From: Nitrospira sp.
Lineage (GTDB): Bacteria; Nitrospirota; Nitrospiria; Nitrospirales; Nitrospiraceae
Assembly (NCBI GenBank): GCA_024998625.1
Contig: JACOEL010000002.1
Span: 124,001 to 188,000, forward strand
Direction of reading: 5' to 3'
DNA length: 64,000 bases
This document shows positions 1-64,000 of this stretch, piece after piece. Position 1 is the first letter of the stretch, and the number at the start of each line of letters is the position of its first letter. The notes below the pieces were generated by a model. It was not told where the DNA came from. It was given only the letters and a program-made list of their open reading frames with translations, and ran no database searches. The position numbers and the translations under genes were made by a program.

Positions 1-489
1 CAGGCCGGTGAGCATACGGGCCGGGGGACCTTCGCCATACCGCGTCACGACGCCGGGTACCTGTGCGAGCGCCGACCGATCTTCTTCAATGGCCGATAAC
101 AGGGGGCCGATGGCGCCCTCACCTTCGCCTTTCAACACGCAGTCGATCGCGCCGCCCGCATGCTCGAGCATGGCTTCGGCGACGAAGGATGCGCTGTGCC
201 CGCCGACGAACACCGCACTGTGCGGGAGTTGCTGTTTCGTGAGCCTTGCGAGATCCACGATCTCGGGCACGTTTGCCAGATAGTTGCAGGCGAAGCCGAT
301 CGCCTCGGGGCGACGCTCCTGCAGCAGGGAGGCGAACTGTTCCCGCGACTCCACTTGCAGATCGATCAGTGCGACGTCGTGACCGGCCTGGCGCGCCGTG
401 GCTGCGACGAGTTCGAGTCCCAGCGGTTCGAGGCGCAGATAGATTTTCGTATACATCAACGGGCCTGGATGGACGAGCAGCAGTTTCAT
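1..489 (-). CDS. hpnR: B12-binding radical SAM protein, probably hopanoid C-3 methylase (N-terminal part)
   Basis: Reading the minus strand from an ATG at 489, preceded by GGAGGG at 495-500, gives 163 open codons that run off the left edge, so only the N-terminal part is here. It begins MKLLLVHPGPLMYTK and continues with RLEPLGLELVAATARQAGHD, GFACNYLANVPEIV and VFVGGHSASFVAEAMLEHA, which is the Rossmann-like cobalamin-binding domain found ahead of radical SAM domains. The RLEPLGLE opening and GGHSASF segment resemble HpnR, which adds a methyl group at C-3 of hopanoids. The radical SAM CxxxCxxC motif would lie outside the window, so the substrate is not proven; another B12-radical SAM methylase is the alternative. 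Confidence 0.7.
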   Translation of the reverse strand, partial: MKLLLVHPGPLMYTKIYLRLEPLGLELVAATARQAGHDVALIDLQVESREQFASLLQERRPEAIGFACNYLANVPEIVDLARLTKQQLPHSAVFVGGHSASFVAEAMLEHAGGAIDCVLKGEGEGAIGPLLSAIEEDRSALAQVPGVVTRYGEGPPARMLTGL

Positions 490-783
490 ACATACCCTCC
501 CTCGACGATGACTTGGAGGGGGACTATATGCTGTTCATGAAATCTTGGGGCCTAGGGAGAGTCCTCATTGTGCCCGTGAGTAAGCCTAGGGACTGTTTCA
601 ACAATGGTCAGCGCGATCGGCTTGCAGGCGCAGTTCTGTTCCGGTCGCAACGTCCGCCTGCCAAAGGCCGAAACCAGCATTGATGGCGTGGTCCCCCCCT
701 CTGAGCGCCGCGAGAGCGTCGATGGGAACTTTTCCCGTATCCGGCTAGGAACTGACCGCGCGCCGGAGTATCCTCTCCAGGAC
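490..783. other. Divergent intergenic region
   Basis: This region lies between the radical SAM gene on the minus strand and the cupredoxin-like gene on the plus strand and must hold both promoters. No convincing -35/-10 pair or operator was seen. The rare hexamer CCTAGG occurs twice, near 549 and 585, without an evident role. Confidence 0.4.
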
Positions 784-1662
784 ATGTATCCTCAACGTGC
801 CCATAGCACACCGTTCCGGTCCATGAGCGGCTGGCTGGTGATCTCGGGTCTCTTCATGGCCCTGTGCGGCCTGCCCGTTTCCGCAGGAGCAGCCGTCACG
901 ACCTTCACGGCCGAAGACTACGCCTTCACCGGTCCGGAGCAATTCGAATCAGGCTGGCGAACGGTACGGCTCATCAATCGCGGCCGGGACGTGCATCAGG
1001 TTCAATTCCTGGCGCTGCCACCGGGAAAGACCGTGGCCGATGTCGAACGGGCGTTGGTTTCCCGATCGCCAAGCCTGCCGAACTGGTTGCGGCGTCATGG
1101 GGGAGTGAATAGTGTCGCCCCCGGTCATGAGGCGTCCGTCAGCATTCAGCTTGATCCCGGAGACTATCTGTTGCTCTGCGGCATTCCGGATGTAGCGGGC
1201 CGTCCCCACGCCATGCGCGGCATGGTGCGCGCGCTGCGAGTGGTGGAAGCTACGGCTCCGGGCGAGCCCGCGCCGCGCGCCGATGCGACGCTGCGCTTGA
1301 GCGATTTTGTATTTGCCCTCAGTGGTCCGCTGCAGGCCGGGTCTCGAACTGTGCAGCTCGTGAATGACGGCCGGCAGGCCCACGAATTGGTGCTGATTCG
1401 ACTCGCAGAGGGAGCGTCGGCGCAGGAGTTCATCGCGCGCTACAGACCGGGAGGCTTGCCCAATTCCGCTGGGCGGGAAGCCGGCGGTCTCACCGGTCTC
1501 GATCCCGGACGAGAGGGCTTTGTCCATCTCGATCTGGAGCCGGGGCGATACGGCCTGCTCTGTTTTCTTGCGGATCCGGTGACAGGAGCCCCTCACTTTT
1601 CCCGCGGCATGTGGATGGACATGGAGGTGAAGCCGGCGCTGACCCCCGCAGAGGGCCCGTGA
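784..1662 (+). CDS. Exported tandem cupredoxin-like protein (copy 1)
   Basis: A 292-residue protein with a signal peptide (basic start, then a hydrophobic stretch ending near VSAGA), so it acts outside the cytoplasm. The mature part is two similar beta-rich halves. Each has one His after an LINRG/LVNDG strand and then Cys-X9-10-His-X4-Met near its end: H71, C132, H142, M147 and H200, C260, H271, M276. This His-Cys-His-Met order is that of type 1 copper proteins, though the Cys-His loop is longer than in plastocyanin or azurin. Copper binding and electron transfer are inference. The start at 784 keeps basic residues in the signal peptide; ATG 823 is possible. The gene overlaps the next by 4 bases. 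A paralogue lies at 13571-14425. Confidence 0.75.
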   Translation: MYPQRAHSTPFRSMSGWLVISGLFMALCGLPVSAGAAVTTFTAEDYAFTGPEQFESGWRTVRLINRGRDVHQVQFLALPPGKTVADVERALVSRSPSLPNWLRRHGGVNSVAPGHEASVSIQLDPGDYLLLCGIPDVAGRPHAMRGMVRALRVVEATAPGEPAPRADATLRLSDFVFALSGPLQAGSRTVQLVNDGRQAHELVLIRLAEGASAQEFIARYRPGGLPNSAGREAGGLTGLDPGREGFVHLDLEPGRYGLLCFLADPVTGAPHFSRGMWMDMEVKPALTPAEGP

Positions 1663-2630
1663 CGTATCGGGACCTGATGCGGCTGGCGAACGGTTATGCG
1701 GAGTCGAAAGTGCTGCTCGTCGCCAATGAACTCGGCCTGTTCACGGCAATCGGCCAGGGCGGCAAGTGCGCCGACTCACTGGCCACCGCCTGCCGCGCTT
1801 CGCGCGAGGGCATGGATCTCCTGCTGAAAGCGCTCGCAGGGCTTGGACTGGTTCGTCTGAAAGCGGGGCGTTATTGGAATACGACGTTGGGGCTGAAGTA
1901 TCTGGACGGCCGAAGTCCGACGGCGGTGACGAATCTGCTCTGGCTGCTGAACCATCATTGGTCGGATTGGACGGGGATGGCGCGCGCCGTTCGTCTGGGT
2001 CGGTCCGGGTGGGCATCGGTCACCAAGACCGCGGCGTTCCGACGACGGTTTGCCCTGGCCATGCACGAGCGCAGCTATGTGTTGGCACCGCTCACAATCG
2101 ATCGGATCCGGTTGCCACGTGGAGCGACGCGCCTGTTGGATTTAGGAGGCGGGTCGGGCGCCTACTCCATCGCGCTGGCGCAGCGGTATCCGGAGATTGG
2201 CGTGCTGCTGGTGGATCAGTCCGTCGGGGTTGCCCGGCGCCGGATCACCAAGGCCGGGTTGGCCGACCGTGTCGCAGTACGGCAGGGGGACGTGTTGACA
2301 GCCCCGCTCGACTCGGGATTCGATCTTGTGTTGCTCTCCAACCTGGTGCACGACTTTAATGAGGCGGAGAATCGACGGCTGTTGCGCCGCGTGCATGACG
2401 CGCTGAGACCCGGGGGAAAAATTACGATCGTGGAGTATTTTCTGAACCCGGCCGGCACCCTCCCTGCTGAGGCCGCGGTGTTTTCGCTGCTGATGTACGC
2501 GTTCACGCCGACCGGGCGGAGTTATGCGTGGAACGACGTCGAGGCCTGGCTGGGGGCTACCGGATTCGGACGGTTTCGCCGGCGGTTGGTGACCGACAGT
2601 ATCGGCACGCTGGAGGCTGTCAGGCTGTGA
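1659..2630 (+). CDS. SAM-dependent methyltransferase, O-methyltransferase family 2 type
   Basis: A 323-residue enzyme that starts at GTG 1659, overlapping the stop of the cupredoxin-like gene (GTGA), which suggests translational coupling. Residues 1-90 form a winged-helix dimerisation domain (ANELGLFTAIG, ADSLATACRASREGMDLLLKAL). Residues about 155-300 form the Rossmann methyltransferase domain, with SAM motif I LLDLGGGSGAYS near 159-170, an acidic end to the second strand (LLVDQ), and LSNLVHDF followed by LRPGGKITIVEYF. This is the layout of hydroxyneurosporene/acetylserotonin O-methyltransferases (Pfam Methyltransf_2). The substrate is unknown; coupling to an exported copper-like protein gives no obvious clue. 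Its 3' end overlaps the convergent gene by 11 bases. Confidence 0.8.
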   Translation: MTYRDLMRLANGYAESKVLLVANELGLFTAIGQGGKCADSLATACRASREGMDLLLKALAGLGLVRLKAGRYWNTTLGLKYLDGRSPTAVTNLLWLLNHHWSDWTGMARAVRLGRSGWASVTKTAAFRRRFALAMHERSYVLAPLTIDRIRLPRGATRLLDLGGGSGAYSIALAQRYPEIGVLLVDQSVGVARRRITKAGLADRVAVRQGDVLTAPLDSGFDLVLLSNLVHDFNEAENRRLLRRVHDALRPGGKITIVEYFLNPAGTLPAEAAVFSLLMYAFTPTGRSYAWNDVEAWLGATGFGRFRRRLVTDSIGTLEAVRL

Positions 2631-3951
2631 CTTCAGCCGGTACCGGGGCGACGGCACTCAGCCGCGCATGGTACTGCTGCAGATGCCGCCGGATCGGGAT
2701 GAGTAATCGTGGCGGGATGTGAGGGCAGACTTCACGATCGAAGGACACCGCCCGTTGATACCGCTTCACTCCCAGTGCCGCTTCAGCCAGGGCCCAGTAG
2801 AGATTCTCAACCCACCCTGACCGGATCACGGTGTCCAGATATTTGTACAGGACTTGCGGCGATCGCACGGCGCCTCGGTAGGCATCTTTGATTTCGTTCA
2901 ACAGCTGCTCTTCCTTCGCCGTCCGCTGATACAGGCCTTCCACGACATGGTTGAGCGAGAGGAAGTCTTGCAGGTCGAAGCGGGCATCGACCGGTTGTGT
3001 CTGCTCACGATAGAGGTTCCAGTCGGTCGTGAAGTGGAGCCGCTCCAGCAGGGGCAGCAGGTCTTGCAGCGTGATTTCCTCCACCGTTTCGCAGGAGCGG
3101 GAGAGGCGGACCTTGATGAAGGTACGTCGATCGTAGGAGTGCTCGGGCAAATAGTGCGTGCCGGAGAGTTCCGTCAATCGACCGGCCTGGTCGCGTTTCG
3201 GGAATTGCCATTGCCATTGGTCCGGGAAGTGAACCCCGGCCGCCTGTAATTCCGCCCTATAGCAGGGAAGCAGGTGGTCGAAGAAAGGTCCGCCTGCGTC
3301 GTCCAGCGGCGTTCTCGGTGGGCTGCCCACTGCCAGAGTGAGTCTCGCGAAGGGCATGCGGGTATAGCCATTATCGTCCACGACAAAGTTGAATCCGCCC
3401 CACGGTCCGATGTCGAGCAGGGTCTCATAGCCCTGGTCCGCCAGCCATGTTTCGGTATCAAATGCCAGACGCCGCCAGAGTTGGATTAAGGCGCCGATGT
3501 GCACGTGGCGATTGCGGAACAACGGGACGAAGGTTCGATGCGCGCCGCCCTGTGTGCCGCGGAGGCGGGTTTGGAGTTTGAGGGTTTCCCACTCGACCGC
3601 TTGAGCCAAGGTTCCCTTTCGGACGGGCAGGCCGGAGAGATCACGTCGACAATCCGCGGCGATTTCTGCCCATAGGTCCGCTCCGGGCATGGCCGTAGCC
3701 GCTTGTTGCGTGACGTGATCGATCAGGTGGGAAATCCCCGACGGGGCATGAGCCGCTGCCAGACTCTGAAGGGAAGTCCGGAAGTGGTGAATGGCCCGGT
3801 CAGAGCGACGCTTCCAAGCGGCGCTGAACGCGCTCATGTCGGAGGCCCTGCTCGCACAGGCGTCACACATCGCAAGGACTGAGCTCCCGTTGCTCCGCCA
3901 GGATGTGTGAGGTCCGTCCTGCAGCGGCGAATTCTGCGCCCGCCCTTTCAT
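2620..3951 (-). CDS. Conserved hypothetical protein, 443 aa
   Basis: I do not recognise this family. The long, evenly coding frame is soluble: no signal peptide or membrane segment is seen. It is rich in Trp, Arg and His, with segments such as YETLLDIGPWGGFNFVVDDN and FDLQDFLSLNHVVEGLYQR. The DIGPWGGFNF loop faintly recalls a nucleotide-binding turn but does not match a known motif. The start is uncertain: ATGs at 3951, 3870 and 3837 are in frame and none has a clear Shine-Dalgarno, although a CDAC motif near residue 30 would be lost with the last. The gene converges on the methyltransferase gene with an 11-base overlap. Confidence 0.6.
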   Translation of the reverse strand: MKGRAQNSPLQDGPHTSWRSNGSSVLAMCDACASRASDMSAFSAAWKRRSDRAIHHFRTSLQSLAAAHAPSGISHLIDHVTQQAATAMPGADLWAEIAADCRRDLSGLPVRKGTLAQAVEWETLKLQTRLRGTQGGAHRTFVPLFRNRHVHIGALIQLWRRLAFDTETWLADQGYETLLDIGPWGGFNFVVDDNGYTRMPFARLTLAVGSPPRTPLDDAGGPFFDHLLPCYRAELQAAGVHFPDQWQWQFPKRDQAGRLTELSGTHYLPEHSYDRRTFIKVRLSRSCETVEEITLQDLLPLLERLHFTTDWNLYREQTQPVDARFDLQDFLSLNHVVEGLYQRTAKEEQLLNEIKDAYRGAVRSPQVLYKYLDTVIRSGWVENLYWALAEAALGVKRYQRAVSFDREVCPHIPPRLLIPIRRHLQQYHARLSAVAPVPAEVTA

Positions 3952-4200
3952 ACGGCACTCGGGCTACGAGGCGGAACTCGTAAACCCCGAAGGTCCGGGC
4001 AAGAAGATTACGAGGGAGCTGAGAATCGTGAGGATTTGGGAAGGTAGAAGGGGGTAATCACCAGAGAAGCGCCGGCTCTGACTACGGCGAATCCCGGTCA
4101 GCGAATGGGGATGTGCGGTGCGTGAAGCGACGCCCGAGAGGAAAGGCGGCGGGCGCTTCGACTGACCCAGTCTGTGCCCGGCGATGGCGGAAGTACGGCG

Positions 4201-4332
4201 TTAGCGCCGCCTCCGCACTCGCACGGGCTGCCGCCGCTGGATCCAGTCCCAGATGAGGGTGCCGATGACCAGAGCGGGAAGCGCCAACAGCCAGACATAC
4301 CAACTTGTCCAGAGCATAGGGTCGTGCATCAT
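4201..4332 (-). CDS. Small single-pass membrane protein, 43 aa
   Basis: A 43-residue protein starting MMHDPMLWTSWYVW, with one strong transmembrane helix (WLLALPALVIGTLIW) and a very basic tail (QRRQPVRVRRRR), so the C-terminus should be cytoplasmic. GGAGG lies 4 bases before the first ATG, which supports this start over upstream in-frame starts. The function is unknown. The flanks (3952-4200 and 4333-4599) hold no other gene that I can support. Confidence 0.6.
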   Translation of the reverse strand: MMHDPMLWTSWYVWLLALPALVIGTLIWDWIQRRQPVRVRRRR

Positions 4333-4599
4333 CGTGCCTCCAGTGTGTCCGGCCGGGGATAAAGCAAGCACCATACCGCCGTTCATTGTTCCGAGGGATT
4401 GCACCGTAAATCGTGAAACCATCGGCTATTCGCATAGATGCACGGTTGTGGCGACGATTTCCCCTGTCGCAACGCGCGCCAGGCAAATTTTGCCCGTCGC
4501 ATAAACCTCACAATACGTGACGCCATTCCCACAGGTGCCGGATGGAGACAACCGGAGGAGGTCTACGGAGCCGATACATCGGTGCACGGTTCGGTTCGT

Positions 4600-5514
4600 T
4601 TATCCTGCCAGCAAGAAGACGAGTTGCGGTAGCCAGGGCAGCAACGCCACGCTGACGCAGATCGAGAGGGCGACAATCGATGTGACGAGGTCTTCGTCCA
4701 ATCCCGTGTCGGTTGCGAAAATGACCGCCGTGACGGCGGACGGCATGGCGACGACGAGGATGACGATCGCCCGTTCCATGCCCGAAAGGTCGAGCCCGTA
4801 GGCGACCGCAAACCCGAGCAGCAACCCGCCGATCATCCGCATGCTCACCCCCAGTAATGCCAGGGGCCAGGTTCGGCGCACGGCAGAGAAACTGATCGAC
4901 AGGCCCAGCACCAGGCTCGCCAGGGGTGTCGTGGTGAGGTGGACGGGGGTGAGGGTGTCGTGGAGCCAGGCGGGAAGATGGAGTCCAAACAGGGCGAGCA
5001 GCAGGCTGAGACAGAGGGCCCAGAGCGGCGGAGACGACACAAGCCGGAGCATGGCGGATTGCGCCGTGGCGCTCCTGGCTCCGTGCCAGACCGCGAGGCC
5101 GTAGATCACCGTGAGCGTCAACGTGGTTTGCCCCAGATCGAAGAGAATCGCCTGCGCCAATCCCTTGTCACCCAGTGTTGCGAGGATCACGGGATAGGCG
5201 AAATAGACGGAGTTGATACAGCCGGTGCCGAGGAGAAGTCCCCCTCGCGTGGCGCGCGGCAGATGCAGGAGGCGGGCGACGGGCCAGGAACAGAGCAGCA
5301 TCGAGAGGGTCACTAGGCAGGCGGCCACCGGCAGCTTCCAGGCTGTAGGGGCGAAGACCACTCGATCCAGCGACACCAGAATCGTCGCTGGCAGGCTGAT
5401 CGAAAAGACCACGAAGGCCAGACGCTCCGCATGGATTTTCCCGAGCAGGCCGGACGACCGGAGCAACGCACCGAGCAAGAAAATGGCGATGAAGGCTTGA
5501 AGGGTGGCGGGCAT
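4600..5514 (-). CDS. AEC-family (auxin efflux carrier-like) transporter
   Basis: A 304-residue integral membrane protein with about ten hydrophobic helices in two halves, typical in length for bacterial AEC permeases. Helix one is FIAIFLLGALLRSSGLLGK; the loop GCINSVYFAYPVILATLGDKGL holds the family's conserved Asn and Pro in a broken helix, and the second half has SMRMIGGLLLGFA and MPSAVTAVIFATDTG. Members export or import small organic acids in bacteria, but the substrate cannot be read from sequence. It is divergent from the MFS gene at 5613 with about 100 bp between. No clear Shine-Dalgarno precedes ATG 5514. Confidence 0.85.
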   Translation of the reverse strand: MPATLQAFIAIFLLGALLRSSGLLGKIHAERLAFVVFSISLPATILVSLDRVVFAPTAWKLPVAACLVTLSMLLCSWPVARLLHLPRATRGGLLLGTGCINSVYFAYPVILATLGDKGLAQAILFDLGQTTLTLTVIYGLAVWHGARSATAQSAMLRLVSSPPLWALCLSLLLALFGLHLPAWLHDTLTPVHLTTTPLASLVLGLSISFSAVRRTWPLALLGVSMRMIGGLLLGFAVAYGLDLSGMERAIVILVVAMPSAVTAVIFATDTGLDEDLVTSIVALSICVSVALLPWLPQLVFLLAG

Positions 5515-5612
5515 CGACGGGAGGGTAGCAGAAAACCTGCTCGAAGAGGAGGCGCATCATCCGACTGATCCCCGCGTCTTTTTCTATGCGCCTGGACGGC
5601 GGGCCTGCTACG

Positions 5613-6851
5613 ATGGCCCATCCCATGACTCACCTGCAGCGTTCAGCACCACCGCGGCAAGCGGCGGTCTTTTTCATCCTTGTCACGGTCGTGCTCGACA
5701 TGTTGTCGTTCGGGATCATCATTCCGGTGTTGCCGAAGCTGGTCGAGGAGTTTCTCGGCGGAGATACCGCGCAGGCTGCGGAAATCTACGGGCTGATGGG
5801 CACGTCCTGGGCCTTGATGCAGTTCGTCTGTTCGCCGATTCAAGGCACGCTGTCCGATCGCTTCGGGCGGCGTCCGGTCGTGCTCCTCTCCAACCTGGGT
5901 CTCGGTCTCGATTTCATCCTCATGGCGCTGGCGCCCAGTCTCGTCTGGCTCTTTGCGGGCCGGGTGATCTCCGGCATCGCGTCATCGAGTTTCAGCACAG
6001 CCGGCGCCTACATCGCCGATGTCACGCCGCCGGACAAACGCGCCGCTGCATTCGGCCTGATGGGGGCCTCGTTCGGCCTCGGGTTTGTGTTGGGTCCCGC
6101 GGTGGGCGGGTTGCTGGGCGCCATCGATCCCCGCTGGCCTTTTTGGGGCGCGGCGGCGACGAGTCTGCTCAATGCCTGTTACGGGTTTTTCGTGCTCCCG
6201 GAATCGCTCCCGCTGGAGAAGCGGGCACCGTTCCGGTGGAAACGGGCCAATCCGGCCGGCGCGTTGATTCTGTTGCGTTCAGATCATGAGCTGTTCGGTC
6301 TGGCGACAGCGAATTTCCTGATGAACCTGGCCCACGGAGTGTTGCCCAGTGTGGCGGTGTTGTACCTGGGCTATCGGTATGGCTGGGGGCCGTCGGCGGT
6401 GGGGTTCACGCTTGCGGCGGTCGGGGTCTGCGCCATGATTGTGCAGGGCACGCTGGTGAAGCCGATCACGGCGCGGCTGGGAGAGCGGCGCACGTTGATC
6501 ACCGGACTGCTGTGCGGGGCCACCGGCTTCGCCATCTATGGGCTCGCGCCCACGCCGCTCATCTATTGCTTCGGCATTCCGGTGATGGCGTTTTGGGGAC
6601 TCGCCGGTCCTTCCGGGCAAATGTTCATGACGCGCCGCGTGAGTGCGTCCGAGCAGGGGCAATTACAAGGCGCCATTGCGAGCCTAACCGGCATCGCCGG
6701 CTTGATCGGCCCCACGCTCTTCACGCAAACCTTCGCCGCGTTCATCGGCCCGCAGGCAGACTGGCACTTGCCGGGGGCACCCTATCTGTTGTCCACGACG
6801 CTGTTGCTGATCGGGGCGGGCATCGCCTGGCGGGCGACCAGAGCCGTCTGA
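5613..6851 (+). CDS. MFS drug-efflux transporter, TetA-like (DHA1 type)
   Basis: About 412 residues and twelve predicted membrane helices. The MFS motif A is clear after helix two (GTLSDRFGRRPVVLL), and antiporter motif C is seen in helix five (GLGFVLGPAVGGLLG). The opening LDMLSFGIIIPVLPKL is typical of the tetracycline-efflux branch of DHA1 proton antiporters. Such close relatives in environmental bacteria often do not carry tetracycline, so the substrate is open. ATG 5613 is used here; ATG 5586 is also in frame and neither has a strong ribosome-binding site. It ends 3 bases from the convergent TPR gene. Confidence 0.85.
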   Translation: MAHPMTHLQRSAPPRQAAVFFILVTVVLDMLSFGIIIPVLPKLVEEFLGGDTAQAAEIYGLMGTSWALMQFVCSPIQGTLSDRFGRRPVVLLSNLGLGLDFILMALAPSLVWLFAGRVISGIASSSFSTAGAYIADVTPPDKRAAAFGLMGASFGLGFVLGPAVGGLLGAIDPRWPFWGAAATSLLNACYGFFVLPESLPLEKRAPFRWKRANPAGALILLRSDHELFGLATANFLMNLAHGVLPSVAVLYLGYRYGWGPSAVGFTLAAVGVCAMIVQGTLVKPITARLGERRTLITGLLCGATGFAIYGLAPTPLIYCFGIPVMAFWGLAGPSGQMFMTRRVSASEQGQLQGAIASLTGIAGLIGPTLFTQTFAAFIGPQADWHLPGAPYLLSTTLLLIGAGIAWRATRAV

Positions 6852-6854
6852 CGG

Positions 6855-7826
6855 CTACCGGTTTCCGTGCACGGACAACTCGCGGTTGCGGTAGATCGCC
6901 AGCGCATGGGTGCCCGCTTCTTGAGACTCCGTGGTCTGCCCCAGTTGTCCATAGAGGTCGGCGAGGAGCGACCAGGCTTCCGCTTCGGCGGCGGTGTCGT
7001 GAATCGCTTGCGCAATCTGCAGGGCGCGTTTCCCTTGGGCGACGCGATCGTTCAGGGAGGCCTTGTCCGCATCCAGTCGCGCGAGCCGCAGTTGCATCAT
7101 GCCTTCGAACGGCAGGTGATGTTCGGTTTCCGCCAGGCTGAGGGCGTCGAGATAGGCGCTGCGCGCGTCACTGGTGCGGCCGAGCAGCCAATGGGCATCT
7201 CCGAGCGCGACCATGGCGGTGAACTGTTGATCCACGTGCCGTCTCGTACGGGCCTCCTCCGCCGCCTGTTGCAAGGTGGTCAGCCCCGCGCTGTTCTCTC
7301 CGTTTGCGATCTGTAACAACCCCAATTGCACCATCGTGTCGTTCCATCCCCGGGCATTTCTCACGCGTGTGAAGAGGGCGGCGGCCTGGGTGAGGGCGTC
7401 GCGCGATTCGTCCGATAGCCCCAATTGCGCCGAGACACGACCGATGGCGAGCAACGACTCGGCATGGGCGGATCGATCCGACGCCTTGGCGAACAGTGAC
7501 ACCGCTTCCTTGAGCGAGGTGCGGGCCTGCTGCAGACGGCCCTGGCGCTCATCGATCCGCGCAATCTTCACCAGCGTGGTGGCGATGCCTTGGGGCTGTC
7601 TCTTCTCCCGGAATCTCGACAAGGCCAGGTTGTAATACGTCAGGGACTCCGGGAAATGTTCCTGCTGATCATGGATCGTCCCGATGCGAAGCAGTTCATG
7701 GCCTGACAAGGTATTGGCAGACGCGGCCGGTGTGGCCGGTTCTGCGGAGAACGCCTGGTCCGCACATTGTCCGAACAGGCACCAGAGCAGGAGAAGCGAG
7801 CCGCTGATCACGATGTGGCGGATCAT
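6855..7826 (-). CDS. Exported TPR-repeat protein
   Basis: A 323-residue protein starting MIRHIVISGSLLLLWCLFG, a signal sequence cleaved probably near CADQAFSA. The rest is almost all alpha-helical pairs of 34-40 residues, for example LLRIGTIHDQQEHFPESLTYYNLAL, followed by six or more repeats with the TPR small-large residue pattern. Such proteins hold periplasmic complexes together; no catalytic part is present. ATG 7826 is chosen because it places the hydrophobic core just after an Arg; the frame is open to 7868. It is convergent with the MFS gene. Confidence 0.75.
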   Translation of the reverse strand: MIRHIVISGSLLLLWCLFGQCADQAFSAEPATPAASANTLSGHELLRIGTIHDQQEHFPESLTYYNLALSRFREKRQPQGIATTLVKIARIDERQGRLQQARTSLKEAVSLFAKASDRSAHAESLLAIGRVSAQLGLSDESRDALTQAAALFTRVRNARGWNDTMVQLGLLQIANGENSAGLTTLQQAAEEARTRRHVDQQFTAMVALGDAHWLLGRTSDARSAYLDALSLAETEHHLPFEGMMQLRLARLDADKASLNDRVAQGKRALQIAQAIHDTAAEAEAWSLLADLYGQLGQTTESQEAGTHALAIYRNRELSVHGNR

Positions 7827-7990
7827 AACGAGCACCGAGCGGTAATGTAGTGCTGATCGGTGGTGCATGGCCTAAACATGCACGTGCCGGTTGCCAAGGT
7901 CAAGTCGGTGCGGCGGTGTGAGCCCGGCGCTTGCCTCGCCTATTCGGGAGGGGTAAGATCGGACATCCCGCCATACAGAGAGGAGGTGCC

Positions 7991-8761
7991 ATGTCTACGA
8001 CACGTGCGACTCCCAAACGGGCCCGGATCTCCCTCGACCGCAACATCGAGCGTTTACGCAAGCAATTGGCCGACTTGGCCGCCTATCTAGGCAGGGGCCT
8101 TCCCACCCGCAGTCTGGAAGCGTTCGATCAGGACACCGAAGACCTCATTGTCGAATTGCTCGGGGAAACCTCCGCGCTGCTTGAGGCGTATGAATATGCC
8201 GAGTTCGGCGAAGCGGCCGGTCTGGTGAACTTGACGGATGAGGCGCCGGAAAGCGCCGGTGTGGAGAGTGAGAGACAGCGCCTGTTGCAACGCAGCCGGG
8301 TGCTGGAAAGTTGCATCGCCGAACTCGAGGCCCGACGCGCTGCCGAACCGAAACAATCACAAGCCAGCCGGCAGACCCTCATCGGTCCGCAGGTCGCCGA
8401 ACATATGTCGTCCGAGATCCGCAGCCTGTCCCAGGATGCCAGCCTCAAGGAAGCTGGGCAGGCCATGGAGAAATGGAAACTGGGCTCGCTGTTGCTGACC
8501 GACAAGCAGGCCTATGTCGGGTTTATCACCGATTCAGACCTCGCCCGCGCGGTGGTCGCCAAGGGAGTGAATCCCGCGACGCCGGTCAAGGCGCACATGC
8601 GAAGACCGGTGGTGTCGATCGCCGGCGACCGTCCGATTATCGAGGCGGTGCGCATGATGAAGGACCAGGCGACCAGGCATCTGGCCGTGACGCAGGATGG
8701 CTCGATCATCGGTGTGGTGTCGGTGTCCAATATTTTGCGCTACTACTCGGGCGTGGTGTAG
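7991..8761 (+). CDS. CBS-pair protein with uncharacterised N-terminal helical domain
   Basis: A 256-residue protein with GGAGG 6 bases before ATG 7991. Residues 1-125 form a helical domain with TRSLEAFDQDTEDLIVE and YEYAEFGEAAGLVNLTDEA, then a coiled coil. Residues about 136-256 are two CBS domains (VAEHMSSEIRSLSQDASLKE, GFITDSDLARAVVAKG, and VKAHMRRPVVSI followed by GVVSVSNILRYYSG). CBS pairs bind adenine nucleotides and act as energy sensors. The N-terminal domain is clearly related to the separate 130-residue protein at 15602-15994, so it may be a portable interaction module. No enzyme domain is attached. Confidence 0.85.
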   Translation: MSTTRATPKRARISLDRNIERLRKQLADLAAYLGRGLPTRSLEAFDQDTEDLIVELLGETSALLEAYEYAEFGEAAGLVNLTDEAPESAGVESERQRLLQRSRVLESCIAELEARRAAEPKQSQASRQTLIGPQVAEHMSSEIRSLSQDASLKEAGQAMEKWKLGSLLLTDKQAYVGFITDSDLARAVVAKGVNPATPVKAHMRRPVVSIAGDRPIIEAVRMMKDQATRHLAVTQDGSIIGVVSVSNILRYYSGVV

Positions 8762-8851
8762 CCGGACGAGCAGAACGAAGAGCGCATGGCCGGTAGCTGA
8801 TGGAAAACACGGAGCAGGCGGGATTTCTTTAATAGCCGCTGGAGGTGTGAT

Positions 8852-9211
8852 ATGGGCCCGACCAAAGCAATCGTGAAAGGGCAGTCGCTCCACGAAGCCG
8901 TGAGCGGCAAACTGATACGGGATGGATTTGCGAGCCGGCAGGCCATGGAAGATTACGTGCGGCAGCACTATATCGTCATGCCGGTGCGCGACAATGCCGG
9001 ACAGCCCTGGCAGCTGGACGGAAAGCCGATCTACTGTCTGCACGGCGTGCAATACGAAACGGTCGATGACCAGAAGGTGCACCTGGCACGTTGCCCGGAT
9101 TGCGGCGGCATGGGGATCAGGGCGGATGAACTCACGGTCGATTCCGACTGCATTCGCTGCACGGCTTGCGGCCATGAATTCGATGCGCGGCTGGAGATGA
9201 TGGAGACATAG
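8852..9211 (+). CDS. Zinc-ribbon protein of unknown function, 119 aa
   Basis: A 119-residue protein preceded by GGAGG 7 bases before ATG 8852. The first 75 residues have no match that I recognise; the C-terminal 40 residues hold two Cys pairs, ARCPDCGGMG and IRCTACGHEF, the form of a zinc ribbon. It follows the CBS-protein gene on the same strand after 90 bp and may share its transcript. It ends just before a large hairpin repeat. A role in nucleic acid or protein binding is only a guess. Confidence 0.7.
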   Translation: MGPTKAIVKGQSLHEAVSGKLIRDGFASRQAMEDYVRQHYIVMPVRDNAGQPWQLDGKPIYCLHGVQYETVDDQKVHLARCPDCGGMGIRADELTVDSDCIRCTACGHEFDARLEMMET

Positions 9212-9215
9212 GAGA

Positions 9216-9311
9216 GGGGCCTGCCTGCTCAGTGTCTTTTGCTCGCGCAACGCGCGGCCTTAGAAGGCCCTCGTTGGGCGCGCGCAGTGAGACACCGAGC
9301 AGGCAGGCCCC
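9216..9311. repeat. Large hairpin with dispersed GC-rich core (copy 1)
   Basis: The arms 9216-9230 and 9297-9311 are a perfect 15-base inverted repeat, extended inward by seven more pairs with one mismatch. The loop holds a 50-base core (9240-9289) that recurs with about three changes at 30859-30908. It could end transcription of the zinc-ribbon gene, although no T-run follows. The arms are not shared by the second copy; only the core is. Confidence 0.75.
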
Positions 9312-9523
9312 AGAAAGAAAAGAAAGGGCTATCAGCGATACGCTCTTATTTTCCCTGCACGATACGTTTCACGTCTTACGTTCGGTGCTTCACGATTGAT
9401 CTGCCTTCCGGAGGAGCAAGAAGAAATTCAGCGACAGGAATGAGAACCGGTTATACTCAGCACCTGCTCCTCATGAAGGGGAGGCCACGTGGGTCATACT
9501 AGAATCGGAAAGGGACGAAGGAC
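9312..9523. repeat. Intergenic repeat related to 28422-28520
   Basis: The stretch has no gene. It contains ATCAGCGATACGCTCTT at about 9330-9347 and GATACGTTTCACG at 9361-9373. Both words appear in the same order and at similar spacing at 28471-28518, and a variant of the second lies at 33091-33105 on the other strand. This marks a family of intergenic repeats. Confidence 0.55.
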
Positions 9524-10093
9524 ATGGCAGGTGCAACGGTGACTCGGCAACGTAAGAATGCTCCGCAGCAGAACAAGAAGGCGCCTGCGAGAAAACCCAA
9601 GATGGCCCGCGCGCAGGAGCCGTCTGGCGCGGTGATCGTGCTCTCCGGAGCCACGCCGCTTCGCCGGCAGAAGGCCGCGGAGGTCTTGGCCGAAGAGCTG
9701 CAATTGGACCTGGCCAGCGTCGATTTGTCGGCGGTGGTGAGCAAGCACGCCGGTGAGACTGAAGAAAATGTCAATCGCGTGTTCGATATGGCGAATCGCC
9801 ATGGGTCGATCCTTTTTTTCGATGAGGCCGACGCACTGTTCGGCAAGCGCACCCAGGCGCATGATGCCCACGATCGGTATGCCAATGCCGAGGTGTCCCA
9901 TCTGATTCAGTGCATCGAACACCACCAGGGCCTCGTCATCCTCACGAGTAACGGTAAGAGCCGCATCGAAGAAGCCTTCTCGCCTGAGAAGCCGGTGATT
10001 GTACTGGGTGGAGCCCCAAAGAAAGAGGCCGCTCCAAAGCCGACAGCCAAGACCGTATCCACGCCCAAAAAGAAAGTGGCGAAAAAGAAGTGA
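9524..10093 (+). CDS. Mini-AAA protein lacking Walker A (copy 1)
   Basis: A 189-residue protein with Lys/Arg-rich tails at both ends (residues 1-30 and 165-189) around the core of an AAA ATPase. SKHAGETEENVNRVF, ILFFDEADALFGKR and HDRYANAEVSHLI match the SK-GETEKN, Walker B and RYAN segments of 26S-proteasome-like/YjoB-type AAA domains. Where GPPGTGKT should be, it has SGATPLRRQK (41-50), without the P-loop Gly-Lys-Thr. The arginine finger and lid are also missing after LTSNGKSRIEEAF. It cannot bind ATP in the usual way, so it may be a structural or nucleic-acid-binding derivative. A paralogue is at 27819-28370. Confidence 0.8.
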   Translation: MAGATVTRQRKNAPQQNKKAPARKPKMARAQEPSGAVIVLSGATPLRRQKAAEVLAEELQLDLASVDLSAVVSKHAGETEENVNRVFDMANRHGSILFFDEADALFGKRTQAHDAHDRYANAEVSHLIQCIEHHQGLVILTSNGKSRIEEAFSPEKPVIVLGGAPKKEAAPKPTAKTVSTPKKKVAKKK

Positions 10094-10180
10094 GGAGGGG
10101 CAGGAGGTGAGGACTGTCAATGTTGCATGTGGTTGCAGTGTAGATTCGGCTCGGTGAGTGTAGCGTTTGCCTCTGAGAAA

Positions 10181-10441
10181 TCACGACATCGACGCGATGA
10201 GCGCTACCTTGGCGGCGCGATCCAGTGATTTGATTGCGGCTTCACGTTGCAAGGCGGCCCCTTTGCTGTCGAGTGATTCGGTATACCGCACCGTGAACGG
10301 CCCGCGGCGTTTCGTGTATTTTGCCCCCTTCCCGGTCGCATGCGCCTTCATGCGCCGTTCCAAATCATTTGTGATCCCGGTGTACAGGCTGCCGTCGGTG
10401 CACTCGAGGATATAGACAATCCAAGCCGCAGGTTGCCGCAT
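10181..10441 (-). CDS. GIY-YIG nuclease-superfamily protein (UPF0213/YhbQ type)
   Basis: An 86-residue protein consisting of one GIY-YIG domain: WIVYILECTDGSLYTGITND holds the two Tyr signatures, followed by the helix RRMKAHATGKGAKYTKRR with the conserved Arg and His, and a late Glu in LQREAAIKSL. This is the size and layout of the YhbQ/UrjC group of small single-domain nucleases thought to act on branched or damaged DNA. It is divergent from the gene at 10599. Confidence 0.9.
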   Translation of the reverse strand: MRQPAAWIVYILECTDGSLYTGITNDLERRMKAHATGKGAKYTKRRGPFTVRYTESLDSKGAALQREAAIKSLDRAAKVALIASMS

Positions 10442-10598
10442 CGTTAGTTCGTTGCCTGTTCACTCCGACCGCCGGGCGGATGATAGCGAATCTCCGGCAA
10501 GGGAACAATGCGGAGACGACGCCCATCTCATAGGGCGTTCGTGTTGCCATCCTGTCCTCATTGACAGCTCCGTCCTGAGCCACGTAGCGTACTCGGTC

Positions 10599-10946
10599 AT
10601 GTCGTATGTCACGATGATCGAGCGAGAACTGGCCGCGGCTGAAGGTGCGTGGACGCAAGGCAATGCCGGCAAGGCGCGGGTCTGCGCGCGGCGGGCCGTG
10701 GCGCTGGCTGTCGAAGCCTGGTTGGCGCGTTCAACCGATGCGTTCCGGCGCGGTGATGCCATGGAGTATTTGCGTCGGATTCAGCAGCAGGAGGCCTTTC
10801 CATCGGCTGTCCGGCAAGCGGCGGAACGACTCACCACGGCCGTGACTAAGCGGCATGAGGCGCCGTTCACGAGTGATCCGATCGGTGACGCCCGGTTGAT
10901 CGTGGGACACCTTGCCCCTGCTGTGACGGACCGGCGACCGGTTTGA
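10599..10946 (+). CDS. Hypothetical helical protein, 115 aa
   Basis: A 115-residue protein, predicted all helical, starting MSYVTMIERELAAAEGAWTQ. The segment GNAGKARVCARRAVALAVEAWL resembles HEPN or TPR-like helices, but no diagnostic Arg-X4-6-His motif is seen, so I leave it unassigned. The frame stays open upstream to a TTG at 10452, which would add residues with no coding character; ATG 10599 is preferred. The gluconokinase gene follows after 67 bp on the same strand. Confidence 0.5.
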   Translation: MSYVTMIERELAAAEGAWTQGNAGKARVCARRAVALAVEAWLARSTDAFRRGDAMEYLRRIQQQEAFPSAVRQAAERLTTAVTKRHEAPFTSDPIGDARLIVGHLAPAVTDRRPV

Positions 10947-11013
10947 ATGCTGCTCCCGGCGGATGGAACCGTGACGATTCCGTCCAACCGCTGGCCGCAC
11001 GACGTGGAGGATT

Positions 11014-11517
11014 GTGGTCATTCTGGTGATGGGCATATCGGGGGCCGGGAAGACGACGGTCGGTCGTCGCTTGGCGCACGAATTAGACTGGCAATTTTCG
11101 GACGGCGATGACTTCCATCCGGCAGCGAATCTCGAGAAGATGCGGAGCGGCCATGCGTTGACGGACGCCGATCGCCAGCCCTGGCTGGAACGGATGCATG
11201 CCGCAATTGTCGATCGGATCAGGCGGAACCAGCCGGCGGTGCTTGCCTGTTCCGTCTTGAAGGCGAGTTACCGAGCGATTGTGAAAGAGGGGTGTCGCGA
11301 ACATTTACGACTGGTCTACCTCAACGGCAGCTTCGATCTGTTCCATCAACGGCTGGTCCACCGCCGGGCTCATTTCATGCGACTGGAATTGTTAGCTAGC
11401 CAGTTTGCCATCCTTGAAGAGCCCGCCGATGCCCTGGTGATCGACGCCGCTCTCCCGCCGGACGAGATTGTCCGGCAGATCCGCCTCGGCATTCCGGTTG
11501 ACGCGGCGAAACACTGA
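11014..11517 (+). CDS. gntK: Gluconokinase
   Basis: A 167-residue P-loop kinase of the usual length for GntK. MGISGAGKTTVGRRLA is Walker A, followed by the family's SDGDDFHPAANLEKMRSGHALTDADRQPWL, ACSVLKASYR and LYLNGS-like strand with the lid HRRAHFM. It should phosphorylate D-gluconate to 6-phosphogluconate in the cytoplasm. The start used is GTG 11014 with GGAGG 3 bases before it; the spacing is short, and an in-frame ATG at 11029 would cut into the first strand. Confidence 0.9.
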   Translation: MVILVMGISGAGKTTVGRRLAHELDWQFSDGDDFHPAANLEKMRSGHALTDADRQPWLERMHAAIVDRIRRNQPAVLACSVLKASYRAIVKEGCREHLRLVYLNGSFDLFHQRLVHRRAHFMRLELLASQFAILEEPADALVIDAALPPDEIVRQIRLGIPVDAAKH

Positions 11518-11543
11518 GGACCGTCAGGCGTCTCAGGCAGGAC

Positions 11544-12932
11544 TCATGTGTCCCGCTCCGACAACGCGATCGCCACGTCTGTCTCAAGGGCGAATCGGCC
11601 TCGCCCACGCGGAACCAGCCTGATGTCCGGACATTTCTGTTCCATCCGTTTGCGCAGCAGAATCAGCCGACATTCCAGGTTGTCTTTAATCTCCGGGAGC
11701 CCGAGCCAGGAGTCCATACGGAGTTCCCGGTTCGAGAATTCCGTTCGGCCCTCGTCGCGATGCTGTGTCAGCAGGCGCCAGAGGATGCGACCCGGCACGT
11801 TTCGAATCAGGTACTCGCCGTCCACAAAAACACAGTCATCCTGGGGGAAGAAACAGAAGCTGCGGCTTCGCGGTGGCGCGGCGAGCGCGCGCAAAGACTG
11901 AGGTTTTGCGAGGGCGCCCTGTGGAGATTCCTCCGTATCCCGACTGAGTTGTTCGATGCAGCCCCCCAGATGTGAGGCCACAATCGTCAGGAGGGTGTCC
12001 TCTCGAGCCATGAAGGCGAGGGGTTCTGCGCTTTCGACGGCGAGCACGCCGATCAGGCGGCCCCTGGTCAGGAGCGGGACGGCGATCTGCCCTGCCGCAC
12101 TTGGGAGGCCGGGGAGAGGGATTTCCCGGCAGACCGCGTCCGCTCCTCCGCCCGCCTCCATGCGATCCCGCACCGCGCGGGCGTACCGCAGGCTGTGATC
12201 GATCGCCGAGAGCTGGAGCGCCCGCCTCGCTCGAGCCACCGTGCCGATCAAGCCTTCGCCGATTCCGACTTCGGAGCCCACTCCATTTTCAGGATAGCCG
12301 CGGCTGGCAATCGTGAACAGCTTCGTGTTGCGTTCGTCCATCAGTAAAATCATCGAGTGGCGGAAGCCAAACAGGTCATCGAGCAAGCGCAAGGTGGTTT
12401 CCAGCAGGTCCTCCAGCAGTTCAGCCCGGTGTATGCGCTCGGAGAAGAGTCGCAATGATTCCAAATCCTGATCCACGAACAGGCGTGACGGCCGATCGGT
12501 TGGCATGGCCGGCGGAAGCCTGGTGAATCCGTCCACCCGTTCGATGCGTAGGACCTCGTACACATCGGCGGAGCGCAGGCGGAACACGTCGGTCATTCCG
12601 GCGTGGGATGCGATCGCTTGTAGTTGCAGCGACATCGAGTCGAAGAGCGGCCCCGAGGATTCGGAGTGCTGGTAGCGGAGATAAATGCGGTGGGCTTGCA
12701 GCGTCCGGGGATCCAGCATCATGGCGCAGGCCAGCGGGTTTTCCCGCACGTTACGATGGGTCTTGTTGAAGAATTGATGGGAGATCGCCACGTGTGTGTG
12801 ATCGACGTAATGGACCTGGCTGATGAACGTGATGTTGGGCGTGCCGTCTTGCGAACAGGTGCTCAACGCGGCGGGGATGATGCCCTGAAAACAGGGCCAG
12901 AGTTCTTCCAGCTTGAGCAAGCGGTCTTCCAC
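11544..12932 (-). CDS. PNPOx-like / GAF / winged-helix sensor protein
   Basis: A 462-residue three-part protein. Residues 5-150 resemble a pyridoxamine-phosphate-oxidase-like flavin-binding split barrel (AALSTCSQDGTPNITFISQV, HVAISHQFFNKTHRNVRENP). Residues 175-340 are a GAF domain (FGFRHSMILLMDERNTKLF, GIGEGLIGTVARARRALQL, AVPLLTRGRLIGVLAVESAE). The C-terminal 100 residues (LPEIKDNLECRLILLRKRM, VPRGRGRFAL) look like a winged helix. The order suggests a redox- or flavin-responsive regulator, but DNA binding is not shown. Its gene lies 3 bases after the PNPOx gene at 12936, so the two are one operon. Confidence 0.75.
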   Translation of the reverse strand: MEDRLLKLEELWPCFQGIIPAALSTCSQDGTPNITFISQVHYVDHTHVAISHQFFNKTHRNVRENPLACAMMLDPRTLQAHRIYLRYQHSESSGPLFDSMSLQLQAIASHAGMTDVFRLRSADVYEVLRIERVDGFTRLPPAMPTDRPSRLFVDQDLESLRLFSERIHRAELLEDLLETTLRLLDDLFGFRHSMILLMDERNTKLFTIASRGYPENGVGSEVGIGEGLIGTVARARRALQLSAIDHSLRYARAVRDRMEAGGGADAVCREIPLPGLPSAAGQIAVPLLTRGRLIGVLAVESAEPLAFMAREDTLLTIVASHLGGCIEQLSRDTEESPQGALAKPQSLRALAAPPRSRSFCFFPQDDCVFVDGEYLIRNVPGRILWRLLTQHRDEGRTEFSNRELRMDSWLGLPEIKDNLECRLILLRKRMEQKCPDIRLVPRGRGRFALETDVAIALSERDT

Positions 12933-12935
12933 GGC

Positions 12936-13391
12936 TCAGACCTTCTCTCCGGCGCCGGGGCCGGGCGTTTGATGAAACACGTCGGTGACGTCGATGTCGA
13001 TGGCCAAGGCGGGCGCGGTGATCCAGGCTTCGCACAGGTCGGCCGGTACCCCGATGGCGACGAGTTCTTCGACAAATTCGCGGTGCCAGTCGCTGCTGTT
13101 CTTGCGATCACGCTGACCGGCAGGCCGGATCGTCTGGAGCCGTCCCTTGAGTTGGCAGGCCACATGATCGGTCGGCCTGGTGCAACTGATCGCCACGAGT
13201 CCGTTCTCTTTTAGATTTTCGATGGTTTTGCGGGAAATCGCTTCCGTCAGGAAGATCGTGACCGAGTCCCGATTCTTCCCCACGTGGATGCCCCAGGCCC
13301 TGGTGGACTCCGGCATGAGCGTCGAGTCGCGTGTGCCCACAATGACGGAGACCCCGGTTTGAAGGAGGTCGAAGACCGGCTGAGGAATCAT
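12936..13391 (-). CDS. Pyridoxamine 5'-phosphate oxidase family protein
   Basis: A 151-residue split-barrel flavoprotein: QTGVSVIVGTRDSTLMPESTRAWGI is the first strand pair, VTIFLTEAISRKTIENLKENG the next, and AISCTRPTDHVACQLKG the third. It is closer to general stress or haem-utilisation PNPOx proteins than to PdxH, which is longer and has a substrate-binding Arg-Arg end. It is the first gene of a two-gene operon with the GAF/winged-helix protein and may supply the ligand-bound partner. The cofactor (FMN or F420) is not known. Confidence 0.8.
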   Translation of the reverse strand: MIPQPVFDLLQTGVSVIVGTRDSTLMPESTRAWGIHVGKNRDSVTIFLTEAISRKTIENLKENGLVAISCTRPTDHVACQLKGRLQTIRPAGQRDRKNSSDWHREFVEELVAIGVPADLCEAWITAPALAIDIDVTDVFHQTPGPGAGEKV

Positions 13392-13570
13392 GATGCGTGG
13401 CCAGGCGTCGGACTTAAGAAATAATTAGGTGAACGATAGCATATTCTTAGGAACCGCCGCTCGGCCTGTGATGGTATGTTTTGCCTTGCCGAAAGCTGAT
13501 GGCTGCATCGCGTAACGTTCCACTGGATGATTGAGGTCGGCTCTGCCGATATGTACAGAAGGAGGTTCCT

Positions 13571-14425
13571 ATGTTGCCCACGTCGTCTCGATGGCTCACC
13601 CCGCTGCTTGTTTTGCTTCTCACCCATGCCGTGGTTCTGGCCGATGGCCCTCGAGCCTTCGCCGGATCCCGCGCCGACGGTGCCCCCGTCGTGTTTGTGG
13701 CTAACGACTATGGGTTCACCGGTCCGGATCGCATTCCCTCGGGAGTCACCACCTTGCAGATCGTCAACAAGGGGCAGGATCTCCACCACATTCAACTGCT
13801 CCGGTTGCTTCAGGGCAAAACGGCGGAAGATTTTCGCGCGGCCCTCAAGGCTGAGCCGGGGCGTTTGCCGCAATGGATCGCGTTCGTGGGTGGCCCGAAC
13901 GCCGTTTCGCCGGGCGGTGAGGCCCGGGCCACGATGAGTCTCGGGGAAGGTGAATACCTGCTGATTTGTCTTATCCCGAATAAAGAGGGCGTGCCGCACA
14001 TGGCTCTCGGTATGCAGAAACCGCTCTCCGTCAAAGGCGTACATTCTACCCTGGTCTCAGAGCCGAAAGCCGGGCTGACGATCACCCAAGCCGACTTCGG
14101 TTTTGCTCTCTCTCAACCGGTGACGGCGGGACCCCATACGATTCAGGTCGTCAATCATGGCACGCAACCGCACGAGGTCGTGTTGGTGCGACTGGCGCCC
14201 GGCGCGACGGCGAAACAGTTTGCAGTGGCAGCGGAAGGAAGCCTCTCCGGACCTCCTCCCGGCAAGCCGATGGGTGGCGTGGTCGGGCTCGAAACGGGAG
14301 CGCATGGGTTCTTTACCGCTCGATTTGAGCCGGGCCGTTACGGTCTGATCTGTTTTTTCCCTGATCCGGCTACCGGTAAGCCCCACTTTGTGCAAGGGAT
14401 GACGTCGGAGTTTACCGTAGAATAA
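13571..14425 (+). CDS. Exported tandem cupredoxin-like protein (copy 2)
   Basis: A 284-residue paralogue of the protein at 784-1662, with AAGGAGG upstream of ATG 13571 and a signal peptide (TPLLVLLLTHAVVLA). It has the same two halves with the same putative copper ligands: H72 (or H73), C133, H143, M148 and H201, C261, H272, M277, again Cys-X9-10-His-X4-Met. FVANDYGFTGPDRIPSG and ITQADFGFALSQPVTAG mark the starts of the halves. It is a single-gene unit, unlike copy 1, and ends at a hairpin. Electron transfer or copper binding in the periplasm is the likely role, by inference only. Confidence 0.75.
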   Translation: MLPTSSRWLTPLLVLLLTHAVVLADGPRAFAGSRADGAPVVFVANDYGFTGPDRIPSGVTTLQIVNKGQDLHHIQLLRLLQGKTAEDFRAALKAEPGRLPQWIAFVGGPNAVSPGGEARATMSLGEGEYLLICLIPNKEGVPHMALGMQKPLSVKGVHSTLVSEPKAGLTITQADFGFALSQPVTAGPHTIQVVNHGTQPHEVVLVRLAPGATAKQFAVAAEGSLSGPPPGKPMGGVVGLETGAHGFFTARFEPGRYGLICFFPDPATGKPHFVQGMTSEFTVE

Positions 14426-14451
14426 GGAAGCCTGTGCGGTCGGCGGGCTCG

Positions 14452-14470
14452 GCTCCCGTGATGCGGGAGC
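14452..14470. terminator. Hairpin between convergent genes
   Basis: GCTCCCG at 14452-14458 pairs with CGGGAGC at 14464-14470 around a five-base loop, placed between the stop of the cupredoxin-like gene and that of the SnoaL-like gene. There is no T-run, so it may work with Rho or only as an mRNA end. Confidence 0.5.
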
Positions 14471-14516
14471 TGAGCTCGCAGTCCTTGCTGAAACTGCGGC
14501 TCCAAGCCAGGCCCGG

Positions 14517-14876
14517 TCACTCCTGGACATAATGCGCGTGCACCGTCTGGATCCGCTCTTCTCCATTGACCGTCATCATTTCCGCCGCCAGTAACCCGTT
14601 GACGCTGCGGTAGTACAGCAACAGGCTGTCGACCCCTGTCAGTGTGCGCAGCAATTCAAAGTGCAGGTCCGGATAGGCTTGGAGGCCTTTCCTGAAATAC
14701 TCCTTCAATGGCTCGCGGCCATGGATGGTTCCGGACGGGTCACCTGATAGCGCCGGCACAAACGGACTGGTAAACTCCACGTCCGTCGCGTAATGGTGCA
14801 CAATGGCGTCCAAGTCGTGCCGGTTCCAGGCTTCGATCCAGGTCTGGGCCAGGCTGTTGGCCTGTCGGTGGTTCAT
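14517..14876 (-). CDS. SnoaL-like (NTF2-fold) protein
   Basis: A 119-residue single-domain protein with the NTF2-like pattern: LAQTWIEAWNRHDLDAIVHH, YATDVEFTSPFV, IHGREPLKEYFRKGLQAYPD and later strands ending TVHAHYVQE. Members range from polyketide cyclases to proteins with no activity; the conserved Trp-Asn-X-His-Asp opening is the strongest sign. The substrate is not known. It is convergent with the cupredoxin-like gene. Confidence 0.8.
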   Translation of the reverse strand: MNHRQANSLAQTWIEAWNRHDLDAIVHHYATDVEFTSPFVPALSGDPSGTIHGREPLKEYFRKGLQAYPDLHFELLRTLTGVDSLLLYYRSVNGLLAAEMMTVNGEERIQTVHAHYVQE

Positions 14877-15014
14877 ATCGATCGCCTCTTTCGTGAAAAC
14901 ATGGTGCGGCTCTCCCTAGATTAGGCGACATGGGTACGACGGGCAAGGGGCTATTGAGGCTTGCTGGAAGATGATGCGGTTCGATCCGGCTGTGCCGGGG
15001 TGGCGGGAAATGGC

Positions 15015-15488
15015 ATGGCGCCGTCCATGACGCATGCATCGCCCCGGAGCAGTCTGGCGCTGATCGCCCTGTTCAAATTGGTCAAGGGAGCGGTCCTGTT
15101 GCTTGTCGGCGCCGGGCTGCTCCGATTGGTGGATCCTGAGATTGCCACGTTCCTGGCCCCGACTGTGGATCTCTTGCATCTGCATGGGCATTCCCGCCTG
15201 GTCCATTCGCTGCTGCTCAAGGTCGGTGTGTTTCCCTCCCATACCCTGTTTTTGATGGCCTATGCCAGCCTGCTCTATTCGGTCTTCCTGCTCATTGAAG
15301 GATGCGGCCTGTGGCTCGAAGCTTCCTGGGCCGGATACATGGCCGTGATCTCCACCAGTGTGTTTCTGCCCGTCGAATTCTACGACGTGCTGAAGCAGAT
15401 CTCGGTCATGCATGTGACAATGCTCCTTCTCAATATCGCCATCCTGGGGTATCTGGTCGCGCAACTGGAGCGACGGTCGTTGCGGTAA
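15015..15488 (+). CDS. DUF2127 membrane protein
   Basis: A 157-residue integral membrane protein with four hydrophobic helices: IALFKLVKGAVLLLVGAG, a broad middle pair, and TMLLLNIAILGYLVAQL at the end. The FKLVKG start, GLWLEASWAGYMAVISTSVF and PVEFYDVLKQISVMH match the DUF2127 family, whose function is unknown. ATG 15015 is used; the frame is open further upstream to 14961 without a good start. The gene at 15602 follows on the same strand. Confidence 0.8.
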   Translation: MAPSMTHASPRSSLALIALFKLVKGAVLLLVGAGLLRLVDPEIATFLAPTVDLLHLHGHSRLVHSLLLKVGVFPSHTLFLMAYASLLYSVFLLIEGCGLWLEASWAGYMAVISTSVFLPVEFYDVLKQISVMHVTMLLLNIAILGYLVAQLERRSLR

Positions 15489-15601
15489 GACAGAAGCCTC
15501 GTTTCAGGTCGATGCGGGTCTCCGTGACCGTCCAGGGGAATGCCTCGCTGCCGACCTGTTCGAAGGGAGGGTACAAGTGAATCAAACTGGGAGGAGACGT
15601 C

Positions 15602-15994
15602 ATGACTGAAGTCAATTCCATGTATTGTGCACAGACGTCGAGTGATGACCTCAAGGCCCAGATCAAAAAGCTCGAAGGCCTCGCCCACCATACGGTCGTG
15701 AACCCCACGTTCGATCGGTTTGACGGGGAGACAGAAGACATTCTCATCAAAATATACGGCGCGAATCATAAGTACGTGGAGTCGTACAAATACGCTACGG
15801 TGGGCGAGGCCGAAGCGCTGGTGAATCTGCCCGAATCGGCACAGGAACCACAGGCGCGAGATATTCCGAAGAAGGGGCTGCAGCAACGCCGGCAGGTGTT
15901 GCAGAGCCTTCTGACCGATCTGCAGGGACTCGAAGCGCAAGAAGCCGAATTACTTGCCGGCGAAGATCGCGAAGATCCTCCCGGTCCCAGCTGA
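15602..15994 (+). CDS. Stand-alone copy of the CBS protein's N-terminal domain
   Basis: A 130-residue soluble protein with GGGAGGA 6 bases before ATG 15602. NPTFDRFDGETEDILIKIYG and SYKYATVGEAEALVNLPESA align with TRSLEAFDQDTEDLIVELLG and AYEYAEFGEAAGLVNLTDEA of the CBS-pair protein at 7991-8761, and both are followed by a helical stretch ending LEAQEAE / LEARRAAE. The CBS domains are absent. I know no name for this domain; it is helical and acidic. It could compete with or bridge to the CBS protein. Confidence 0.75.
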   Translation: MTEVNSMYCAQTSSDDLKAQIKKLEGLAHHTVVNPTFDRFDGETEDILIKIYGANHKYVESYKYATVGEAEALVNLPESAQEPQARDIPKKGLQQRRQVLQSLLTDLQGLEAQEAELLAGEDREDPPGPS

Positions 15995-16109
15995 TCTCAC
16001 CGCCGGCATCCCATCCTCCTATCCCGCGATTTGCGCGAGTGAAATTCGTGAGGAAGTAGTTTCGGCTCAGTCGCTTCGCCTGTATATCGGCAAATGCCGG
16101 GAAGGGGGA

Positions 16110-16925
16110 CTACCGGCTTGTTTCACGAAGGGTGGCGAGGTACGCGACGAGGTCGCGGATATCTTCGTCCCGGAGGAGTGTCTTTGGATACATGGCTGTG
16201 CCAGGGTGGCCGCGCTTGATCGAGCGGTAGCGGTCTTCGTCGTTCTGCGACTTCAGCGTGGCCGGATCCCGGAGGTTCGCGGGCGGCGCCGGAAGCGCGT
16301 CAAGCCGTTTGATCAGGTCGGCCGACATCGGCGGTCTTCGATTCAATTGTCCTTCGATTCCATGGCAGATCGCGCATCCACCGAGTTCATGATAGAGCTG
16401 TCGGCCGCTCTTGGCATCACCACGCAGCGAGGTATCGAGTCCAGGGATGGAGCCGGGTGGCGGCACGGTGTTGCGGATTGAGGCCAGGTAGGGGAGCAGC
16501 GCAAGAATCTCTTCGTCGGAGAGGGCCTCTTTAGAGAGCGGGTACATGGCGGTGCGGAGATGTCCGTGCCGGATGACCTCGAACCGCTGTTTGTCGGTGG
16601 TAAGGGAAAGCGTGGCCGCCTGTCGCAGGTCGGGTGGCGCAGGCGAGAGATGTTCGATATTATCGCGGATGTTCTTGCTCAGTTGCGGGGGCAACCGGCC
16701 TCTGTAGCCGTCGATGCCATGGCAGGTTGAGCAGAGGCCTTTGCCGTTGAAGATGGCCCGGCCTTGCTCAGCATCCGCCGGCCCATTACCCGGCTGTGCC
16801 TGTGACGGCGATCCAGCCCAGAGAAGTGAACCGGCAATCAACGAGGCTGCGAAGCAGACTGCCCCGGTGAGGGCCATTCCAGGGCGGCCTCTTCGAATCG
16901 GTGGCTGATGGGAGGACGTCGGCAT
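16110..16925 (-). CDS. Di-haem c-type cytochrome, exported
   Basis: A 271-residue protein with a signal peptide (RPGMALTGAVCFAASLIAGS, cleavage near SQAQ) and two similar cytochrome c domains. Haem sites are CSTCH and CAICH, each followed by GIDG/GIEG. Each domain has RHGH or KRGH followed by TAMYP, whose Met is a likely sixth ligand, and ends with LLPYLASIR or LVAYLATLR. It should carry electrons in the periplasm. The start ATG 16925 lacks a strong ribosome site. The frame stays open another 300 codons through the gene on the other strand, but this is composition, not coding. It is divergent from the Crp/Fnr gene, a likely regulator. Confidence 0.85.
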   Translation of the reverse strand: MPTSSHQPPIRRGRPGMALTGAVCFAASLIAGSLLWAGSPSQAQPGNGPADAEQGRAIFNGKGLCSTCHGIDGYRGRLPPQLSKNIRDNIEHLSPAPPDLRQAATLSLTTDKQRFEVIRHGHLRTAMYPLSKEALSDEEILALLPYLASIRNTVPPPGSIPGLDTSLRGDAKSGRQLYHELGGCAICHGIEGQLNRRPPMSADLIKRLDALPAPPANLRDPATLKSQNDEDRYRSIKRGHPGTAMYPKTLLRDEDIRDLVAYLATLRETSR

Positions 16926-17087
16926 GGTCGGTGTCCGGGTGGCCTGGTTGTCGGATCTGGTTCCTCCATCATAATCGAGGAAGGAGGTGGAGTGCCATGC
17001 CCGATGGAAGGGACGCGCCATGGGGCCTCGTGCGGGGCTGGTCACGCGCTTCAGGATCCCGGTACAATGCGCAGTTGTGAGGGACAC

Positions 17088-17819
17088 ATGATGTACACGG
17101 CGATGAATATGACAGACCACCGTCACTGTGCCGCCCTGTCGGGCTGTTTTCGCGGTAAACTCTGCGAGCAGCTCATGAACAGACCCGGCCGCACTGTGGG
17201 CAAGGGCGAACTGGTCTACGGGCTTGGCGAATCTGCACAGAGCGTCTATTTTCTTCGGCGGGGATTCGTCAAGTTGACCTCTCTGACCGAGGATGGCCGT
17301 GAATTGATTTTGCGCCTGCATCAAGCCGGGGAAGTGTTCGGCGAGCTCTGCCATTGTACCGGGGAGCGCCGCGAACAGGCCGTGGCGATGGAAGACAGCG
17401 AGATCGTCGAACTGAACTTCGATGAATTTGTGGCCCATCTGCAGAACAATCGTCCCGCCTTCCTGCTGTTTCTCTCCAACGTCGCGCAGCAGCTGTCGGC
17501 GGCCTACGACCAGATTCAGACGCTCTCGTTCAGCAGCACCATGGAGCGTCTGGTGCGGACGCTGGGCCGGCTGGCAGATGAATTCGGCGAGCCGGACGGC
17601 GAATGGGTCCGGCTGACTCATTATTTCCGGCAGGACGATCTGGCGCAGATGATCGGCGCGCGCCGGGAAGTGGTCTCGACCCTCTTGAACCAGTTGCGTG
17701 ATGGGGGCCTGATCAATTACGCGCGGAAGGACGGGCTGCTGCTGCATCGTGCCGGGCTCGACGGATTTCTGGGTTCGGCCGAAAAGTCTCCTGTCAATCT
17801 CAGCGATTCCGGCTTCTAA
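17088..17819 (+). CDS. Crp/Fnr family transcription regulator
   Basis: A 243-residue regulator. The N-terminal half is a cyclic-nucleotide-binding-like barrel (GLGESAQSVYFLRRGFVKLT, GEVFGELCHCTGERRE); the C-terminal part is a winged helix with YFRQDDLAQMIGARREVVSTLL. The cAMP-binding Arg-Ser pair of Crp is not evident, and the N-terminus has only Cys residues at about 15 and 20 (HCAALSGCFRGKLCEQ), a spacing that could hold a metal or [Fe-S] cluster as in Fnr but is not the standard one. ATG 17088 follows GAGGG. It is divergent from the di-haem cytochrome gene. Confidence 0.9.
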   Translation: MMYTAMNMTDHRHCAALSGCFRGKLCEQLMNRPGRTVGKGELVYGLGESAQSVYFLRRGFVKLTSLTEDGRELILRLHQAGEVFGELCHCTGERREQAVAMEDSEIVELNFDEFVAHLQNNRPAFLLFLSNVAQQLSAAYDQIQTLSFSSTMERLVRTLGRLADEFGEPDGEWVRLTHYFRQDDLAQMIGARREVVSTLLNQLRDGGLINYARKDGLLLHRAGLDGFLGSAEKSPVNLSDSGF

Positions 17820-17952
17820 GACCACGTTTCTCCCCGCAATGTTATCCCGCTAACTTACAGGACCGTTTCCGTTCTCTATCCTTGCTTCTCGAGACTACTG
17901 CCGGTGTCGGTTGATCCGGCGCACCATTACTATTTTCTAAAGGAGAATTGCC

Positions 17953-18606
17953 ATGCAGAAGCTGGTTCGAGCGTTCCCTGTGTTGATGTTGACTCTATCC
18001 GCGATTGCCTGTGCCCATTCGACTGATTCGCCTGCAGCAACTGTGTCCCCGTTGGCGACGGCGCACCCGGCCAAGGTGGCGGAGACCAAGGCCGTGCTTC
18101 GGGATCTCTGGCTTGGCCATATCCTGTCCATTCGAAACGTTGCCGTGGCCACAATGGATAAGAATGCGCCTGCGCGGAGCGCGGCCGAAGCGGGTGTGGT
18201 CGCCAATGCTCAGCAGATTGCCCGGTCGATTGAGCCGTTCTACGGCAAGAGCGCGTCCGATAAACTCTTTACCTTGTTGGCCGGTCACTACGGCGCCATT
18301 CGCGACCACTTGGATGCGACTGTGGCAGGGGCGGCCAGCCAGCAGGAGGCGGCCGTGAAGGCCCTCACCGCGAATGCGGCAGAGATCTCGACGTTTCTCA
18401 GCGGCGCCAACCCGAAGTTGCCGAAGGATACGTTGATGGGACTGCTCATGGCCCATGCCGCGCATCACCTTACGCAGTTTCAGCAGTTGAAAGACGGAGA
18501 CTACGTACAGGAGGCGGAGACCTGGACGGGCATGAAGCAACACATCTACGTGGTGTCCGATGCGCTGACGCAGGCGTTGGCGGCGCAATTCCCTGCGAAG
18601 TTCTAG
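17953..18606 (+). CDS. Exported helical protein of unknown function
   Basis: A 217-residue protein with AAGGAGA 8 bases before ATG 17953 and a signal sequence (FPVLMLTLSAIACAHS); the Cys could be lipidated, but -3 is Ala, so the lipobox is weak. The mature part is a four-helix type: LRDLWLGHILSIRN, LLAGHYGAIRDHLDA and LLMAHAAHHLTQFQQL place His residues at similar points, as in DinB-like metal-binding bundles. Metal binding is inference. It is downstream of the Crp/Fnr gene on the same strand. Confidence 0.6.
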   Translation: MQKLVRAFPVLMLTLSAIACAHSTDSPAATVSPLATAHPAKVAETKAVLRDLWLGHILSIRNVAVATMDKNAPARSAAEAGVVANAQQIARSIEPFYGKSASDKLFTLLAGHYGAIRDHLDATVAGAASQQEAAVKALTANAAEISTFLSGANPKLPKDTLMGLLMAHAAHHLTQFQQLKDGDYVQEAETWTGMKQHIYVVSDALTQALAAQFPAKF

Positions 18607-19010
18607 GGGCGACGTTCAGGATGGCGGAGTCATCTCCGTCTCTTCTCGTGTCGGCGTTCCTCACGGCTGGTGTCTCAGAGGCCGGATTCAGGCAGCCAGG
18701 TAGCGGGGGGTCCGTTCCTGGCTGCCCCCGCGTAACTTCCTCATGCCGCTCGATCCGGTTCAGGCCCTGCTCTTGCGGTGCGCCGCTTCTGCCCGCTCAG
18801 GGGTGGGAGGTCCTTCCGTTTGAACTGCTCAATGCTACGTACTAATGATTTTCTCTGCTCCCGCTATTGGGCGGTCATGCCGTCTCAGGCTGCGACAACA
18901 ATTGGAACCATTCTCTTTTGCCGGAACCGCACGCTTTTTCTTGAAAACGGAAAGGCCGATTGCCTAGAGTGCACCGTTTGCGGATTGTTTCATCATCATA
19001 GGAGGGCGGT
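18607..19010. other. Gene-free stretch with promoter of the next gene
   Basis: No coding frame of weight is seen. It holds the hairpin at 18691-18726 and, near 18940, TTGAAA and TAGAGT 18 bases apart, a plausible sigma-70 promoter for the outer-membrane gene at 19011. Confidence 0.4.
18691..18726. repeat. Hairpin repeat, copy 1
   Basis: Perfect 10-base arms GGCAGCCAGG (18691-18700) and CCTGGCTGCC (18717-18726). The loop and right arm resemble those of the hairpin at 19648-19684, so both belong to one repeat type. Confidence 0.55.
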
Positions 19011-19595
19011 ATGCGCAGGAATCTGGAACAGTATGTGTTCGGTGGGGCCATGGTGCTGGCCCTGGTGATGAGCCTTGCCCCCGCTTTCGCTCAGGCTGCC
19101 GGATGGGTGCACGAGGGGATGGCCGAAGAAGGGAAGTTCACGGCAGGTGTTCGTGTAGGGCCTAGTTTCACCACGCAGAGCGCCGGTGTCTCGACGGCCG
19201 GTCCGGCGCTGAATTTTCAAGGCATGTTTGGGCTGAACCGGTGGTTTCGTCTGGGTATGATGCTGGAGTGGGAAAATCACGGGATCGACAGGCCTCGAAG
19301 CGGGTCCCTCAACACCATCACGCTTCTGCCGGTGAATCTGGAATATCGCCCCGGGCATTTCGGCAACGTCATCCCCTACTTCACGACCGGTCTGGGCGTG
19401 AACATCAATACGAAGGATGTGAAAGATACGTTCGCCTGGCGGATCGGCGGCGGCATCGACTATGCGTTGACCAATCTGGTCCAGAGTGCGCCGAAGGGCC
19501 TGATGTTGAATATGGAAGCGGCCTGGAAGCGTAACCATCCCGACAGTGACGGGTCCACCATGGGCCTGCTTTTCGGTGTGCGCCATACCTTTTAA
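19011..19595 (+). CDS. Outer-membrane beta-barrel protein
   Basis: A 194-residue protein with GGAGG 6 bases before ATG 19011 and a signal peptide (GGAMVLALVMSLAPAFA). The mature part alternates polar and hydrophobic residues as eight short strands would (KFTAGVRVGPSFT, FRLGMMLEWENH, VIPYFTTGLGVNIN, KGLMLNMEAAWKR) and ends LLFGVRHTF, with the terminal Phe read by the Bam machinery. It fits the eight-stranded OmpW/OmpA-like barrel group (Pfam OMP_b-brl). It is a single-gene unit framed by two hairpin repeats. Confidence 0.8.
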   Translation: MRRNLEQYVFGGAMVLALVMSLAPAFAQAAGWVHEGMAEEGKFTAGVRVGPSFTTQSAGVSTAGPALNFQGMFGLNRWFRLGMMLEWENHGIDRPRSGSLNTITLLPVNLEYRPGHFGNVIPYFTTGLGVNINTKDVKDTFAWRIGGGIDYALTNLVQSAPKGLMLNMEAAWKRNHPDSDGSTMGLLFGVRHTF

Positions 19596-19974
19596 TATCG
19601 ATCCCGAGCGTTCCATGAGTCCTCGAATGGGAATGACGCCATACCAGGGCAGTCAGTAGCGGCTCCGCCGTTGCTGGCTGCCCCCACGGGACTTCCCCTG
19701 CTTCCCCCTTGTGTCTCTCTGGGGTTACCCTCCTTTGTGCGGCGCATGACGTCAGGTTGTTCTGCCGTAAAATCGGCGCCACGAGCCGGTTCGCCGGCCG
19801 GCTTGCGCGGTCCTGCTGTTTCATTCGGCCGCAATGTGTTATAAGCTGTCTGTTTCTCTCGCCGATCAATCATGTTTCATTAGCAGTGTGTCGTAGAATC
19901 AATCCAGACCTTCGCGGATCGCACGATCGTCAGACCGTCAGTTCCGAGAGGATTCACAGGGGGAATGAATCAGG
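19596..19974. other. Gene-free stretch upstream of pyrophosphatase
   Basis: No gene is supported here. A hairpin (19648-19657 with 19675-19684, one mismatch) follows the outer-membrane gene and resembles that at 18691; it is the most likely end of that transcript. Confidence 0.4.
19648..19684. repeat. Hairpin repeat, copy 2
   Basis: Arms GGGCAGTCAG and CTGGCTGCCC with one mismatch, and a loop similar to the hairpin at 18691-18726. The two copies flank the outer-membrane barrel gene. Confidence 0.5.
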
Positions 19975-20658
19975 ATGAGCAAGAAGGAAATCGATGCAGC
20001 GCGGCGACTGATGAGCCTGATGTTCAAGGCGCATCCTTGGCACGGAGTGTCCATGGGCGACCATGCGCCCGACTTGGTGACGGCCTATATCGAGATTGTG
20101 CCGACCGATACGGTGAAATATGAGGTGGACAAAGCCAGCGGGTTTCTCAAGGTGGACCGTCCGCAGCGATTTTCCAACTATTGCCCGTCCTATTACGGGC
20201 TGATCCCGCAAACCTATTGCGGCGAGCGTGTGGCAAAACTGTTCGGCGCGCGGGCGGGCCGGCCGGACATGATCGGAGACGGTGATCCGCTCGATATCTG
20301 CGTGTTGACCGAGAAGACGATTCCGCACAGCGATATTCTGTTGACGGCTCGCCCCATCGGCGGATTCAGCATGGCGGACGGCGGGGAGGCGGACGACAAG
20401 ATCATCGCGGTCATGCGGGACGACGCCGTCTACGGGTCGTTTACCGATCTCAAGGAATGTCCGGCGGCCCTTCTGGATCGACTGCATCATTATTTTCTGA
20501 CCTACAAGCACGCGCCGGGATCGACGCAGCACAAGGTCGAGATCACGAGCATCTACGGCCGCGATGAGGCCATCAAAGTCATTCACGCCAGTCACGACGA
20601 CTACAAGCAGAAATTCCCTGAGTTGGAATTCATGTGGCCCGCCAGCATGAACAGCTAG
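19975..20658 (+). CDS. ppa: Inorganic pyrophosphatase, family I
   Basis: A 227-residue enzyme. DGDPLDICVL at about 101-110 is the family I signature with its metal-binding Asp residues; KYEVDKASGFLKVDR, NYCPSYYGLIPQTY and ADDKIIAV with a following YGSFTDL loop give the rest of the active site. The protein is longer than the 175 residues of the E. coli enzyme by an N-terminal helix and a C-terminal extension. It should split pyrophosphate in the cytoplasm. It is followed after 29 bp by the helicase gene and may share its transcript. Confidence 0.9.
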   Translation: MSKKEIDAARRLMSLMFKAHPWHGVSMGDHAPDLVTAYIEIVPTDTVKYEVDKASGFLKVDRPQRFSNYCPSYYGLIPQTYCGERVAKLFGARAGRPDMIGDGDPLDICVLTEKTIPHSDILLTARPIGGFSMADGGEADDKIIAVMRDDAVYGSFTDLKECPAALLDRLHHYFLTYKHAPGSTQHKVEITSIYGRDEAIKVIHASHDDYKQKFPELEFMWPASMNS

Positions 20659-20687
20659 TACTACCAAGAAAGGTTTATCCCCCCCTG

Positions 20688-22418
20688 ATGAAACACACCA
20701 CAACGCATTTGCAGACAGAGCCGGCGGCCAAGGGATTCTCTCCCGGCTTTGCCGCGCTCGGATTAGAAGCCTCGTTGTTGACCACCCTGGAAGCCTTGGG
20801 CTACGAAGAGCCCACCCCGATTCAGCGTGAAGCCATCCCTCCGCTTCTGGATGGACGCGACCTGCTGGGGCAGGCGGCCACGGGAACCGGAAAGACGGCG
20901 GCGTTTGCGTTGCCGCTCCTGCAGCGGATCGCCCATGGGCCACGGCAGCGGCCCACGGCATTGGTGTTGGTGCCGACCCGGGAACTCGCTGTGCAGGTGA
21001 GTGAGGCGGTGCAGCGGTACGGCAAGGAACTGCGGATCGGAGTGCTCGCCCTGTACGGCGGTCAGGCAATGGGACCACAACTGCAGGCCCTCCGGCGCGG
21101 AGTGGAAGTCATTGTCGCGACGCCGGGGCGGGCGCTGGATCATCTCCGCCGCAAAACGTTGAAGCTGGTCGATCTCCAAGTGGTGGTGCTCGATGAGGCG
21201 GACGAAATGCTCGACATGGGTTTCGCCGACGACCTCGATGCCATTCTCGAGCAGACTCCGGCGACGAAGCAGACCGCGTTGTTCTCGGCAACCATGCCGC
21301 CACGGATTGCGTCGATCGCCCGCCGGCACTTGAAGAATCCGGTGGATGTGACGATCGCGCGTGAGCCGGTGAAGGCGGGCGCTGCGCCACGTGTGCAGCA
21401 GACCGCCTATGTGGTGGCGCGGCAGCATAAGGTGTCCGCGCTGGCCCGTGTGTTGGATATTGCGACGCCCAAGTCGGCGCTCGTGTTTTGCCGGACCCGG
21501 CTGGAAGTTGATGAAGTGACGGCGGCGCTGAACGGTCGAGGGTATCGGGCCGAGGCGATCCACGGGGGGATGAGCCAGGTGCAGCGGGACCGCGTCATGC
21601 AGGCCTTTCGCTCCGGGCAAACCGAACTCCTCGTGGCGACCGACGTGGCCGCGCGCGGGTTGGATATTCCATCCGTCTCCCATGTGATCAACTACGACCT
21701 GCCCTCGTCGTTGGAAGTCTATGTCCATCGGATCGGGCGAACGGGCCGGGCGGGGCGCGAAGGCGCGGCGATGACGATCATCGAGCCACGTGAACAGCGA
21801 TTATTGCGCGCGGTTGAACAGCATACCAAAGCGAAAATTACGGTGGCCGCCGTGCCGTCTCTCGGTGATCTACTGGCGAAGCGGCTGGAACGGACCAAGG
21901 CTTCCATCCAGGAGGCTCTGGAGGCCGGCGAGCTGGACGATTTTCGCCGTGTCGTGCAGGCACTGGCAGTGACAGCCGATCCGACGGATATCGCGGCGGC
22001 GGCTATCAAGCTGGTCTACCGGTCCCATGGCGGCGAACGGGCGGAAGAAGAAATCCCGGCGGTCTCGACCAGGGCGCCGGAGCCCTATCGGCCGTCGCGG
22101 CCTGCCTACGGGTCCGCTCCTCAGCAGGGGGATCGCGCGCGTGCGCCTCGGGGCGGCCCGAGTCGCGGTGGTCGGGCGGCCGGAACCGTGCGGGTCTATA
22201 TCGGGGCGGGGCGGGCGGCAGGCATCAGGCCGGGTGATCTTGTCGGGGCCATTGCCAATGAGGCGGGGGTGCCGTCGCGCATGATCGGGGCGATTGAAGT
22301 CGAGGAGCGATTCTCCCTGGTGGATGTCCAGGAAGAAGCGGTCCGGCAGATCATCGAGGCCTTGGGGCGAACGCGTATCAAGGGGCAAAAGGTGGCGGTG
22401 AGACTGTTCAGAGATTAG
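20688..22418 (+). CDS. DEAD-box RNA helicase with DbpA-type RNA-binding domain
   Basis: A 576-residue helicase. Q motif (FAALGLEASLL and PTPIQREAIPPLL), motif I AATGTGKT, PTRELA, TPGR, DEAD, SAT, and the HRIGRTGR motif are all present in order. After residue 440 there is a low-complexity basic stretch and then a DbpA-like RNA-binding domain (VRVYIGAGRAAGIRPGDLVG and the final VRLFRD). This is the DeaD/CsdA layout; such enzymes unwind structured RNA during ribosome assembly and cold adaptation. ATG 20688 follows the pyrophosphatase stop by 29 bp. It is convergent with the OsmC gene. Confidence 0.95.
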   Translation: MKHTTTHLQTEPAAKGFSPGFAALGLEASLLTTLEALGYEEPTPIQREAIPPLLDGRDLLGQAATGTGKTAAFALPLLQRIAHGPRQRPTALVLVPTRELAVQVSEAVQRYGKELRIGVLALYGGQAMGPQLQALRRGVEVIVATPGRALDHLRRKTLKLVDLQVVVLDEADEMLDMGFADDLDAILEQTPATKQTALFSATMPPRIASIARRHLKNPVDVTIAREPVKAGAAPRVQQTAYVVARQHKVSALARVLDIATPKSALVFCRTRLEVDEVTAALNGRGYRAEAIHGGMSQVQRDRVMQAFRSGQTELLVATDVAARGLDIPSVSHVINYDLPSSLEVYVHRIGRTGRAGREGAAMTIIEPREQRLLRAVEQHTKAKITVAAVPSLGDLLAKRLERTKASIQEALEAGELDDFRRVVQALAVTADPTDIAAAAIKLVYRSHGGERAEEEIPAVSTRAPEPYRPSRPAYGSAPQQGDRARAPRGGPSRGGRAAGTVRVYIGAGRAAGIRPGDLVGAIANEAGVPSRMIGAIEVEERFSLVDVQEEAVRQIIEALGRTRIKGQKVAVRLFRD

Positions 22419-22484
22419 AGCAGGACGTCGGTCCGTATTCCAGTGGCAGCCGGCTCTGGTTCCGCATGAGGGCGGGTGCATTAG

Positions 22485-22512
22485 GCCTGGGCATCCAGAG
22501 AGACGCCCAGGC
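22485..22512. terminator. Hairpin between convergent helicase and osmC genes
   Basis: GCCTGGGC (22485-22492) pairs perfectly with GCCCAGGC (22505-22512). It lies between the helicase stop and the OsmC stop, so it could serve both, though no T-run is seen. Confidence 0.5.
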
Positions 22513-22529
22513 TGAATCGCTTGGGGCGG

Positions 22530-23090
22530 TTAGGTGGTTTCGATATCGATCGTCACCGGCACGGGATTCGAAATGATGTCGTGGACAGGCGAAAATTTAG
22601 CCAACTCCCGCAGTTGTTCGGGACTGGCGTCCGATTTGACAGTGAAGCGGGCACGAATGTTCTTGTAGCCGGGCCGAATCTGATCCGACAAGCCGAGGAA
22701 GCCCTGCAGGTCTAAATCCCCTTCCAATGTCGATTCCATCGACTCGATCCGGATGCCTCGCGCCGCCGCGTGATAGACCATCGAGGTGGTCAGGCAAGCC
22801 GCCAGGGCATGGAGCACATATTCCGCCGGATTAGCGCCCTGATCCTCTCCTAACAACACCGGCGGTTCATCGGCGTCGAGCACAAACGGTTTGGCGCGCA
22901 CAGTGTCTTCCTGCCCTGCCCCGTAAAAACTCTTGATGGTCGAGCGGTTGTGGCCCCCGCTGAACCACTGGTTCACGGCTCGGAATTGAAAGGCAGCCAG
23001 GTCGTGATTCTTCTGGACTGCCTGCACCGTCGCTCCCATTCGTTCCACATCGACGCCGTTGATGGTTGTTCCCATGGTTGCTTGTGACAT
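22530..23090 (-). CDS. OsmC family protein
   Basis: A 186-residue protein with GGAGGG 6 bases before ATG 23090. The OsmC/OhrA fold is seen in GANPAEYVLHALAACLTTSMVYHAAARG, with the reactive Cys in AACLTTS, and in PGYKNIRARFTVKSD with SPEQLRELAKFSPVHDIISN. The second conserved Cys of the C-terminal half appears replaced (SPVHD), so a one-Cys peroxidase or a non-peroxidase relative is likely. Members reduce organic hydroperoxides. It is downstream of the membrane-protein gene on the same strand (83-bp gap) and so under the candidate sigma-54 promoter. Confidence 0.85.
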   Translation of the reverse strand: MSQATMGTTINGVDVERMGATVQAVQKNHDLAAFQFRAVNQWFSGGHNRSTIKSFYGAGQEDTVRAKPFVLDADEPPVLLGEDQGANPAEYVLHALAACLTTSMVYHAAARGIRIESMESTLEGDLDLQGFLGLSDQIRPGYKNIRARFTVKSDASPEQLRELAKFSPVHDIISNPVPVTIDIETT

Positions 23091-23173
23091 GATGCACCCT
23101 CCTGTGTGTGATTGGTTGATGATGAGTTGCCGAAACAAGCGCCGGTCGGCATTCCGGCACAATGATTCCCAGT

Positions 23174-23608
23174 TCATTTCCGTACCCGTTCGAGCGAGAG
23201 TCCACGAAACGCATCCCCGCAGGACGGGACCGCTGTCTGCAGCGAAAGGAACGTCCGACGCAGGAGCCCCGAAGTCAACGGCCGCCGACGATTCCAAGGC
23301 GCGAGCGAGAGGATTCTCGCCAGCAGACAATAGCCCGCCAGAATTCGCGCCGTGGTTCCCGCGAACTGCATCCAGTGAATCCAGAAGAGCGGACCCCACA
23401 ATCCGGCGAGCAGCAGGCTCAGATAGGCCGCCCGCACCTGCACCGGAAAAGCGGTGCTATCGCGCGTGAGTCGGAGCACGTGACCGATCTGGACGACACA
23501 GAGCGCCATCGCCAGCCAGATTCCGGCAGGCCAGCCGAAGAGGCCGGCACCGAGGAGGCAGACGGTCATGACCCAGTACCACCAGCTCAGATCGTGAAAG
23601 GTGTTCAT
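23174..23608 (-). CDS. Small integral membrane protein, 144 aa
   Basis: A 144-residue protein starting MNTFHDLSWWYWVMTVCLL, with about four membrane helices (LGAGLFGWPAGIWLAMALCVVQ, AAYLSLLLAGLWGPLFWIHW, and one more) and a basic C-terminal tail. GGGAG precedes ATG 23608. The family is one I know only as uncharacterised. Its gene is first in a transcript with OsmC and has the candidate sigma-54 promoter 57 bp upstream; a stress-related role is inference from that. Confidence 0.65.
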   Translation of the reverse strand: MNTFHDLSWWYWVMTVCLLGAGLFGWPAGIWLAMALCVVQIGHVLRLTRDSTAFPVQVRAAYLSLLLAGLWGPLFWIHWMQFAGTTARILAGYCLLARILSLAPWNRRRPLTSGLLRRTFLSLQTAVPSCGDAFRGLSLERVRK

Positions 23609-23664
23609 CTCGCTGCTCCCGGTTAATAAAGGGTGAACCGTGATTGAATCGATGCCCGTCCTAA

Positions 23665-23680
23665 GGCAGAATTGATGCCA
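23665..23680 (-). promoter_or_regulatory. Candidate sigma-54 promoter
   Basis: On the minus strand the sequence TGGCATCAATTCTGCC has GG and GC separated by exactly ten bases, as the -24/-12 promoter TGGCAC-N5-TTGC requires, with mismatches at CAC and TTGC. It faces the membrane-protein/osmC operon, leaving a leader of about 45 bases, and the gene for a sigma-54 activator lies just upstream. Confidence 0.55.
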
Positions 23681-23766
23681 AGGCGGCGCTGCGAACACGA
23701 GGGAGGAAATTCATGGGGTTGGGTGGAGAGATGCCGATCGAGAGTAATCATGAGATGTCGCCGGTT

Positions 23767-23804
23767 GTGAAATCTCGCGAATGAAATCGTGAAATATCGC
23801 TAAT
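23767..23804. promoter_or_regulatory. Paired 16-bp direct repeats, likely activator sites
   Basis: GTGAAATCTCGCGAAT (23767-23782) and GTGAAATATCGCTAAT (23789-23804) match at 14 of 16 positions and are 22 bases apart, two helical turns. They lie about 110-150 bases upstream of the start expected from the promoter at 23665, the usual place for sigma-54 activator sites. Confidence 0.55.
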
Positions 23805-23859
23805 CGGGAAGGACCATCGGTACCGTGAGCGGGGGGTGAGAGCCAGACGGCAGCGAGCC

Positions 23860-25803
23860 TCAGCGAGGCTTCTGAATGTTCAGCGCCTTCATGCGTGAAG
23901 CGAGTGTCGACGGATTGAGCCCGAGCAGTTTTGCCGCACCCTTTTCACCGGATACGGTCCACTGGGTCGCGTCGAGTGCCCGCAGAATATTGTCCCGTTC
24001 CAGCGCTTCGAGTTCCTTGACGGTGTGAATTTTTTCGGAAAAGATTTCCTTCTGCCGTTCAATCACAGGGGCTGACGAGAGCGCTTCCGGCAGCGCGCGA
24101 TCCAGGTTTAGCCTGCCGTCGGTGGCGGTGATGACGGCCCGCTCGATGACATTTTTCAGCTCCCGTACATTGCCGGGCCAATGATAGGCCTTCAGCCGCC
24201 GCGAGCATTCCGGGGTCAGGGGAGCGATTGAGCGGCCCATGCCGTTCGCGAACTGCCGGGCGAAGGACGAGGCTAGGCGGACTACGTCGTCGCCGCGCTC
24301 GCGGAGCGGCGGTAGCCGCAGGGGAAAGACGTTCAGCCGATAAAAGAGGTCTTCCCGAAAGCGGCCCTCACGAATGGCCTGAGACAGGTCACGGTTCGTG
24401 GCAGCCAGCACACGGACGTTGACCTTCTTCTTGTAGGAGCTGCCGACCGGGTCGAACTCGCCTTCCTGCAGGACCCGGAGCAGTTTGGCCTGCAGGTCAA
24501 GCGGGAGTTCGCCGATCTCGTCGAGAAAAATCGTGCCCTTGTCGGCCAGCGCAAAGCGGCCTTCGCGTTTCCGGGTCGCACCGGTAAAGGCTCCCGGTTC
24601 GTGACCGAAGAATTCGCTTTCGATGAGTGTCGCGGGAATGGCCGCGCAGTTCACGGTGATCAACGACCGATCCTTCCGGTGACTGGCCTGGTGGATGGCT
24701 CGGGCCGCCAGTTCCTTCCCCGTGCCGGTCTCGCCGATGATCAGGACCGTGGCATCCGTCGGGGCGACTTGGGCGATGTCCTGCAAGACCTGCCGCAAGG
24801 CCGGACTGTCGCCGATCAACGCGCCGTCCTGATGCAGGGCCTGGAGTTCCTCCCGCAAACGTTCCGTTTCGGCGGTAAGTGATTGGATCTTTTGTTCTGC
24901 ATCGACACGATCGCGCACGTTGCGGAGAATCACCGTTGTGAAGGTCCGGCGATGCAGCTCGAATCGCGACAGCGTGGCTTCGGCGGGAAATGACGACCCT
25001 TCGGGACAGCAGGCCGTGAGTCCACCGGGAATCCAAAGGGATCGATGCCCCTCCGGACGGGCATCAACTTCCGCGATGAGGCTGGTGAGGCGCGCGACGT
25101 CTGCCGGGCTCACGAATCGCCGGAAATTCTGCCTCACCATCTGGGCGCTTTGGCAGCGGAAGACCTTCTCGGTGGCGGGGTTCACGCGTATGATCCGGAG
25201 TTGGTCGTCCAGCTCGATGATGGCATCCATGGCGCTGCCGAGGAGGCGGCCTACGGTTTCTTCACGCTCACGCACCTCGGCCTCCGCCCGTAGTCGTCGA
25301 AGTTCTGCCGCCGCCCGCTCGGCGAATATCTTGAAGATCGCATAGATCCGCGGCTCTTCCGGTATCGGTCGCCGATCGATGACCGCCATGTGGCCAAGAA
25401 TCGTTCCATTCGTGTCCTGAAGCGGCACACCCAGATAGCTGACAGCGCCGGCTTGCCGGAGCTCTTCCTCATGCGGGTAAATCTCCAGAATGCGGTCGGG
25501 AAAGTGGACCAGCCGGGCCGTGTCGATGACGCGCTCGCAGGGGGTGCCTGCGATATCGACTTCATAGTCCTTGACCCATTGTCCGTCCATCCAGAAGGAG
25601 AGTGCGCGGAGGCGGCGCTGCTCCGGGAAATATTCCGTCACCCAGGCTCCGTGTGTGCCTAAGGCACTGGCAAGATTTTTCACCAGTGCGGAGAAAAATC
25701 CGTGACCGGTTTCCGTTGCGGTGCCCTGGAGAATCGCGCGCAGGACGGCATCGGCTTCCAGGCCATGGAGGGGTCGCGGACTCTCGTGTTGCGGCGAAGA
25801 CAT
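23860..25803 (-). CDS. Sigma-54-dependent activator (GAF-PAS-AAA+-Fis)
   Basis: A 647-residue regulator. A GAF-like domain (about 15-175; [40 protein letters not shown]), a PAS domain (about 185-300; [21 protein letters not shown]), a short coiled coil, then a complete AAA+ domain (about 325-560) with Walker [23 protein letters not shown] for sigma-54 contact, Walker [11 protein letters not shown], and a C-terminal Fis-type helix-turn-helix ([20 protein letters not shown]). No receiver domain, so a small ligand sensed by GAF or PAS is likely. The adjacent membrane-protein/osmC operon with sigma-54 signals is the probable target. Confidence 0.95.
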
Positions 25804-26175
25804 GATAGAGATGGCACAAGTATGAGATGGAGGGAAAGCGGTTTCAAGGGTGCAAGAGGGAACTTAGTCGTCCTCCGGAAATTTTCTTGGCCCTTGTTGC
25901 CCGACTGGTTTTGCGATACCATCCCGCACAGACATGATGCGTCTCACCCATACCGTGCCGGCCGCCTCGCGATCGTGAGGGTGTGCCGACAGAGTGTGTG
26001 TCACACCTCATTACCCGATCAGTTATAGGCAGACAGTCTTTGTGGTGCCTCGCACCGGCGAACCATTGCGGAGAGGGTCTGGCGGCGTATGACATTTGGT
26101 GACGATCCAGGGGGATGGCGCAGGGGTGACACTGAGGTCCGATGAGTCAATGCGACGGAGAGGATCTGTGTTGAG
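25804..26175. other. Divergent gene-free stretch
   Basis: The 372 bp between the activator gene and the helicase gene must hold both promoters. I see no second sigma-54 consensus, no long hairpin and no coding frame with a good start. Confidence 0.4.
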
Positions 26176-27738
26176 ATGGCGGTGACGCTCGCACCATGGA
26201 AAGCCGTGCTGCGAGACTGGCAGGCGAGGGCGGTCGCCGATGTGTTAGCGCAGCCGCGCGAGGACTACCTCGTCACCGCGACGCCTGCGGCCGGGAAAAC
26301 ACGCTTCGCGCTCCGGATCGCGCATCAGTATCTTGCCGATCGGGCCGCGAGCCGTGTGCTGGTGATCTGCCCGACGAACCATCTCAGAACGCAGTGGGCG
26401 TCGGCGGCGGGGCAGGTCGGCATTCAGCTCGATCCAGCCCTCTCGAACGAGCAGGCCTGCGAGGCGCGCGACTATCACGGCGCGGTCGTGACCTATCAGC
26501 AGGTCTGTCTGGCGCCGGAAGTGTTCCGGCGCGCCTGCCGCAGTCGCAAGACACTGGTCATCCTGGACGAGTTGCACCATGCCGGGGACGGGAAGGATTG
26601 GGGCAAGGCGCTGCGCGAATCGTTCGGCGAAGCGGTCTTTCGTCTGGCGCTGTCCGGCACTCCATTTCGCTCGGACAACAACCCGATTCCGTTCGTGCGA
26701 TATGAGCAGGGCGAAAGCCAGGCGGATTTCACCTATGGGTACTCGCACTCGATTCGTGACGGCGTCTGTCGCCCGATTCTGTTCCCGAGTTACGAAGGCG
26801 AACTGACCTGGTTGTCGGACGGGCGCGAGCATCGGGCCACCTTCGAAGACGGGTTGACCTTCGAGCGCCAGCGGGAACGGCTCAAGACCGCGTTGCTTCA
26901 GGATACATGGCTGGGCCCGGTCTTGAGCGATGCCCATGCTGAGTTGCAGCGCTTACGCAAGCAGGAGCAGGCGGATGCGGGCGGGTTGATCGTGACCATG
27001 AACCAGGACCATGCGCGGCAGGTGGCGGATCTGGTGCTGAAGCTTACAGGTACGCGCGCGTTCGTGGCGGTGTCGGACGATCCATCAGCCTCCAAGACCA
27101 TCGAAACCTTTGCCGATCACAAGCAGCAGCAGTGGCTGGTGGCGGTGAATATGGTGAGCGAAGGCGTTGATATTCCGCGTCTGCGGGTCGGGGTGTATGC
27201 GACCAACGTGTTGACCGAGATGTATTTCCGCCAGGTCGTCGGGCGGTTCGTGCGAATGCAGGACAAGGTGCCGAAGCCGCAACGGGCTTGGCTCTACCTG
27301 CCGAAGGATGCCACGCTGGTGCATTATGCCAAGCGCATCAAGGTCGAGCGTGATCACGTCCTCGAAGAGATCATGCCGGCGGTGCAACGGACACTGTTCG
27401 GCACGGCGGCCACTTCGCTCAAGGAGTATATTCCTCTGAACGGCGTGGCTAGGCTCGATGCTTTGATCGGCGCGGACGAGGGGGAGCCGGCCGGTGAAGG
27501 CAAGGGGCAGCAGGAACCGGCCGTCGCGTTGCATGACCAGAAGAACGTCTTGCGGGACAAACATCGCTCTCTGGTGGGGGCGGTGGCGCGGAAGTGCGGG
27601 ATGGATCATCGGCAGCTCAACGCGGAGTTGATCAAGCGGACAGGGGGCCGGGTCGATCAGGCGACTATCCCGCAACTGGAGCGGCGGATCGCCCTGCTGG
27701 AAAAGTGGCGTGAGTCCGGCTTCGACAAGAAGCGCTGA
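26176..27738 (+). CDS. Superfamily II DEAD/DEAH-type helicase
   Basis: A 520-residue helicase. Motif I is ATPAAGKT, motif II DELHH (DEAH variant), motif III SGTPFRSDN, and the second RecA domain has SEGVDIPRLRVGVYAT and RQVVGRFVR. The arrangement resembles SSL2/UvsW-type helicases and those of type III restriction systems, but no nuclease or methylase lies near, and the C-terminal 120 residues (KSLVGAVARKCGMDHRQLN) look like a small helical DNA-binding end. A role in DNA repair is the likeliest reading. The mini-AAA gene follows 80 bp downstream. Confidence 0.85.
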   Translation: MAVTLAPWKAVLRDWQARAVADVLAQPREDYLVTATPAAGKTRFALRIAHQYLADRAASRVLVICPTNHLRTQWASAAGQVGIQLDPALSNEQACEARDYHGAVVTYQQVCLAPEVFRRACRSRKTLVILDELHHAGDGKDWGKALRESFGEAVFRLALSGTPFRSDNNPIPFVRYEQGESQADFTYGYSHSIRDGVCRPILFPSYEGELTWLSDGREHRATFEDGLTFERQRERLKTALLQDTWLGPVLSDAHAELQRLRKQEQADAGGLIVTMNQDHARQVADLVLKLTGTRAFVAVSDDPSASKTIETFADHKQQQWLVAVNMVSEGVDIPRLRVGVYATNVLTEMYFRQVVGRFVRMQDKVPKPQRAWLYLPKDATLVHYAKRIKVERDHVLEEIMPAVQRTLFGTAATSLKEYIPLNGVARLDALIGADEGEPAGEGKGQQEPAVALHDQKNVLRDKHRSLVGAVARKCGMDHRQLNAELIKRTGGRVDQATIPQLERRIALLEKWRESGFDKKR

Positions 27739-27818
27739 ACGGCTGAAGTGTGGTAATGATGGCAGGCCCCGTCGGGGGGTGCGATCTCCTTGAATACTGA
27801 GGTGAGAGGAAGGCAATC

Positions 27819-28370
27819 ATGGCTGGGAAACAAGTGGCGCGCCGGACGCGTGCGGTCGCCAAGAAGAGCACGAAGCAGGCGGTGAACAAATCAGGAACGA
27901 AAAAAGCGGCGCCGGCACGCCGCGTAAAGACGCCCCGCGCCAAGCGCCCGTCCGTGGCGGTGGTGGTGCTGTCCGGTTCCACTCCGCTTCGCCGGAATAA
28001 GGCGGCGGAGTTGGTGGCGGAAGAACTGCAATTGGACCTGGCAAAGGTGAACCTGGCTTCAGTGGTCGGCCGTCAGGTCGGCGAGACCGAGAAGAACATC
28101 AACCGGGTGTTCGATGAGGCGGAACGGAGCGGATCGATTCTCTTCTTCGACGGCGCGGATGCGCTGTTCGGCACGGGCCGGACGGGCAAGGATGGCGCCG
28201 GTCACTCGACCGCTGCCGGAGCGGCCCATCTACTGCAACGCATCGAGGAGCATAACGGCCTGGTCATTCTCACGACCAACGGGAAAAGCCGGATCGATCA
28301 AGCCTTGTCGCGGCAAGCGAAGGTGTCCGTGATGGTGGGTATCAAGAAGAAGCGAAAGAAGCCGGTTTGA
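27819..28370 (+). CDS. Mini-AAA protein lacking Walker A (copy 2)
   Basis: A 183-residue paralogue of the protein at 9524-10093, with a Lys/Arg-rich N-terminus of about 43 residues and a basic C-terminus (IKKKRKKPV). The core keeps GETEKNINRVFDEAERSG and NGKSRIDQAL. P-loop is replaced by SGSTPLRRNK (52-61). The Walker B Glu of copy 1 is also lost: ILFFDGADALFG. So two nucleotide-binding motifs are now degenerate, supporting a non-ATPase role, for example nucleic-acid-bound scaffold. A GAGG-rich leader precedes ATG 27819; it may be co-transcribed with the helicase. Confidence 0.8.
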   Translation: MAGKQVARRTRAVAKKSTKQAVNKSGTKKAAPARRVKTPRAKRPSVAVVVLSGSTPLRRNKAAELVAEELQLDLAKVNLASVVGRQVGETEKNINRVFDEAERSGSILFFDGADALFGTGRTGKDGAGHSTAAGAAHLLQRIEEHNGLVILTTNGKSRIDQALSRQAKVSVMVGIKKKRKKPV

Positions 28371-28421
28371 CGAGTCGGCTGTCCCATCGCCACCTAAATG
28401 GAAGGGCCAAAAGCGCCTATG

Positions 28422-28491
28422 GCGTATAGCTTATAGCGGAAGGCAAGAAATCGAGAGTAGGCGTACTTGCTATCAGCCATAAGCCATACGC
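28422..28491. repeat. Imperfect palindrome, intergenic repeat
   Basis: Arms 28422-28447 and 28466-28491 pair at 21 of 26 positions. The right arm and the 27 bases after it share words with 9326-9373 (CGCTCTT followed by GATACGTTTCACG), so this is a second member of a repeat family. It lies after the mini-AAA gene and could end its transcript. Confidence 0.6.
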
Positions 28492-28581
28492 TCTTGCCCC
28501 CAGGAGATACGTTTCACGCTTCACGGATCGGCGAGCGATACGAGAACGCGGCTGACAGACTTTTTCAGCATCCTGTGAGGA

Positions 28582-28752
28582 TTATTCCGTTTCTTCGCTT
28601 GCCTCCAGACACTTTGTGCACTGTTCCAGATCGGGCACGCCATGGGCGCTGCAGAAGTGCCGATGGCAGAGGCCGCAGAGCATAAAGGTCATCTTGATGC
28701 GGTCTTCCGCTTCGCAGTAGTAACAGTTTTTTGCGGTTCTTGCCTTCGGCAT
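28582..28752 (-). CDS. AN1-like zinc-finger protein, 56 aa
   Basis: A 56-residue gene with AGGAG 8 bases before ATG 28752. It starts MPKARTAKNCYYCEAED and contains Cys10, Cys13, Cys26, Cys29, His30, His32, Cys34, His37, Cys45 and Cys48. The run MLCGLCHRHFCSAHGVPD fits the C-X2-C, FC-X2-H part of AN1 zinc fingers and the flanking CxxC pairs complete two metal sites. AN1 fingers are best known in eukaryotes and archaea; bacterial ones are small and uncharacterised. The function is unknown; protein or nucleic-acid binding is likely. Confidence 0.75.
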   Translation of the reverse strand: MPKARTAKNCYYCEAEDRIKMTFMLCGLCHRHFCSAHGVPDLEQCTKCLEASEETE

Positions 28753-29081
28753 GGTCCATCTCCTCGAAACATGTGTCGGTTCAATGACCGGTTATTGAGT
28801 GAGTGCACGAGTCGCGTTCTGTCGGCGTAAGGGCTCCGCCGTTCCCTGCCGATGATCGGGCATGGGGGCGGCAGGACCTGAAACCATGACAGGGGGCGGG
28901 CAAGGCACCTAGGCCGAGTTAGCCTGAGGCGCTAAGGGCAGCTAGAGGTGTGATCGTGCTCGCGTTCATCATTCCACGGGGTCGTCCGGCATTCCCCTGG
29001 ACCGCTGGCTCGTTATAACACATTTTGCCGATTACCGGCTTGGCCTCGACCGGGCGGCCGGGTCGGCGCTTCGGCCGGTTT
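28753..29081. other. Gene-free stretch
   Basis: No gene is supported between the zinc-finger gene and the end of the release factor gene. A GC-rich stretch just after the release factor stop (29040-29080 on the minus strand) can fold, and may end that transcript. Confidence 0.35.
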
Positions 29082-30710
29082 TTACTGCGCTGTGGTCTGC
29101 TCGACCTCTTCCCGCAACAGAAATTTGATCGACGGGTTTGATTTGATGCAATAGGCCAGCAGGTGTTCGGTGGTGAACAGCATGACACCGCGGCCTTGCT
29201 GATCGACGAGCCGGAGGGTGTCGGAGGGCCAATAGACGGCCGAAATCGTGGCGGGATCGCCGACGATCCAGCGGGCCAGGGCATGGGGTAGACGCTCGAC
29301 GGATGTCTTGACCCCGTATTCGTTCTCCAGGCGGGACATCACGACGTCGAACTGCAATTCGCCCACCGCGGCCAGCACCGGTTCGCGGCGCACGTGGTCC
29401 GGTGAATAAAAGATCTGCATGACCCCTTCTTCTTCCAGCTGCTTGAGCCCCTTCTGAAACTGTTTATGTTTTGAAATGTCCTGCGTGCGCAGCAGGCCGA
29501 AACATTCCGGGGGAAAGTGCGGAATGGGATCGAAGGTCAGTGCGGGATCCGAGGTCAGGGTATCTCCGATCGTGAACAGCCCGGGGTTCACCAACCCGAC
29601 GACATCGCCGGGGTAGGCCTCGTCGATCGTTTCGCGATCGCGGCCGAACAGGCGATGGGGGCGTGTCATCCGGATCTTGCGGCCCAGGCGGGCATGATGG
29701 ACCATCATGTCCTTTTCGAAGCGCCCGGAGCAGATGCGGAGGAAGGCCATGCGGTCGCGATGTTGCGGGTCCATGTTCGCCTGAATCTTGAACACGAAGC
29801 CGGAGAAGGTCTCATCCGTCGGTTGTACCATACCCTGGGCGCTGTGCCGCGGGCCTGGTGGCGGTGCGAGTTTGGTGAACGCATCGAGGAACGGCCCGAC
29901 GCCGAAGTTGGTCAACGCGCTGCCGAAGAAGACCGGCGTCAGTTCCCCCGCGAGGAACCGGTCGCGATCGAAGGAGGTGCCTGCCCCCGTCAACAGCCCG
30001 ATCTCTTCCTGCAGCGGACCGTAGGCCTCGCCGAGGGTTTCCGCCAGTTTTGGGTTGGGAAAGGCCTCGACTGTCATCGGTGCGCGACGTTGATTGTGTG
30101 CCGTGCGCTGGAAGAACAGTACCTGATGGTTCTGGAAATCGTAGACGCCCTGAAAGCCGGACCCTTCGCCGATGGGCCAATTGAAGGGCACCGCCGTCAT
30201 GCCCAGTGTGCGTTCAATCTCATCCAACAGGTCGAAGGGGTGGCGTCCCGGCTGGTCCATCTTGTTGATGAAGGTCAGGATCGGGATGCCTCGCTTGCGA
30301 CAGACGGCGAACAGCTTCTTGGTCTGCGGCTCGATACCCTTGGCGCCGTCCAGCACCATGACGGCGCTATCCACCGCCATGAGTGTGCGGTAGGTGTCTT
30401 CGCTGAAGTCCTGGTGGCCCGGCGTGTCGAGCAGGTTAACCCGCGCGCCCTGATAGTCGAACTGCAGCATGGTGGAGGTGATGGAAATGCCGCGCGCCTG
30501 CTCCAATTCCATCCAATCGGACTTGGCTTGACGCTGGCTGGAGCGGGCCTGCACCGCGCCGGCCAGGTGCACCGCGCCGGCATAGAGCAGCAGCTTCTCG
30601 GTCAAGGTCGTTTTTCCGGCGTCCGGATGGGAAATAATGGCAAACGTGCGCCGCCGCAGCACTTCTCGCCGCAATTCATCGGCCGCAGATTTCTCAACCG
30701 GCAGGGACAT
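29082..30710 (-). CDS. prfC: Peptide chain release factor 3
   Basis: A 542-residue translational GTPase. G1 SHPDAGKTT, G2 region ARGISITSTM, G3 DTPGHQDFSEDTYR, G4 NKMDQPGRHPFDLLDEIE, followed by domain II and a C-terminal domain ending in the elongation-factor-like fold. The RF3 hallmarks ARSSQRQAKSDWMELEQARG and the DEIER stretch separate it from EF-G. It recycles RF1 and RF2 after peptide release. ATG 30710 has AGAGAAG upstream; the frame is open to 30785 but those codons look non-coding. Confidence 0.95.
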   Translation of the reverse strand: MSLPVEKSAADELRREVLRRRTFAIISHPDAGKTTLTEKLLLYAGAVHLAGAVQARSSQRQAKSDWMELEQARGISITSTMLQFDYQGARVNLLDTPGHQDFSEDTYRTLMAVDSAVMVLDGAKGIEPQTKKLFAVCRKRGIPILTFINKMDQPGRHPFDLLDEIERTLGMTAVPFNWPIGEGSGFQGVYDFQNHQVLFFQRTAHNQRRAPMTVEAFPNPKLAETLGEAYGPLQEEIGLLTGAGTSFDRDRFLAGELTPVFFGSALTNFGVGPFLDAFTKLAPPPGPRHSAQGMVQPTDETFSGFVFKIQANMDPQHRDRMAFLRICSGRFEKDMMVHHARLGRKIRMTRPHRLFGRDRETIDEAYPGDVVGLVNPGLFTIGDTLTSDPALTFDPIPHFPPECFGLLRTQDISKHKQFQKGLKQLEEEGVMQIFYSPDHVRREPVLAAVGELQFDVVMSRLENEYGVKTSVERLPHALARWIVGDPATISAVYWPSDTLRLVDQQGRGVMLFTTEHLLAYCIKSNPSIKFLLREEVEQTTAQ

Positions 30711-31091
30711 AGCGCTTCTCTTTGTGGTTAGGGAAAGCCAACGGGACAGGGGATCAGGGCATCGCCTGGCGTCGCTGGATGGCAACTCTATCTTTTATCA
30801 GTCGGAGTGGGGTGGCGGCAAGGAGGGGGAGGCTGGATGAGGGCAGGTTGATCTCCTGTGCTCGCGCAACGCGCGGCCTCGGAAGGCCCTCGTTGGACGC
30901 GCGCAGTGGAGACCACAACAGCCACCTCGCTTGGACGACTGGCAGGAATATGACGGATCGAATTGCTATGAAACGTATCCCGTCAGACGAGATTCCAAGC
31001 TCTATCTCTATATGGAGTGGCAGTTGTGTACATTAGCTGCCGACATGTTTATTATTTGGACCAACCTCAGACTGCTTTACAGAATCAGCAC
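30711..31091. other. Gene-free stretch with hairpin repeat
   Basis: Divergent region between prfC and the HNH gene. It holds the second copy of the GC-rich repeat at 30859-30908. GC content falls sharply after about 30950, marking the edge of the acquired segment. Confidence 0.5.
30859..30908. repeat. Dispersed GC-rich core (copy 2)
   Basis: The 50 bases starting TGCTCGCGCAACGCGCGGCC match 9240-9289 with about three changes. Its short flanks form an imperfect inverted repeat (GTTGATCTCC against GGAGACCACAAC), different from the flanks of copy 1. Confidence 0.75.
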
Positions 31092-31892
31092 ATGCATGAA
31101 CCTTGGACGCGTGATCAGCTACTTGTTGTTTTTAATCTGTATTGCAAAATTCAATTTTCAAAGACCAAAGCTAACAACTCTTTGGTAATCGAGGTTGCGC
31201 ACCAAATAGGTAGATCAGCAGCTTCGGTGGCGATGAAGCTGGGTAATTTCGGTTCATTCGATCCTGCGTTGCACGCCAAAGGGGTTAAAGGGCTTTCTGG
31301 TGCAAGTAGGGCGGACCGTGCTATTTGGGATGAATTCAATCAGGACTGGGAGAGGCTCTCGATTGAAAGTGAACTAGCCGCAGAACGGTTTCCGGGCAGC
31401 ATGTTGACAACGCCTCCTGAACGACATGTAGGGGATTCACATATTTACGGTCACCCAGTGAAGGTTGAGGATATCCTCAGCGGGCCTAGCGAAACAGTCC
31501 GCGAGGTCAAAGTTAGGCTACACCAGAGATTTTTTAGAGAAGCTGTCCTGGCCTCATATGGAAGCAGTTGCTGCTTCTGTTCCAATCCGGTTCCTCAGTT
31601 ACTCACGGCCGCACACATTGTTCCTTGGGCCGATAGGGAGGATCTTCGCGCCAATCCAAGGAATGGTCTGTGTTTGTGTTCGCTCCATCACGACGCGTTT
31701 GATAGTGGACTATGGGCCATCGACGATACCTATCAGATAAAGTTGTCTTCTGCCTTGATGGCATACCTGCCAAGCAAGATTCTCGAGGTAAGTTTCGTCG
31801 ATTTCTCCAGAGCCCAAATTCGCATGCCGGACAAGTTCTGGCCCGAGAGGGAATTTCTGGCCTTCCATCGCTCAAACCTTTTTCGTGAATGA
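31092..31892 (+). CDS. HNH endonuclease, lower-GC island
   Basis: A 266-residue protein with an unrecognised N-terminal part (residues 1-150, start MHEPWTRDQLLVVFNLYCKI) and a C-terminal HNH domain. SCCFCSNPVPQLLTAAHIVPW gives the CxxC and His pair; NGLCLCSLHHDAFD gives the Asn and second CxxC/His. It is a metal-dependent DNA nuclease by family, as in many stand-alone restriction-like enzymes. Its GC content is near 48%, well below the neighbours, and the codon use differs, so it is probably acquired. No methylase is nearby, and self-protection is unclear. A 74-residue gene follows 37 bp downstream. Confidence 0.8.
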   Translation: MHEPWTRDQLLVVFNLYCKIQFSKTKANNSLVIEVAHQIGRSAASVAMKLGNFGSFDPALHAKGVKGLSGASRADRAIWDEFNQDWERLSIESELAAERFPGSMLTTPPERHVGDSHIYGHPVKVEDILSGPSETVREVKVRLHQRFFREAVLASYGSSCCFCSNPVPQLLTAAHIVPWADREDLRANPRNGLCLCSLHHDAFDSGLWAIDDTYQIKLSSALMAYLPSKILEVSFVDFSRAQIRMPDKFWPEREFLAFHRSNLFRE

Positions 31893-31929
31893 TCTTAGAT
31901 TCATCCATGCGAACCACAATGGAGGATAT

Positions 31930-32154
31930 ATGCCAACCAACGACGAAAGGGCAGAACGTGCCAGGGAAATTCTCGAAATGTATGCCGTGCAATTTGGTGA
32001 CCCTTATGATCCGCGCGGGACTTTGATCGACGTGTTGACGGATCTTATGCATCTGGCAGCCCGAGAGCCTGAACTAGGCCTGGAATTTGACAGTAGTTTA
32101 AAAATGGCTCAATTTCACTTTGAGGCTGAGGCCGAAGAATGTCTGGATACTTAA
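31930..32154 (+). CDS. Small acidic protein beside HNH nuclease, 74 aa
   Basis: A 74-residue protein starting MPTNDERAERAREILEMY with GGAGG 6 bases before its ATG. It is helical and acidic (EAEAEECLDT at the end). It shares the low-GC composition of the HNH gene and follows it closely, so it could be its partner or inhibitor, but nothing in the sequence proves that. Confidence 0.55.
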   Translation: MPTNDERAERAREILEMYAVQFGDPYDPRGTLIDVLTDLMHLAAREPELGLEFDSSLKMAQFHFEAEAEECLDT

Positions 32155-32237
32155 CGAGATGAAGGCAGAGGAAGAAACTCTAGCCATGCAGAAACGCTAT
32201 CGAATTTTCATCTTCTAAGACTGTCAGCCATACGCCC

Positions 32238-32456
32238 ATGACCACCTCCCATCCCCGCGATCCTTTGCACGGTGTGACGCTGGAGACCATTGTGACGACC
32301 CTGGTTGAACGCCACGGGTGGCCTGAGTTAGCGCGTCGTCTTCCGGTCCGGTGCTTTCTCAACAATCCCAGCGTCAAATCCAGTCTCACGTTTCTGCGCA
32401 AGACGCCTTGGGCGCGGGAGCGGGTGGAGGGGATGTATATCGCGGAGTTGCCCTGA
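32238..32456 (+). CDS. VF530 family protein (DUF2132)
   Basis: A 72-residue protein that matches the DUF2132/VF530 family throughout: DPLHGVTLETIVTTLVERHG, LPVRCFLNNPSVKSSLTFLR and KTPWARERVEGMYI. Members are small, compact and DNA-binding in their only known structure class; the cellular role is unknown. The run of small genes on the plus strand begins here. No clear ribosome site is seen. Confidence 0.85.
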   Translation: MTTSHPRDPLHGVTLETIVTTLVERHGWPELARRLPVRCFLNNPSVKSSLTFLRKTPWARERVEGMYIAELP

Positions 32457-32531
32457 TTCTGAGCCGTCCGCTTCGACCGGTTACATAGTTTCTTCAATCT
32501 GAACGCTCCACAGAAGGACGTCACCGCCCAC

Positions 32532-33074
32532 ATGGCTCCTAATGCGACGATATTCAAGGCCGTCCTCCATATAGCGGACATGGATCGCAATTACTACGAG
32601 GACCATACAGTCACCCTTGCGCGCCATCCGTCAGAAACCGACGAGCGTATGATGGTGCGCCTGCTGGCCTTTGCGTTTCATGCGCATGAGGCACTGCTGT
32701 TTGGCCGGGGGCTGAGCACTGAAGATGAGCCGGCGCTCTGGCGAAAGGACCTGACCGGGCTCATCGAGCTGTGGATCGAGGTGGGCCTGCCGGATGAGAA
32801 GACTCTCCGCCAGGCCTGCGGTCGCGCCAAACAGGTCTGCGTCTACACCTATGGCGGTCGTGCTGCGGACCAATGGTGGAAGGAGAATCTGGCTGCGCTT
32901 GAGCGGTCGAAGAATTTCGCCGTGATGAACCTCTCGCTGGAGGGAAGCCTGGCTCTGGCCGGGCTTGCGCAACGCAACATGGAACTGCATTGCACCATTC
33001 AAGAGGGGCAGTTGTTGATCGGCGACGGGACGAATGCCGTGCAGATTGAGTTGATGACCCTGAAGGAAGCGTGA
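32532..33074 (+). CDS. YaeQ family protein
   Basis: A 180-residue protein with the YaeQ pattern: TIFKAVLHIADMDRNYYEDH, ARHPSETDERMMVRLLAFAFHAHEAL, DLTGLIELWIEVGLPDEKTLRQACGRA and the end VQIELMTLKEA. YaeQ has a PD-(D/E)XK-like fold, and suppresses the effect of RfaH loss in E. coli; its enzyme activity is not established. The full length is present. Confidence 0.9.
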   Translation: MAPNATIFKAVLHIADMDRNYYEDHTVTLARHPSETDERMMVRLLAFAFHAHEALLFGRGLSTEDEPALWRKDLTGLIELWIEVGLPDEKTLRQACGRAKQVCVYTYGGRAADQWWKENLAALERSKNFAVMNLSLEGSLALAGLAQRNMELHCTIQEGQLLIGDGTNAVQIELMTLKEA

Positions 33075-33126
33075 AAGGTGAACCGTAAAACGTGAAGCGT
33101 ATCTCGCGAACGACGAACGGTGAGCT

Positions 33127-33534
33127 ATGGAGCATGACGGCATGAAGGAGAAGAAACGTATCTTCATCGACGGTGAGCCGGTTCAGTGGAACAGTCAGTT
33201 TGCGGCCTTGAAGAATTTTAAACTGCCGCCGACTCAGTCTCAACACAAGCCTGACCAACCGGCCCTGGCCACGCCCCAGCTAGCGAAGAGTCGCGGGCGG
33301 GTGGACATTATCCGGCAGACGGCGCATCGCGGCGGCAAGACGGTGACGGTGGTCACGGGTTTCGTCGGTATCGGTCAGGATGAAAAAGAGCGACTGGCGA
33401 AGGAGATGCAGAAGGCCTGCGGCGTCGGGGGCACGGTGAAGGAAGGGCGGATCGAAATACAAGGTGATAAGCGTGATGATGTGGCGCGCATTCTGACGAA
33501 AGCCGGATTCCGGCCGGTCTTTGCCGGCGGGTGA
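33127..33534 (+). CDS. SUI1/YciH-type translation factor
   Basis: A 135-residue protein. The C-terminal 85 residues are a SUI1 domain: VDIIRQTAHRGGKTVTVVTGF, KEMQKACGVGGTVKEGRIEIQ and a final GFRPVFAGG. The conserved GGTV and IEIQGD match eIF1/YciH, which scans start codons in eukaryotes and affects initiation fidelity in bacteria. The 50-residue N-terminus is not conserved. Starts at 33127 and 33142 are both possible. The alkC gene begins 7 bases after its stop. Confidence 0.85.
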   Translation: MEHDGMKEKKRIFIDGEPVQWNSQFAALKNFKLPPTQSQHKPDQPALATPQLAKSRGRVDIIRQTAHRGGKTVTVVTGFVGIGQDEKERLAKEMQKACGVGGTVKEGRIEIQGDKRDDVARILTKAGFRPVFAGG

Positions 33535-33540
33535 GATGCC

Positions 33541-34656
33541 ATGGCTGAACCGCTCAAGAATAGTTTCGGGGCCGATGTTCCGCGCACGATTGCCCGGATG
33601 ATTGCCGCCGTCTTTCCGCGATTCGATCAGAAAGCGTTCGTCAGGTCGTCATTGGAAGGGTATGACGCGCTGGATCTGATGCCTCGCGGTTGGAAAATCG
33701 CCCATCAGCTTCGCCGGTCCTTGCCGGAGGACTATGAGAAGGCCATCGAGATTCTTCTGGCATCGCTCGACCGGAAACCGGAGCGAACCGTTGCCCAGGG
33801 GATGGGCGGCTTTCTGTTGCTTCCGCACGTGTTCTTCGTGGCCGAATATGGACTTGAACATTTCGAAACATCCATGCGAGCACAATATGTGCTGACGCAA
33901 CGCTTCACCGCCGAATTCAGCATTCGGCGGTATCTCGAACGGCATCCGGCTGCGACGCTGGCCCGTCTCATGGAATGGTCGGCTGACCCTAGTGAGGATG
34001 TGCGCCGTTTGGTGTCGGAAGGCACGCGCCCCCGGCTTCCCTGGGCTTCCCGGTTGCGCGCCTTTCAGGCTGATCCGCGCCCCGTGCTCGCGTTGCTCGA
34101 GCGACTCAAGGATGACCCGTCGCTCTACGTACGTCGAAGTGTGGCCAATAATCTAAACGACATCGGCAAGGACCATCCGGCTGTGCTCGTGGAGACGGCC
34201 AGGCGTTGGATAGTCGACGCGACGGATGAGCGCCGGTGGATCATCCGTCATGCGCTGCGGTCGGCGGTGAAGCGAGGTGATTCAGGGGCGCTTGGACTGT
34301 TGGGATTCGGGGAGGCCGCACGTGTCTCGGTGGAGAAGGTGCGGATTGCTCCGAAGCGGCCCACAATCGGCTCGTCTGTCGCCATTGCCTGCGAGATTGC
34401 CAATCGGGCTCCGGTGGTTCAACGGCTGTTGGTGGATTTGCGGGTGCACTACGTCAAGGCCAATGGTGTGCAACGGCCGAAGGTGTTTAAGTTGAAGCAG
34501 GTCGAACTGGCTCCGCGAGAAGCGGTCCCGGTGCGGAAAACGTTGTCCCTCGCGCAGCTGACGACGAGGAGGCACTATCCCGGGCGACACGCGGTCGAGG
34601 TAGTGATCAATGGCCAGGCGCATCCGCTGGGGACGTTTGAGCTCACGGATCGATAA
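33541..34656 (+). CDS. DNA alkylation repair glycosylase, AlkC-like
   Basis: A 371-residue protein of HEAT-like helical repeats, starting MAEPLKNSFGADVPRTIARMI. The repeated part holds WIVDATDERRWIIRHALRSAVK and the last 110 residues form an Ig-like beta domain (KRPTIGSSVAIACEIANRAP, RHAVEVVINGQAHPLGTFEL), as in AlkC with an added immunoglobulin-type end. AlkC removes alkylated bases such as 3-methylcytosine and 3-methyladenine from DNA. It follows the SUI1-like gene so closely that they may be one transcript. Confidence 0.85.
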   Translation: MAEPLKNSFGADVPRTIARMIAAVFPRFDQKAFVRSSLEGYDALDLMPRGWKIAHQLRRSLPEDYEKAIEILLASLDRKPERTVAQGMGGFLLLPHVFFVAEYGLEHFETSMRAQYVLTQRFTAEFSIRRYLERHPAATLARLMEWSADPSEDVRRLVSEGTRPRLPWASRLRAFQADPRPVLALLERLKDDPSLYVRRSVANNLNDIGKDHPAVLVETARRWIVDATDERRWIIRHALRSAVKRGDSGALGLLGFGEAARVSVEKVRIAPKRPTIGSSVAIACEIANRAPVVQRLLVDLRVHYVKANGVQRPKVFKLKQVELAPREAVPVRKTLSLAQLTTRRHYPGRHAVEVVINGQAHPLGTFELTDR

Positions 34657-34671
34657 TGAGCATAGCCGCGC

Positions 34672-35280
34672 TTACCCGCCCGCGTGTTTCCGCGGATCGA
34701 TCACCTGCCCCGTCATCGTGCCTTCCACACTGGCGAGATAACATTGCGCGACCGTCTCAGCCGGCAGGCCGATCGATGGGTCCATGCCTCTGGCGATGAG
34801 TGTTTCCGTCACCCAGGGCGGGCTGACGACATTCACGCGCAGGCTTCGTGGCAGGTCGATGGCGGCGGCGCGGACGAACCCTTCCAGGCCCGCATTGGCC
34901 ATGCTGATCGCGCAGCTGCCTTTCATGGGTTCCCGGCTGAGCATGCCGCTGGTGAGCGTGAACGAGCCGTGGTTGGTCACGAACGGTCTACCGATCCGCA
35001 CGAGATTCGCCTGGCCCATCAGTTTGTTCTTTAGTCCGATGAAATAATCGTCGTAGGTGAGGTCGTCCAGACTTGCGAACTTGGCGATCCCGGCGGTGCT
35101 CACAATTGCGTCGCAGGTGCCGATGGTTTTGAAGAGGCCGGTGATGGAGTCCGGCGAGGCCAGGTCAACCTGATACGTTCCCCGCTTGTGTCCCACCGGC
35201 ACCACCTCGTGCCGCGTCGAAAGCAGCTTTACGACGGCGGATCCGATGGTGCCTGTTCCTCCGATCACAATCACCCGCAT
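34672..35280 (-). CDS. Short-chain dehydrogenase/reductase
   Basis: A 202-residue Rossmann enzyme with GGGAGG 6 bases before ATG 35280. GGTGTIGSAVVKLL is the NAD(P)-binding loop (one step shorter than TGxxxGIG), and VVPVGHKRG marks NADP preference. The active site appears changed: the segment TLTSGMLSREPMKGSCAISMANAGLEGFVRAAAID gives Ser but the YxxxK motif is replaced by SMANAG, as in the short SDR group typified by YwnB/ArpT-like members. The substrate is unknown. Confidence 0.8.
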   Translation of the reverse strand: MRVIVIGGTGTIGSAVVKLLSTRHEVVPVGHKRGTYQVDLASPDSITGLFKTIGTCDAIVSTAGIAKFASLDDLTYDDYFIGLKNKLMGQANLVRIGRPFVTNHGSFTLTSGMLSREPMKGSCAISMANAGLEGFVRAAAIDLPRSLRVNVVSPPWVTETLIARGMDPSIGLPAETVAQCYLASVEGTMTGQVIDPRKHAGG

Positions 35281-35346
35281 GCCGGACCTCCCTTGTTCAT
35301 GTATCGCCGAGTGTAGTCATGGGACTCTGTGCGGCGCAAAAGTCGT

Positions 35347-35661
35347 TCACTCGGGACTGTCGATGACGTATTGCGCTCTGGCCGAGGGTTCTGCGGCAGG
35401 CTGAATGTGGCGGCAAGGGGGAATGTCCGCCTGCAATCGCCGCAAGAGCACCGTGATTTTCATGTTGGACGGAACCTCGCAGAGCCACACATGCATGCCG
35501 GATTCGAGATCGTCGAAGTGTCGCTGCACGGAGAACCCGGGTTTCTCCATGAAATAGGCGGAGAGAAATCCGTTGATGGCCTGGACCGTCCAGGGATGCT
35601 CCTTGATGTAGCGATAGGTGAGTCGAAGTTCTACGACTTGATGGCTCTGCTCTGCATCCAT
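35347..35661 (-). CDS. Hypothetical protein, 104 aa
   Basis: A 104-residue protein starting MDAEQSHQVVELRLTYRYIK with AAGGAG upstream. The segment EKPGFSVQRHFDDLESGMHVWLCE and LLRRLQADIPPCRHIQP show no motif that I recognise. It sits at the left edge of the scrambled accessory zone; its codon use is like the neighbours'. Confidence 0.5.
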   Translation of the reverse strand: MDAEQSHQVVELRLTYRYIKEHPWTVQAINGFLSAYFMEKPGFSVQRHFDDLESGMHVWLCEVPSNMKITVLLRRLQADIPPCRHIQPAAEPSARAQYVIDSPE

Positions 35662-36073
35662 AGGGCGGCGCTCCTTACTGAAAGTGACGGCGCACTGTAG
35701 CAAATTTCGGGGGATCTTTTCCTGATATCCCACCGATTGTCTGAAGCGGCCCGATCCATCGCGCGCATCGTAATGGTGAAGCGCTTTGGTATGGAGGCGA
35801 CGCTGCGTTCGCGTGCGTGATGGAAAGGATCGTGGCAGAAAGAAAGACTCCCGCCCCCTTTTGCCTGCCCAGGAAGCAATCCGGCTGGACGTCGCCACGA
35901 TGCCGTGAACCAGTTGCTCTCCAAAGTCCTCCCTGGCAGTCAGGTGACGAGTTGTGCCTCTGATCTCGTCGGGAACTTGACCACCGTCACCGATCCGGAT
36001 AGCGTGCTGACCATGACGTACGATCGGACGAGCCGGCTGACCACGAAGTGAGCCTGTTGGATCCGGATGAGGG
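35662..36073. other. Scrambled stretch with Rhs fossil
   Basis: Between the 104-residue gene and the coiled-coil gene there is no intact gene. The last part holds a broken YD-repeat fragment (35899-36051). The first 240 bases show no other recognisable feature. Confidence 0.4.
35899..36051 (+). pseudogene. Rhs/YD-repeat fragment (left)
   Basis: A 50-codon frame ending in TGA reads DLVGNLTTVTDPDSVLTMTY followed by DRTSRL, the YD repeat of Rhs polymorphic toxins (usual form Y-D-x-x-G-R-L). There is no start or upstream continuation, so it is a remnant. A second fragment lies at 36749-36859. Confidence 0.6.
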
Positions 36074-36274
36074 CTAGCGGGGTGGTTTAGGCAGGCGCCG
36101 GGACCGTTGGGCGCCAAGTGCGAATTCCAGCGCGGCTTCGAGGCGAATCACACGCGCGTTGAGGTCTTCGATATGCGATTGCTGCTTGGCCACCGTGGCG
36201 CTGAGTTGGTCCACTTTGTCGTTCAGCTTGATGGTGTTGGCGAACGCATCCCACACACGCTCGGTGAGCCCCAT
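36074..36274 (-). CDS. Coiled-coil partner protein, 66 aa
   Basis: A 66-residue protein starting MGLTERVWDAFANTIKLNDK. The stretch DQLSATVAKQQSHIEDLNARVIRLEAALEFAL has heptad spacing with leucine and isoleucine at a and d, so a coiled coil is likely; the tail is basic and proline-rich. Its ATG lies 2 bases after the stop of the ribbon-helix-helix gene, which is a clear operon. The pair is of unknown function; toxin-antitoxin-like organisation is only a possibility, as this protein has no toxin motif. Confidence 0.65.
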   Translation of the reverse strand: MGLTERVWDAFANTIKLNDKVDQLSATVAKQQSHIEDLNARVIRLEAALEFALGAQRSRRLPKPPR

Positions 36275-36276
36275 CG

Positions 36277-36558
36277 TTATCCTTTCTTAGGGGTTCTGGA
36301 GAGCGCCTGCATGCGCGCTTCCGACTCCGCCACCAAGGCGAGGGTTTTGTCGATCGAGCGAATGGTTTTCTTCGTCTCCCGGATGACTCGCTTGGCCATG
36401 TGATCCAACAGCGCTGGATCGTCAGCCGGAGCATAGCGCTCGCCGCCCTCTCGCAGGAGTTCTGCCATGGTGAGGTTGGCGGCTTTTGCCTTTTGTGCAA
36501 GCCGACGTTTTTGGCTGGGGCTCATCAGGACTGGAACTTGAACCATCGTAGATGGCAT
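36277..36558 (-). CDS. Ribbon-helix-helix-type DNA-binding protein
   Basis: A 93-residue protein with GGAGG 6 bases before ATG 36558. MVQVPVLMSPSQKRRLAQKA followed by AANLTMAELLREGGERY is the strand-helix-helix pattern of MetJ/Arc or MobC-like proteins. The C-terminal half is helical and basic. A near-perfect palindrome lies 20 bases upstream, suggesting self-repression. It is the first gene of a pair with the coiled-coil protein. The two sit between Rhs fossils. Confidence 0.7.
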   Translation of the reverse strand: MPSTMVQVPVLMSPSQKRRLAQKAKAANLTMAELLREGGERYAPADDPALLDHMAKRVIRETKKTIRSIDKTLALVAESEARMQALSRTPKKG

Positions 36559-36577
36559 GTGGGCCTCCATCGAGAGC

Positions 36578-36598
36578 GATATATAGGTGCTATATATC
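36578..36598. promoter_or_regulatory. Palindromic operator candidate
   Basis: GATATATA (36578-36585) and TATATATC (36591-36598) are perfect 8-base arms with a five-base spacer, AT-rich in a GC-rich setting, and they start 20 bases upstream of the ribbon-helix-helix start. This is a typical site for such a protein, overlapping its own promoter. Confidence 0.6.
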
Positions 36599-36748
36599 AT
36601 ACAAACGGAGGGGCTGTCGATGAGATCAGGAAGGCAGGATTCCCGGTGGACACAGGGTCGTGCCCCTGTTCCCGTCGCACGAGCAGAGGACGGACACACA
36701 ACGGGAGATGTTCAACCGAAAAAGGTCGTGCGGACGAGCGTCTCACTG

Positions 36749-36859
36749 GGTCGGTTATCGACTGTCACGAGTCATGGCTATGATGCCCTCAATTGCCTTC
36801 AGTCTCTCACCCAGCCCAGTGCCCCAGCGGCCATGCTGCCGAACTTGCCGGCCGCTTAG
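36749..36859 (+). pseudogene. Rhs/YD-repeat fragment (right)
   Basis: The plus-strand frame reads GRLSTVTSHGYDALNCLQSL and then LTQPSAPAA before TAG at 36857. YDALN is the YD repeat, here with Cys in place of the usual Arg. It is on the same strand as the left fragment, with the ribbon-helix-helix pair on the other strand between them. Confidence 0.6.
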
Positions 36860-36938
36860 CCGGGCGGATGGCAGCGCCGCCGATCCCGCGTGCGGCAGGA
36901 CGGGCACGCTCCGACTGGCACGACCTTCGATCATCTAA

Positions 36939-37035
36939 GGAAGGGCTGATTAATGCCCGCTTTTGATCGGTCGGCGTCTAAAACACCGAGAATTTAACCA
37001 TCGTTGTCGGGAACATCGAATTAATCAGACCTTCC
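36939..37035. mobile_element. IS5-like MITE, 97 bp
   Basis: The ends GGAAGGGCTGATTAAT (36939-36954) and the reverse complement of 37020-37035 match at 15 of 16 bases. CTAA lies just outside both ends (36935-36938 and 37036-37039), a 4-base target duplication of the YTAR type made by IS5-group transposases. No transposase fits in 97 bp, so it is a non-autonomous element. Confidence 0.75.
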
Positions 37036-37093
37036 CTAACATTGAGACCGTCGTGAGGATCTGTGTAAGGTACGGCATGGAGGACTTCATGAC

Positions 37094-37930
37094 ATGCTGA
37101 CTGCCTATAATCAGGTGCCTATTCCGTCGTTCATGTACGGAACCGCCTGGAAAAAAGAAGCGACGATACAACTCGTGTTGCAGGCCGTGGCGGCGGGGTT
37201 CACCGCGATCGATACGGCCAATCAGTTGATCCACTATGAGGAAGCCTTGGTCGGAGAGGCGCTGATGGAGCTGGCGAAGCGGGGCACGCCTCGGGACCGG
37301 CTCTTTCTGCAAACCAAGTTCACGCCGGTGAACGGTCAGGATCATCGCACGCCTTACGATGTGCAAGCCGATCTCACCACGCAGGTGAAACAATCTTTCG
37401 ACAGTTCCCTCGCCCATCTCCACACCGACTATCTCGATTCGTATGTCTTACACGGCCCCTATGGGAGGCGCGGGTTGAGCGATGCCGACTGGGAGGTCTG
37501 GACGGCGATTGAAGCGCTCTACGATGCGAGGAAGACGAAGATGATCGGCATCAGCAACGTGACGCCGGATCAACTCACGCTGCTTTGTGCGCGGGCAGCT
37601 CATAAGCCGATGGTAGTGCAGAATCGCTGTTATGCCGCGCTGGGCTGGGATCAGGATGTGCGAGCGATCTGCCGGACTCACGGTATCATCTACCAAGGGT
37701 TCTCGCTGCTGACGGCGAATCGGGAGTTGTTCGCCGATCCCGAGGTCCGGGCCATGGCCGCCAAATACGGCATGGGGCTCGCGCAACTGGTGTTCCGGTT
37801 CGCCATGCAGATGGGCATGTTGCCGTTGACCGGCACGACCGATCCACGACACATGCAGGAAGACCTGCGCTCTGACCAATTCACGATCGCGCCCGATGAT
37901 CTCCAGCGATTGGAAATCATCGGGATGTAA
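37094..37930 (+). CDS. Aldo/keto reductase
   Basis: A 278-residue TIM-barrel enzyme. FTAIDTANQLIHYEEALVGE has the catalytic Asp, with a Tyr five residues on replaced by Gln-Leu in the expected DxxxxY position, and LFLQTKFTPVNGQ the Lys; HGPY is the family His. The NADPH-binding end is LTGTTDPRHMQEDLRSDQF. The substrate is unknown. GGAGG lies 10 bases before ATG 37094. The antiporter gene follows. Confidence 0.85.
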   Translation: MLTAYNQVPIPSFMYGTAWKKEATIQLVLQAVAAGFTAIDTANQLIHYEEALVGEALMELAKRGTPRDRLFLQTKFTPVNGQDHRTPYDVQADLTTQVKQSFDSSLAHLHTDYLDSYVLHGPYGRRGLSDADWEVWTAIEALYDARKTKMIGISNVTPDQLTLLCARAAHKPMVVQNRCYAALGWDQDVRAICRTHGIIYQGFSLLTANRELFADPEVRAMAAKYGMGLAQLVFRFAMQMGMLPLTGTTDPRHMQEDLRSDQFTIAPDDLQRLEIIGM

Positions 37931-37998
37931 GCGGTTTCCTGTAGCAGCGGCGATTGGCCGGGCCCGCGCGATCGCCGCAGAAACAGTCTTGGGCATCG

Positions 37999-39615
37999 AT
38001 GGAAAGCCTGCATCAACTCGAAATCATCATCATGTTGCTCGCGGTGGTGCTCGCGTTGACGACCATCGCGCAGAAGATTCGTATCCCGTATCCGATCTTT
38101 CTAGTGTTGGGCGGTTTGACGCTGGGACTGGTGCCGGGCTTGCCCGCAGTGACACTCCATCCCGACCTCGTATTCCTGGTCTTCCTGCCGCCGATCCTAT
38201 GGGCGGCCGCCTATTTCACGTCCCTGCGCGAGTTTCGCCAAAATCTCCGGCCGATTTCGCTTCTGGCGGTGGGGTTGGTGCTGGCCACGTCCGCCGGGGT
38301 GGCCTGGGTCGCGCACGCTCTCCTGCCTGGAATCGGCTGGGCGGAAGCCATTGCGTTGGGCGCGATTGTCTCGCCGCCAGACGCCGTGTCTGCGACGGCC
38401 ATCGGCAAACGCCTGAGAATCCCGCCACGGATCGTCACCATCCTGGAGGGTGAAAGCCTGGTCAACGACGCCACGGCGCTGGTGCTGTATCGAGCGGCCG
38501 TAGGCGCCGCCGTCAGCGGTTCGTTTGCACTCGGTCATACGCTGTTTGAGTTCGTATGCGCCGCGCTGGCGGGTGTCGTCATCGGCCTCGGTGTGGCCTG
38601 GCTCACGCGGTGGGCGCTCTGTGCGACGGAAGATGGTTTTACGCAGATCGGCGTGACGTTGTTGGCGCCCTATGTCGCCTGGGTGTGCGGTGAGTCGGTG
38701 CATGCCTCTGCAGTGCTGGCTTGTGTGGCTGGTGGGCTGTACCTTCGTCAGTCGTTCAGCGGCGCGGTGTCCCCGGCCACCAGATTGCAAGCACGTGCAG
38801 TGTGGGATCTCCTGATCTTTATCTTGAATGGAGTCATCTTTATCCTGATCGGCCTGCAGTTGGGCGCGTTACGCGACTCGGTGCCGCCGGGCCAGTTCGG
38901 CCCGGTGCTCATTGCCGGGGCCTGGGTGAGCGCGACTGCGATCGTAGTGCGGCTTCTCTGGGTGCCGTTGGCCGCTCTCATCCCCAGATGGGTGAGCACG
39001 ACATTACGTGAACGTGATCCGATGCCTCCCTGGTCCGCCCTGTTCCTCATTTCCTGGACCGGGATGCGCGGGATCGTGACCCTGGCAGCCGCGTTGGCGC
39101 TACCGGTGACAACCAGCACCGGTGTGCCGTTTCCGTTTCGCTCTGAGATTATTCTCATCAGCTTCACCGTGATTCTTGCGACCTTGGTCCTGCAGGGCCT
39201 CTCGTTGCCGCCGATCATCAGGCTGATGCATCTCAAAGAAGACGATGGTCTGGAACAAGAAGAAACATTGGCGCGGGAACATGCGGTGACGGTGGCCTTG
39301 AATCGGCTGGATCAAGTCGTCATAGAAAACTGGGTGTCGCTGGAGCAGGTCGAGCGGGTGCGGCTGCGGTACCTCCAACGGCTGGAGCGCCTCACCCGGG
39401 CCGGTCTGGCGGAGGAACAGATGTCCACCTCGACCACTGAATCGGACCAGCGTCTGCAGCATGAAGTGCTCACGGCCGAGCGGGTCGCCTTGATCGGGCT
39501 TCGGGATAACGGCACGATCAGCGACGAAGTCCTGCATCGCTTAGAGCAGGAACTCGATGTGGCTGCGCTTCACCTGGGTGTCGGCGAGCGACGTCCCGGC
39601 CGGAGCCAAAACTAG
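37999..39615 (+). CDS. Na+/H+ antiporter, CPA1 family
   Basis: A 538-residue transporter with about twelve membrane helices and a 110-residue soluble C-terminus. The ion-binding pair is in SPPDAVSATAIGKRLRIPPR and ILEGESLVNDATALVLY (the ND of CPA1). GMRGIVTLAAALALP is the conserved helix near the end. It exchanges protons for sodium, keeping pH and ion balance. The cytoplasmic tail is helical and may regulate it. ATG 37999 is used; the frame extends upstream without a better start. Confidence 0.9.
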   Translation: MESLHQLEIIIMLLAVVLALTTIAQKIRIPYPIFLVLGGLTLGLVPGLPAVTLHPDLVFLVFLPPILWAAAYFTSLREFRQNLRPISLLAVGLVLATSAGVAWVAHALLPGIGWAEAIALGAIVSPPDAVSATAIGKRLRIPPRIVTILEGESLVNDATALVLYRAAVGAAVSGSFALGHTLFEFVCAALAGVVIGLGVAWLTRWALCATEDGFTQIGVTLLAPYVAWVCGESVHASAVLACVAGGLYLRQSFSGAVSPATRLQARAVWDLLIFILNGVIFILIGLQLGALRDSVPPGQFGPVLIAGAWVSATAIVVRLLWVPLAALIPRWVSTTLRERDPMPPWSALFLISWTGMRGIVTLAAALALPVTTSTGVPFPFRSEIILISFTVILATLVLQGLSLPPIIRLMHLKEDDGLEQEETLAREHAVTVALNRLDQVVIENWVSLEQVERVRLRYLQRLERLTRAGLAEEQMSTSTTESDQRLQHEVLTAERVALIGLRDNGTISDEVLHRLEQELDVAALHLGVGERRPGRSQN

Positions 39616-39713
39616 AGGGGCGTGAGTCTGGTCGGCCTGTGAGAAGTTCGCCGTAGCCTGGTAATCTGTTTGGCTACGCCGTATCGGCGATAACAACGTC
39701 GAACGTTGCCTCG

Positions 39714-41006
39714 TTAAAAATACTGCGTGATCCCCACTTGAATAAGCGAATTGGGACTGGGGGACAGCAATTGCGCACAATCCACACGCAGCAACGTATT
39801 GGTGAGAAACGTGGGCACCACCCTGATGCCTGCCCCGACATTGACCGTGCCTATCCAATCCCTCTGACTACCTTCGTCGCTAAACGGTTGAAAGGCGCCG
39901 AAATCTGAGAAGAGCACGCCCTGGAGCGCCCAGCGTGGTGCGATTTGAATCGCATGCCGCAATTCCAGATTTGTATACGTTTGCGCCCGGTTGCGGTAGA
40001 GATTATCGGAGAGCCCTCTGACTCCCGCAATGCTCCCCATCAATATACTGTGGTTTGGATTGCGGCTGTTGTTCACCGCCTCGGCGACCGTATTGATCAT
40101 CAGGACCGTCATGGGTGTCAGGGGGATTCCCTGGAGGTATCGAAGGCGCGCCTCGTGACGGGGCTGATTCGCGCCGAGGAAGTAACCAGGCCGGAGTTCC
40201 AGCGCGATGCGATACCCGAAGGGCACGAGATCGTGCCAATGGTATCGGTCCCAGGTCACTTCAGGAATGAGGCCTACATAGTAGCCATCCGGTGGCCGCG
40301 CCCCTGTCCCCGTTTGGTCTTGCACGAGTTCGCGGTAGATTTTGGCGACCACCTCATACCGCAAGGGAGATCCGTACGCAAAAGGTCCTTTGAGCTCAAA
40401 CTCTCCGCCGATGCGGTTGCGCGTCCACGTGGCGGTCGAATCGGCAAACCGAATGCCGTTACTCGCATAGGAACCCTTCACCTCTTTCGCCCAGCGGTCC
40501 GGTCGGTAGGCGTGTTCTGAGATCCACACATCCACATTCGGTCCTCGCTGGCTGTAATTGAACTGACCACCGATCTGCGTGCCCGTGCCGTCCAGGTTGT
40601 ATTCCACGAGACCGGCGGTGGCATTCAGGTCTTTGACGCTGGTGCCGCTCGTGAAGCTCAAGATGGGAGAGAGCGTGAATTTCTCCCGCACGTCCACGGC
40701 GATTGTGCCGTCCTGTGTCGCCACCTTCACCCGATCGAAAAGGCTGAGGTTTCGGATGCGCCTCTCAAACTCCTCGACCTCTGCGCGGGTGAAATGTGAG
40801 GGGATCGGACGTGGAAGCAATCTTCGGATCGTATCTTCTGTGGTATGCAGCAGGCCGCTGATTTCCAACTTGTTAATCGCAATGGTTCCGTCCTCTGCAT
40901 GAGCGGGATGTGCAGGTGCAGCATACAGAATGATGACCATCGCACAGTAGCGAATGATCGAAAAGATCCATGTGCGGACGTTTCGACTGAAATGAGTAAC
41001 ATGCAT
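39714..41006 (-). CDS. Omp85/BamA-superfamily outer-membrane protein, single POTRA
   Basis: A 430-residue protein with GGAGG 6 bases before ATG 41006 and a signal sequence (MVIILYAAPAHPAHA). One POTRA domain fits residues 40-110 (INKLEISGLLHTTEDTIRRL, LSLFDRVKVATQDGTIAVDV). The rest is a beta barrel with the family's late VRGLSDNLYRNRAQTYTNLE segment and terminal Phe (ITQYF). It is shorter than BamA (five POTRA) and TamA (three). Export or insertion of a specific partner is likely; nothing nearby names it. Confidence 0.8.
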   Translation of the reverse strand: MHVTHFSRNVRTWIFSIIRYCAMVIILYAAPAHPAHAEDGTIAINKLEISGLLHTTEDTIRRLLPRPIPSHFTRAEVEEFERRIRNLSLFDRVKVATQDGTIAVDVREKFTLSPILSFTSGTSVKDLNATAGLVEYNLDGTGTQIGGQFNYSQRGPNVDVWISEHAYRPDRWAKEVKGSYASNGIRFADSTATWTRNRIGGEFELKGPFAYGSPLRYEVVAKIYRELVQDQTGTGARPPDGYYVGLIPEVTWDRYHWHDLVPFGYRIALELRPGYFLGANQPRHEARLRYLQGIPLTPMTVLMINTVAEAVNNSRNPNHSILMGSIAGVRGLSDNLYRNRAQTYTNLELRHAIQIAPRWALQGVLFSDFGAFQPFSDEGSQRDWIGTVNVGAGIRVVPTFLTNTLLRVDCAQLLSPSPNSLIQVGITQYF

Positions 41007-41080
41007 CGCAGGCCTCCATGAATGAAATCACGGTTTCACCGTGAGGAACGGCGGAACCGTCAGTGGAGACTGGATGTGGT

Positions 41081-41437
41081 TTAGATTCGAAGGGGAAGGA
41101 GGAGCGGAACAGGGCTGCTGCGCGGCGGCCGCTCATGAGAGGGGTCCGCTCGTGTGCTCGAGAGAGACGGCAGGCAGGCGGAAATGAGAATGGTCTCGAA
41201 GGCTACCCATGCCAAGGCCGGCCACGCGATTTCTACCTGGCTGTCGGTTTTCTGCGACGCCATCAGGATATGTTCGGCTGGATTGTCGAGCTCTTCCGGA
41301 AGAGGAGTTCCTTCGGCGGACGTACTGAGAACAGGCCCCTCGAAAGCAAGGTCCATGACCAGCTCTCCGGTAATCACGAGCGAGACGAGCAGAGTCAGCC
41401 AGGCGACCACCCCGGTGTGTCGTGCCATTGTTCTCAT
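41081..41437 (-). CDS. Small two-helix membrane protein
   Basis: About 118 residues with two membrane helices (GVVAWLTLLVSLVITGELV, WPALAWVAFETILISACLP) joined by a 35-residue acidic loop, and a Pro/Arg-rich tail. Starts at 41446, 41437 and 41428 are possible; none has a strong ribosome site. It lies 74 bp upstream of the Omp85-type gene on the same strand. The function is unknown. Confidence 0.5.
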   Translation of the reverse strand: MRTMARHTGVVAWLTLLVSLVITGELVMDLAFEGPVLSTSAEGTPLPEELDNPAEHILMASQKTDSQVEIAWPALAWVAFETILISACLPSLSSTRADPSHERPPRSSPVPLLLPLRI

Positions 41438-41583
41438 GCACAGCATGCATCCAAATATAGGGTCGGGACAGCGGTCTGTCAATTGATGTCGCTCAGTGGG
41501 GGCAAGATGGCTGCGGCGAGCTTCTCGTTCCAGGTGAGGTGTCCCGTCTTGACGCGCACGCCTGCTGCGGGTAGGTTCGCGCC

Positions 41584-42054
41584 ATGTCGATTTGTCTCAC
41601 TCATGCCCAACCGTCCGATGCGCCGCTCGTTGCCGATCTAGTCGGTGAGCTATTGCACGAGATCATGATGGCCCTTGGCGCCAAGGCCTTCGGATTCTCC
41701 CATGCCGAGACCGAAGCGCGGGCGCGGCGCTGGCTGGCAGACGGGACTTATACGGTGTTATTGGCGTATCACGTCGAGAAGGTTGCCGGTTTTCTGGCAC
41801 TCTCTGAAAGTCGTGCCCTCTATGCGGAAGGCGCTTTCGGGATCATTCCGGATTTGTATGTGCGTCCGGCATTCAGGTCCTGCAACGTGGGCACCGGACT
41901 CGTGGCAGAGGCCAAGAAGCTGTCCCGCGCACGAGGATGGACCAGGCTGGAGGTGACGACACCTCCACTCCCGCAGTTCGACCGGACTCTGGCGTTTTAT
42001 GAACGACAGGGATTCAGCATTTCCGGCGGGCGGAAAATGAAACTGTCTCTGTGA
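41584..42054 (+). CDS. GNAT-family N-acetyltransferase
   Basis: A 156-residue acetyltransferase with the GNAT motif A region LYVRPAFRSCNVGTGLVAEA and the following YERQGFSISGGRK. CoA binds at the RxxGxG-like CNVGTG loop. The substrate is unknown. The last four bases overlap the start of the peptidase gene (GTGA), so it is translationally coupled to it. Confidence 0.85.
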   Translation: MSICLTHAQPSDAPLVADLVGELLHEIMMALGAKAFGFSHAETEARARRWLADGTYTVLLAYHVEKVAGFLALSESRALYAEGAFGIIPDLYVRPAFRSCNVGTGLVAEAKKLSRARGWTRLEVTTPPLPQFDRTLAFYERQGFSISGGRKMKLSL

Positions 42055-42470
42055 TCCGGCCCGTGGTTCAAGAAGAGCGAACCGGTTGTGGCATCGCGGC
42101 AGCGGCCGCGTTGGGAGGTGTGTCCTATGCGCACGCGAAGGCCGTCGCCGCTTCGTTGGGCATCTCTGCTGAAGATCCGAAGCTGTGGTCCGAAACGGCA
42201 TCGGTGCGGCGGCTGGTGACACAATTCGGTCTGCGTGCCGCAGGGACGCGAAGGCCATTCCGCTCATGGGCTGGTTTGCCGGATTGTGCGTTGCTGGCCA
42301 TCAAGTGGCATCTGGAACAGGGGCGACCGTTCTGGCATTGGGTGGTGTTCGTGCGAGAGAATGGCCGGTCGTACGTGGTAGATTCCAATCCGACATTGAA
42401 GGCTTCCCTTCGGACCGACTTCGGGCGTATGAGGCCGGTGTGGTTTCTGTCTGTGACGAGGAAGAGGTAA
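42051..42470 (+). CDS. C39-like cysteine peptidase, 139 aa
   Basis: A 139-residue papain-fold protein starting at GTG 42051. EERTGCGIAAAAALGGVSY has the catalytic Cys (residue 13) with the Gln-X-X-X-X-X-Cys oxyanion Gln; FWHWVVF the His and VVDSNPT the Asp. This is the core of the C39 family, which cleaves double-Gly leader peptides, but without the ABC transporter domains. It may be a stand-alone peptidase. It is coupled to the GNAT gene. Confidence 0.7.
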   Translation: MIRPVVQEERTGCGIAAAAALGGVSYAHAKAVAASLGISAEDPKLWSETASVRRLVTQFGLRAAGTRRPFRSWAGLPDCALLAIKWHLEQGRPFWHWVVFVRENGRSYVVDSNPTLKASLRTDFGRMRPVWFLSVTRKR

Positions 42471-42473
42471 CGG

Positions 42474-43712
42474 GTGAAGATCGCGATTATCGGCGGCGGG
42501 CCGGCCGGGCTCATGGCGGCAGAAACGGCACTGGCCGGGGGCGCGCAGGTTGCGCTCTACGATTCCATGCCGTCCGTGGGCCGAAAGTTTCTCTTGGCCG
42601 GAAAGGGTGGTTTGAATCTCACTCATTCCGATCCAGCCGACCTGTTTCTCACCAGGTATGGCGAACGCCGGGCGCAGGTCGCGCCCTGGTTGGCCGAGTT
42701 CGGGGCCGACGCGGTTCGCGCCTGGGCTCAGGGGCTTGGGATCGAGACCTACGTCGGATCGTCGGGCCGTGTGTTCCCCGCGGATATGAAGGCTGCCCCG
42801 TTGCTGCGCGCCTGGTTGCGGCGGTTGCGGCAGGCCGGTTTGACCATTCACGTGCGGCATCGTTGGTGCGGCTGGGATGAAAACAAAGCCCTGCGCTTCG
42901 AGACGCCGCAAGGCACGGCATCCGTGCGGGCGGAAGCCGTCATCCTGGCGTTGGGTGGAGGTAGTTGGCCCAAGCTCGGCTCGGATGGCGCCTGGGTGTC
43001 GATCCTCGGATCGCGTTCGATTTCCGTCGCCCCGTTGCGCCCGGCGAACTGCGGATTCGATGTGGGGTGGACCGAGCATTTCCGCGGTAAGTTCTCGGGG
43101 CATCCGGTGAAAACGGTGGGCGTGGTGGCGAAATCACCGACCGGCGCAGTGATGCGTCGGATGGGAGAATTCGTGATCACGGAGACCGGCCTCGAAGGCG
43201 GCGTCATTTATGCGGTCGCCCCGTTCCTGCGCGATGAAATCGAGGCGACCGGCCGTGGCACGCTCCGGCTGGATCTTGCGCCCGATCGGGACCTGCCGCG
43301 GCTCATCAAGGATCTTTCCCAGCCGCGCGGGAAACGCACCATGGCGACGCATTTGCAGCGGCGGGCGCACATCGACGGGGTGAAGGCCGGGCTGCTTCGG
43401 GAGATCGTCTCCAAGGAAGATTTCGCGGACTCGACGCGCCTGGCAGCCGCGATCAAAGGCTTGCCGCTCACACTGACGGCGCCGCGTCCCCTGGCAGAAG
43501 CGATCAGTACCGCAGGCGGCGTGGAGTTCACAGCGCTCGACAAGCGACTGATGGTGCGCGCCTTGCCTGGCTTATTTTGCGCGGGAGAAATGGTGGATTG
43601 GGAAGCGCCGACGGGCGGGTATCTGCTCACGGCCTGTTTCGCCAGTGGGCGCACCGCCGGTGCCGGTGCGGTCGCCTGGCTCAAGGAGCGTGCGGGACGT
43701 GCAAGGGCATGA
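42474..43712 (+). CDS. NAD(P)/FAD-dependent oxidoreductase, HI0933/TIGR03862 type
   Basis: A 412-residue flavoprotein starting at GTG 42474, three bases after the peptidase stop. IAIIGGGPAGLMAAETAL is the FAD-binding loop; GRKFLLAGKGGLNLTHSDPA, AVILALGGGSWPKLGSDGAW and LPGLFCAGEMVDWEAPTGGY are typical of the HI0933 family. The shorter TIGR03862 branch fits best. The reaction is unknown. A second member of the broad family lies at 49196. Confidence 0.85.
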   Translation: MKIAIIGGGPAGLMAAETALAGGAQVALYDSMPSVGRKFLLAGKGGLNLTHSDPADLFLTRYGERRAQVAPWLAEFGADAVRAWAQGLGIETYVGSSGRVFPADMKAAPLLRAWLRRLRQAGLTIHVRHRWCGWDENKALRFETPQGTASVRAEAVILALGGGSWPKLGSDGAWVSILGSRSISVAPLRPANCGFDVGWTEHFRGKFSGHPVKTVGVVAKSPTGAVMRRMGEFVITETGLEGGVIYAVAPFLRDEIEATGRGTLRLDLAPDRDLPRLIKDLSQPRGKRTMATHLQRRAHIDGVKAGLLREIVSKEDFADSTRLAAAIKGLPLTLTAPRPLAEAISTAGGVEFTALDKRLMVRALPGLFCAGEMVDWEAPTGGYLLTACFASGRTAGAGAVAWLKERAGRARA

Positions 43713-44259
43713 CGCAATCGACGACGGGGTGGCGGCCCTGATCGTCCCGGGCATCGGAAACTCCGGCCCCGACCATTGGCAAAGCTTGTGGGAGCAGCGG
43801 CATCCCCGCTGGCAACGCGTCGAGCAGCGTGATTGGGATCGTCCGGTCTGTGAAGAATGGCTGCGCGGGCTCGATGCTGCCTTAGCCCGTCTTTCTGTTC
43901 CGCCTGTGCTGGTCGCGCATAGCATGGGTTGTCTGTTGGTCGTGCACTGGGCGCAGCGCTCCAAGGTTCCGGTACGCGCCGCTTTCTTGGTGGCCCCGCC
44001 TGATCCTGAGGGGCCCGCGTTTCCACCGGTCACCCAAGGATTTGAGACGGTTCCAACGGACAGCCTTCCCTTCCCCAGTCTGGTCGTCGCCAGCAGCGAC
44101 GATCCGTTCGGTTCGGTCGCCTACGCCAAGCGATGCGCGGAGAATTGGGGTAGTACGTTCGTCGCGGTCGGTGCGGTCGGCCATATCAATGCAGAGAGCG
44201 ATCTTGGTGACTGGCCTGCCGGTCTCGCCTTATTGGACGGATTGCTGAAATCGTCATGA
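43699..44259 (+). CDS. RBBP9/YdeN-type alpha/beta hydrolase
   Basis: A 186-residue serine hydrolase. VAALIVPGIGNSGPDHWQSL is the opening; VLVAHSMGCLLVVHWA gives the nucleophile Ser in a G/A-H-S-M-G elbow; VASSDDPFG and GAVGHINAES give Asp and His. The start is taken as GTG 43699, ten bases after AAGGAG and overlapping the flavoprotein gene by 14 bases; GTG 43690 is also possible. It is the last gene of a four-gene overlapping cluster. Confidence 0.85.
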   Translation: MQGHDAIDDGVAALIVPGIGNSGPDHWQSLWEQRHPRWQRVEQRDWDRPVCEEWLRGLDAALARLSVPPVLVAHSMGCLLVVHWAQRSKVPVRAAFLVAPPDPEGPAFPPVTQGFETVPTDSLPFPSLVVASSDDPFGSVAYAKRCAENWGSTFVAVGAVGHINAESDLGDWPAGLALLDGLLKSS

Positions 44260-44393
44260 CCCGCTACGGCCATATGTCGCTGGAGTGAAGCGGGAGCGAA
44301 TGACCGATAGATGGTGGGGACCAGAGACTGGCTCCGAACGAGAGCGTACCCGGCATAGGTTCCCATACCTTGCGAGATGCGCTGTCTGCGTCG

Positions 44394-45176
44394 CTAGAGC
44401 AGAATGCGCCGGGCGTTTGGGTCGGCCAGCGCCCCGGTCGTGAGATTCCAGTCGATCATGAAAATGGCGGATCGTTCGCAGGCGAGCGACAACAGTCGTC
44501 TGCCGTCCTGCGCGACCACGCTTTCGGCGTGCCGGAAATCGAGCGTGCGGTCCTTCCCGGTTCGATTGCAGACAAAGAGCGGAAGGCCCGTCTCTTTGGT
44601 ACAACGTTCCCACTCGCCGTTCGGACCGTGTAGGCCGGGCGCCCAGGCTGCCGAGGAGACTAACACTTTGGCCTGCTGCCTCTTCAGACTCACGGCAATC
44701 TCCGGAGTATAGGCATCGGCGCAGATGAGGAGGCCGACGCTGCCGAACGGCGCCACGCGCACCGTGGTGGCTTCCGTGCCCGGCGTCGACCAGGCCTCTG
44801 ATCCGACCCGAAGGGCATTGATCTTGCGATGCCTGCCCGCCACCTGTCCGTCTGGCCCAATGGCAAACAGGCTGTTGTATAAGCGCGTCGATGGTGCCTG
44901 ACGTTCGGGGTGGGAGAGAAAGATGGTCACCCGGTGGCAGGCTGCGAGGCGGCCGATCCGGCTCATCCACTGACCCGGTTGCGGTTCGATCCAGTCAGTT
45001 CCGAGTGTGTCCGCGAAGGTGTAGCCGCTGACCGCCAGTTCCGGAGTCATGATCCATCCGGCGCCGTGACGAGCGGCTTTAATGATGGCGCTGGTGACGA
45101 GGTGGCGGTTCCGGGCCAGCGCTCCAGGGATCGGGGCAAGGTGTAACAACGCAATACGGAGCGTCGGCCTGGTCAT
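44394..45176 (-). CDS. Carbon-nitrogen hydrolase (nitrilase superfamily)
   Basis: A 260-residue enzyme with the nitrilase triad: Glu in TPELAVSGY, Lys in HRKINALRVG and Cys in LLICADAYTPE. It may be an amidase or ureidopropionase-like member; the substrate cannot be read. It is divergent from the AsmA-like gene and convergent with the hydrolase gene. Confidence 0.85.
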   Translation of the reverse strand: MTRPTLRIALLHLAPIPGALARNRHLVTSAIIKAARHGAGWIMTPELAVSGYTFADTLGTDWIEPQPGQWMSRIGRLAACHRVTIFLSHPERQAPSTRLYNSLFAIGPDGQVAGRHRKINALRVGSEAWSTPGTEATTVRVAPFGSVGLLICADAYTPEIAVSLKRQQAKVLVSSAAWAPGLHGPNGEWERCTKETGLPLFVCNRTGKDRTLDFRHAESVVAQDGRRLLSLACERSAIFMIDWNLTTGALADPNARRILL

Positions 45177-45363
45177 GAGTCACACAGGGCAGCCATTTTC
45201 TCTCCCCTTTCCGGTCCGGACTGTACCATAGGGATGCCGGAGGGTCGATGCCAAGCGGTAGCGGCAAGCGGGCCTGCGCCTCCGGTCCGGCAGAGTCAAG
45301 GGAACGGTGCCCGCGACTTGTGTCCGGAGCCGTCGCTGCGTACAGTGGATCGAGAAGATTGTA

Positions 45364-48300
45364 ATGGATCAACCAACCGCCACTCGCTCCATGAAGATCG
45401 CGGGACGTATCGCATTCGGGCTACTCCTCTTCGCGCTGCTGTATCTGGCGGGGTTGCTGCTCTTGCCGTGGGTGGTCGATCGGCCGTCGCTTGTCACGGC
45501 GCTGCTGCAACAGGTCGAACAGCGCACGGGGCACCGGGTCACGGTCGAGGACTCGCATCTCCGGATGTTCCCGTCCGTCAGGTTGGAACTTCTCGGCGCG
45601 ACCGTCCATCATTCCGCCTCTCCCACCACGGCGTTGGTGGGCGCCGACCGCGTGGAGATTGCCGTCCAGTGGCTGCCGTTGCTCGAAGGGCGGGTCATCG
45701 CCAACGATGTGATCATCGACCGGCCGCGCCTGACCGTTCGACGGCAAGCGAACGGGAACTGGTCGTTGGATGGCAACATACCGTCCCCGCCCTCTTCCGA
45801 CCCGAGCCGGCCGTTCGCGATCCTGCAGTTTGTCAGAAATCTGTTGGTCGTCGAAGGGACCGTCACGATCGTCGATGAGGCGGATGGCGCTTCCGGTGCT
45901 GCAGTGCAGATCACCTTGATGCAGGGGTTGCTCACGAGCGAACTGACGGGCCGCCGCGCCAGACTGCACATGTCAGGAGAGGTGCCACAACCGAGGGGGC
46001 GGGCAGCCTTCACCTGGGAAGGTTCATTGACGCAGAGCCAGGAAGGAGGGCGTGTGCAGGCGGAGGGCGACCTCCGGCTCCACCGCGTCGATATGCGCCA
46101 CGTGCTCGCATTCTGGAGTCGCGACGGCCGGATGACCGATGGGTTGTCGCAACCGGCGCAACTGACGGCGCACCTGCGCTGGCTGCCGAGAGCGGAAGGG
46201 GCGGATCTCCTGGCCGACGACGTGAGGGCGGAGTTGTCCGATGTGTCGGTGCAGGGTTCCGGGTCGGTGCTCGGACTCGGCACAGACGGGGCACGATTTT
46301 CTACGACGGTCTCCGCTCCGCCGGTCTCGGTCGCGAGGCTCCTGACCGAACTTCCCTCGGCCTGGCTGTCGGATCCGCTTCGGGCGCAGTTCAAGGACCA
46401 TGCGGTCGATGGAGTGATCACGGTGCAATCGATGTCGGTCTCCGGTGACATGGTCGCGGGGGCGAAGCCGACCGTCAACGGGCTGGTCGACATTCAAAAC
46501 GGCCGATTCACCCTGGCCACGCAGTACCCTCCCGTGGAGGCGTTATCCGCAACCATTTCGTACGATGCGGTCCAGGTGCGGGTGACAGATGTGCGCGCGC
46601 AGTGCGGGCCCATCCGGCTGAGGGGACAGGATTTGCTCATCACGCAATGGGCGACGGATCCGCACGTCGATGTCAAAATTCAAGGCACGGCGCCGGTGAG
46701 GGGATTGGCGGAGGCTGTCCGGCGCCTCGACGAGTTTCCGTTGCTGCGCGATCTGGTGACGGAGTTGGAGCAACCGGTCGGCGACGTCGAGATGATCGCG
46801 CATGTCATGGGGCGGCCGCTGAGCGGGCAGCCGCTCTCGCTGGTCGATGCCGACCTCGTCGTTCATGGCGGCGGCGGGCGCAGCCGTGTCTTGCCGGTCG
46901 CCGTCCGGCAGGTGGAGGCGCATGTCACCGTCACGCCGACCTTGGTGGCTATCGAACATCTTGACGGGCGGTTCGGGCCGGCGGCATTCGACGCGCGCGG
47001 TTCGGTGGCCTTGGTGGAAAACCGTGCCTATTCCGATGTGACGCTGGCGATGGACGTTGCCGGACCGGAGGTGCAATCCTGGCTGGAGGAACAGGTCAAG
47101 AGCGATCTCAGTCCTGAAATAGACGGTTCCATTCGACTGCAGGCCACCATCACAGGACGGTTCGCGCGTCCGCGCATCAAGGGGCTGGTTGATCTCCGGC
47201 AAGCCGGGTTTCGCATACCGGAGCGGTTCACCAAGCCGTTGCAGACCCCCGCTGCCGTGGAGTTCGAGGGGCAACTGGACCAGGGCAACCGCCTCGTGAT
47301 CCGGCATCTTGACGTCCGCTTTCCTCCGGTGAAGGTAACGGGCGGCGGGGCGATCGATTTCGGCGGGGACATGTCTTTCTCGGCCACTGTGTCGTCCGGT
47401 AAAGTGGCCATCGCCAGGCTTCCAAAGGGCATCGTTCTGGGACCGGTCCGGGCAGGACTGCTGGACGCCACGCTTCAGATGGAAGGGCAGGTGAAGGATC
47501 GGTCGTCCTGGCGGACATCCGGCCAGATCAAGTTCGATGAGGGCACGATCAAGCTGGAGGCCTTCGACGAACCGATTCGAGACGCATTCGTGACGCTGCG
47601 CTTCGATCAGGATCGGATTCAGATTCCGCGGATGGCTTTTCGTGTGGGCGCGAGCGATATGCGGATATCCGGCTCCATCGGGCGTTGGGCCGATTCACCC
47701 AAGGCGCGCCTCGTCGTCGAGTCGTCTCAAATCGATCTCGACGCCTTTCGTGTCTCCGGTCCACGCCGGTCGGCCTCGGCCCGCCCTCACGTTTCGAACC
47801 CTGTCTGGTCGGAGGCCACGCTGAACGCGTTTCTGTTTGCCGATCATGTGTACTACAAGAAATTTCTGCTGACCGATCTCTCCGCCAAAATTTCCTGGGA
47901 TCGCGGACTCTTCACGGTCGAGCGGATCAGCGGCGATACGAATGAAGGGCACTTGGCCGGCCAGCTGAAAGTTCGGGCGAACGGCCGCCGCATCGAGCAC
48001 GTTCGGAGCACCTTTCGCGCCAGCGGCATTCCTGTCGATCGCGTGTTATCGCCGTTTCAGGCACACCCGGTTCTCTCGGGCTGGTTGACCACGTCGGGGA
48101 AAATCCAGGCAGAGCTCGAGCGGGGAGTCCTGCTGCCCGGGGCGGTGACCAGTCGTCAGCCCGTGCAGGTCCTGGTGGAGGACGGCCGAATCTATCAGGT
48201 TCCGGTGCTGTCCACGCTGCTCTCGGTCCTGAATCTGCCGGCTGTGTTGCAGGGGCAGGTGAATCTCGACAAAGACGGCTTGCCGTTCGATCGGCTGAAA

Positions 48301-48708
48301 CTGGTGGGTTCTCTGAGCAACGGCGTCGTCACGGCGAAGGAATTCCTGCTCGACAGTCCTATCCTCAAGATTAGCGGAACGGGGCGATATGACATAGTGG
48401 CGGACGAGTTCGATATGGTGCTGGCGACAAGTCCTCTCGGTTCTTATTCCGATATGTTGAAGCGCATTCCGCTGTTCGGTCACCTCCTTGCCGGAGACCG
48501 CCAGGGGTTCGATACCGCCGTGTTCGAACTGAAGGGGAGCGCCGACCGTCCGGACTTGCGCTACCTTCCCACGGAATCGTTGATGACGGGGGTGAAGGGC
48601 ACCGCACAATTGGCGTTCGATCTTCTGGTCAATGCCCTGACGCTGCCGCAGAAGGCCTATTCGATGGTGGAAGAGGGGATCACCGGAGGGGAAGAGGAAG
48701 ACTTTTGA
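45364..48708 (+). CDS. AsmA-like inner-membrane protein, 1114 aa
   Basis: A very long 1114-residue protein with one N-terminal membrane helix (GLLLFALLYLAGLLLLPWVV) followed by DRPSLVTALLQQVEQRTGHR, the AsmA N-terminal signature. The rest is a repetitive beta-rich stretch, as in AsmA/YhdP/TamB proteins that form long hydrophobic grooves and carry phospholipids between inner and outer membranes. The C-terminal part has YDIVADEFDMVLATSPLGSY, typical of DUF3971/AsmA_2. ATG 45364 is used. It is a single-gene unit. Confidence 0.85.
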   Translation: MDQPTATRSMKIAGRIAFGLLLFALLYLAGLLLLPWVVDRPSLVTALLQQVEQRTGHRVTVEDSHLRMFPSVRLELLGATVHHSASPTTALVGADRVEIAVQWLPLLEGRVIANDVIIDRPRLTVRRQANGNWSLDGNIPSPPSSDPSRPFAILQFVRNLLVVEGTVTIVDEADGASGAAVQITLMQGLLTSELTGRRARLHMSGEVPQPRGRAAFTWEGSLTQSQEGGRVQAEGDLRLHRVDMRHVLAFWSRDGRMTDGLSQPAQLTAHLRWLPRAEGADLLADDVRAELSDVSVQGSGSVLGLGTDGARFSTTVSAPPVSVARLLTELPSAWLSDPLRAQFKDHAVDGVITVQSMSVSGDMVAGAKPTVNGLVDIQNGRFTLATQYPPVEALSATISYDAVQVRVTDVRAQCGPIRLRGQDLLITQWATDPHVDVKIQGTAPVRGLAEAVRRLDEFPLLRDLVTELEQPVGDVEMIAHVMGRPLSGQPLSLVDADLVVHGGGGRSRVLPVAVRQVEAHVTVTPTLVAIEHLDGRFGPAAFDARGSVALVENRAYSDVTLAMDVAGPEVQSWLEEQVKSDLSPEIDGSIRLQATITGRFARPRIKGLVDLRQAGFRIPERFTKPLQTPAAVEFEGQLDQGNRLVIRHLDVRFPPVKVTGGGAIDFGGDMSFSATVSSGKVAIARLPKGIVLGPVRAGLLDATLQMEGQVKDRSSWRTSGQIKFDEGTIKLEAFDEPIRDAFVTLRFDQDRIQIPRMAFRVGASDMRISGSIGRWADSPKARLVVESSQIDLDAFRVSGPRRSASARPHVSNPVWSEATLNAFLFADHVYYKKFLLTDLSAKISWDRGLFTVERISGDTNEGHLAGQLKVRANGRRIEHVRSTFRASGIPVDRVLSPFQAHPVLSGWLTTSGKIQAELERGVLLPGAVTSRQPVQVLVEDGRIYQVPVLSTLLSVLNLPAVLQGQVNLDKDGLPFDRLKLVGSLSNGVVTAKEFLLDSPILKISGTGRYDIVADEFDMVLATSPLGSYSDMLKRIPLFGHLLAGDRQGFDTAVFELKGSADRPDLRYLPTESLMTGVKGTAQLAFDLLVNALTLPQKAYSMVEEGITGGEEEDF

Positions 48709-48731
48709 CGGGCGGTTTAGGATGTGCCTGC

Positions 48732-49049
48732 TTACGGGGAAGGGGCCGCGCGAATGTCGAGGTCATTCTTCACACGTCGCACGCCTTTCACCTGGCGGGC
48801 CAGTTCCGCCGCTCTCGCCTTGCGCTCCGCTTTCTGGACTGTCCCGGCCAGGGTGACAGTGCCCTGTTCGGTGGCCACGAGGATCCCGGCGAATCCCCCC
48901 TGTTCCTCCTCCGCCAGCCGGGCCTCCACGTTCGTGGAAATGACGGCATCGCTCGGGCTGTCAATCGGCGTGGAATCAGCGGGCAGCAAGCATCCCCCCC
49001 AGATAACCGGCACGAAGAGCAGGGGGATGTAACGAAGGCATCGAGGCAT
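48732..49049 (-). CDS. BON-domain lipoprotein
   Basis: A 105-residue lipoprotein: signal sequence IPLLFVPVIWGGC with a lipobox Cys, then one BON domain (EARLAEEEQGGFAGILVATE, GTVTLAGTVQKAERKARAAE, VRRVKNDLDIRA). BON domains bind phospholipid or help envelope stability. ATG 49049 is used; a GTG one codon earlier is possible. It is convergent with the AsmA gene. Confidence 0.8.
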   Translation of the reverse strand: MPRCLRYIPLLFVPVIWGGCLLPADSTPIDSPSDAVISTNVEARLAEEEQGGFAGILVATEQGTVTLAGTVQKAERKARAAELARQVKGVRRVKNDLDIRAAPSP

Positions 49050-49195
49050 CACTGTAGACCGTGTCTCGCTGGTTGATGACGGTCGATCTTGGCACAGGGA
49101 GACTGCGGTTTTCCAGGCAGAGTTTTGGGATTGCGCTGCCCGGCTGCAGCGGGCATCATGCGGCGGCTGGTTTCCGAAGTTTGACCCGAGGGGTG

Positions 49196-50512
49196 ATGAC
49201 AGAAGCAGCGGGTGATCTGTGTATCATTGGGGCCGGAGCGGCCGGGCTGGCGGCCGGTATTTTTGCCGCCGAGCAGAACCCGCACCTGACGATCGAACTG
49301 CTGGATGGGGCGAAGTCCATCGGCGCCAAGATCCTGGTGTCCGGCGGCGGCCGCTGCAATGTCACCCATGATGTGGTGACGCCGGATGATTTTTTCGGCA
49401 CCCGCCACCTCGTGCGCAATGTGCTCGCGGCCTTCCCCGTCCAAGACACGATCCAGTGGTTTGCTTCGCTCGGTGTGGACCTCAAGTGCGAGGAGACCGG
49501 CAAGCTGTTTCCGGTGACCGACAAGGCGCGGACCGTGTTGGAGGCGCTCCTCGCTCGCAGCCGGGCCCTCGGGGTGGTCCTTCGTCCCGGTCATCGAGTT
49601 ACCGATATTGCTCGCCTCGAACATGTAGACGTGTCGGACAACACGGATGCTTCGCGGTTCGTGATCCGGCACCAAGAAGGCGAGACCGTTGCGCGGCGCG
49701 TCATCTTGGCCACCGGGGGGCGGTCGTTGCCACGCACGGGGAGCGATGGATCGGGCTATGGACTCGCGCAACGCCTGGGCCACCGGGTCACGCCGACTGT
49801 CCCGGCATTGGTAGCTCTGGTCCTCGACGACTGCTGTTTTCACAAGGAACTGTCGGGGCTTGCGCAGGAGGTCGAGATCCAGACGGTGGTGCAGGGGAAG
49901 GCGGTCGATCGGCGGACCGGCAGCTTACTCTGGACGCATTTCGGGATCAGCGGTCCGGTGGTGATGGATGCGAGTCGATTCTGGTGCCTTGCCAGAGAAC
50001 GCGGTGAGGCGGCGGAGGTGTATGGAAATTTCTTGCCCGGGCGCACGACGGAGCAGGCGCGCGAATGGTTTCTGGCGCAGGCTGCCGGGTATCCTCGACG
50101 ATCGCTGGTGAAGTTGTTGATGGGGGTATTTCCCGAGCGATGCGCCGAGGCTTTCTGTCGCCATGTGGCGGGCGATCCACAGCAGGCGAGCGCGCAGGTG
50201 CCACGCAGCATTCGAGATCGCCTCCTGTCGGCTCTCACCCGGTTCCGGTTTCCTGTCCTGCGTGATCGAGGGTGGAACTTTGCCGAGGTGACGGCCGGGG
50301 GGATTCCGCTCGAAGAGGTCAACTTCCGCACGATGGAGTCGAAGCTGGTGCCCGGCCTGCATTTGGTCGGGGAGGTGCTCGATTGCGACGGGCGGATCGG
50401 CGGATTCAATTTTCAGTGGGCCTGGGCGACCGGACGGCTGGCCGGTCGAGCGGCAGCCGTGACTCCCGGCGCCGGGATCGGCGAACAGGGTGAGCGGGCA
50501 GCGGGAAAGTAG
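49196..50512 (+). CDS. NAD(P)/FAD-dependent oxidoreductase, HI0933/BaiN type
   Basis: A 438-residue flavoprotein. LCIIGAGAAGLAAGIFAAEQ binds FAD, GAKILVSGGGRCNVTHDV is the family mark, and VILATGGRSLPRTGSDGSGY with LHLVGEVLDCDGRIGGFNFQ completes the fold. It belongs to the long HI0933/BaiN branch, unlike the shorter paralogue at 42474. The reaction is unknown; BaiN itself reduces bile-acid double bonds. GAGGGG precedes the ATG. Confidence 0.85.
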   Translation: MTEAAGDLCIIGAGAAGLAAGIFAAEQNPHLTIELLDGAKSIGAKILVSGGGRCNVTHDVVTPDDFFGTRHLVRNVLAAFPVQDTIQWFASLGVDLKCEETGKLFPVTDKARTVLEALLARSRALGVVLRPGHRVTDIARLEHVDVSDNTDASRFVIRHQEGETVARRVILATGGRSLPRTGSDGSGYGLAQRLGHRVTPTVPALVALVLDDCCFHKELSGLAQEVEIQTVVQGKAVDRRTGSLLWTHFGISGPVVMDASRFWCLARERGEAAEVYGNFLPGRTTEQAREWFLAQAAGYPRRSLVKLLMGVFPERCAEAFCRHVAGDPQQASAQVPRSIRDRLLSALTRFRFPVLRDRGWNFAEVTAGGIPLEEVNFRTMESKLVPGLHLVGEVLDCDGRIGGFNFQWAWATGRLAGRAAAVTPGAGIGEQGERAAGK

Positions 50513-50539
50513 GAACGCCGCTAGGTACTGCTTCGGCCG

Positions 50540-51565
50540 TCACTTGAATTCGTAGCCCACGCCAAAAATGAGGGATTCGTCGATTTTTTCCCGTCCTGGC
50601 GCGGGTTGCGTGTTCAATCGAAGGTCGTATTCCACATTGAAGAAGAGATTCTTGTAGACGGTGATCCGGACTCCCTGGTCCGCATTGATGCGGAAGGCAT
50701 TGCCGGCATTGACGTCGTAGAAGCCTTCATGGCGGTGGAAGACCTTGACGCGATCCGGCCATACGGCATGTTCCCAGCGCAAACTCCATCGGCCTGATGG
50801 AGTTTGCGTGTTCGGACTGTTGGTGAAGTGCTCGCTCACATGGGCAAGACCGAGGGAGAGCGAGAGGGTGGTTCTGGCACTCTCGTAAAACTGATAGCCC
50901 AAGCCGCTACCGATCGTGGATCGGAGTTGGAGGTTCTGCAGGGTGTCCTTTTCAAGCATGCCGAAGGATTCGATGAAGATCTGCTTGCTCAGGAAGTAGT
51001 TGTGCTTCACGCTGGCCAGTGAGTTTCTGGCCGTCACGAGTTCGCCGGCCTGTCCGTAGTTGTATTTCCCTTCGAGTAACAGTCGCTGGCGGTACGCTTG
51101 AATCGTCAAGCGGGCTGCGCTGTTGAAGGCCTTCGTGCTGCTGTTTCCTGAGGTGCTGTTGCCGCCGACCGTGATCGTCCCTGTCAGCCGGAGCGGCTCG
51201 AGATTGATGGCGGTGACGTCGGCCAAGGGCACGGGGCTCTCGGGCCCCAGTTCTCTGGTCTCCCGCAGGGCTTGTGCGCCGTACAGAAAATCGCGCAGTA
51301 CATCGTGTGACTCGCCCGGCACCAGGATCTTCAGTGGACCGTCGGACTTCAGGCTCTCGACTTTTCCCCAATCGATTTTCACCTCGCCCCCGTAGTCGGT
51401 CTGCAGGGTGAGGACGCGCTCTTCCATTTTGAGAATCGTGCCGGTCAGTCGATCTCCATTCTGCAGGTGTACTTCGTCGGCCCAGGAAGGCAGGGCGAGA
51501 CACAGGCTGATGAGGAATGCTGTCCACTGCCACAGCAGGGAGCGACTGATGACATTGCGGTGCAT
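50540..51565 (-). CDS. DUF481 outer-membrane protein
   Basis: A 341-residue protein with a signal peptide (FLISLCLALPSWA). Residues 25-80 are a small beta domain (VHLQNGDRLTGTILKMEERV, WGKVESLKSD); the rest is a DUF481 barrel (ITVGGNSTSGNSSTKAFNSA, YYFLSKQ-like strands, FFNVEYDLRLNTQPAPG) ending FGVGYEFK. DUF481 proteins (YdiY) are acid-induced outer-membrane proteins of unknown function. Full length. Confidence 0.85.
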   Translation of the reverse strand: MHRNVISRSLLWQWTAFLISLCLALPSWADEVHLQNGDRLTGTILKMEERVLTLQTDYGGEVKIDWGKVESLKSDGPLKILVPGESHDVLRDFLYGAQALRETRELGPESPVPLADVTAINLEPLRLTGTITVGGNSTSGNSSTKAFNSAARLTIQAYRQRLLLEGKYNYGQAGELVTARNSLASVKHNYFLSKQIFIESFGMLEKDTLQNLQLRSTIGSGLGYQFYESARTTLSLSLGLAHVSEHFTNSPNTQTPSGRWSLRWEHAVWPDRVKVFHRHEGFYDVNAGNAFRINADQGVRITVYKNLFFNVEYDLRLNTQPAPGREKIDESLIFGVGYEFK

Positions 51566-51717
51566 GGGTGTGAATCAGGGGCGGACGGGTACGTCACTCA
51601 TGGCGAGAGTCGGGCGGCCCGCATTCTGTCGATGGTCCAACCCTACTGGAGAGCCATCGGAGTTGCAAGAGAACGGGAACAAAAAAAACCGTGCACGGGT
51701 GATCCGCCGACTGAGGC

Positions 51718-52944
51718 CTATTTGGCGATAGTGATGCTCGGCACGCCGGTTCGCGGCACGTCGGTGACGGTCATCTGAAACAGTTGCGAGAGTAATTTGA
51801 ACGCTTCGCGATTCCAGCGCGCCTGGGGTCCCGTGGCATTGACCGCATAATAGCGGCCATGGGATTTCACGGCCAGGGCCGGTTCGTCCGGCGTGTGGTC
51901 GAGGATGAGCAGGTCCATCGTGTGCACAGGGTTCTCGGCCACGGGGGGCGTACGCGGATCCTTTTCCACAGCATACTCGCGGTCTTCGGCCACGGCGTGC
52001 CCCAAAAAATTCAACATCGCGTTAAAGCTTCGTAGCCTGAAATCCCCCTGCAACGGCCACTCTCCTCCGAAATGGCCTGTTCGAATGTCGAAGGAGACAT
52101 CGTTGACCGGACGCTGGTCTGCGGTTTCGTGCAATCGGACCCGTTCTGCAGGCGGAAGCGTGGCGGGATCGTAGTTCGTAATGAGAATGCGTCCGGAGAC
52201 CGGCTTGCGCAAGGTGTAGGTGCGTGTCTCGCTTTGGTACGTGATGAGGTATTGCTGTTCCAGCGCAGCAAAGCCTTCGGCGGTCACGGACTCGGCCGGG
52301 ATGGTCCAGGTGCGCTCGAACGTCAAGGCCTCCGCATAGAGGTGATTGGCATCTTGAATGGCCGACAAGTGCAGGACGACTTTGCGGAACATGTCGTAGC
52401 CGTCTTTGTCGGAGGGACTGTTGCGGTAGGCGACTTCTTCGCCCTGGTGTTTCAGGCGGAGTTCTTTGGCCATGAGCCGCAGGAGGAGATCGATGTCGAC
52501 ACCTTGCCGGAGCAGCAGGTTGAGTTTGCTTTCCTGGAACGGCGCCAGGATGCGCTTGGTGAATTCTTCTCCCTCGATCGGCGTAATGCTGATGGTGGGA
52601 TTTTCGGCGATTGATCCCCCGAATAAGGGAACCAATGTACGGCCGTGTTCTCCGGTGAGGGCCGGTGTGGCGCCCGCGTTGATACGAAAATCGAAGGTGG
52701 CCGCCACGTTGGCGACGCCGGTGAAGTGAATCGGCTCATGATGGTGCGCCCGTGCGATATTGATGAGGAGCTGTTTGGAGATTGCGTCGGTGATGGCCTC
52801 GTCGTAGGCGAGGACGGCGCGATTGAGTGTCGGAGGAGAGAGGCAGCCTGCGAGGCTGAGTACGGCCAGGAGGCCGAGCGGGACGCGAAGCCGACCGGCG
52901 TGAATCGTGCCGCGCACTGGATCTGATCGGCGTTGATGGTTCAT
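51718..52944 (-). CDS. Lipoprotein of unknown function, 408 aa
   Basis: A 408-residue lipoprotein: LGLLAVLSLAGCLSPPTLNR gives a clean lipobox with Cys. The mature part has ISKQLLINIARAHHHEPIHF, DIDLLLRLMAKELRLKHQGE and FRLRSFNAMLNFLGHAVAED but no domain that I can name. An upstream in-frame ATG at 52962 also exists. It follows the RMD1-like gene by 55 bp on the same strand and may be co-transcribed. Confidence 0.7.
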   Translation of the reverse strand: MNHQRRSDPVRGTIHAGRLRVPLGLLAVLSLAGCLSPPTLNRAVLAYDEAITDAISKQLLINIARAHHHEPIHFTGVANVAATFDFRINAGATPALTGEHGRTLVPLFGGSIAENPTISITPIEGEEFTKRILAPFQESKLNLLLRQGVDIDLLLRLMAKELRLKHQGEEVAYRNSPSDKDGYDMFRKVVLHLSAIQDANHLYAEALTFERTWTIPAESVTAEGFAALEQQYLITYQSETRTYTLRKPVSGRILITNYDPATLPPAERVRLHETADQRPVNDVSFDIRTGHFGGEWPLQGDFRLRSFNAMLNFLGHAVAEDREYAVEKDPRTPPVAENPVHTMDLLILDHTPDEPALAVKSHGRYYAVNATGPQARWNREAFKLLSQLFQMTVTDVPRTGVPSITIAK

Positions 52945-52999
52945 CGGCAGGGGTTCTACCATATCGCTTCGATGGAGCCTAGGGCCTGAGCCCCTTCGC

Positions 53000-54118
53000 T
53001 CAGTGGCCGGTGATCGGAAGGAAGGAGATGGCAATCGAAATAGCGATGAGCACGATGATGATCCATTCGAGCACTTCCATCCGTTGAGTCGTGGCCCGGT
53101 CGGCCATTTTCCCGTAAATGCTTTCCAAGGTCTGGAGTTTTCTGATGATGCTGGCATCCCAGGCCTCCAGGTGAAAGCGTTGGGATGCCAATCGATAGAC
53201 ACGGGCCAGGTATTGATCGCCGAGCAGCTTCAACGTGTTGGCCACCCGTTCGAAGAGTACGGCGCTGTCGACCTGCAATTGCCCGATGTGCGTCAATGCG
53301 ACTTCGTGCGAACCGGGCAGCCATGATGTCGGGCCGGACTTTCGCGTGAGCGCGTCATATCCCTGGTCGAGTGCCGTATCCAGTTGCTCATCCAGCGCGC
53401 GCATTTCGAGCAGCTCGACGTTTACAAACTCCAGCACGGCCCGTACGTCATCCATGTCCTGTCCGAACACGAGAGCGGCATTCCAGTCGATCAGGGCGGT
53501 GTCATCCCGGCTGAATGAAATCCGGCAGGACGTCGCTTCATGGATCTCCTGGTCCGAGAGTCTCGTACGTTCGCTTCGAAGCACGTGGGCAAATAACGGA
53601 TCGTAGGGCGCGCCGAAGGTTTGGATGGCCGAGGGGGCGCAGCGTTCAATGGAAAAAATCAGGTAGTCCTCGACCTCCTTCGACGTGGACGGCCGCTCGA
53701 TGGCCGGATGGATGTCGCGCACCAGCTGATCCAAGCGGTGGCGCGATTCCGCCAGCAGCGTCTCATTTTCATAGAGCGATTCGCTCAAGCTCAGCAGACC
53801 TTCAAATGGCCCGTCGATCGGAATGCGGTAGATGACGGTGACCGCGCCGAAGTCGTACAGCATCACTTCCACGGCTTCGCTCGACCGGTAGCCACCGAAA
53901 GCCAGGGAGACGGTCTCCTGTGTCAGTCGTAGCGGCGCCGGGCGGTATTCAAAATAGTGCGGGGCTCGCGCTTTGTGGCGGATGCGCCCGCGTTCTTTGA
54001 TGGCGGTGACGTGCTGTTCCGCCTTATCGAGATTGATCGCCAATCCAATGTCATAGGCGAACAGGGCATAACAGGTCCCCTGTTCGATCGAGAGCGGAGG
54101 AGCATCGAGGGGTGCCAT
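53000..54118 (-). CDS. RMD1/DUF155 family protein
   Basis: A 372-residue protein with GGGAG before ATG 54118. The body has AVTVIYRIPIDGPFEGLLSL and STSKEVEDYLIFSIERCAPS; the C-terminus is MADRATTQRMEVLEWIIIVL followed by a membrane helix, the hallmark of the DUF155 (RMD1/Sif2) family. Eukaryotic relatives anchor mitochondrial ribosomes to the membrane; the bacterial role is not known. It likely anchors something to the inner membrane by its C-terminal tail. Confidence 0.85.
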   Translation of the reverse strand: MAPLDAPPLSIEQGTCYALFAYDIGLAINLDKAEQHVTAIKERGRIRHKARAPHYFEYRPAPLRLTQETVSLAFGGYRSSEAVEVMLYDFGAVTVIYRIPIDGPFEGLLSLSESLYENETLLAESRHRLDQLVRDIHPAIERPSTSKEVEDYLIFSIERCAPSAIQTFGAPYDPLFAHVLRSERTRLSDQEIHEATSCRISFSRDDTALIDWNAALVFGQDMDDVRAVLEFVNVELLEMRALDEQLDTALDQGYDALTRKSGPTSWLPGSHEVALTHIGQLQVDSAVLFERVANTLKLLGDQYLARVYRLASQRFHLEAWDASIIRKLQTLESIYGKMADRATTQRMEVLEWIIIVLIAISIAISFLPITGH

Positions 54119-54342
54119 GGGGGTTCTCCCGGAAGATTCCTGTGATGATGGGCGATGTGTGTGCAGACTGCAAGTGGACTGCGAGGCCGGCCACGCGGCG
54201 GCTGTCGAGAGCAGGGTGGAGATATCAGTCGGACCATCGTACCGGCACAGAATTACAACGAGGTCAGGAGATGATTAAGTTCTTATGAACCATGCGCCGG
54301 CTGGTTGTGTCGAGCAGCCGTACCTGGTATGGGTGGAACCAC

Positions 54343-55026
54343 ATGGCCACGATCAAAGCAGCCATGTTCGATTTCGACGGGGTGTTGTTCGACACCGAGC
54401 CGTTGCATTTCGAGATGTTTCGCCAGGTGCTTCGAATGGAAGGGGTGACGCTTGCTCCGGACCGATACCATGCGCGCTATGTCGGGTTGACGGATCAGGC
54501 TTGCTTCCGCGCGGTCTTGACCGACTCCGGTCGGTCTGCGGTAACGGCCGACACTCTCGACCGACTCGTGCAATGCAAAACCGATCTTATGCAGGAAGCG
54601 TTGCGCAAGGCCTTGCCCGTTCTGTCCGGCGTCAGGGAATTTGTCGCAGCCGTGACGGAGACCTGCCGTACGGCCATTGCATCCGGTGCGTTGCGCCAGG
54701 AGATTGCCTTGTGTTTGGAGTTGGCGGGGATGACGTCGATGTTCGAGCATATCTCGGCGGCGCAGGATGTTCGTCAGGGCAAACCCGATCCGGCCCTGTA
54801 TCTGCATGCGCTCGACGCGCTGAATCGGCGGTCGCCGCTACGAGCCGGCGAATGCGTGGCGTTTGAAGATACGCCGCACGGGATCGAGGCAGCCCGCAAG
54901 GCCGGCATGCGCTGCGTTGGGGTGGCGACGACGTTGCCCGAGAGTCGTCTGGTGCAGGCCGATCTTGTCGTCCCGTCGCTTCACGCATTGCCCCTGAGCC
55001 AGGTGCTCGCTCAGCTCTCGTTCTGA
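54343..55026 (+). CDS. HAD-family phosphatase (beta-phosphoglucomutase-like)
   Basis: A 227-residue HAD hydrolase. Motif I AAMFDFDGVLFDTEPLH has the nucleophile DxD; IASGALRQEI is motif II; the Lys of motif III is in RQGKPDPALY; FEDTPHGIEAARKAGMRCVG is motif IV. The cap domain is inserted after motif I, as in beta-phosphoglucomutase and related sugar-phosphate phosphatases. The substrate is unknown. A 132-bp palindromic element follows. Confidence 0.9.
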   Translation: MATIKAAMFDFDGVLFDTEPLHFEMFRQVLRMEGVTLAPDRYHARYVGLTDQACFRAVLTDSGRSAVTADTLDRLVQCKTDLMQEALRKALPVLSGVREFVAAVTETCRTAIASGALRQEIALCLELAGMTSMFEHISAAQDVRQGKPDPALYLHALDALNRRSPLRAGECVAFEDTPHGIEAARKAGMRCVGVATTLPESRLVQADLVVPSLHALPLSQVLAQLSF

Positions 55027-55032
55027 ATCTAA

Positions 55033-55164
55033 CCCGGACTATTCATGAATGCCTGCTCCGTCGTCCGATCCTCTCGCTCGGCGGGGCTGTTCTCGTTCGC
55101 CCTCCTCGACGGACAGCAAGTACGCCTGCGTCGGCCTCGCGACGGCATTCATGAATAGTCCGGG
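55033..55164. mobile_element. Palindromic MITE, 132 bp
   Basis: The first and last 21 bases are perfect inverted repeats (55033-55053 with 55144-55164), beginning CCCGGACTATTCATGAAT. CTAA lies just outside both ends (55029-55032 and 55165-55168), a 4-base target duplication. The inner 90 bases are GC-rich and non-coding. The TSD type matches the MITE at 36939, but the ends differ, so the two are different families. Confidence 0.7.
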
Positions 55165-55297
55165 CTAACGAATCTCCTCACGGTCGCTGCATTGTTACAC
55201 AACATTTCTATGAGGATGAGGCGCTCGTAACAGACCGGCGGTAGGCTCGATCCGTATCAGCCGTAGCCTTCTCCGGGTGATCATCGGGAGGTTGAGC

Positions 55298-57703
55298 ATG
55301 AGCCGAACGACGACGATCTCCTCGAATTCCCCTCTGCGCCCGGCCGAGCCCCGCCATGTGCTCGAAACGGAGGCAGCGCAATTCCTTGCCGGTCTCCCCG
55401 TTCTGCCGTTCTCCCATAATGACATCACGGCTGGTTCCGAGAGTGAGTTACAGGCGGCGGTCTGCGGCATCTCCGAAGATGTCGATTTGGCGCGCACGAT
55501 TCAGAGTTCCAATTATCTGCACAATATCCGTGAACGGACGGCGGCCGGCGAGAGTCCGAGGATCGTCATCAGGCAGTTGCAGGAATTCCTCGCCTCGCCG
55601 GATGCGACCGTTTGGGAAAATTCGTGGGTGCGGTTTCCCCGTCGGCTCCTGAATCGAACCGCCAATCAACTCTTCGAGGGCGATCTCGCAGCCGACAAGC
55701 GCCATGCCATGGGGCCGCTTCGGGCCGATGCCCATCGGTATCTGCTGACGGAGCAGGACGAGGAGTGGGTCCGCCTTCCGATCAGTTACCTGCTGAAGCT
55801 CACGCTGGCCCAGGTGATCGAAGAAATCGAGTGGGATGCGCCACTGCTCGCGATTGAGGGCCGACGGCTGCTAAATCACTTCCTGAACGACAATAGCTCG
55901 CCCGAAACCTTCTCCTTCTACGTGTCTCCGATGGATCGGGCGCAAGGGATGGGAAGCGGTATCGCGCGGGAAACGGCGGTCCGGTTTCTGTTTACGCATC
56001 TGCTGACGTTGTATGCCAATCGGCAATTCGGTTTGCAGGAGAGCGGACAACAGGTGTTGGTCTATGCGTCACCCCATCCGCCGTTGCGGCAGCGCCGCCT
56101 CAACGGACTGGTGTCTGATGCCTTCTACCGCGAATTGTTCATGAACCCTTGCTTGTCGGGGTGGGAGCGGGGCGAGGAGAAGTCTCAGTACATGGGGCTC
56201 TGTCATGAGGTGCTGTCGCGCAGCCAACTGAATGCCGTCGTCCGGTTGAAGGATGCGGGGATCATCACGCGCAACCTCGTCGTGCTGCCGTCCACCTCGA
56301 ATATCAGTCTGGCCAACAACGGCACACACCTCAGTTTGGGGAGTCGTATTCTGACGCAGGCGCTGCAATCCGGCGGGAAGGCGTTTTCGGCTGCGCATGA
56401 AAAGGTCGTCGGCGACTTGGTGATCAAGATCGTGGAGCATTTTCTGCCGCTGTTTGCCGGCACCTATAGCGCGGCGCCCTACCGCATGAACTTTCGTGAT
56501 TTCCATCCGGAAACGGCCTTGGGTTTCCTGCCGCACGAATTGGACTTTACCCATTTGCGCATGTTGTGGCGCCGGTGGAAAAAGAAGGCTGGTCTCTCGG
56601 TGTTCGGACGCTCCATCACGCCGGTCGGTCCCTTGTGGGTGGATCGTGCCCTCAGCGCGCTCTTTCATTTGCGCGGCGACTTTCTCCCCGATTTCAGGTT
56701 GATCGACTACCTCGTGTCCCTGTTGTCGACCGATCAAAGTCCGGCCCTCAACGGGATCCAGGGGAATGATCTCCGGCTGAAACGCGATCTAGGGCAGCTC
56801 GGGGTCTTCGACGAACGCATGGCCCTCTACCTGTTCTACAAGTTGCGCGCGGAATCGGTGATGGGATTCTCCGGTTTCGAGGGGCGGCAGCACAGTCTGT
56901 TCTGGAATCACCTGGACGATTTCGCCGATGCGGCAAGCCTGCAGGCGCTGGTGACGGCCTTGGCCTTTCGCTATATCGCAACCGGCACCGTGACGCACGA
57001 CGATATCCCGGACGATCCGTTCACCGAAAGTGAGCGGCGACAGTGCATCTTCGCGTCGGCCATCGGCGTCGGGACGGTGAATGTGCGCGACGGGGGACCG
57101 AACCGGTTCCTGGCGCGCATCTTGAGCAGGACCCAGAAAACCAGAGTCAGCCGGCGGTATGCAGGGCATCTGCGGGTCCGCGTCGATGATTACCGCCTGG
57201 CGCTTCTGGCGACGCTTGAAGAAGATGGTGCCGAATTGATCGAGGCATTTCAGTTTTCTGGGCATCTGGGTCGCCTGCGTCAACGACTGCTCGAACCGGA
57301 GAGCCACAGTACCGCCGGAAAGTTGACCAGGGGCATTTTGGATTCTATCGGTGCGGAAAATCCGATGCAGTTGTCCGGTGAGGAGTTCGCGCAGGCAGCG
57401 GAGGCCTATTACCGCCGTCAGTTACGCACCCAGTATGTTCGAGAGGGACTCGGCTGTGTTCGGGAGGATTTGCAGGCGATCGACGAGGGCGAGTCCGGGT
57501 GCGACAGGCGGTATCGCGGGATTGCGACGGCGGTGATCGGTTCCCGATCAGCCGTGGATGTCCTTGCGGAAGCCGAAGAGGAATTATTGTCCGAGACGGC
57601 GGACGTCCCCACCCTGCGCCGCTGTCTGGCCCTCTGTCTCCTCACGATTACCCGGGCCGGGGCGGCATCCCTTAGCCGGGATGGCCGGTCGCTGGCCTCA
57701 TGA
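55298..57703 (+). CDS. Conserved protein of unknown function, 801 aa (operon gene 1)
   Basis: An 801-residue protein with GGGAGG 6 bases before ATG 55298. I do not recognise the family. It is soluble, without signal peptide or membrane helices, mixed alpha/beta, with segments such as NLVVLPSTSNISLANNGTHL, FFPLFAGTYS-like strand and GNDLRLKRDLGQLGVFDERM. It has no P-loop, radical SAM or Rossmann motif that I can see. It overlaps the next gene by ATGA. As first gene of a four-gene set with a PSD-like and an Lgt-like enzyme, a lipid-linked role is likely by context only. Confidence 0.75.
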   Translation: MSRTTTISSNSPLRPAEPRHVLETEAAQFLAGLPVLPFSHNDITAGSESELQAAVCGISEDVDLARTIQSSNYLHNIRERTAAGESPRIVIRQLQEFLASPDATVWENSWVRFPRRLLNRTANQLFEGDLAADKRHAMGPLRADAHRYLLTEQDEEWVRLPISYLLKLTLAQVIEEIEWDAPLLAIEGRRLLNHFLNDNSSPETFSFYVSPMDRAQGMGSGIARETAVRFLFTHLLTLYANRQFGLQESGQQVLVYASPHPPLRQRRLNGLVSDAFYRELFMNPCLSGWERGEEKSQYMGLCHEVLSRSQLNAVVRLKDAGIITRNLVVLPSTSNISLANNGTHLSLGSRILTQALQSGGKAFSAAHEKVVGDLVIKIVEHFLPLFAGTYSAAPYRMNFRDFHPETALGFLPHELDFTHLRMLWRRWKKKAGLSVFGRSITPVGPLWVDRALSALFHLRGDFLPDFRLIDYLVSLLSTDQSPALNGIQGNDLRLKRDLGQLGVFDERMALYLFYKLRAESVMGFSGFEGRQHSLFWNHLDDFADAASLQALVTALAFRYIATGTVTHDDIPDDPFTESERRQCIFASAIGVGTVNVRDGGPNRFLARILSRTQKTRVSRRYAGHLRVRVDDYRLALLATLEEDGAELIEAFQFSGHLGRLRQRLLEPESHSTAGKLTRGILDSIGAENPMQLSGEEFAQAAEAYYRRQLRTQYVREGLGCVREDLQAIDEGESGCDRRYRGIATAVIGSRSAVDVLAEAEEELLSETADVPTLRRCLALCLLTITRAGAASLSRDGRSLAS

Positions 57704-58728
57704 TCGCGCCGCATCAATACATCGAGCGTGAGACCAGCCTGATCAAGACCGAGCGGTTCTGCGGCGATCGGTGGCTCAATTGGGCGTATCGCGCACTCTG
57801 GGAGGATGCGGGCTGGTTGATGAAGGCCTTAACCTCCCAACGTACGACACAGGTGTTGGGGTTCTTTCACTATGACCGGCCGTTTACCGCCACTCGGGAG
57901 GCGGTTGTGAGGTGCGCCCGGGCGCTGGAGATCGACCTTTCAGAATGCCTGGACCCTCAGGATCGCCTGAATACTCTGCGACGTCTCTTCCAGCGGCGGT
58001 TGCGCTACTGGCAGGTACGCCCGATGGATGAGGATCCGCGGGCCATCGTGTCTCCGGCCGATGCCCGATTGTTGCTCGGGTCGTTTGCCGACGACTCTTC
58101 GCTCTTTCTCAAGGGGAAATTTTTCGACTATGACGAACTGCTCGGCATCGACCGGTCCCGATGGCTGCGCCTGTTTCGGGAGGGGGACTGGGCGATCTGC
58201 AGGCTGACCCCGGATAAATATCATTACAACCACAGCCCGGTATCGGGGCGGGTGCTGGACTGCTATGAAATTTCAGGCCGCTACCATTCCTGCAATCCCG
58301 GCCCGGTTGTGGTGGTAGCCACACCGTACTCGAAGAATAAACGTGTGGTGACGATCATCGATACGGAGGTGCCGGGCGGGTCGCGCGTGGGGCTGGTGGC
58401 CATGATCGAAATCGTGGCGTTGATGATCGGCCACATCGATCAATGCTACTCCGCCGTCGCCTATGACGATCCCCGGCCCATCCAGATCGGGATGATGATA
58501 GAAAGAGGGCGCCCGAAGAGCCTCTATCGTCCGGGAAGCTCCACCGACGTGCTGTTATTTGAGCCGGGCCGGGTGGCGTTCTGCGAAGATCTTGTCCGGA
58601 ATCGGTTTCGTCCCGGGGTGCAGAGTCGGTTTTCTCAAGGGTTTGGCCGGGCGCTCGTCGAGACGGATGTGCGGGTGCGCTCCACGATCGGTTGGAGGCG
58701 CGAAGGATCACCTGATGGCCGTTCATGA
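57700..58728 (+). CDS. Phosphatidylserine decarboxylase-like enzyme (operon gene 2)
   Basis: A 342-residue protein with the PSD features: Asp121 in VSPADARLLLGSF, His175 and His178 in DKYHYNHSPVSGRV, KGKFFDYDELLG, GLVAMIEIVALMIGHI and the self-cleavage region YRPGSSTDVLLFE, where the pyruvoyl group forms at Ser280 or 281. One residue more than the usual LGST spacing separates Ser and the following Phe. The N-terminal 115 residues are unlike classical PSDs. It should remove the carboxyl of a phosphatidylserine-like lipid to give an ethanolamine-type head group, if active. It overlaps both neighbours. Confidence 0.85.
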   Translation: MIAPHQYIERETSLIKTERFCGDRWLNWAYRALWEDAGWLMKALTSQRTTQVLGFFHYDRPFTATREAVVRCARALEIDLSECLDPQDRLNTLRRLFQRRLRYWQVRPMDEDPRAIVSPADARLLLGSFADDSSLFLKGKFFDYDELLGIDRSRWLRLFREGDWAICRLTPDKYHYNHSPVSGRVLDCYEISGRYHSCNPGPVVVVATPYSKNKRVVTIIDTEVPGGSRVGLVAMIEIVALMIGHIDQCYSAVAYDDPRPIQIGMMIERGRPKSLYRPGSSTDVLLFEPGRVAFCEDLVRNRFRPGVQSRFSQGFGRALVETDVRVRSTIGWRREGSPDGRS

Positions 58729-59770
58729 TGTTGCTGCCGCTCTGCTGATCCTGATGTATACGGCCCTGTTCCGGTGGGCCTTTCGTGTCTTGCCGCGCGA
58801 AGGGTGGCAGGTGCTTGCGACGGTGCCGCAGGCGCGACGTCCGGACGGACGGTGGATGGGCCTCAATCTGACTTATTACGGAGCGTTCACGGCCAGTGCC
58901 GTCGTGGTGGCCGTGGCCCTGGCCATCGTGCTCCTGGGGAGTGTGGCGGTGCCGCTCGACGCCATTCTGTTGCTGTCCGTGACGCTGTTGGGCGCCTGTG
59001 TGCCGGCGGCCAAAATTCTGGCCCGGCTGATCGAGGGAAAGGCCAATACCTTCACGATCGGCGGCGCGTCCATGTTCGGCTTATTTCTTGCGCCGTGGAT
59101 TGTGACGGCGCTGAATGCCGCATTCCCGGCGAGGGAGGACAACGTATTGCCGGTGACCGCCGTGCTGGCGACGGTCGCCATCGCGTATGCGTTCGGGGAA
59201 GGGACGGGCCGTCTGGCTTGCCTGAGCTTCGGCTGTTGTTATGGCGCTCCGCTGAACCGGAGTCATCCGTGGATTGCCGGATTGTTTGTGCATCACCACA
59301 CGACGTTTACGGGCGAGACCAGGAAGGCCGCCTATGAAAGCGGCTTGGAGTCGGTGCCGCTGGTTCCCGTTCAAGCGATGACGGCGGTGGTTTCGGTCGC
59401 TACGGGTATGGCCGGTCTCTGGTTGTTCTTTCATGGTCGGATGGCGGCGGCATTCTTGTTCACCGTCGTGGTCACGCAGATCTGGCGGGTTGGATCGGAA
59501 TGTTTGCGCGCCGATTATCGTGGCGGCAGCAGGATGTCGTGGTACCAGGCCCTGTCGCTCGCCGGGATAGCGTATGCTGCGTTCCTGGCTTTCTGGCTGG
59601 CGGACGTGCCGTCGGTGCCACCGGACGTGCTGCGTGGGATCCGACTCCTATGGCAACCCGGCGTGATTTTGTGCCTGCAAGGTCTGTGGCTCGGTATGTT
59701 TTTTTTCACCGGCCGAAGTCGAGTCACCACGGCAACACTGTCGATGTATGTCGTGAAGGATCAGGTTTGA
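58715..59770 (+). CDS. Lgt-like integral membrane protein (operon gene 3)
   Basis: A 351-residue protein with about nine membrane helices. GEGTGRLACLSFGCCYGAPL corresponds to the Lgt signature G-R-x-G-N-F-x-N-x-E-x-x-G, with Cys in place of several polar residues, as seen in Lgt-like proteins that are not certain to be lipoprotein diacylglyceryl transferases. FGLFLAPWIVT and VPLVPVQAMTAV are other conserved parts. It likely transfers a lipid group to a protein or another lipid in the membrane. It overlaps the PSD-like gene by 14 bases and the TPR gene by 4 (TTGA). Confidence 0.7.
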   Translation: MAVHDVAAALLILMYTALFRWAFRVLPREGWQVLATVPQARRPDGRWMGLNLTYYGAFTASAVVVAVALAIVLLGSVAVPLDAILLLSVTLLGACVPAAKILARLIEGKANTFTIGGASMFGLFLAPWIVTALNAAFPAREDNVLPVTAVLATVAIAYAFGEGTGRLACLSFGCCYGAPLNRSHPWIAGLFVHHHTTFTGETRKAAYESGLESVPLVPVQAMTAVVSVATGMAGLWLFFHGRMAAAFLFTVVVTQIWRVGSECLRADYRGGSRMSWYQALSLAGIAYAAFLAFWLADVPSVPPDVLRGIRLLWQPGVILCLQGLWLGMFFFTGRSRVTTATLSMYVVKDQV

Positions 59771-60501
59771 TTGCCCGGCGACCGTACGGATATCGTCTGA
59801 TTGCCGTCCTCGGTCTCGCCTGCCTGTCGTTGATTGCTCCCGCGCGAGCGGAGCACGAATCCCTACCGCCGGACTATCCCGACTCACTGGAGCGTGAGCT
59901 GGCCGCCCTGCAAGCGAAGATTGCCACACAGGGTGTCAGGCTCGACCGGCTGCTCGCAGGGGCCGAGCTGTACCTGGACATTGCCGATGACCTGTTCGAG
60001 GACGACGCGCAGAAGCGTCTGGCCTATGAGGCGGCGGCGGAGATGGCGAAGCGCGCCGTACAGATGGAGGAACGGAACGCCCAGGCCCATTTTCTGTATG
60101 CTGCAGCTCGCGGAAGCGCGGAGCGATTGAAGGGCATCGCCAATGCCGGGCTGGTGTTGGGGGAAATCAAGCAGCATGTCCGTCGGGCGATCGAGCTCGA
60201 TCCGGGCCATGCGCAGGCGCTGCAAATGATGGGAGGCCTCTATGCGGAGTTGCCCTGGCTGTTGGGCGGGAGCGAGAAAGAGGCCGAATCGTATCTGCGG
60301 CGCGCGATTGCGGCGGACGGACGTTATACCAATGCCCATCTCATCCTGGCCCGACTCCTCCTCAAACAGGGCCGATCCGGCGAAGCGCGCGCGCATCTCG
60401 ACGCCGTACTTCATATCGAGCATCCACATTATCCCTATGCCTGGAGGCGCAGATTCCGTCCGGAAGCGGAACGATTGCTGAAGGCGCTTCCCGCTTCCTG
60501 A
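59767..60501 (+). CDS. Secreted TPR protein (operon gene 4)
   Basis: A 244-residue protein starting at TTG 59767 with AAGGA upstream, inside the stop of the Lgt-like gene. A signal peptide (LIAVLGLACLSLIAPARA) is followed by TPR-like helices: RLAYEAAAEMAKRAVQMEER, HVRRAIELDPGHAQALQMMG, YTNAHLILARLLLKQGRSGE. The segment AELPWLLGGSEKEAESYLRR resembles TPR proteins of the RRGDR/TrbC-like kind. It probably holds the periplasmic side of the complex together. Confidence 0.75.
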   Translation: MIARRPYGYRLIAVLGLACLSLIAPARAEHESLPPDYPDSLERELAALQAKIATQGVRLDRLLAGAELYLDIADDLFEDDAQKRLAYEAAAEMAKRAVQMEERNAQAHFLYAAARGSAERLKGIANAGLVLGEIKQHVRRAIELDPGHAQALQMMGGLYAELPWLLGGSEKEAESYLRRAIAADGRYTNAHLILARLLLKQGRSGEARAHLDAVLHIEHPHYPYAWRRRFRPEAERLLKALPAS

Positions 60502-60598
60502 TCGATCCCTCGGCAGTCGAAGACCGAACGGCCGGTTGGCACCGGCTTCCTCGACGAGTGCCTGTGCCGAATGCTTGGCCCATAAACCGCCGGTCGGG

Positions 60599-62206
60599 TC
60601 ACGCAAAATGGCGAAAGAACCAAAACAGGGACCCTGCTAGTACGATGGACGCGGGGAGGGTCAGGACCCATGCCAGTGCGAGGTGCCGGACCGTCTGCCA
60701 CTGTAAACCGGACCGATTGGCCGCCATGGTGCCCGCTACGCCGGAGGACAGCACTTGTGTCGTGCTGACCGGCAGCCCGAAGAGATCCGCTGCGCCGATT
60801 GTTGTCATCGCCACCAATTCGGCGCTGGCGCCCTGGCCGTACGACAGATGCGTTTTCCCGATCTTCTCCCCGACCGTCACGACGATGCGTTTCCAGCCGA
60901 TCATGGTGCCCAGCCCAAGCGCAATGGCCACGGCAGCTTTGACCCACACAGGGATATATTTGGTGGCGTTATCCAACATGGATTTATAGTGCAGCAAGAT
61001 GTCTCGGTCCGCTCGCGCAAAGGCCGGCTCGCGGGTCTTATCCATCCAACGCAGGGATTCTCCCAGCAGGTACATGTCGTTCCGCACGTTGGAGGTGTGC
61101 TCCGTGGGCATCTGGGCGACGGTGGCATAGGAGGCAATCTGTGTGCGCACTATGCCGCTTAATGCGCGAAGGGCCGGCAAGGTATCCGGGCGAACCTCGT
61201 GGGTGCGAAGGTATTCTGCGACGGTCTGTCGTGGGTCCGCCGGGGTGATGGTTGTCTTGCTGTAGCGTTGGAATACGGCCTCCGATTTGCTCGACGCCTC
61301 CACGAAGGCAGGTGTGTACGAAATGTCTACGGTGCGATTGAGCGCATAGACGGTCGGCACGGTTCCAATGAGGATCAGCATGATGAGACCCATGCCCTTT
61401 TGTCCGTCGTTGGACCCATGGGCAAAGCTGACACCCGTGCAGGTGAGAATGAGCAGACCCCGGATCCACAGGGGCGGTGGTGTCTTGCCGCGCGGCGGTT
61501 TGTACAACTTCTCGATGGGGATGGCCTTCATGGCGATCAGGAGGAGAAACGCGGCGGCAGAGAATCCGATCAGCGGTGAAAACAGGAGGGACTTGCCCAC
61601 GTTGAAGGCCTGGGTCCAATCGACGCCGCTGGTATTCGTGCCGCCGGCTGCCATCAGCTGGTTAGTGAAACCGACGCCGATCACGGAGCCGATCAGCGCA
61701 TGCGAACTGGAGGAAGGCAGACCCAGATACCATGTCCCCAGGTTCCAGAGGATGGCGGCGATCAGCAGCGCAAAAACCATGGCGAATCCGGCACCGGCGC
61801 TCACTTGGAGAATCAGTTCGACCGGCAGCAGGGCAACGATTCCGAACGCGACTGCCCCGGATGCGAGCATGACGCCGATAAAGTTCCACAGACCGGACCA
61901 AGCCACGGCGAGGTGCGGCGGCATGGAATGCGTATAGATGACGGTCGCGACGGCGTTCGCCGTGTCATGAAACCCGTTGACGAATTCGAAGCCCAGCGCG
62001 ATCAGCAGGGCAAACCCGAGCAGGATAAACGGCCAGACTGAGGAGGCGCGAACATCGGAGAGATCCGAGGTCAATTCACCGGCGACGTAGATTCCGCCGA
62101 TCGTGAGCAGGATCAGGATGAGGAAGAGGCCGATTTGTGAAGTCCCTCCTTCGAGAGTTGTCTCGAAGGAATCGACAGCGGCGGTTTCGACGGGGGGCGG
62201 TGTCAT
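60599..62206 (-). CDS. pit: Inorganic phosphate transporter, PiT family
   Basis: A 535-residue transporter with AAAGGA before ATG 62206 and about ten membrane helices. The paired PiT signatures are GFHDTANAVATVIYT and SFAHGSNDGQKGMGLIM, with the second repeat and a long cytoplasmic loop between. PiT carries metal-phosphate with protons or sodium. The central loop of about 150 residues is helical and may be regulatory. Confidence 0.95.
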   Translation of the reverse strand: MTPPPVETAAVDSFETTLEGGTSQIGLFLILILLTIGGIYVAGELTSDLSDVRASSVWPFILLGFALLIALGFEFVNGFHDTANAVATVIYTHSMPPHLAVAWSGLWNFIGVMLASGAVAFGIVALLPVELILQVSAGAGFAMVFALLIAAILWNLGTWYLGLPSSSSHALIGSVIGVGFTNQLMAAGGTNTSGVDWTQAFNVGKSLLFSPLIGFSAAAFLLLIAMKAIPIEKLYKPPRGKTPPPLWIRGLLILTCTGVSFAHGSNDGQKGMGLIMLILIGTVPTVYALNRTVDISYTPAFVEASSKSEAVFQRYSKTTITPADPRQTVAEYLRTHEVRPDTLPALRALSGIVRTQIASYATVAQMPTEHTSNVRNDMYLLGESLRWMDKTREPAFARADRDILLHYKSMLDNATKYIPVWVKAAVAIALGLGTMIGWKRIVVTVGEKIGKTHLSYGQGASAELVAMTTIGAADLFGLPVSTTQVLSSGVAGTMAANRSGLQWQTVRHLALAWVLTLPASIVLAGSLFWFFRHFA

Positions 62207-62382
62207 TCAAGGTTCCTTTCTGCGGAGAGCCGCTGCCGAACCGTTAACAGCCTGATAGGCTAGCAGGGTGTCGTTACACCTCGTTGCAAGCCGGATTAAG
62301 ATCGCGTTAACTGTGGAAGCCGGACGCTCGCCTCCAGGCAACGGTTTGTTTTATGATCCACCGAGCGATAGTCGGAGGGACG

Positions 62383-63171
62383 ATGGGCATGAGGCAAATG
62401 GGGTGGTGTGCGTTAGTCAGTGCGATCGTCATGGTCGTTTCCGGGGCCGGTTGCGGGAGTTCCGCAAAACTCATGTCCGGACTCAGTATCGAAGAATTGA
62501 AGCCGGTGCCGGGCATCCTGCCCGGTGCGAGGCTGATCCGGGGCACGATCAGCAGTTTCTCAGGCGATCGTGTGGAAGTTCAGACGGGGGAGCGGGCTCC
62601 GCGTTACCTGTCACTCGAAGCCGGCGGAGACGAGGCGCGTGGACTGCAGCCTGGCGGGGTCGTGGAGATCATGGTCAATGATCGCGACGAGATTGTGGCC
62701 TATCAGCGACCGGCCGATCAGCCGCCGACGAAAATTTTCCGCGGCTCGCTGGGGAGACCGTTCAACCCTGAAAAGGAACGGGTGACGATTCGTCTCGATA
62801 CGGGGCGGGATGTGGGGTTCTATGCGCGCACGGTCGCCATGGAGAAGCTGGCGGCCCTTGAGGTCGGCGAGACGGCCGATTTTGCCGTCGATCGAGCGTA
62901 TCTCCTCGTCGATGCGTTTTCGTTGGGCAAGCCCAGGGAACTGGCGTTTGAGTCTTCGCCGCGCGCGCCGCAGCATCGCCTCGAAGGGGCCTTCGTGACC
63001 ATCGGCGACGGACGGATGCGCCTCCGGATGAAGATCGATGACATTCAGTCCTTTCCGGTGCGGCCGTTGCTGCAGCCCGCGATCGAACAGCTCGCTCCCA
63101 ACGAACTGGTATCGGTCTATCTCGACGCGCAGGGACAGGTGATCGACATGGTCAGGGCGCCCCGGCGTTGA
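62383..63171 (+). CDS. Lipoprotein of unknown function, 262 aa
   Basis: A 262-residue lipoprotein with GGAGG 5 bases before ATG 62383; CALVSAIVMVVSGAGCGSS is the lipobox. The mature part is beta-rich, with several repeats of a short form such as RGTISSFSGDRVEVQTGERA, RLDTGRDVGFYARTVAMEKL and GAFVTIGDGRMRLRMKIDDI. I do not know the family. It is convergent with the truncated dehydrogenase gene. Confidence 0.7.
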   Translation: MGMRQMGWCALVSAIVMVVSGAGCGSSAKLMSGLSIEELKPVPGILPGARLIRGTISSFSGDRVEVQTGERAPRYLSLEAGGDEARGLQPGGVVEIMVNDRDEIVAYQRPADQPPTKIFRGSLGRPFNPEKERVTIRLDTGRDVGFYARTVAMEKLAALEVGETADFAVDRAYLLVDAFSLGKPRELAFESSPRAPQHRLEGAFVTIGDGRMRLRMKIDDIQSFPVRPLLQPAIEQLAPNELVSVYLDAQGQVIDMVRAPRR

Positions 63172-63177
63172 ACGACG

Positions 63178-64000
63178 TCAGCGGCGCGGGGGAAGCTTCA
63201 CGATCCGGGTGATCAGCCAGTCATTCAGACGATCCGGCAGGAGCAGCGCCAGGTAGGCACGGATCGCGGCGTCGGAGCCGATGAGATAGCGTGTTTTCGG
63301 CCACCTCGACCGCAGGGCATGCGCCACGGCTTCGGCCACGACGCTTGCGGGTTGTGCCTGTTCACCGGCCGCCGTGGCCGCGTCTTTGATACGGGTGAAG
63401 CCTTCCTGATACATGCCCTTGAGGTCTTGCCCCCAGGCTGCGTCCCAGGCATCGACTTCTTTTCTGGTCTTTTTCCATATAGGCGTAGCAATGGCGCCGG
63501 GTGCGATGAGTGCGACGCGGATGCCCCAGGGTTGGAGTTCCAGTCGCAAGGCATCGGTGATCGCTTCCAGCGCATGTTTTGAAGCGGCGTAGGGGGCCAT
63601 GAACGGCATGGAGGCCCGTCCGGCGATGGAGCCCATATTGATGATGCGTCCTCGCCCGGTTCGGATCAATGGGAGGAACGTTTGCGTGACCGCGATGAGG
63701 CCGAACACGTTGACTTCGAATTGCCGCCGCCAGTCGGCGAGGGGCAAGAGTTCGATCGGCCCCGCGACGCCGATCCCGGCATTGTTCACCAGACCGGCGA
63801 GGCCGCGTTCTCCAACCATGGCTGCAACGGTATGACTGGCCGCCGAGATCGAGGCGACATCGGTGACATCGAGGCGAATCGGCATGAGTCGCGGTCCGGC
63901 TTGTTGCTGGAGCCGTTCGCCGTCAGCGGGATGACGAACGCCTGCGAAGACACGGTACCCCAGCTTGTCGAGCGTCAATGCGCACGCGGCTCCGATGCCG
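63178..64000 (-). CDS. Short-chain dehydrogenase/reductase (N-terminus cut off)
   Basis: At least 274 residues; the gene runs off the right edge, where GIGAACALTLDKLGYRVFAG is the last part of the TGxxxGIG NAD(P) loop. The rest is complete: GLVNNAGIGVAGPIELL, the catalytic Ser in GRIINMGSIAGRASMPFMAP, YAASKHALEAITDALRLEL with the YxxxK pair, and LIAPGAIATPIW. The substrate is unknown. The start lies outside the window. Confidence 0.9.
   Translation of the reverse strand, partial: GIGAACALTLDKLGYRVFAGVRHPADGERLQQQAGPRLMPIRLDVTDVASISAASHTVAAMVGERGLAGLVNNAGIGVAGPIELLPLADWRRQFEVNVFGLIAVTQTFLPLIRTGRGRIINMGSIAGRASMPFMAPYAASKHALEAITDALRLELQPWGIRVALIAPGAIATPIWKKTRKEVDAWDAAWGQDLKGMYQEGFTRIKDAATAAGEQAQPASVVAEAVAHALRSRWPKTRYLIGSDAAIRAYLALLLPDRLNDWLITRIVKLPPRR

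Follow-up and report, generated by a model that had tools for sequence, protein, structure and literature searches.

What a cell might gain from translating an unrecognised 801-aa protein together with a PSD-like decarboxylase, an Lgt-like membrane protein and a TPR protein is the question raised by four overlapping genes in the 64,000-nucleotide stretch of Nitrospira DNA analysed here (the window). In our reading, three of these are enzyme genes that travel together and probably build an undescribed membrane lipid under phosphate scarcity. All four lie on the + strand: gene 1 (55298-57703; 801 aa), gene 2 (57700-58728; 342 aa) and gene 3 (58715-59770; 351 aa) begin with ATG and gene 4 (59767-60501; 244 aa) with TTG. 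These coordinates bear out the overlaps of 4, 14 and 4 bases described in an earlier note on this DNA. Broken genes can be ruled out in the window, as there are no internal stops and the key residues are invariant. The gap upstream of the operon holds a perfect 20-bp inverted repeat (55033-55164; 2 matches versus 0.01 expected), both arms of which are present in one relative and a single arm in another. A convergent PHO4-family phosphate transporter gene (60599-62206, - strand; PF01384, E 7.8e-83) lies outside the operon as its neighbour; 6 of the 7 same-genus loci that extend far enough have it next to the operon, and it is absent at L049 and beside the operon in loci of other genera (L055-L057).

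The product of gene 1 remains unrecognised, as the earlier note had it, at the level of sequence families, but it is recognisable by fold. No Pfam family reached its cut-off, NCBIfam and PHROGs gave none and the PDB sequence search was without result. When 49 members of the family were compared with Pfam, the best E value was 0.004, each family listed was hit by a single member and none came from the glutamate-cysteine ligase (GCL)/glutamine synthetase (GS) superfamily; hhalign to the single E. coli GshA and YbdK sequences likewise found nothing. The AlphaFold model (pLDDT 86.8, pTM 0.90) matched 3ln7, E. coli GshA (2d32) and YbdK (1r8g) with VIA Z scores of 17.9, 17.3 and 16.9, respectively. 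Among the fold families compared, the matches comprise 18 rows of one superfamily (Z 9.6-17.9), glutamine synthetase III at 5.9 and then an unrelated row at 4.2; by Foldseek the match is weak (best E 0.059). Residues E48, E50, E203, H344, E528 and R530 are identical in all 49 aligned sequences (the window plus 48 of 80 loci), fall within or beside modelled strands and are candidate metal- and ATP-site residues. The order of these motifs (ExE, E, H, ExR) is like that of the GCL/YbdK/PafA-Dop/GS superfamily, whose fold gene 1 has in common, the order and the equivalence to GCL residues being judged by eye. Unlike that superfamily, gene 1 has no family match at the sequence level and is about 800 aa long. 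On the basis of the modelled fold, gene 1 is placed as a new, Pfam-less member of the GCL/GS superfamily and may be described as a putative ATP-dependent carboxylate-amine ligase, so that this family of ~800-residue proteins now has a fold and a reaction type open to testing. The protein-tag enzymes PafA and Dop are also among the fold matches (Z 11.6-14.2), suggestive of another role in which a GCL/PafA-type ligase attaches a group to a peptide or protein, or synthesises a peptide, the Lgt-like protein lipidates it and the PSD-like enzyme trims its terminal carboxyl.

Gene 2 belongs to the same sequence family as PSD (PF02666, 118.8 bits against a cut-off of 22, E 3.1e-34), and hhalign to E. 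coli PSD gave a probability of 98.3 and an E value of 2.6e-14. The residues named in the earlier note (Asp121, His175/His178 and GSS-T at 279-282) are present and most of them are invariant: all 43 sequences share Asp121, His175, His178, Ser280 and Ser281, 42 have Gly279 and 38 have Thr282. This alignment contains the window plus 42 of the 80 loci, with L073 and L143 left out and L090, L112 and L136 shortened owing to a stop codon in the initial stretch. We take D121, H175/H178 and S280/S281 to be the catalytic Asp/His and the self-cleavage Ser residues of PSD. The protein fails all NCBIfam equivalog cut-offs for PSD (its highest score is 121.1 of 371 bits; TIGR00163 gives 77 of 111.75) and, unlike canonical PSD, has no PssA gene as partner. 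A canonical PSD gene, followed by a PssA-like gene as judged by eye, is located elsewhere in the genome; judging from its sequence, gene 2 is a second, diverged, PSD-like decarboxylase of the pyruvoyl type beside it. Ordinary PE synthesis as the role of the operon was rejected because of the canonical PSD. For the same reason, we think it quite improbable that the operon serves a phosphorus-keeping phospholipid pathway, with PE or a similar lipid formed by the PSD-like enzyme and then altered or recycled by the other two proteins (for instance by N-acylation or N-glutamylation of PE, or by salvage of PG headgroups); the intact PSD residues and the strong family match would suit such a pathway, but the phosphate-linked setting in Desulfuromonadia described below speaks against an extra phospholipid. 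Among the relatives, flags of an internal TAA/TGA in the PSD matches of G006, G016 and G025 proved to be early C-terminal stops and not breaks, and a frame change that splits the PSD gene of G010, an assembly of 1030 contigs, was taken as a sequencing error.

Gene 3 scores 44.2 bits against PF01790 (cut-off 24.9, E 1.9e-11), and its model (pLDDT 91.5), among the fold families compared, matched E. coli Lgt (5azb) with a Z score of 13.7 at 3.9 A over 236 residues. As modelled, it is an integral membrane protein with the Lgt fold and the second Lgt-family gene of the genome, which carries a canonical Lgt gene elsewhere. Since canonical PSD and Lgt are both present, genes 2 and 3 would be extra enzymes. 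In E. coli Lgt, R143 and R239 are essential for transfer, Y26 contacts phosphatidylglycerol (PG) and no mutant of His103, in the HGGL motif, complemented (PMC4728403). Four invariant residues of gene 3 (R166, R258, E262 and R265; 45 of 45 sequences, the window plus 44 of the 80 loci) align with R143, R239, E243 and R246 of the E. coli enzyme in an alignment of low probability (0.8%), and Y55 pairs with Y26 by eye. His103 is missing, its column being occupied by V, L, I, T, F or A in all 45 sequences, and gene 3 was not filed as an Lgt enzyme because of this. N146, N149 and E151 of E. coli Lgt are replaced by C, F and C, its GRLGNFINGELWG becomes GRLACxSFGCCYG, and the cysteines C169, C174 and C175 are invariant in 45 of 45. 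The aligned sequences of gene 3 suggest that it keeps the PG-side arginines of E. coli Lgt without the peptide-side His103.

An alignment of the catalytic residues of genes 2 and 3, whose loss the earlier note named as evidence against its reading, gave a divided answer: those of the PSD-like protein are intact and the equivalents of Arg143 and Arg239 are kept, whereas the His103 needed by E. coli Lgt is missing. Of the special modification of a lipid or lipoprotein suggested there, a lipid pathway is what remains; because gene 3 has no His103 and keeps the two arginines, modification of a lipoprotein appears less likely than that of a small molecule. It is also for want of this histidine that we hold the protein or peptide modification introduced above to be unlikely, even if proteins are the usual substrates of Lgt and the Nitrospirota operons include a TPR gene; among the neighbour clusters listed, which cover ORFs of at least 70 aa, none looks like a peptide substrate. 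The invariant cysteines, together with the GCL-type fold and the PPK and Ppx genes near the operon in some loci, could instead point to a product that is not a lipid, namely a soluble metabolite, a thiol or an amine, that serves in stress or polyphosphate physiology; the Lgt-like protein would then be a transporter or redox protein that uses its cysteine motif. It is difficult, however, to see why the equivalents of R143, R239, E243 and R246 at the PG site should be invariant if the substrate were not a lipid, and we consider a non-lipid product very unlikely.

The grouping of the genes was followed in 80 loci, kept from 203 relatives; this set overlaps the genome sets below (e.g. L064 = G015, L073 = G061) and is not independent of them. 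Gene 4, with TPR matches, a match to TAtT (PF16811, E 6e-7) and a signal-like N-terminal stretch seen by eye, has counterparts in only 7 of the 80 loci (E 1e-10), all labelled Nitrospira-type. The TPR gene is an accessory seen only in Nitrospirota, and the general unit is for this reason a core of three genes and not the operon of four that had been proposed. The core is present in Nitrospirota, Deltaproteobacteria-type lineages, Nitrospinota and SAR324. Of 61 genomes (the window's own and 60 relatives), 11 carry genes 1, 2 and 3 at full length on one contig, in constant order, and four more contain partial sets, three cut by contig ends (G002, G008 and G010) and one a decayed remnant (G060). 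The families do not occur scattered singly: the ligase, PSD-like (presence threshold 1e-60) and Lgt-like genes are found in the same 40 of 117 Desulfuromonadia genomes, with full-length matches in 0 of the 77 others, where the sole match is a 30-residue Lgt-like fragment (G172). The chance of such co-occurrence (40 of 40 versus 0 of 77) is 3e-32 under an assumption of genome independence which does not hold. In three genomes the ligase gene stands alone, and the PSD-like and Lgt-like genes are side by side elsewhere. Mirror-tree correlations among the three proteins are 0.77-0.88, given without a baseline.

The neighbourhood of the core links it to phosphate in Desulfuromonadia. In 37 of the 40 positive genomes (G119, G124 and G173, whose operon is split over contigs, were left out), phosphate or polyphosphate genes were found within a 19-kb stretch in 11 of 37 loci versus 0 of 57 controls when the probes were taken from other taxa (p 1.2e-5), and in 17 of 37 versus 0 of 57 when all probes were used, the families having been chosen after the neighbourhoods were viewed. 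A GT4 glycosyltransferase gene is near the operon in 11 of 37 loci versus 0 of 57 controls. NAPRTase, considered as a second control gene, is present in only 5 of the 37 genomes and was unused. A gene cluster of the PsiE family (phosphate-starvation-inducible), of which one member was tested, occurs in 4 of the 80 loci.

In Desulfuromonadia, 11-bp direct repeats which resemble Pho boxes, have a half-site near (G/T)T(A/T/C)ACA and are also found at pstS lie upstream of the ligase gene. Five-base matches upstream number 79 at period 11 and 68 at period 22, and the remaining periods between 5 and 30 give 24-66. Seven-base words show no such prominence of period 11 (5 versus 12 at period 13), and classical Pho-box half-sites had two matches in 69 upstream sequences. 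From 71 of the 80 upstream regions (one per locus, >300 bases), a repeat matrix was trained on 30 Desulfuromonadia ligase genes, assigned by label. Scores of at least 12 were reached by 12 of 41 held-out ligase genes, some of them labelled only Deltaproteobacteria and possibly Desulfuromonadia, versus 1 of 205 gapped control genes (upstream gap of at least 120 bases, median score 0.9; p 1.2e-9). The real set was fitted with 10 seed words and 15 rounds and the shuffled sets with 6 and 10, and the shuffles take no account of relatedness among the loci. At the same score, pstS gave 2 of 10 (median 10.8; p 0.006 by count, 6e-6 by rank), GT4 genes 5 of 17, PSD-like genes 1 of 58 and Lgt-like genes 0 of 59. 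Repeats are found too at other gapped genes of the 80 loci (12 of 150) and at some histidine-kinase genes (5 of 20), and random pieces, mostly coding DNA, gave 0 of 456. In the window's genus the repeats are missing, six Nitrospira-type loci (L064-L069) scoring -3.6 to 1.1; the window's own upstream region scores 5.5 with the first matrix and those of other Nitrospirota 8.9-15.4.

These computed results, that is the folds, the conserved residues, the almost complete co-occurrence and, chiefly in Desulfuromonadia, the phosphate neighbourhood and pstS-like repeats, are best explained, with about an even chance of being right, by a three-enzyme phosphate-limitation pathway to a phosphorus-free aminolipid built from PG-derived diacylglycerol. 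From them we infer each reaction, the order of the steps, the acceptor, the product and the control by PhoB. The Lgt-like protein would move the diacylglyceryl unit of phosphatidylglycerol to the hydroxyl or thiol of a small amino-acid-bearing acceptor such as serine, homoserine or cysteine, and the glycerol phosphate set free could be used again. PSD decarboxylates phosphatidylserine; the PSD-like enzyme would similarly remove the carboxyl of the amino-acid headgroup to leave an amine. The GCL-fold ligase might then use ATP to join this amine, or else the acceptor before its lipidation, to a carboxylate such as glutamate, the end product being a phosphorus-free aminolipid. An ATP-using ligase must act in the cytoplasm. 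The active site of E. coli Lgt is thought to face the periplasm (PMC4728403), and export or flipping would therefore be needed. Diacylglyceryl transfer by gene 3 could also be lost or different, because His103 is missing and N146, N149 and E151 are substituted. With slightly less assurance than an even chance, we propose that an Lgt-derived enzyme lipidates a small molecule and not a protein and that PSD-type decarboxylation and GCL-type amidation then yield a new class of phosphorus-free membrane aminolipids, on which many Geobacter-like and sulfate-reducing bacteria would rely under phosphate starvation and which part of Nitrospira would make as well.

To our knowledge, few bacterial replacements for phospholipids are known (glycolipids, ornithine lipids and betaine lipids), and we know of no relationship of the enzymes Agt and OlsF to the three core enzymes. 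In the phosphorus-free lipid remodelling of Desulfovibrio alaskensis, Agt makes glycolipids and OlsF ornithine lipids (PMC5193443). The setting of phosphate limitation in a sulfate reducer is alike, and a GT4 glycosyltransferase gene often neighbours our operon; the enzymes differ from the three-gene core in being a glycosyltransferase (Agt) and an ornithine lipid synthase (OlsF), and the main text of that report does not mention PSD. Our literature search found no paper treating PSD and the Lgt enzyme together and none on glutamine synthetase, PSD and Geobacter; PSD and 'diacylglyceryl' are co-mentioned in a Candida phosphate paper, three papers turned up for aminolipids and Geobacter, and none for PSD structure. 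If true, the proposed pathway would extend the short list of ways in which bacteria are known to save phosphorus, and an Lgt-type enzyme that lipidates a small molecule would represent new membrane-lipid chemistry. This chemistry could, speculatively, explain unidentified aminolipids of sediment bacteria. The three genes would then be a marker for use in metagenomes, and carriers of the gene set include many soil and sediment bacteria.

The four same-strand genes at 55298-60501 overlap by 4, 14 and 4 bases, exactly as the earlier note had described. The first (55298-57703, +) encodes an 801-residue protein and is followed by a gene of the phosphatidylserine decarboxylase (PSD) family (57700-58728, +; E 3.1e-34), one of the prolipoprotein diacylglyceryl transferase (Lgt) family (58715-59770, +; E 1.9e-11) and one for a TPR protein (59767-60501, +; TPR and TAtT match). 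Elsewhere the genome holds a second PSD-family gene, followed by a CDP-alcohol-phosphatidyltransferase-like gene (PssA-like, by eye), and a second, canonical Lgt gene; the PSD-like and Lgt-like copies of the operon are therefore extra. A HAD-family phosphatase gene (54292-55026) lies directly upstream of the operon and is kept in same-genus relatives and in locus L055. Between the two is a 20-bp perfect inverted repeat (55033-55164, arms 92 bases apart), of which both arms (16-base core) occur at the same place in genome G015 (the source of both L049 and L064) and a single arm in G019 (L048).

The 801-residue protein had been called unrecognised, which holds for the family databases (no Pfam family above cut-off, none in NCBIfam or PHROGs) but not for the fold. 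Its structure model, built from 49 sequences (pLDDT 86.8), matches the glutamate-cysteine ligase (GCL) superfamily, with Z-scores of 17.9 for 3ln7, 17.3 for E. coli GshA (2d32), 16.9 for YbdK (1r8g), 11.6-14.2 for PafA and Dop, 9.6 for yeast GCL and 5.9 for glutamine synthetase III, the first unrelated row being at Z 4.2. Foldseek alone placed the same families on top, but weakly (E 0.059), and sequence comparison with the single E. coli GshA and YbdK proteins gave no match. Residues E48, E50, E203, H344, E528 and R530 are invariant in 49/49 sequences and sit within or next to strands of the model; judged by eye, their order presumably corresponds to that of the superfamily's metal and ATP motifs.

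The PSD-like protein can be aligned to E. coli PSD, and, of the residues singled out in the earlier note, Asp121, His175, His178, Ser280 and Ser281 are kept in all 43 sequences. The model of the Lgt-like protein (pLDDT 91.5) matches E. coli Lgt (5azb) with Z 13.7 over 236 residues. Residue pairing comes from a low-probability alignment (0.8%), though the motifs match; it places the E. coli signature GRLGNFINGELWG opposite GRLACLSFGCCYG, R239/E243/R246 opposite R258/E262/R265 and His103 opposite F121, while Y55 was set opposite E. coli Y26 by eye only. R166, R258, E262, R265 and Y55 are kept in 45/45 Lgt-like sequences, none of which has a histidine in the His103 column. For E. coli Lgt, a published study describes Arg143 and Arg239 as essential, Y26 as in contact with phosphatidylglycerol (PG), every His103 mutant as non-functional and the HGGL motif as the proposed peptide-binding place (PMC4728403). 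Compared with that enzyme, the PG-side residues are kept whereas His103 of HGGL is absent, and the simplest reading of these sequences is that the PG end has been retained and the peptide end replaced.

Scanning 84,980 species yielded 203 stretches encoding a relative of the 801-residue protein, of which the best 80 were kept. Their record titles include Nitrospira, Nitrospirales, Geobacter and relatives, Desulfuromonadales, Syntrophaceae, Desulfobacteraceae, Nitrospinae, SAR324 and others. One record (L086) bears the title Candidatus Brocadia; such a host was not expected, and the contig may be wrongly binned. Among these best 80 of 203 loci, a PSD-like gene is present in 72 (directly after the ligase gene in 71) and an Lgt-like gene in 66 (directly after the PSD-like gene in 61). 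Five of the 8 loci lacking the former run out at most 251 bases past the ligase gene, as do nine of the 14 lacking the latter within 1136 bases. The three full loci lacking a PSD-like gene (L081, L096 and L120) come from genomes in which PSD-like and Lgt-like genes adjoin each other at another site, and the genomes of L085 and L107 hold their Lgt-like gene away from the locus. Neither gene was found in the genome of L123, the only such case among the genomes queried, where the locus stops 49 bases past the ligase gene. The TPR gene is accessory, since it was found at E 1e-10 in 7 of the 80 loci, every one titled Nitrospira-type, with one further, weak match in L117, also Nitrospirales. The proposed four-gene unit thus stands for its first three genes and not for the fourth.

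Of 61 genomes (the window's own and 60 relatives), 15 have a match to the 801-residue gene, 14 to the Lgt-like and 13 to the PSD-like gene, and in 11 of them a single contig carries full-length copies of all three. Gene order is identical in all loci long enough to show it. Four genomes make up the rest. A contig end falls inside the first gene in G002, and the operon is cut by contig ends in G008 and G010, the PSD-like gene of G010 also being interrupted by a frame change. Genome G060 contains a decayed remnant (L059, 8898-9920) consisting of a short N-terminal ligase piece, a C-terminal Lgt-like piece and a frame-broken TPR gene, which suggests that the operon was lost as a unit.

Of 117 evenly drawn Desulfuromonadia genomes (PSD-like genes counted at E 1e-60 or better), 40 have the ligase gene, 40 the PSD-like gene and 41 the Lgt-like gene, the 41st match being a 30-residue fragment in G172. 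The 40 genomes coincide, so that the single scattering of families named earlier as the contrary outcome is not borne out. The probability by chance is 3e-32 if the genomes were independent; as they are related, the figure is a guide only. Shared ancestry alone is a poor account of this pattern, because about two thirds of the genomes lack the genes and one third carry them, and because of the separated loci. Across the 37 loci fetched from this class (L159-L195), the ligase gene adjoins the PSD-like gene in 35 and the latter adjoins the Lgt-like gene in 33. The ligase gene at G127:C1:1346084-1348344 matches as two slightly overlapping pieces, which probably reflects a frame change, either genuine or introduced by sequencing.

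Clusters of neighbouring genes in the best 80 of 203 loci include PstS, a Pst-type permease, PstB, PhoU, polyphosphate kinase (PPK), Ppx, CHAD, histidine kinase, response regulator, zinc phospholipase C, DUF2062 and a GT4 glycosyltransferase with a PHP-like N-terminus (by eye); one member of each was tested where Pfam-named, and the Pst names are our own assignments. The phosphate-starvation-inducible PsiE family forms a cluster in 4/80 loci (e.g. L109:6641-7078; one member tested). Since these families were chosen after the neighbourhoods had been seen, the 37 Desulfuromonadia loci were compared with two kinds of control, 37 loci around the canonical lgt genes of those genomes and 20 stretches taken arbitrarily from a subset of the genomes. 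When each family was probed with a single sequence from other taxa, phosphate or polyphosphate genes were found in 11/37 loci against 0/57 controls (p 1.2e-5), and the GT4 gene likewise in 11/37 against 0/57; such out-of-taxon probes for Pst permease, PstB, CHAD and Pit matched none of the 37. With all cluster members as probes, the phosphate and polyphosphate count was 17/37 against 0/57. A DUF2062-like membrane protein gene (23/37 against 0/57) and zinc phospholipase C (8/37 against 0/57) were also seen in these stretches. The GT4 glycosyltransferase of about 815 residues (L137:3539-5986), whose cluster occurs in 18/80 loci, often near the operon, may be a phosphate-limitation glycolipid enzyme. 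In the window, a PHO4 phosphate transporter gene is the convergent neighbour, kept in 6/7 same-genus loci of sufficient length.

PhoB sites of well-studied bacteria are 11-bp direct repeats. Upstream of the ligase gene, five-base words repeat at periods 11 and 22 with counts of 79 and 68 against 24-66 elsewhere (control pieces: 36 and 57, range 36-135), and seven-base words show no peak at these periods. A model of three half-sites near (G/T)T(A/T/C)ACA at 11-base spacing gave a sum of 606 bits, whereas none of six shuffled sets exceeded 425. A matrix trained solely on 30 Desulfuromonadia ligase genes scored 12 or more in 12/41 held-out ligase genes, 2/10 pstS (median 10.8), 5/17 GT4, 5/20 histidine kinase and 2/8 PPK genes, compared with 1/58 PSD-like genes, 0/59 Lgt-like genes and 0/456 random pieces. 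Against the fairer control of those genes in the 57 control loci that are preceded by 120 or more bases of free DNA (1/205, median 0.9), the difference is p 1.2e-9 by count for held-out ligase genes and p 6e-6 by rank for pstS. The repeats are not confined to the operon, because 12/150 other such gapped genes inside the 80 loci carry them; a regulon situated among phosphate genes would be expected to show this, which is, however, also open to other readings. Pho control is not evident in the window's genus, where Nitrospira-type loci (L064-L069) score -3.6 to 1.1 and the window's upstream region 5.5 with the first matrix, against 8.9-15.4 in other Nitrospirota.

An Lgt-type step would move diacylglyceryl from PG to a nucleophile, giving a phosphate-free lipid and freed glycerol phosphate, a PSD-type step would convert an amino-acid headgroup to an amine, and a GCL-type step would form an amide. 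Occurring together in a phosphate setting, these three chemistries suggest a phosphorus-free aminolipid, for which acceptor, order and product are guesses. Topology is the main difficulty of this pathway: E. coli Lgt is thought to act at the periplasmic face (PMC4728403), whereas the ligase would depend on cytoplasmic ATP. At low phosphate, a sulfate reducer is known to use homologues of Agt and OlsF to make glycolipids and ornithine lipids that contain no phosphorus (PMC5193443). Among 5.39 million open papers searched, none was found naming a PSD and an Lgt enzyme together. The enzymes of the operon fall into superfamilies already described, and lipids that save phosphate are likewise a familiar type of system; the gene combination and the ligase family appear to be new.
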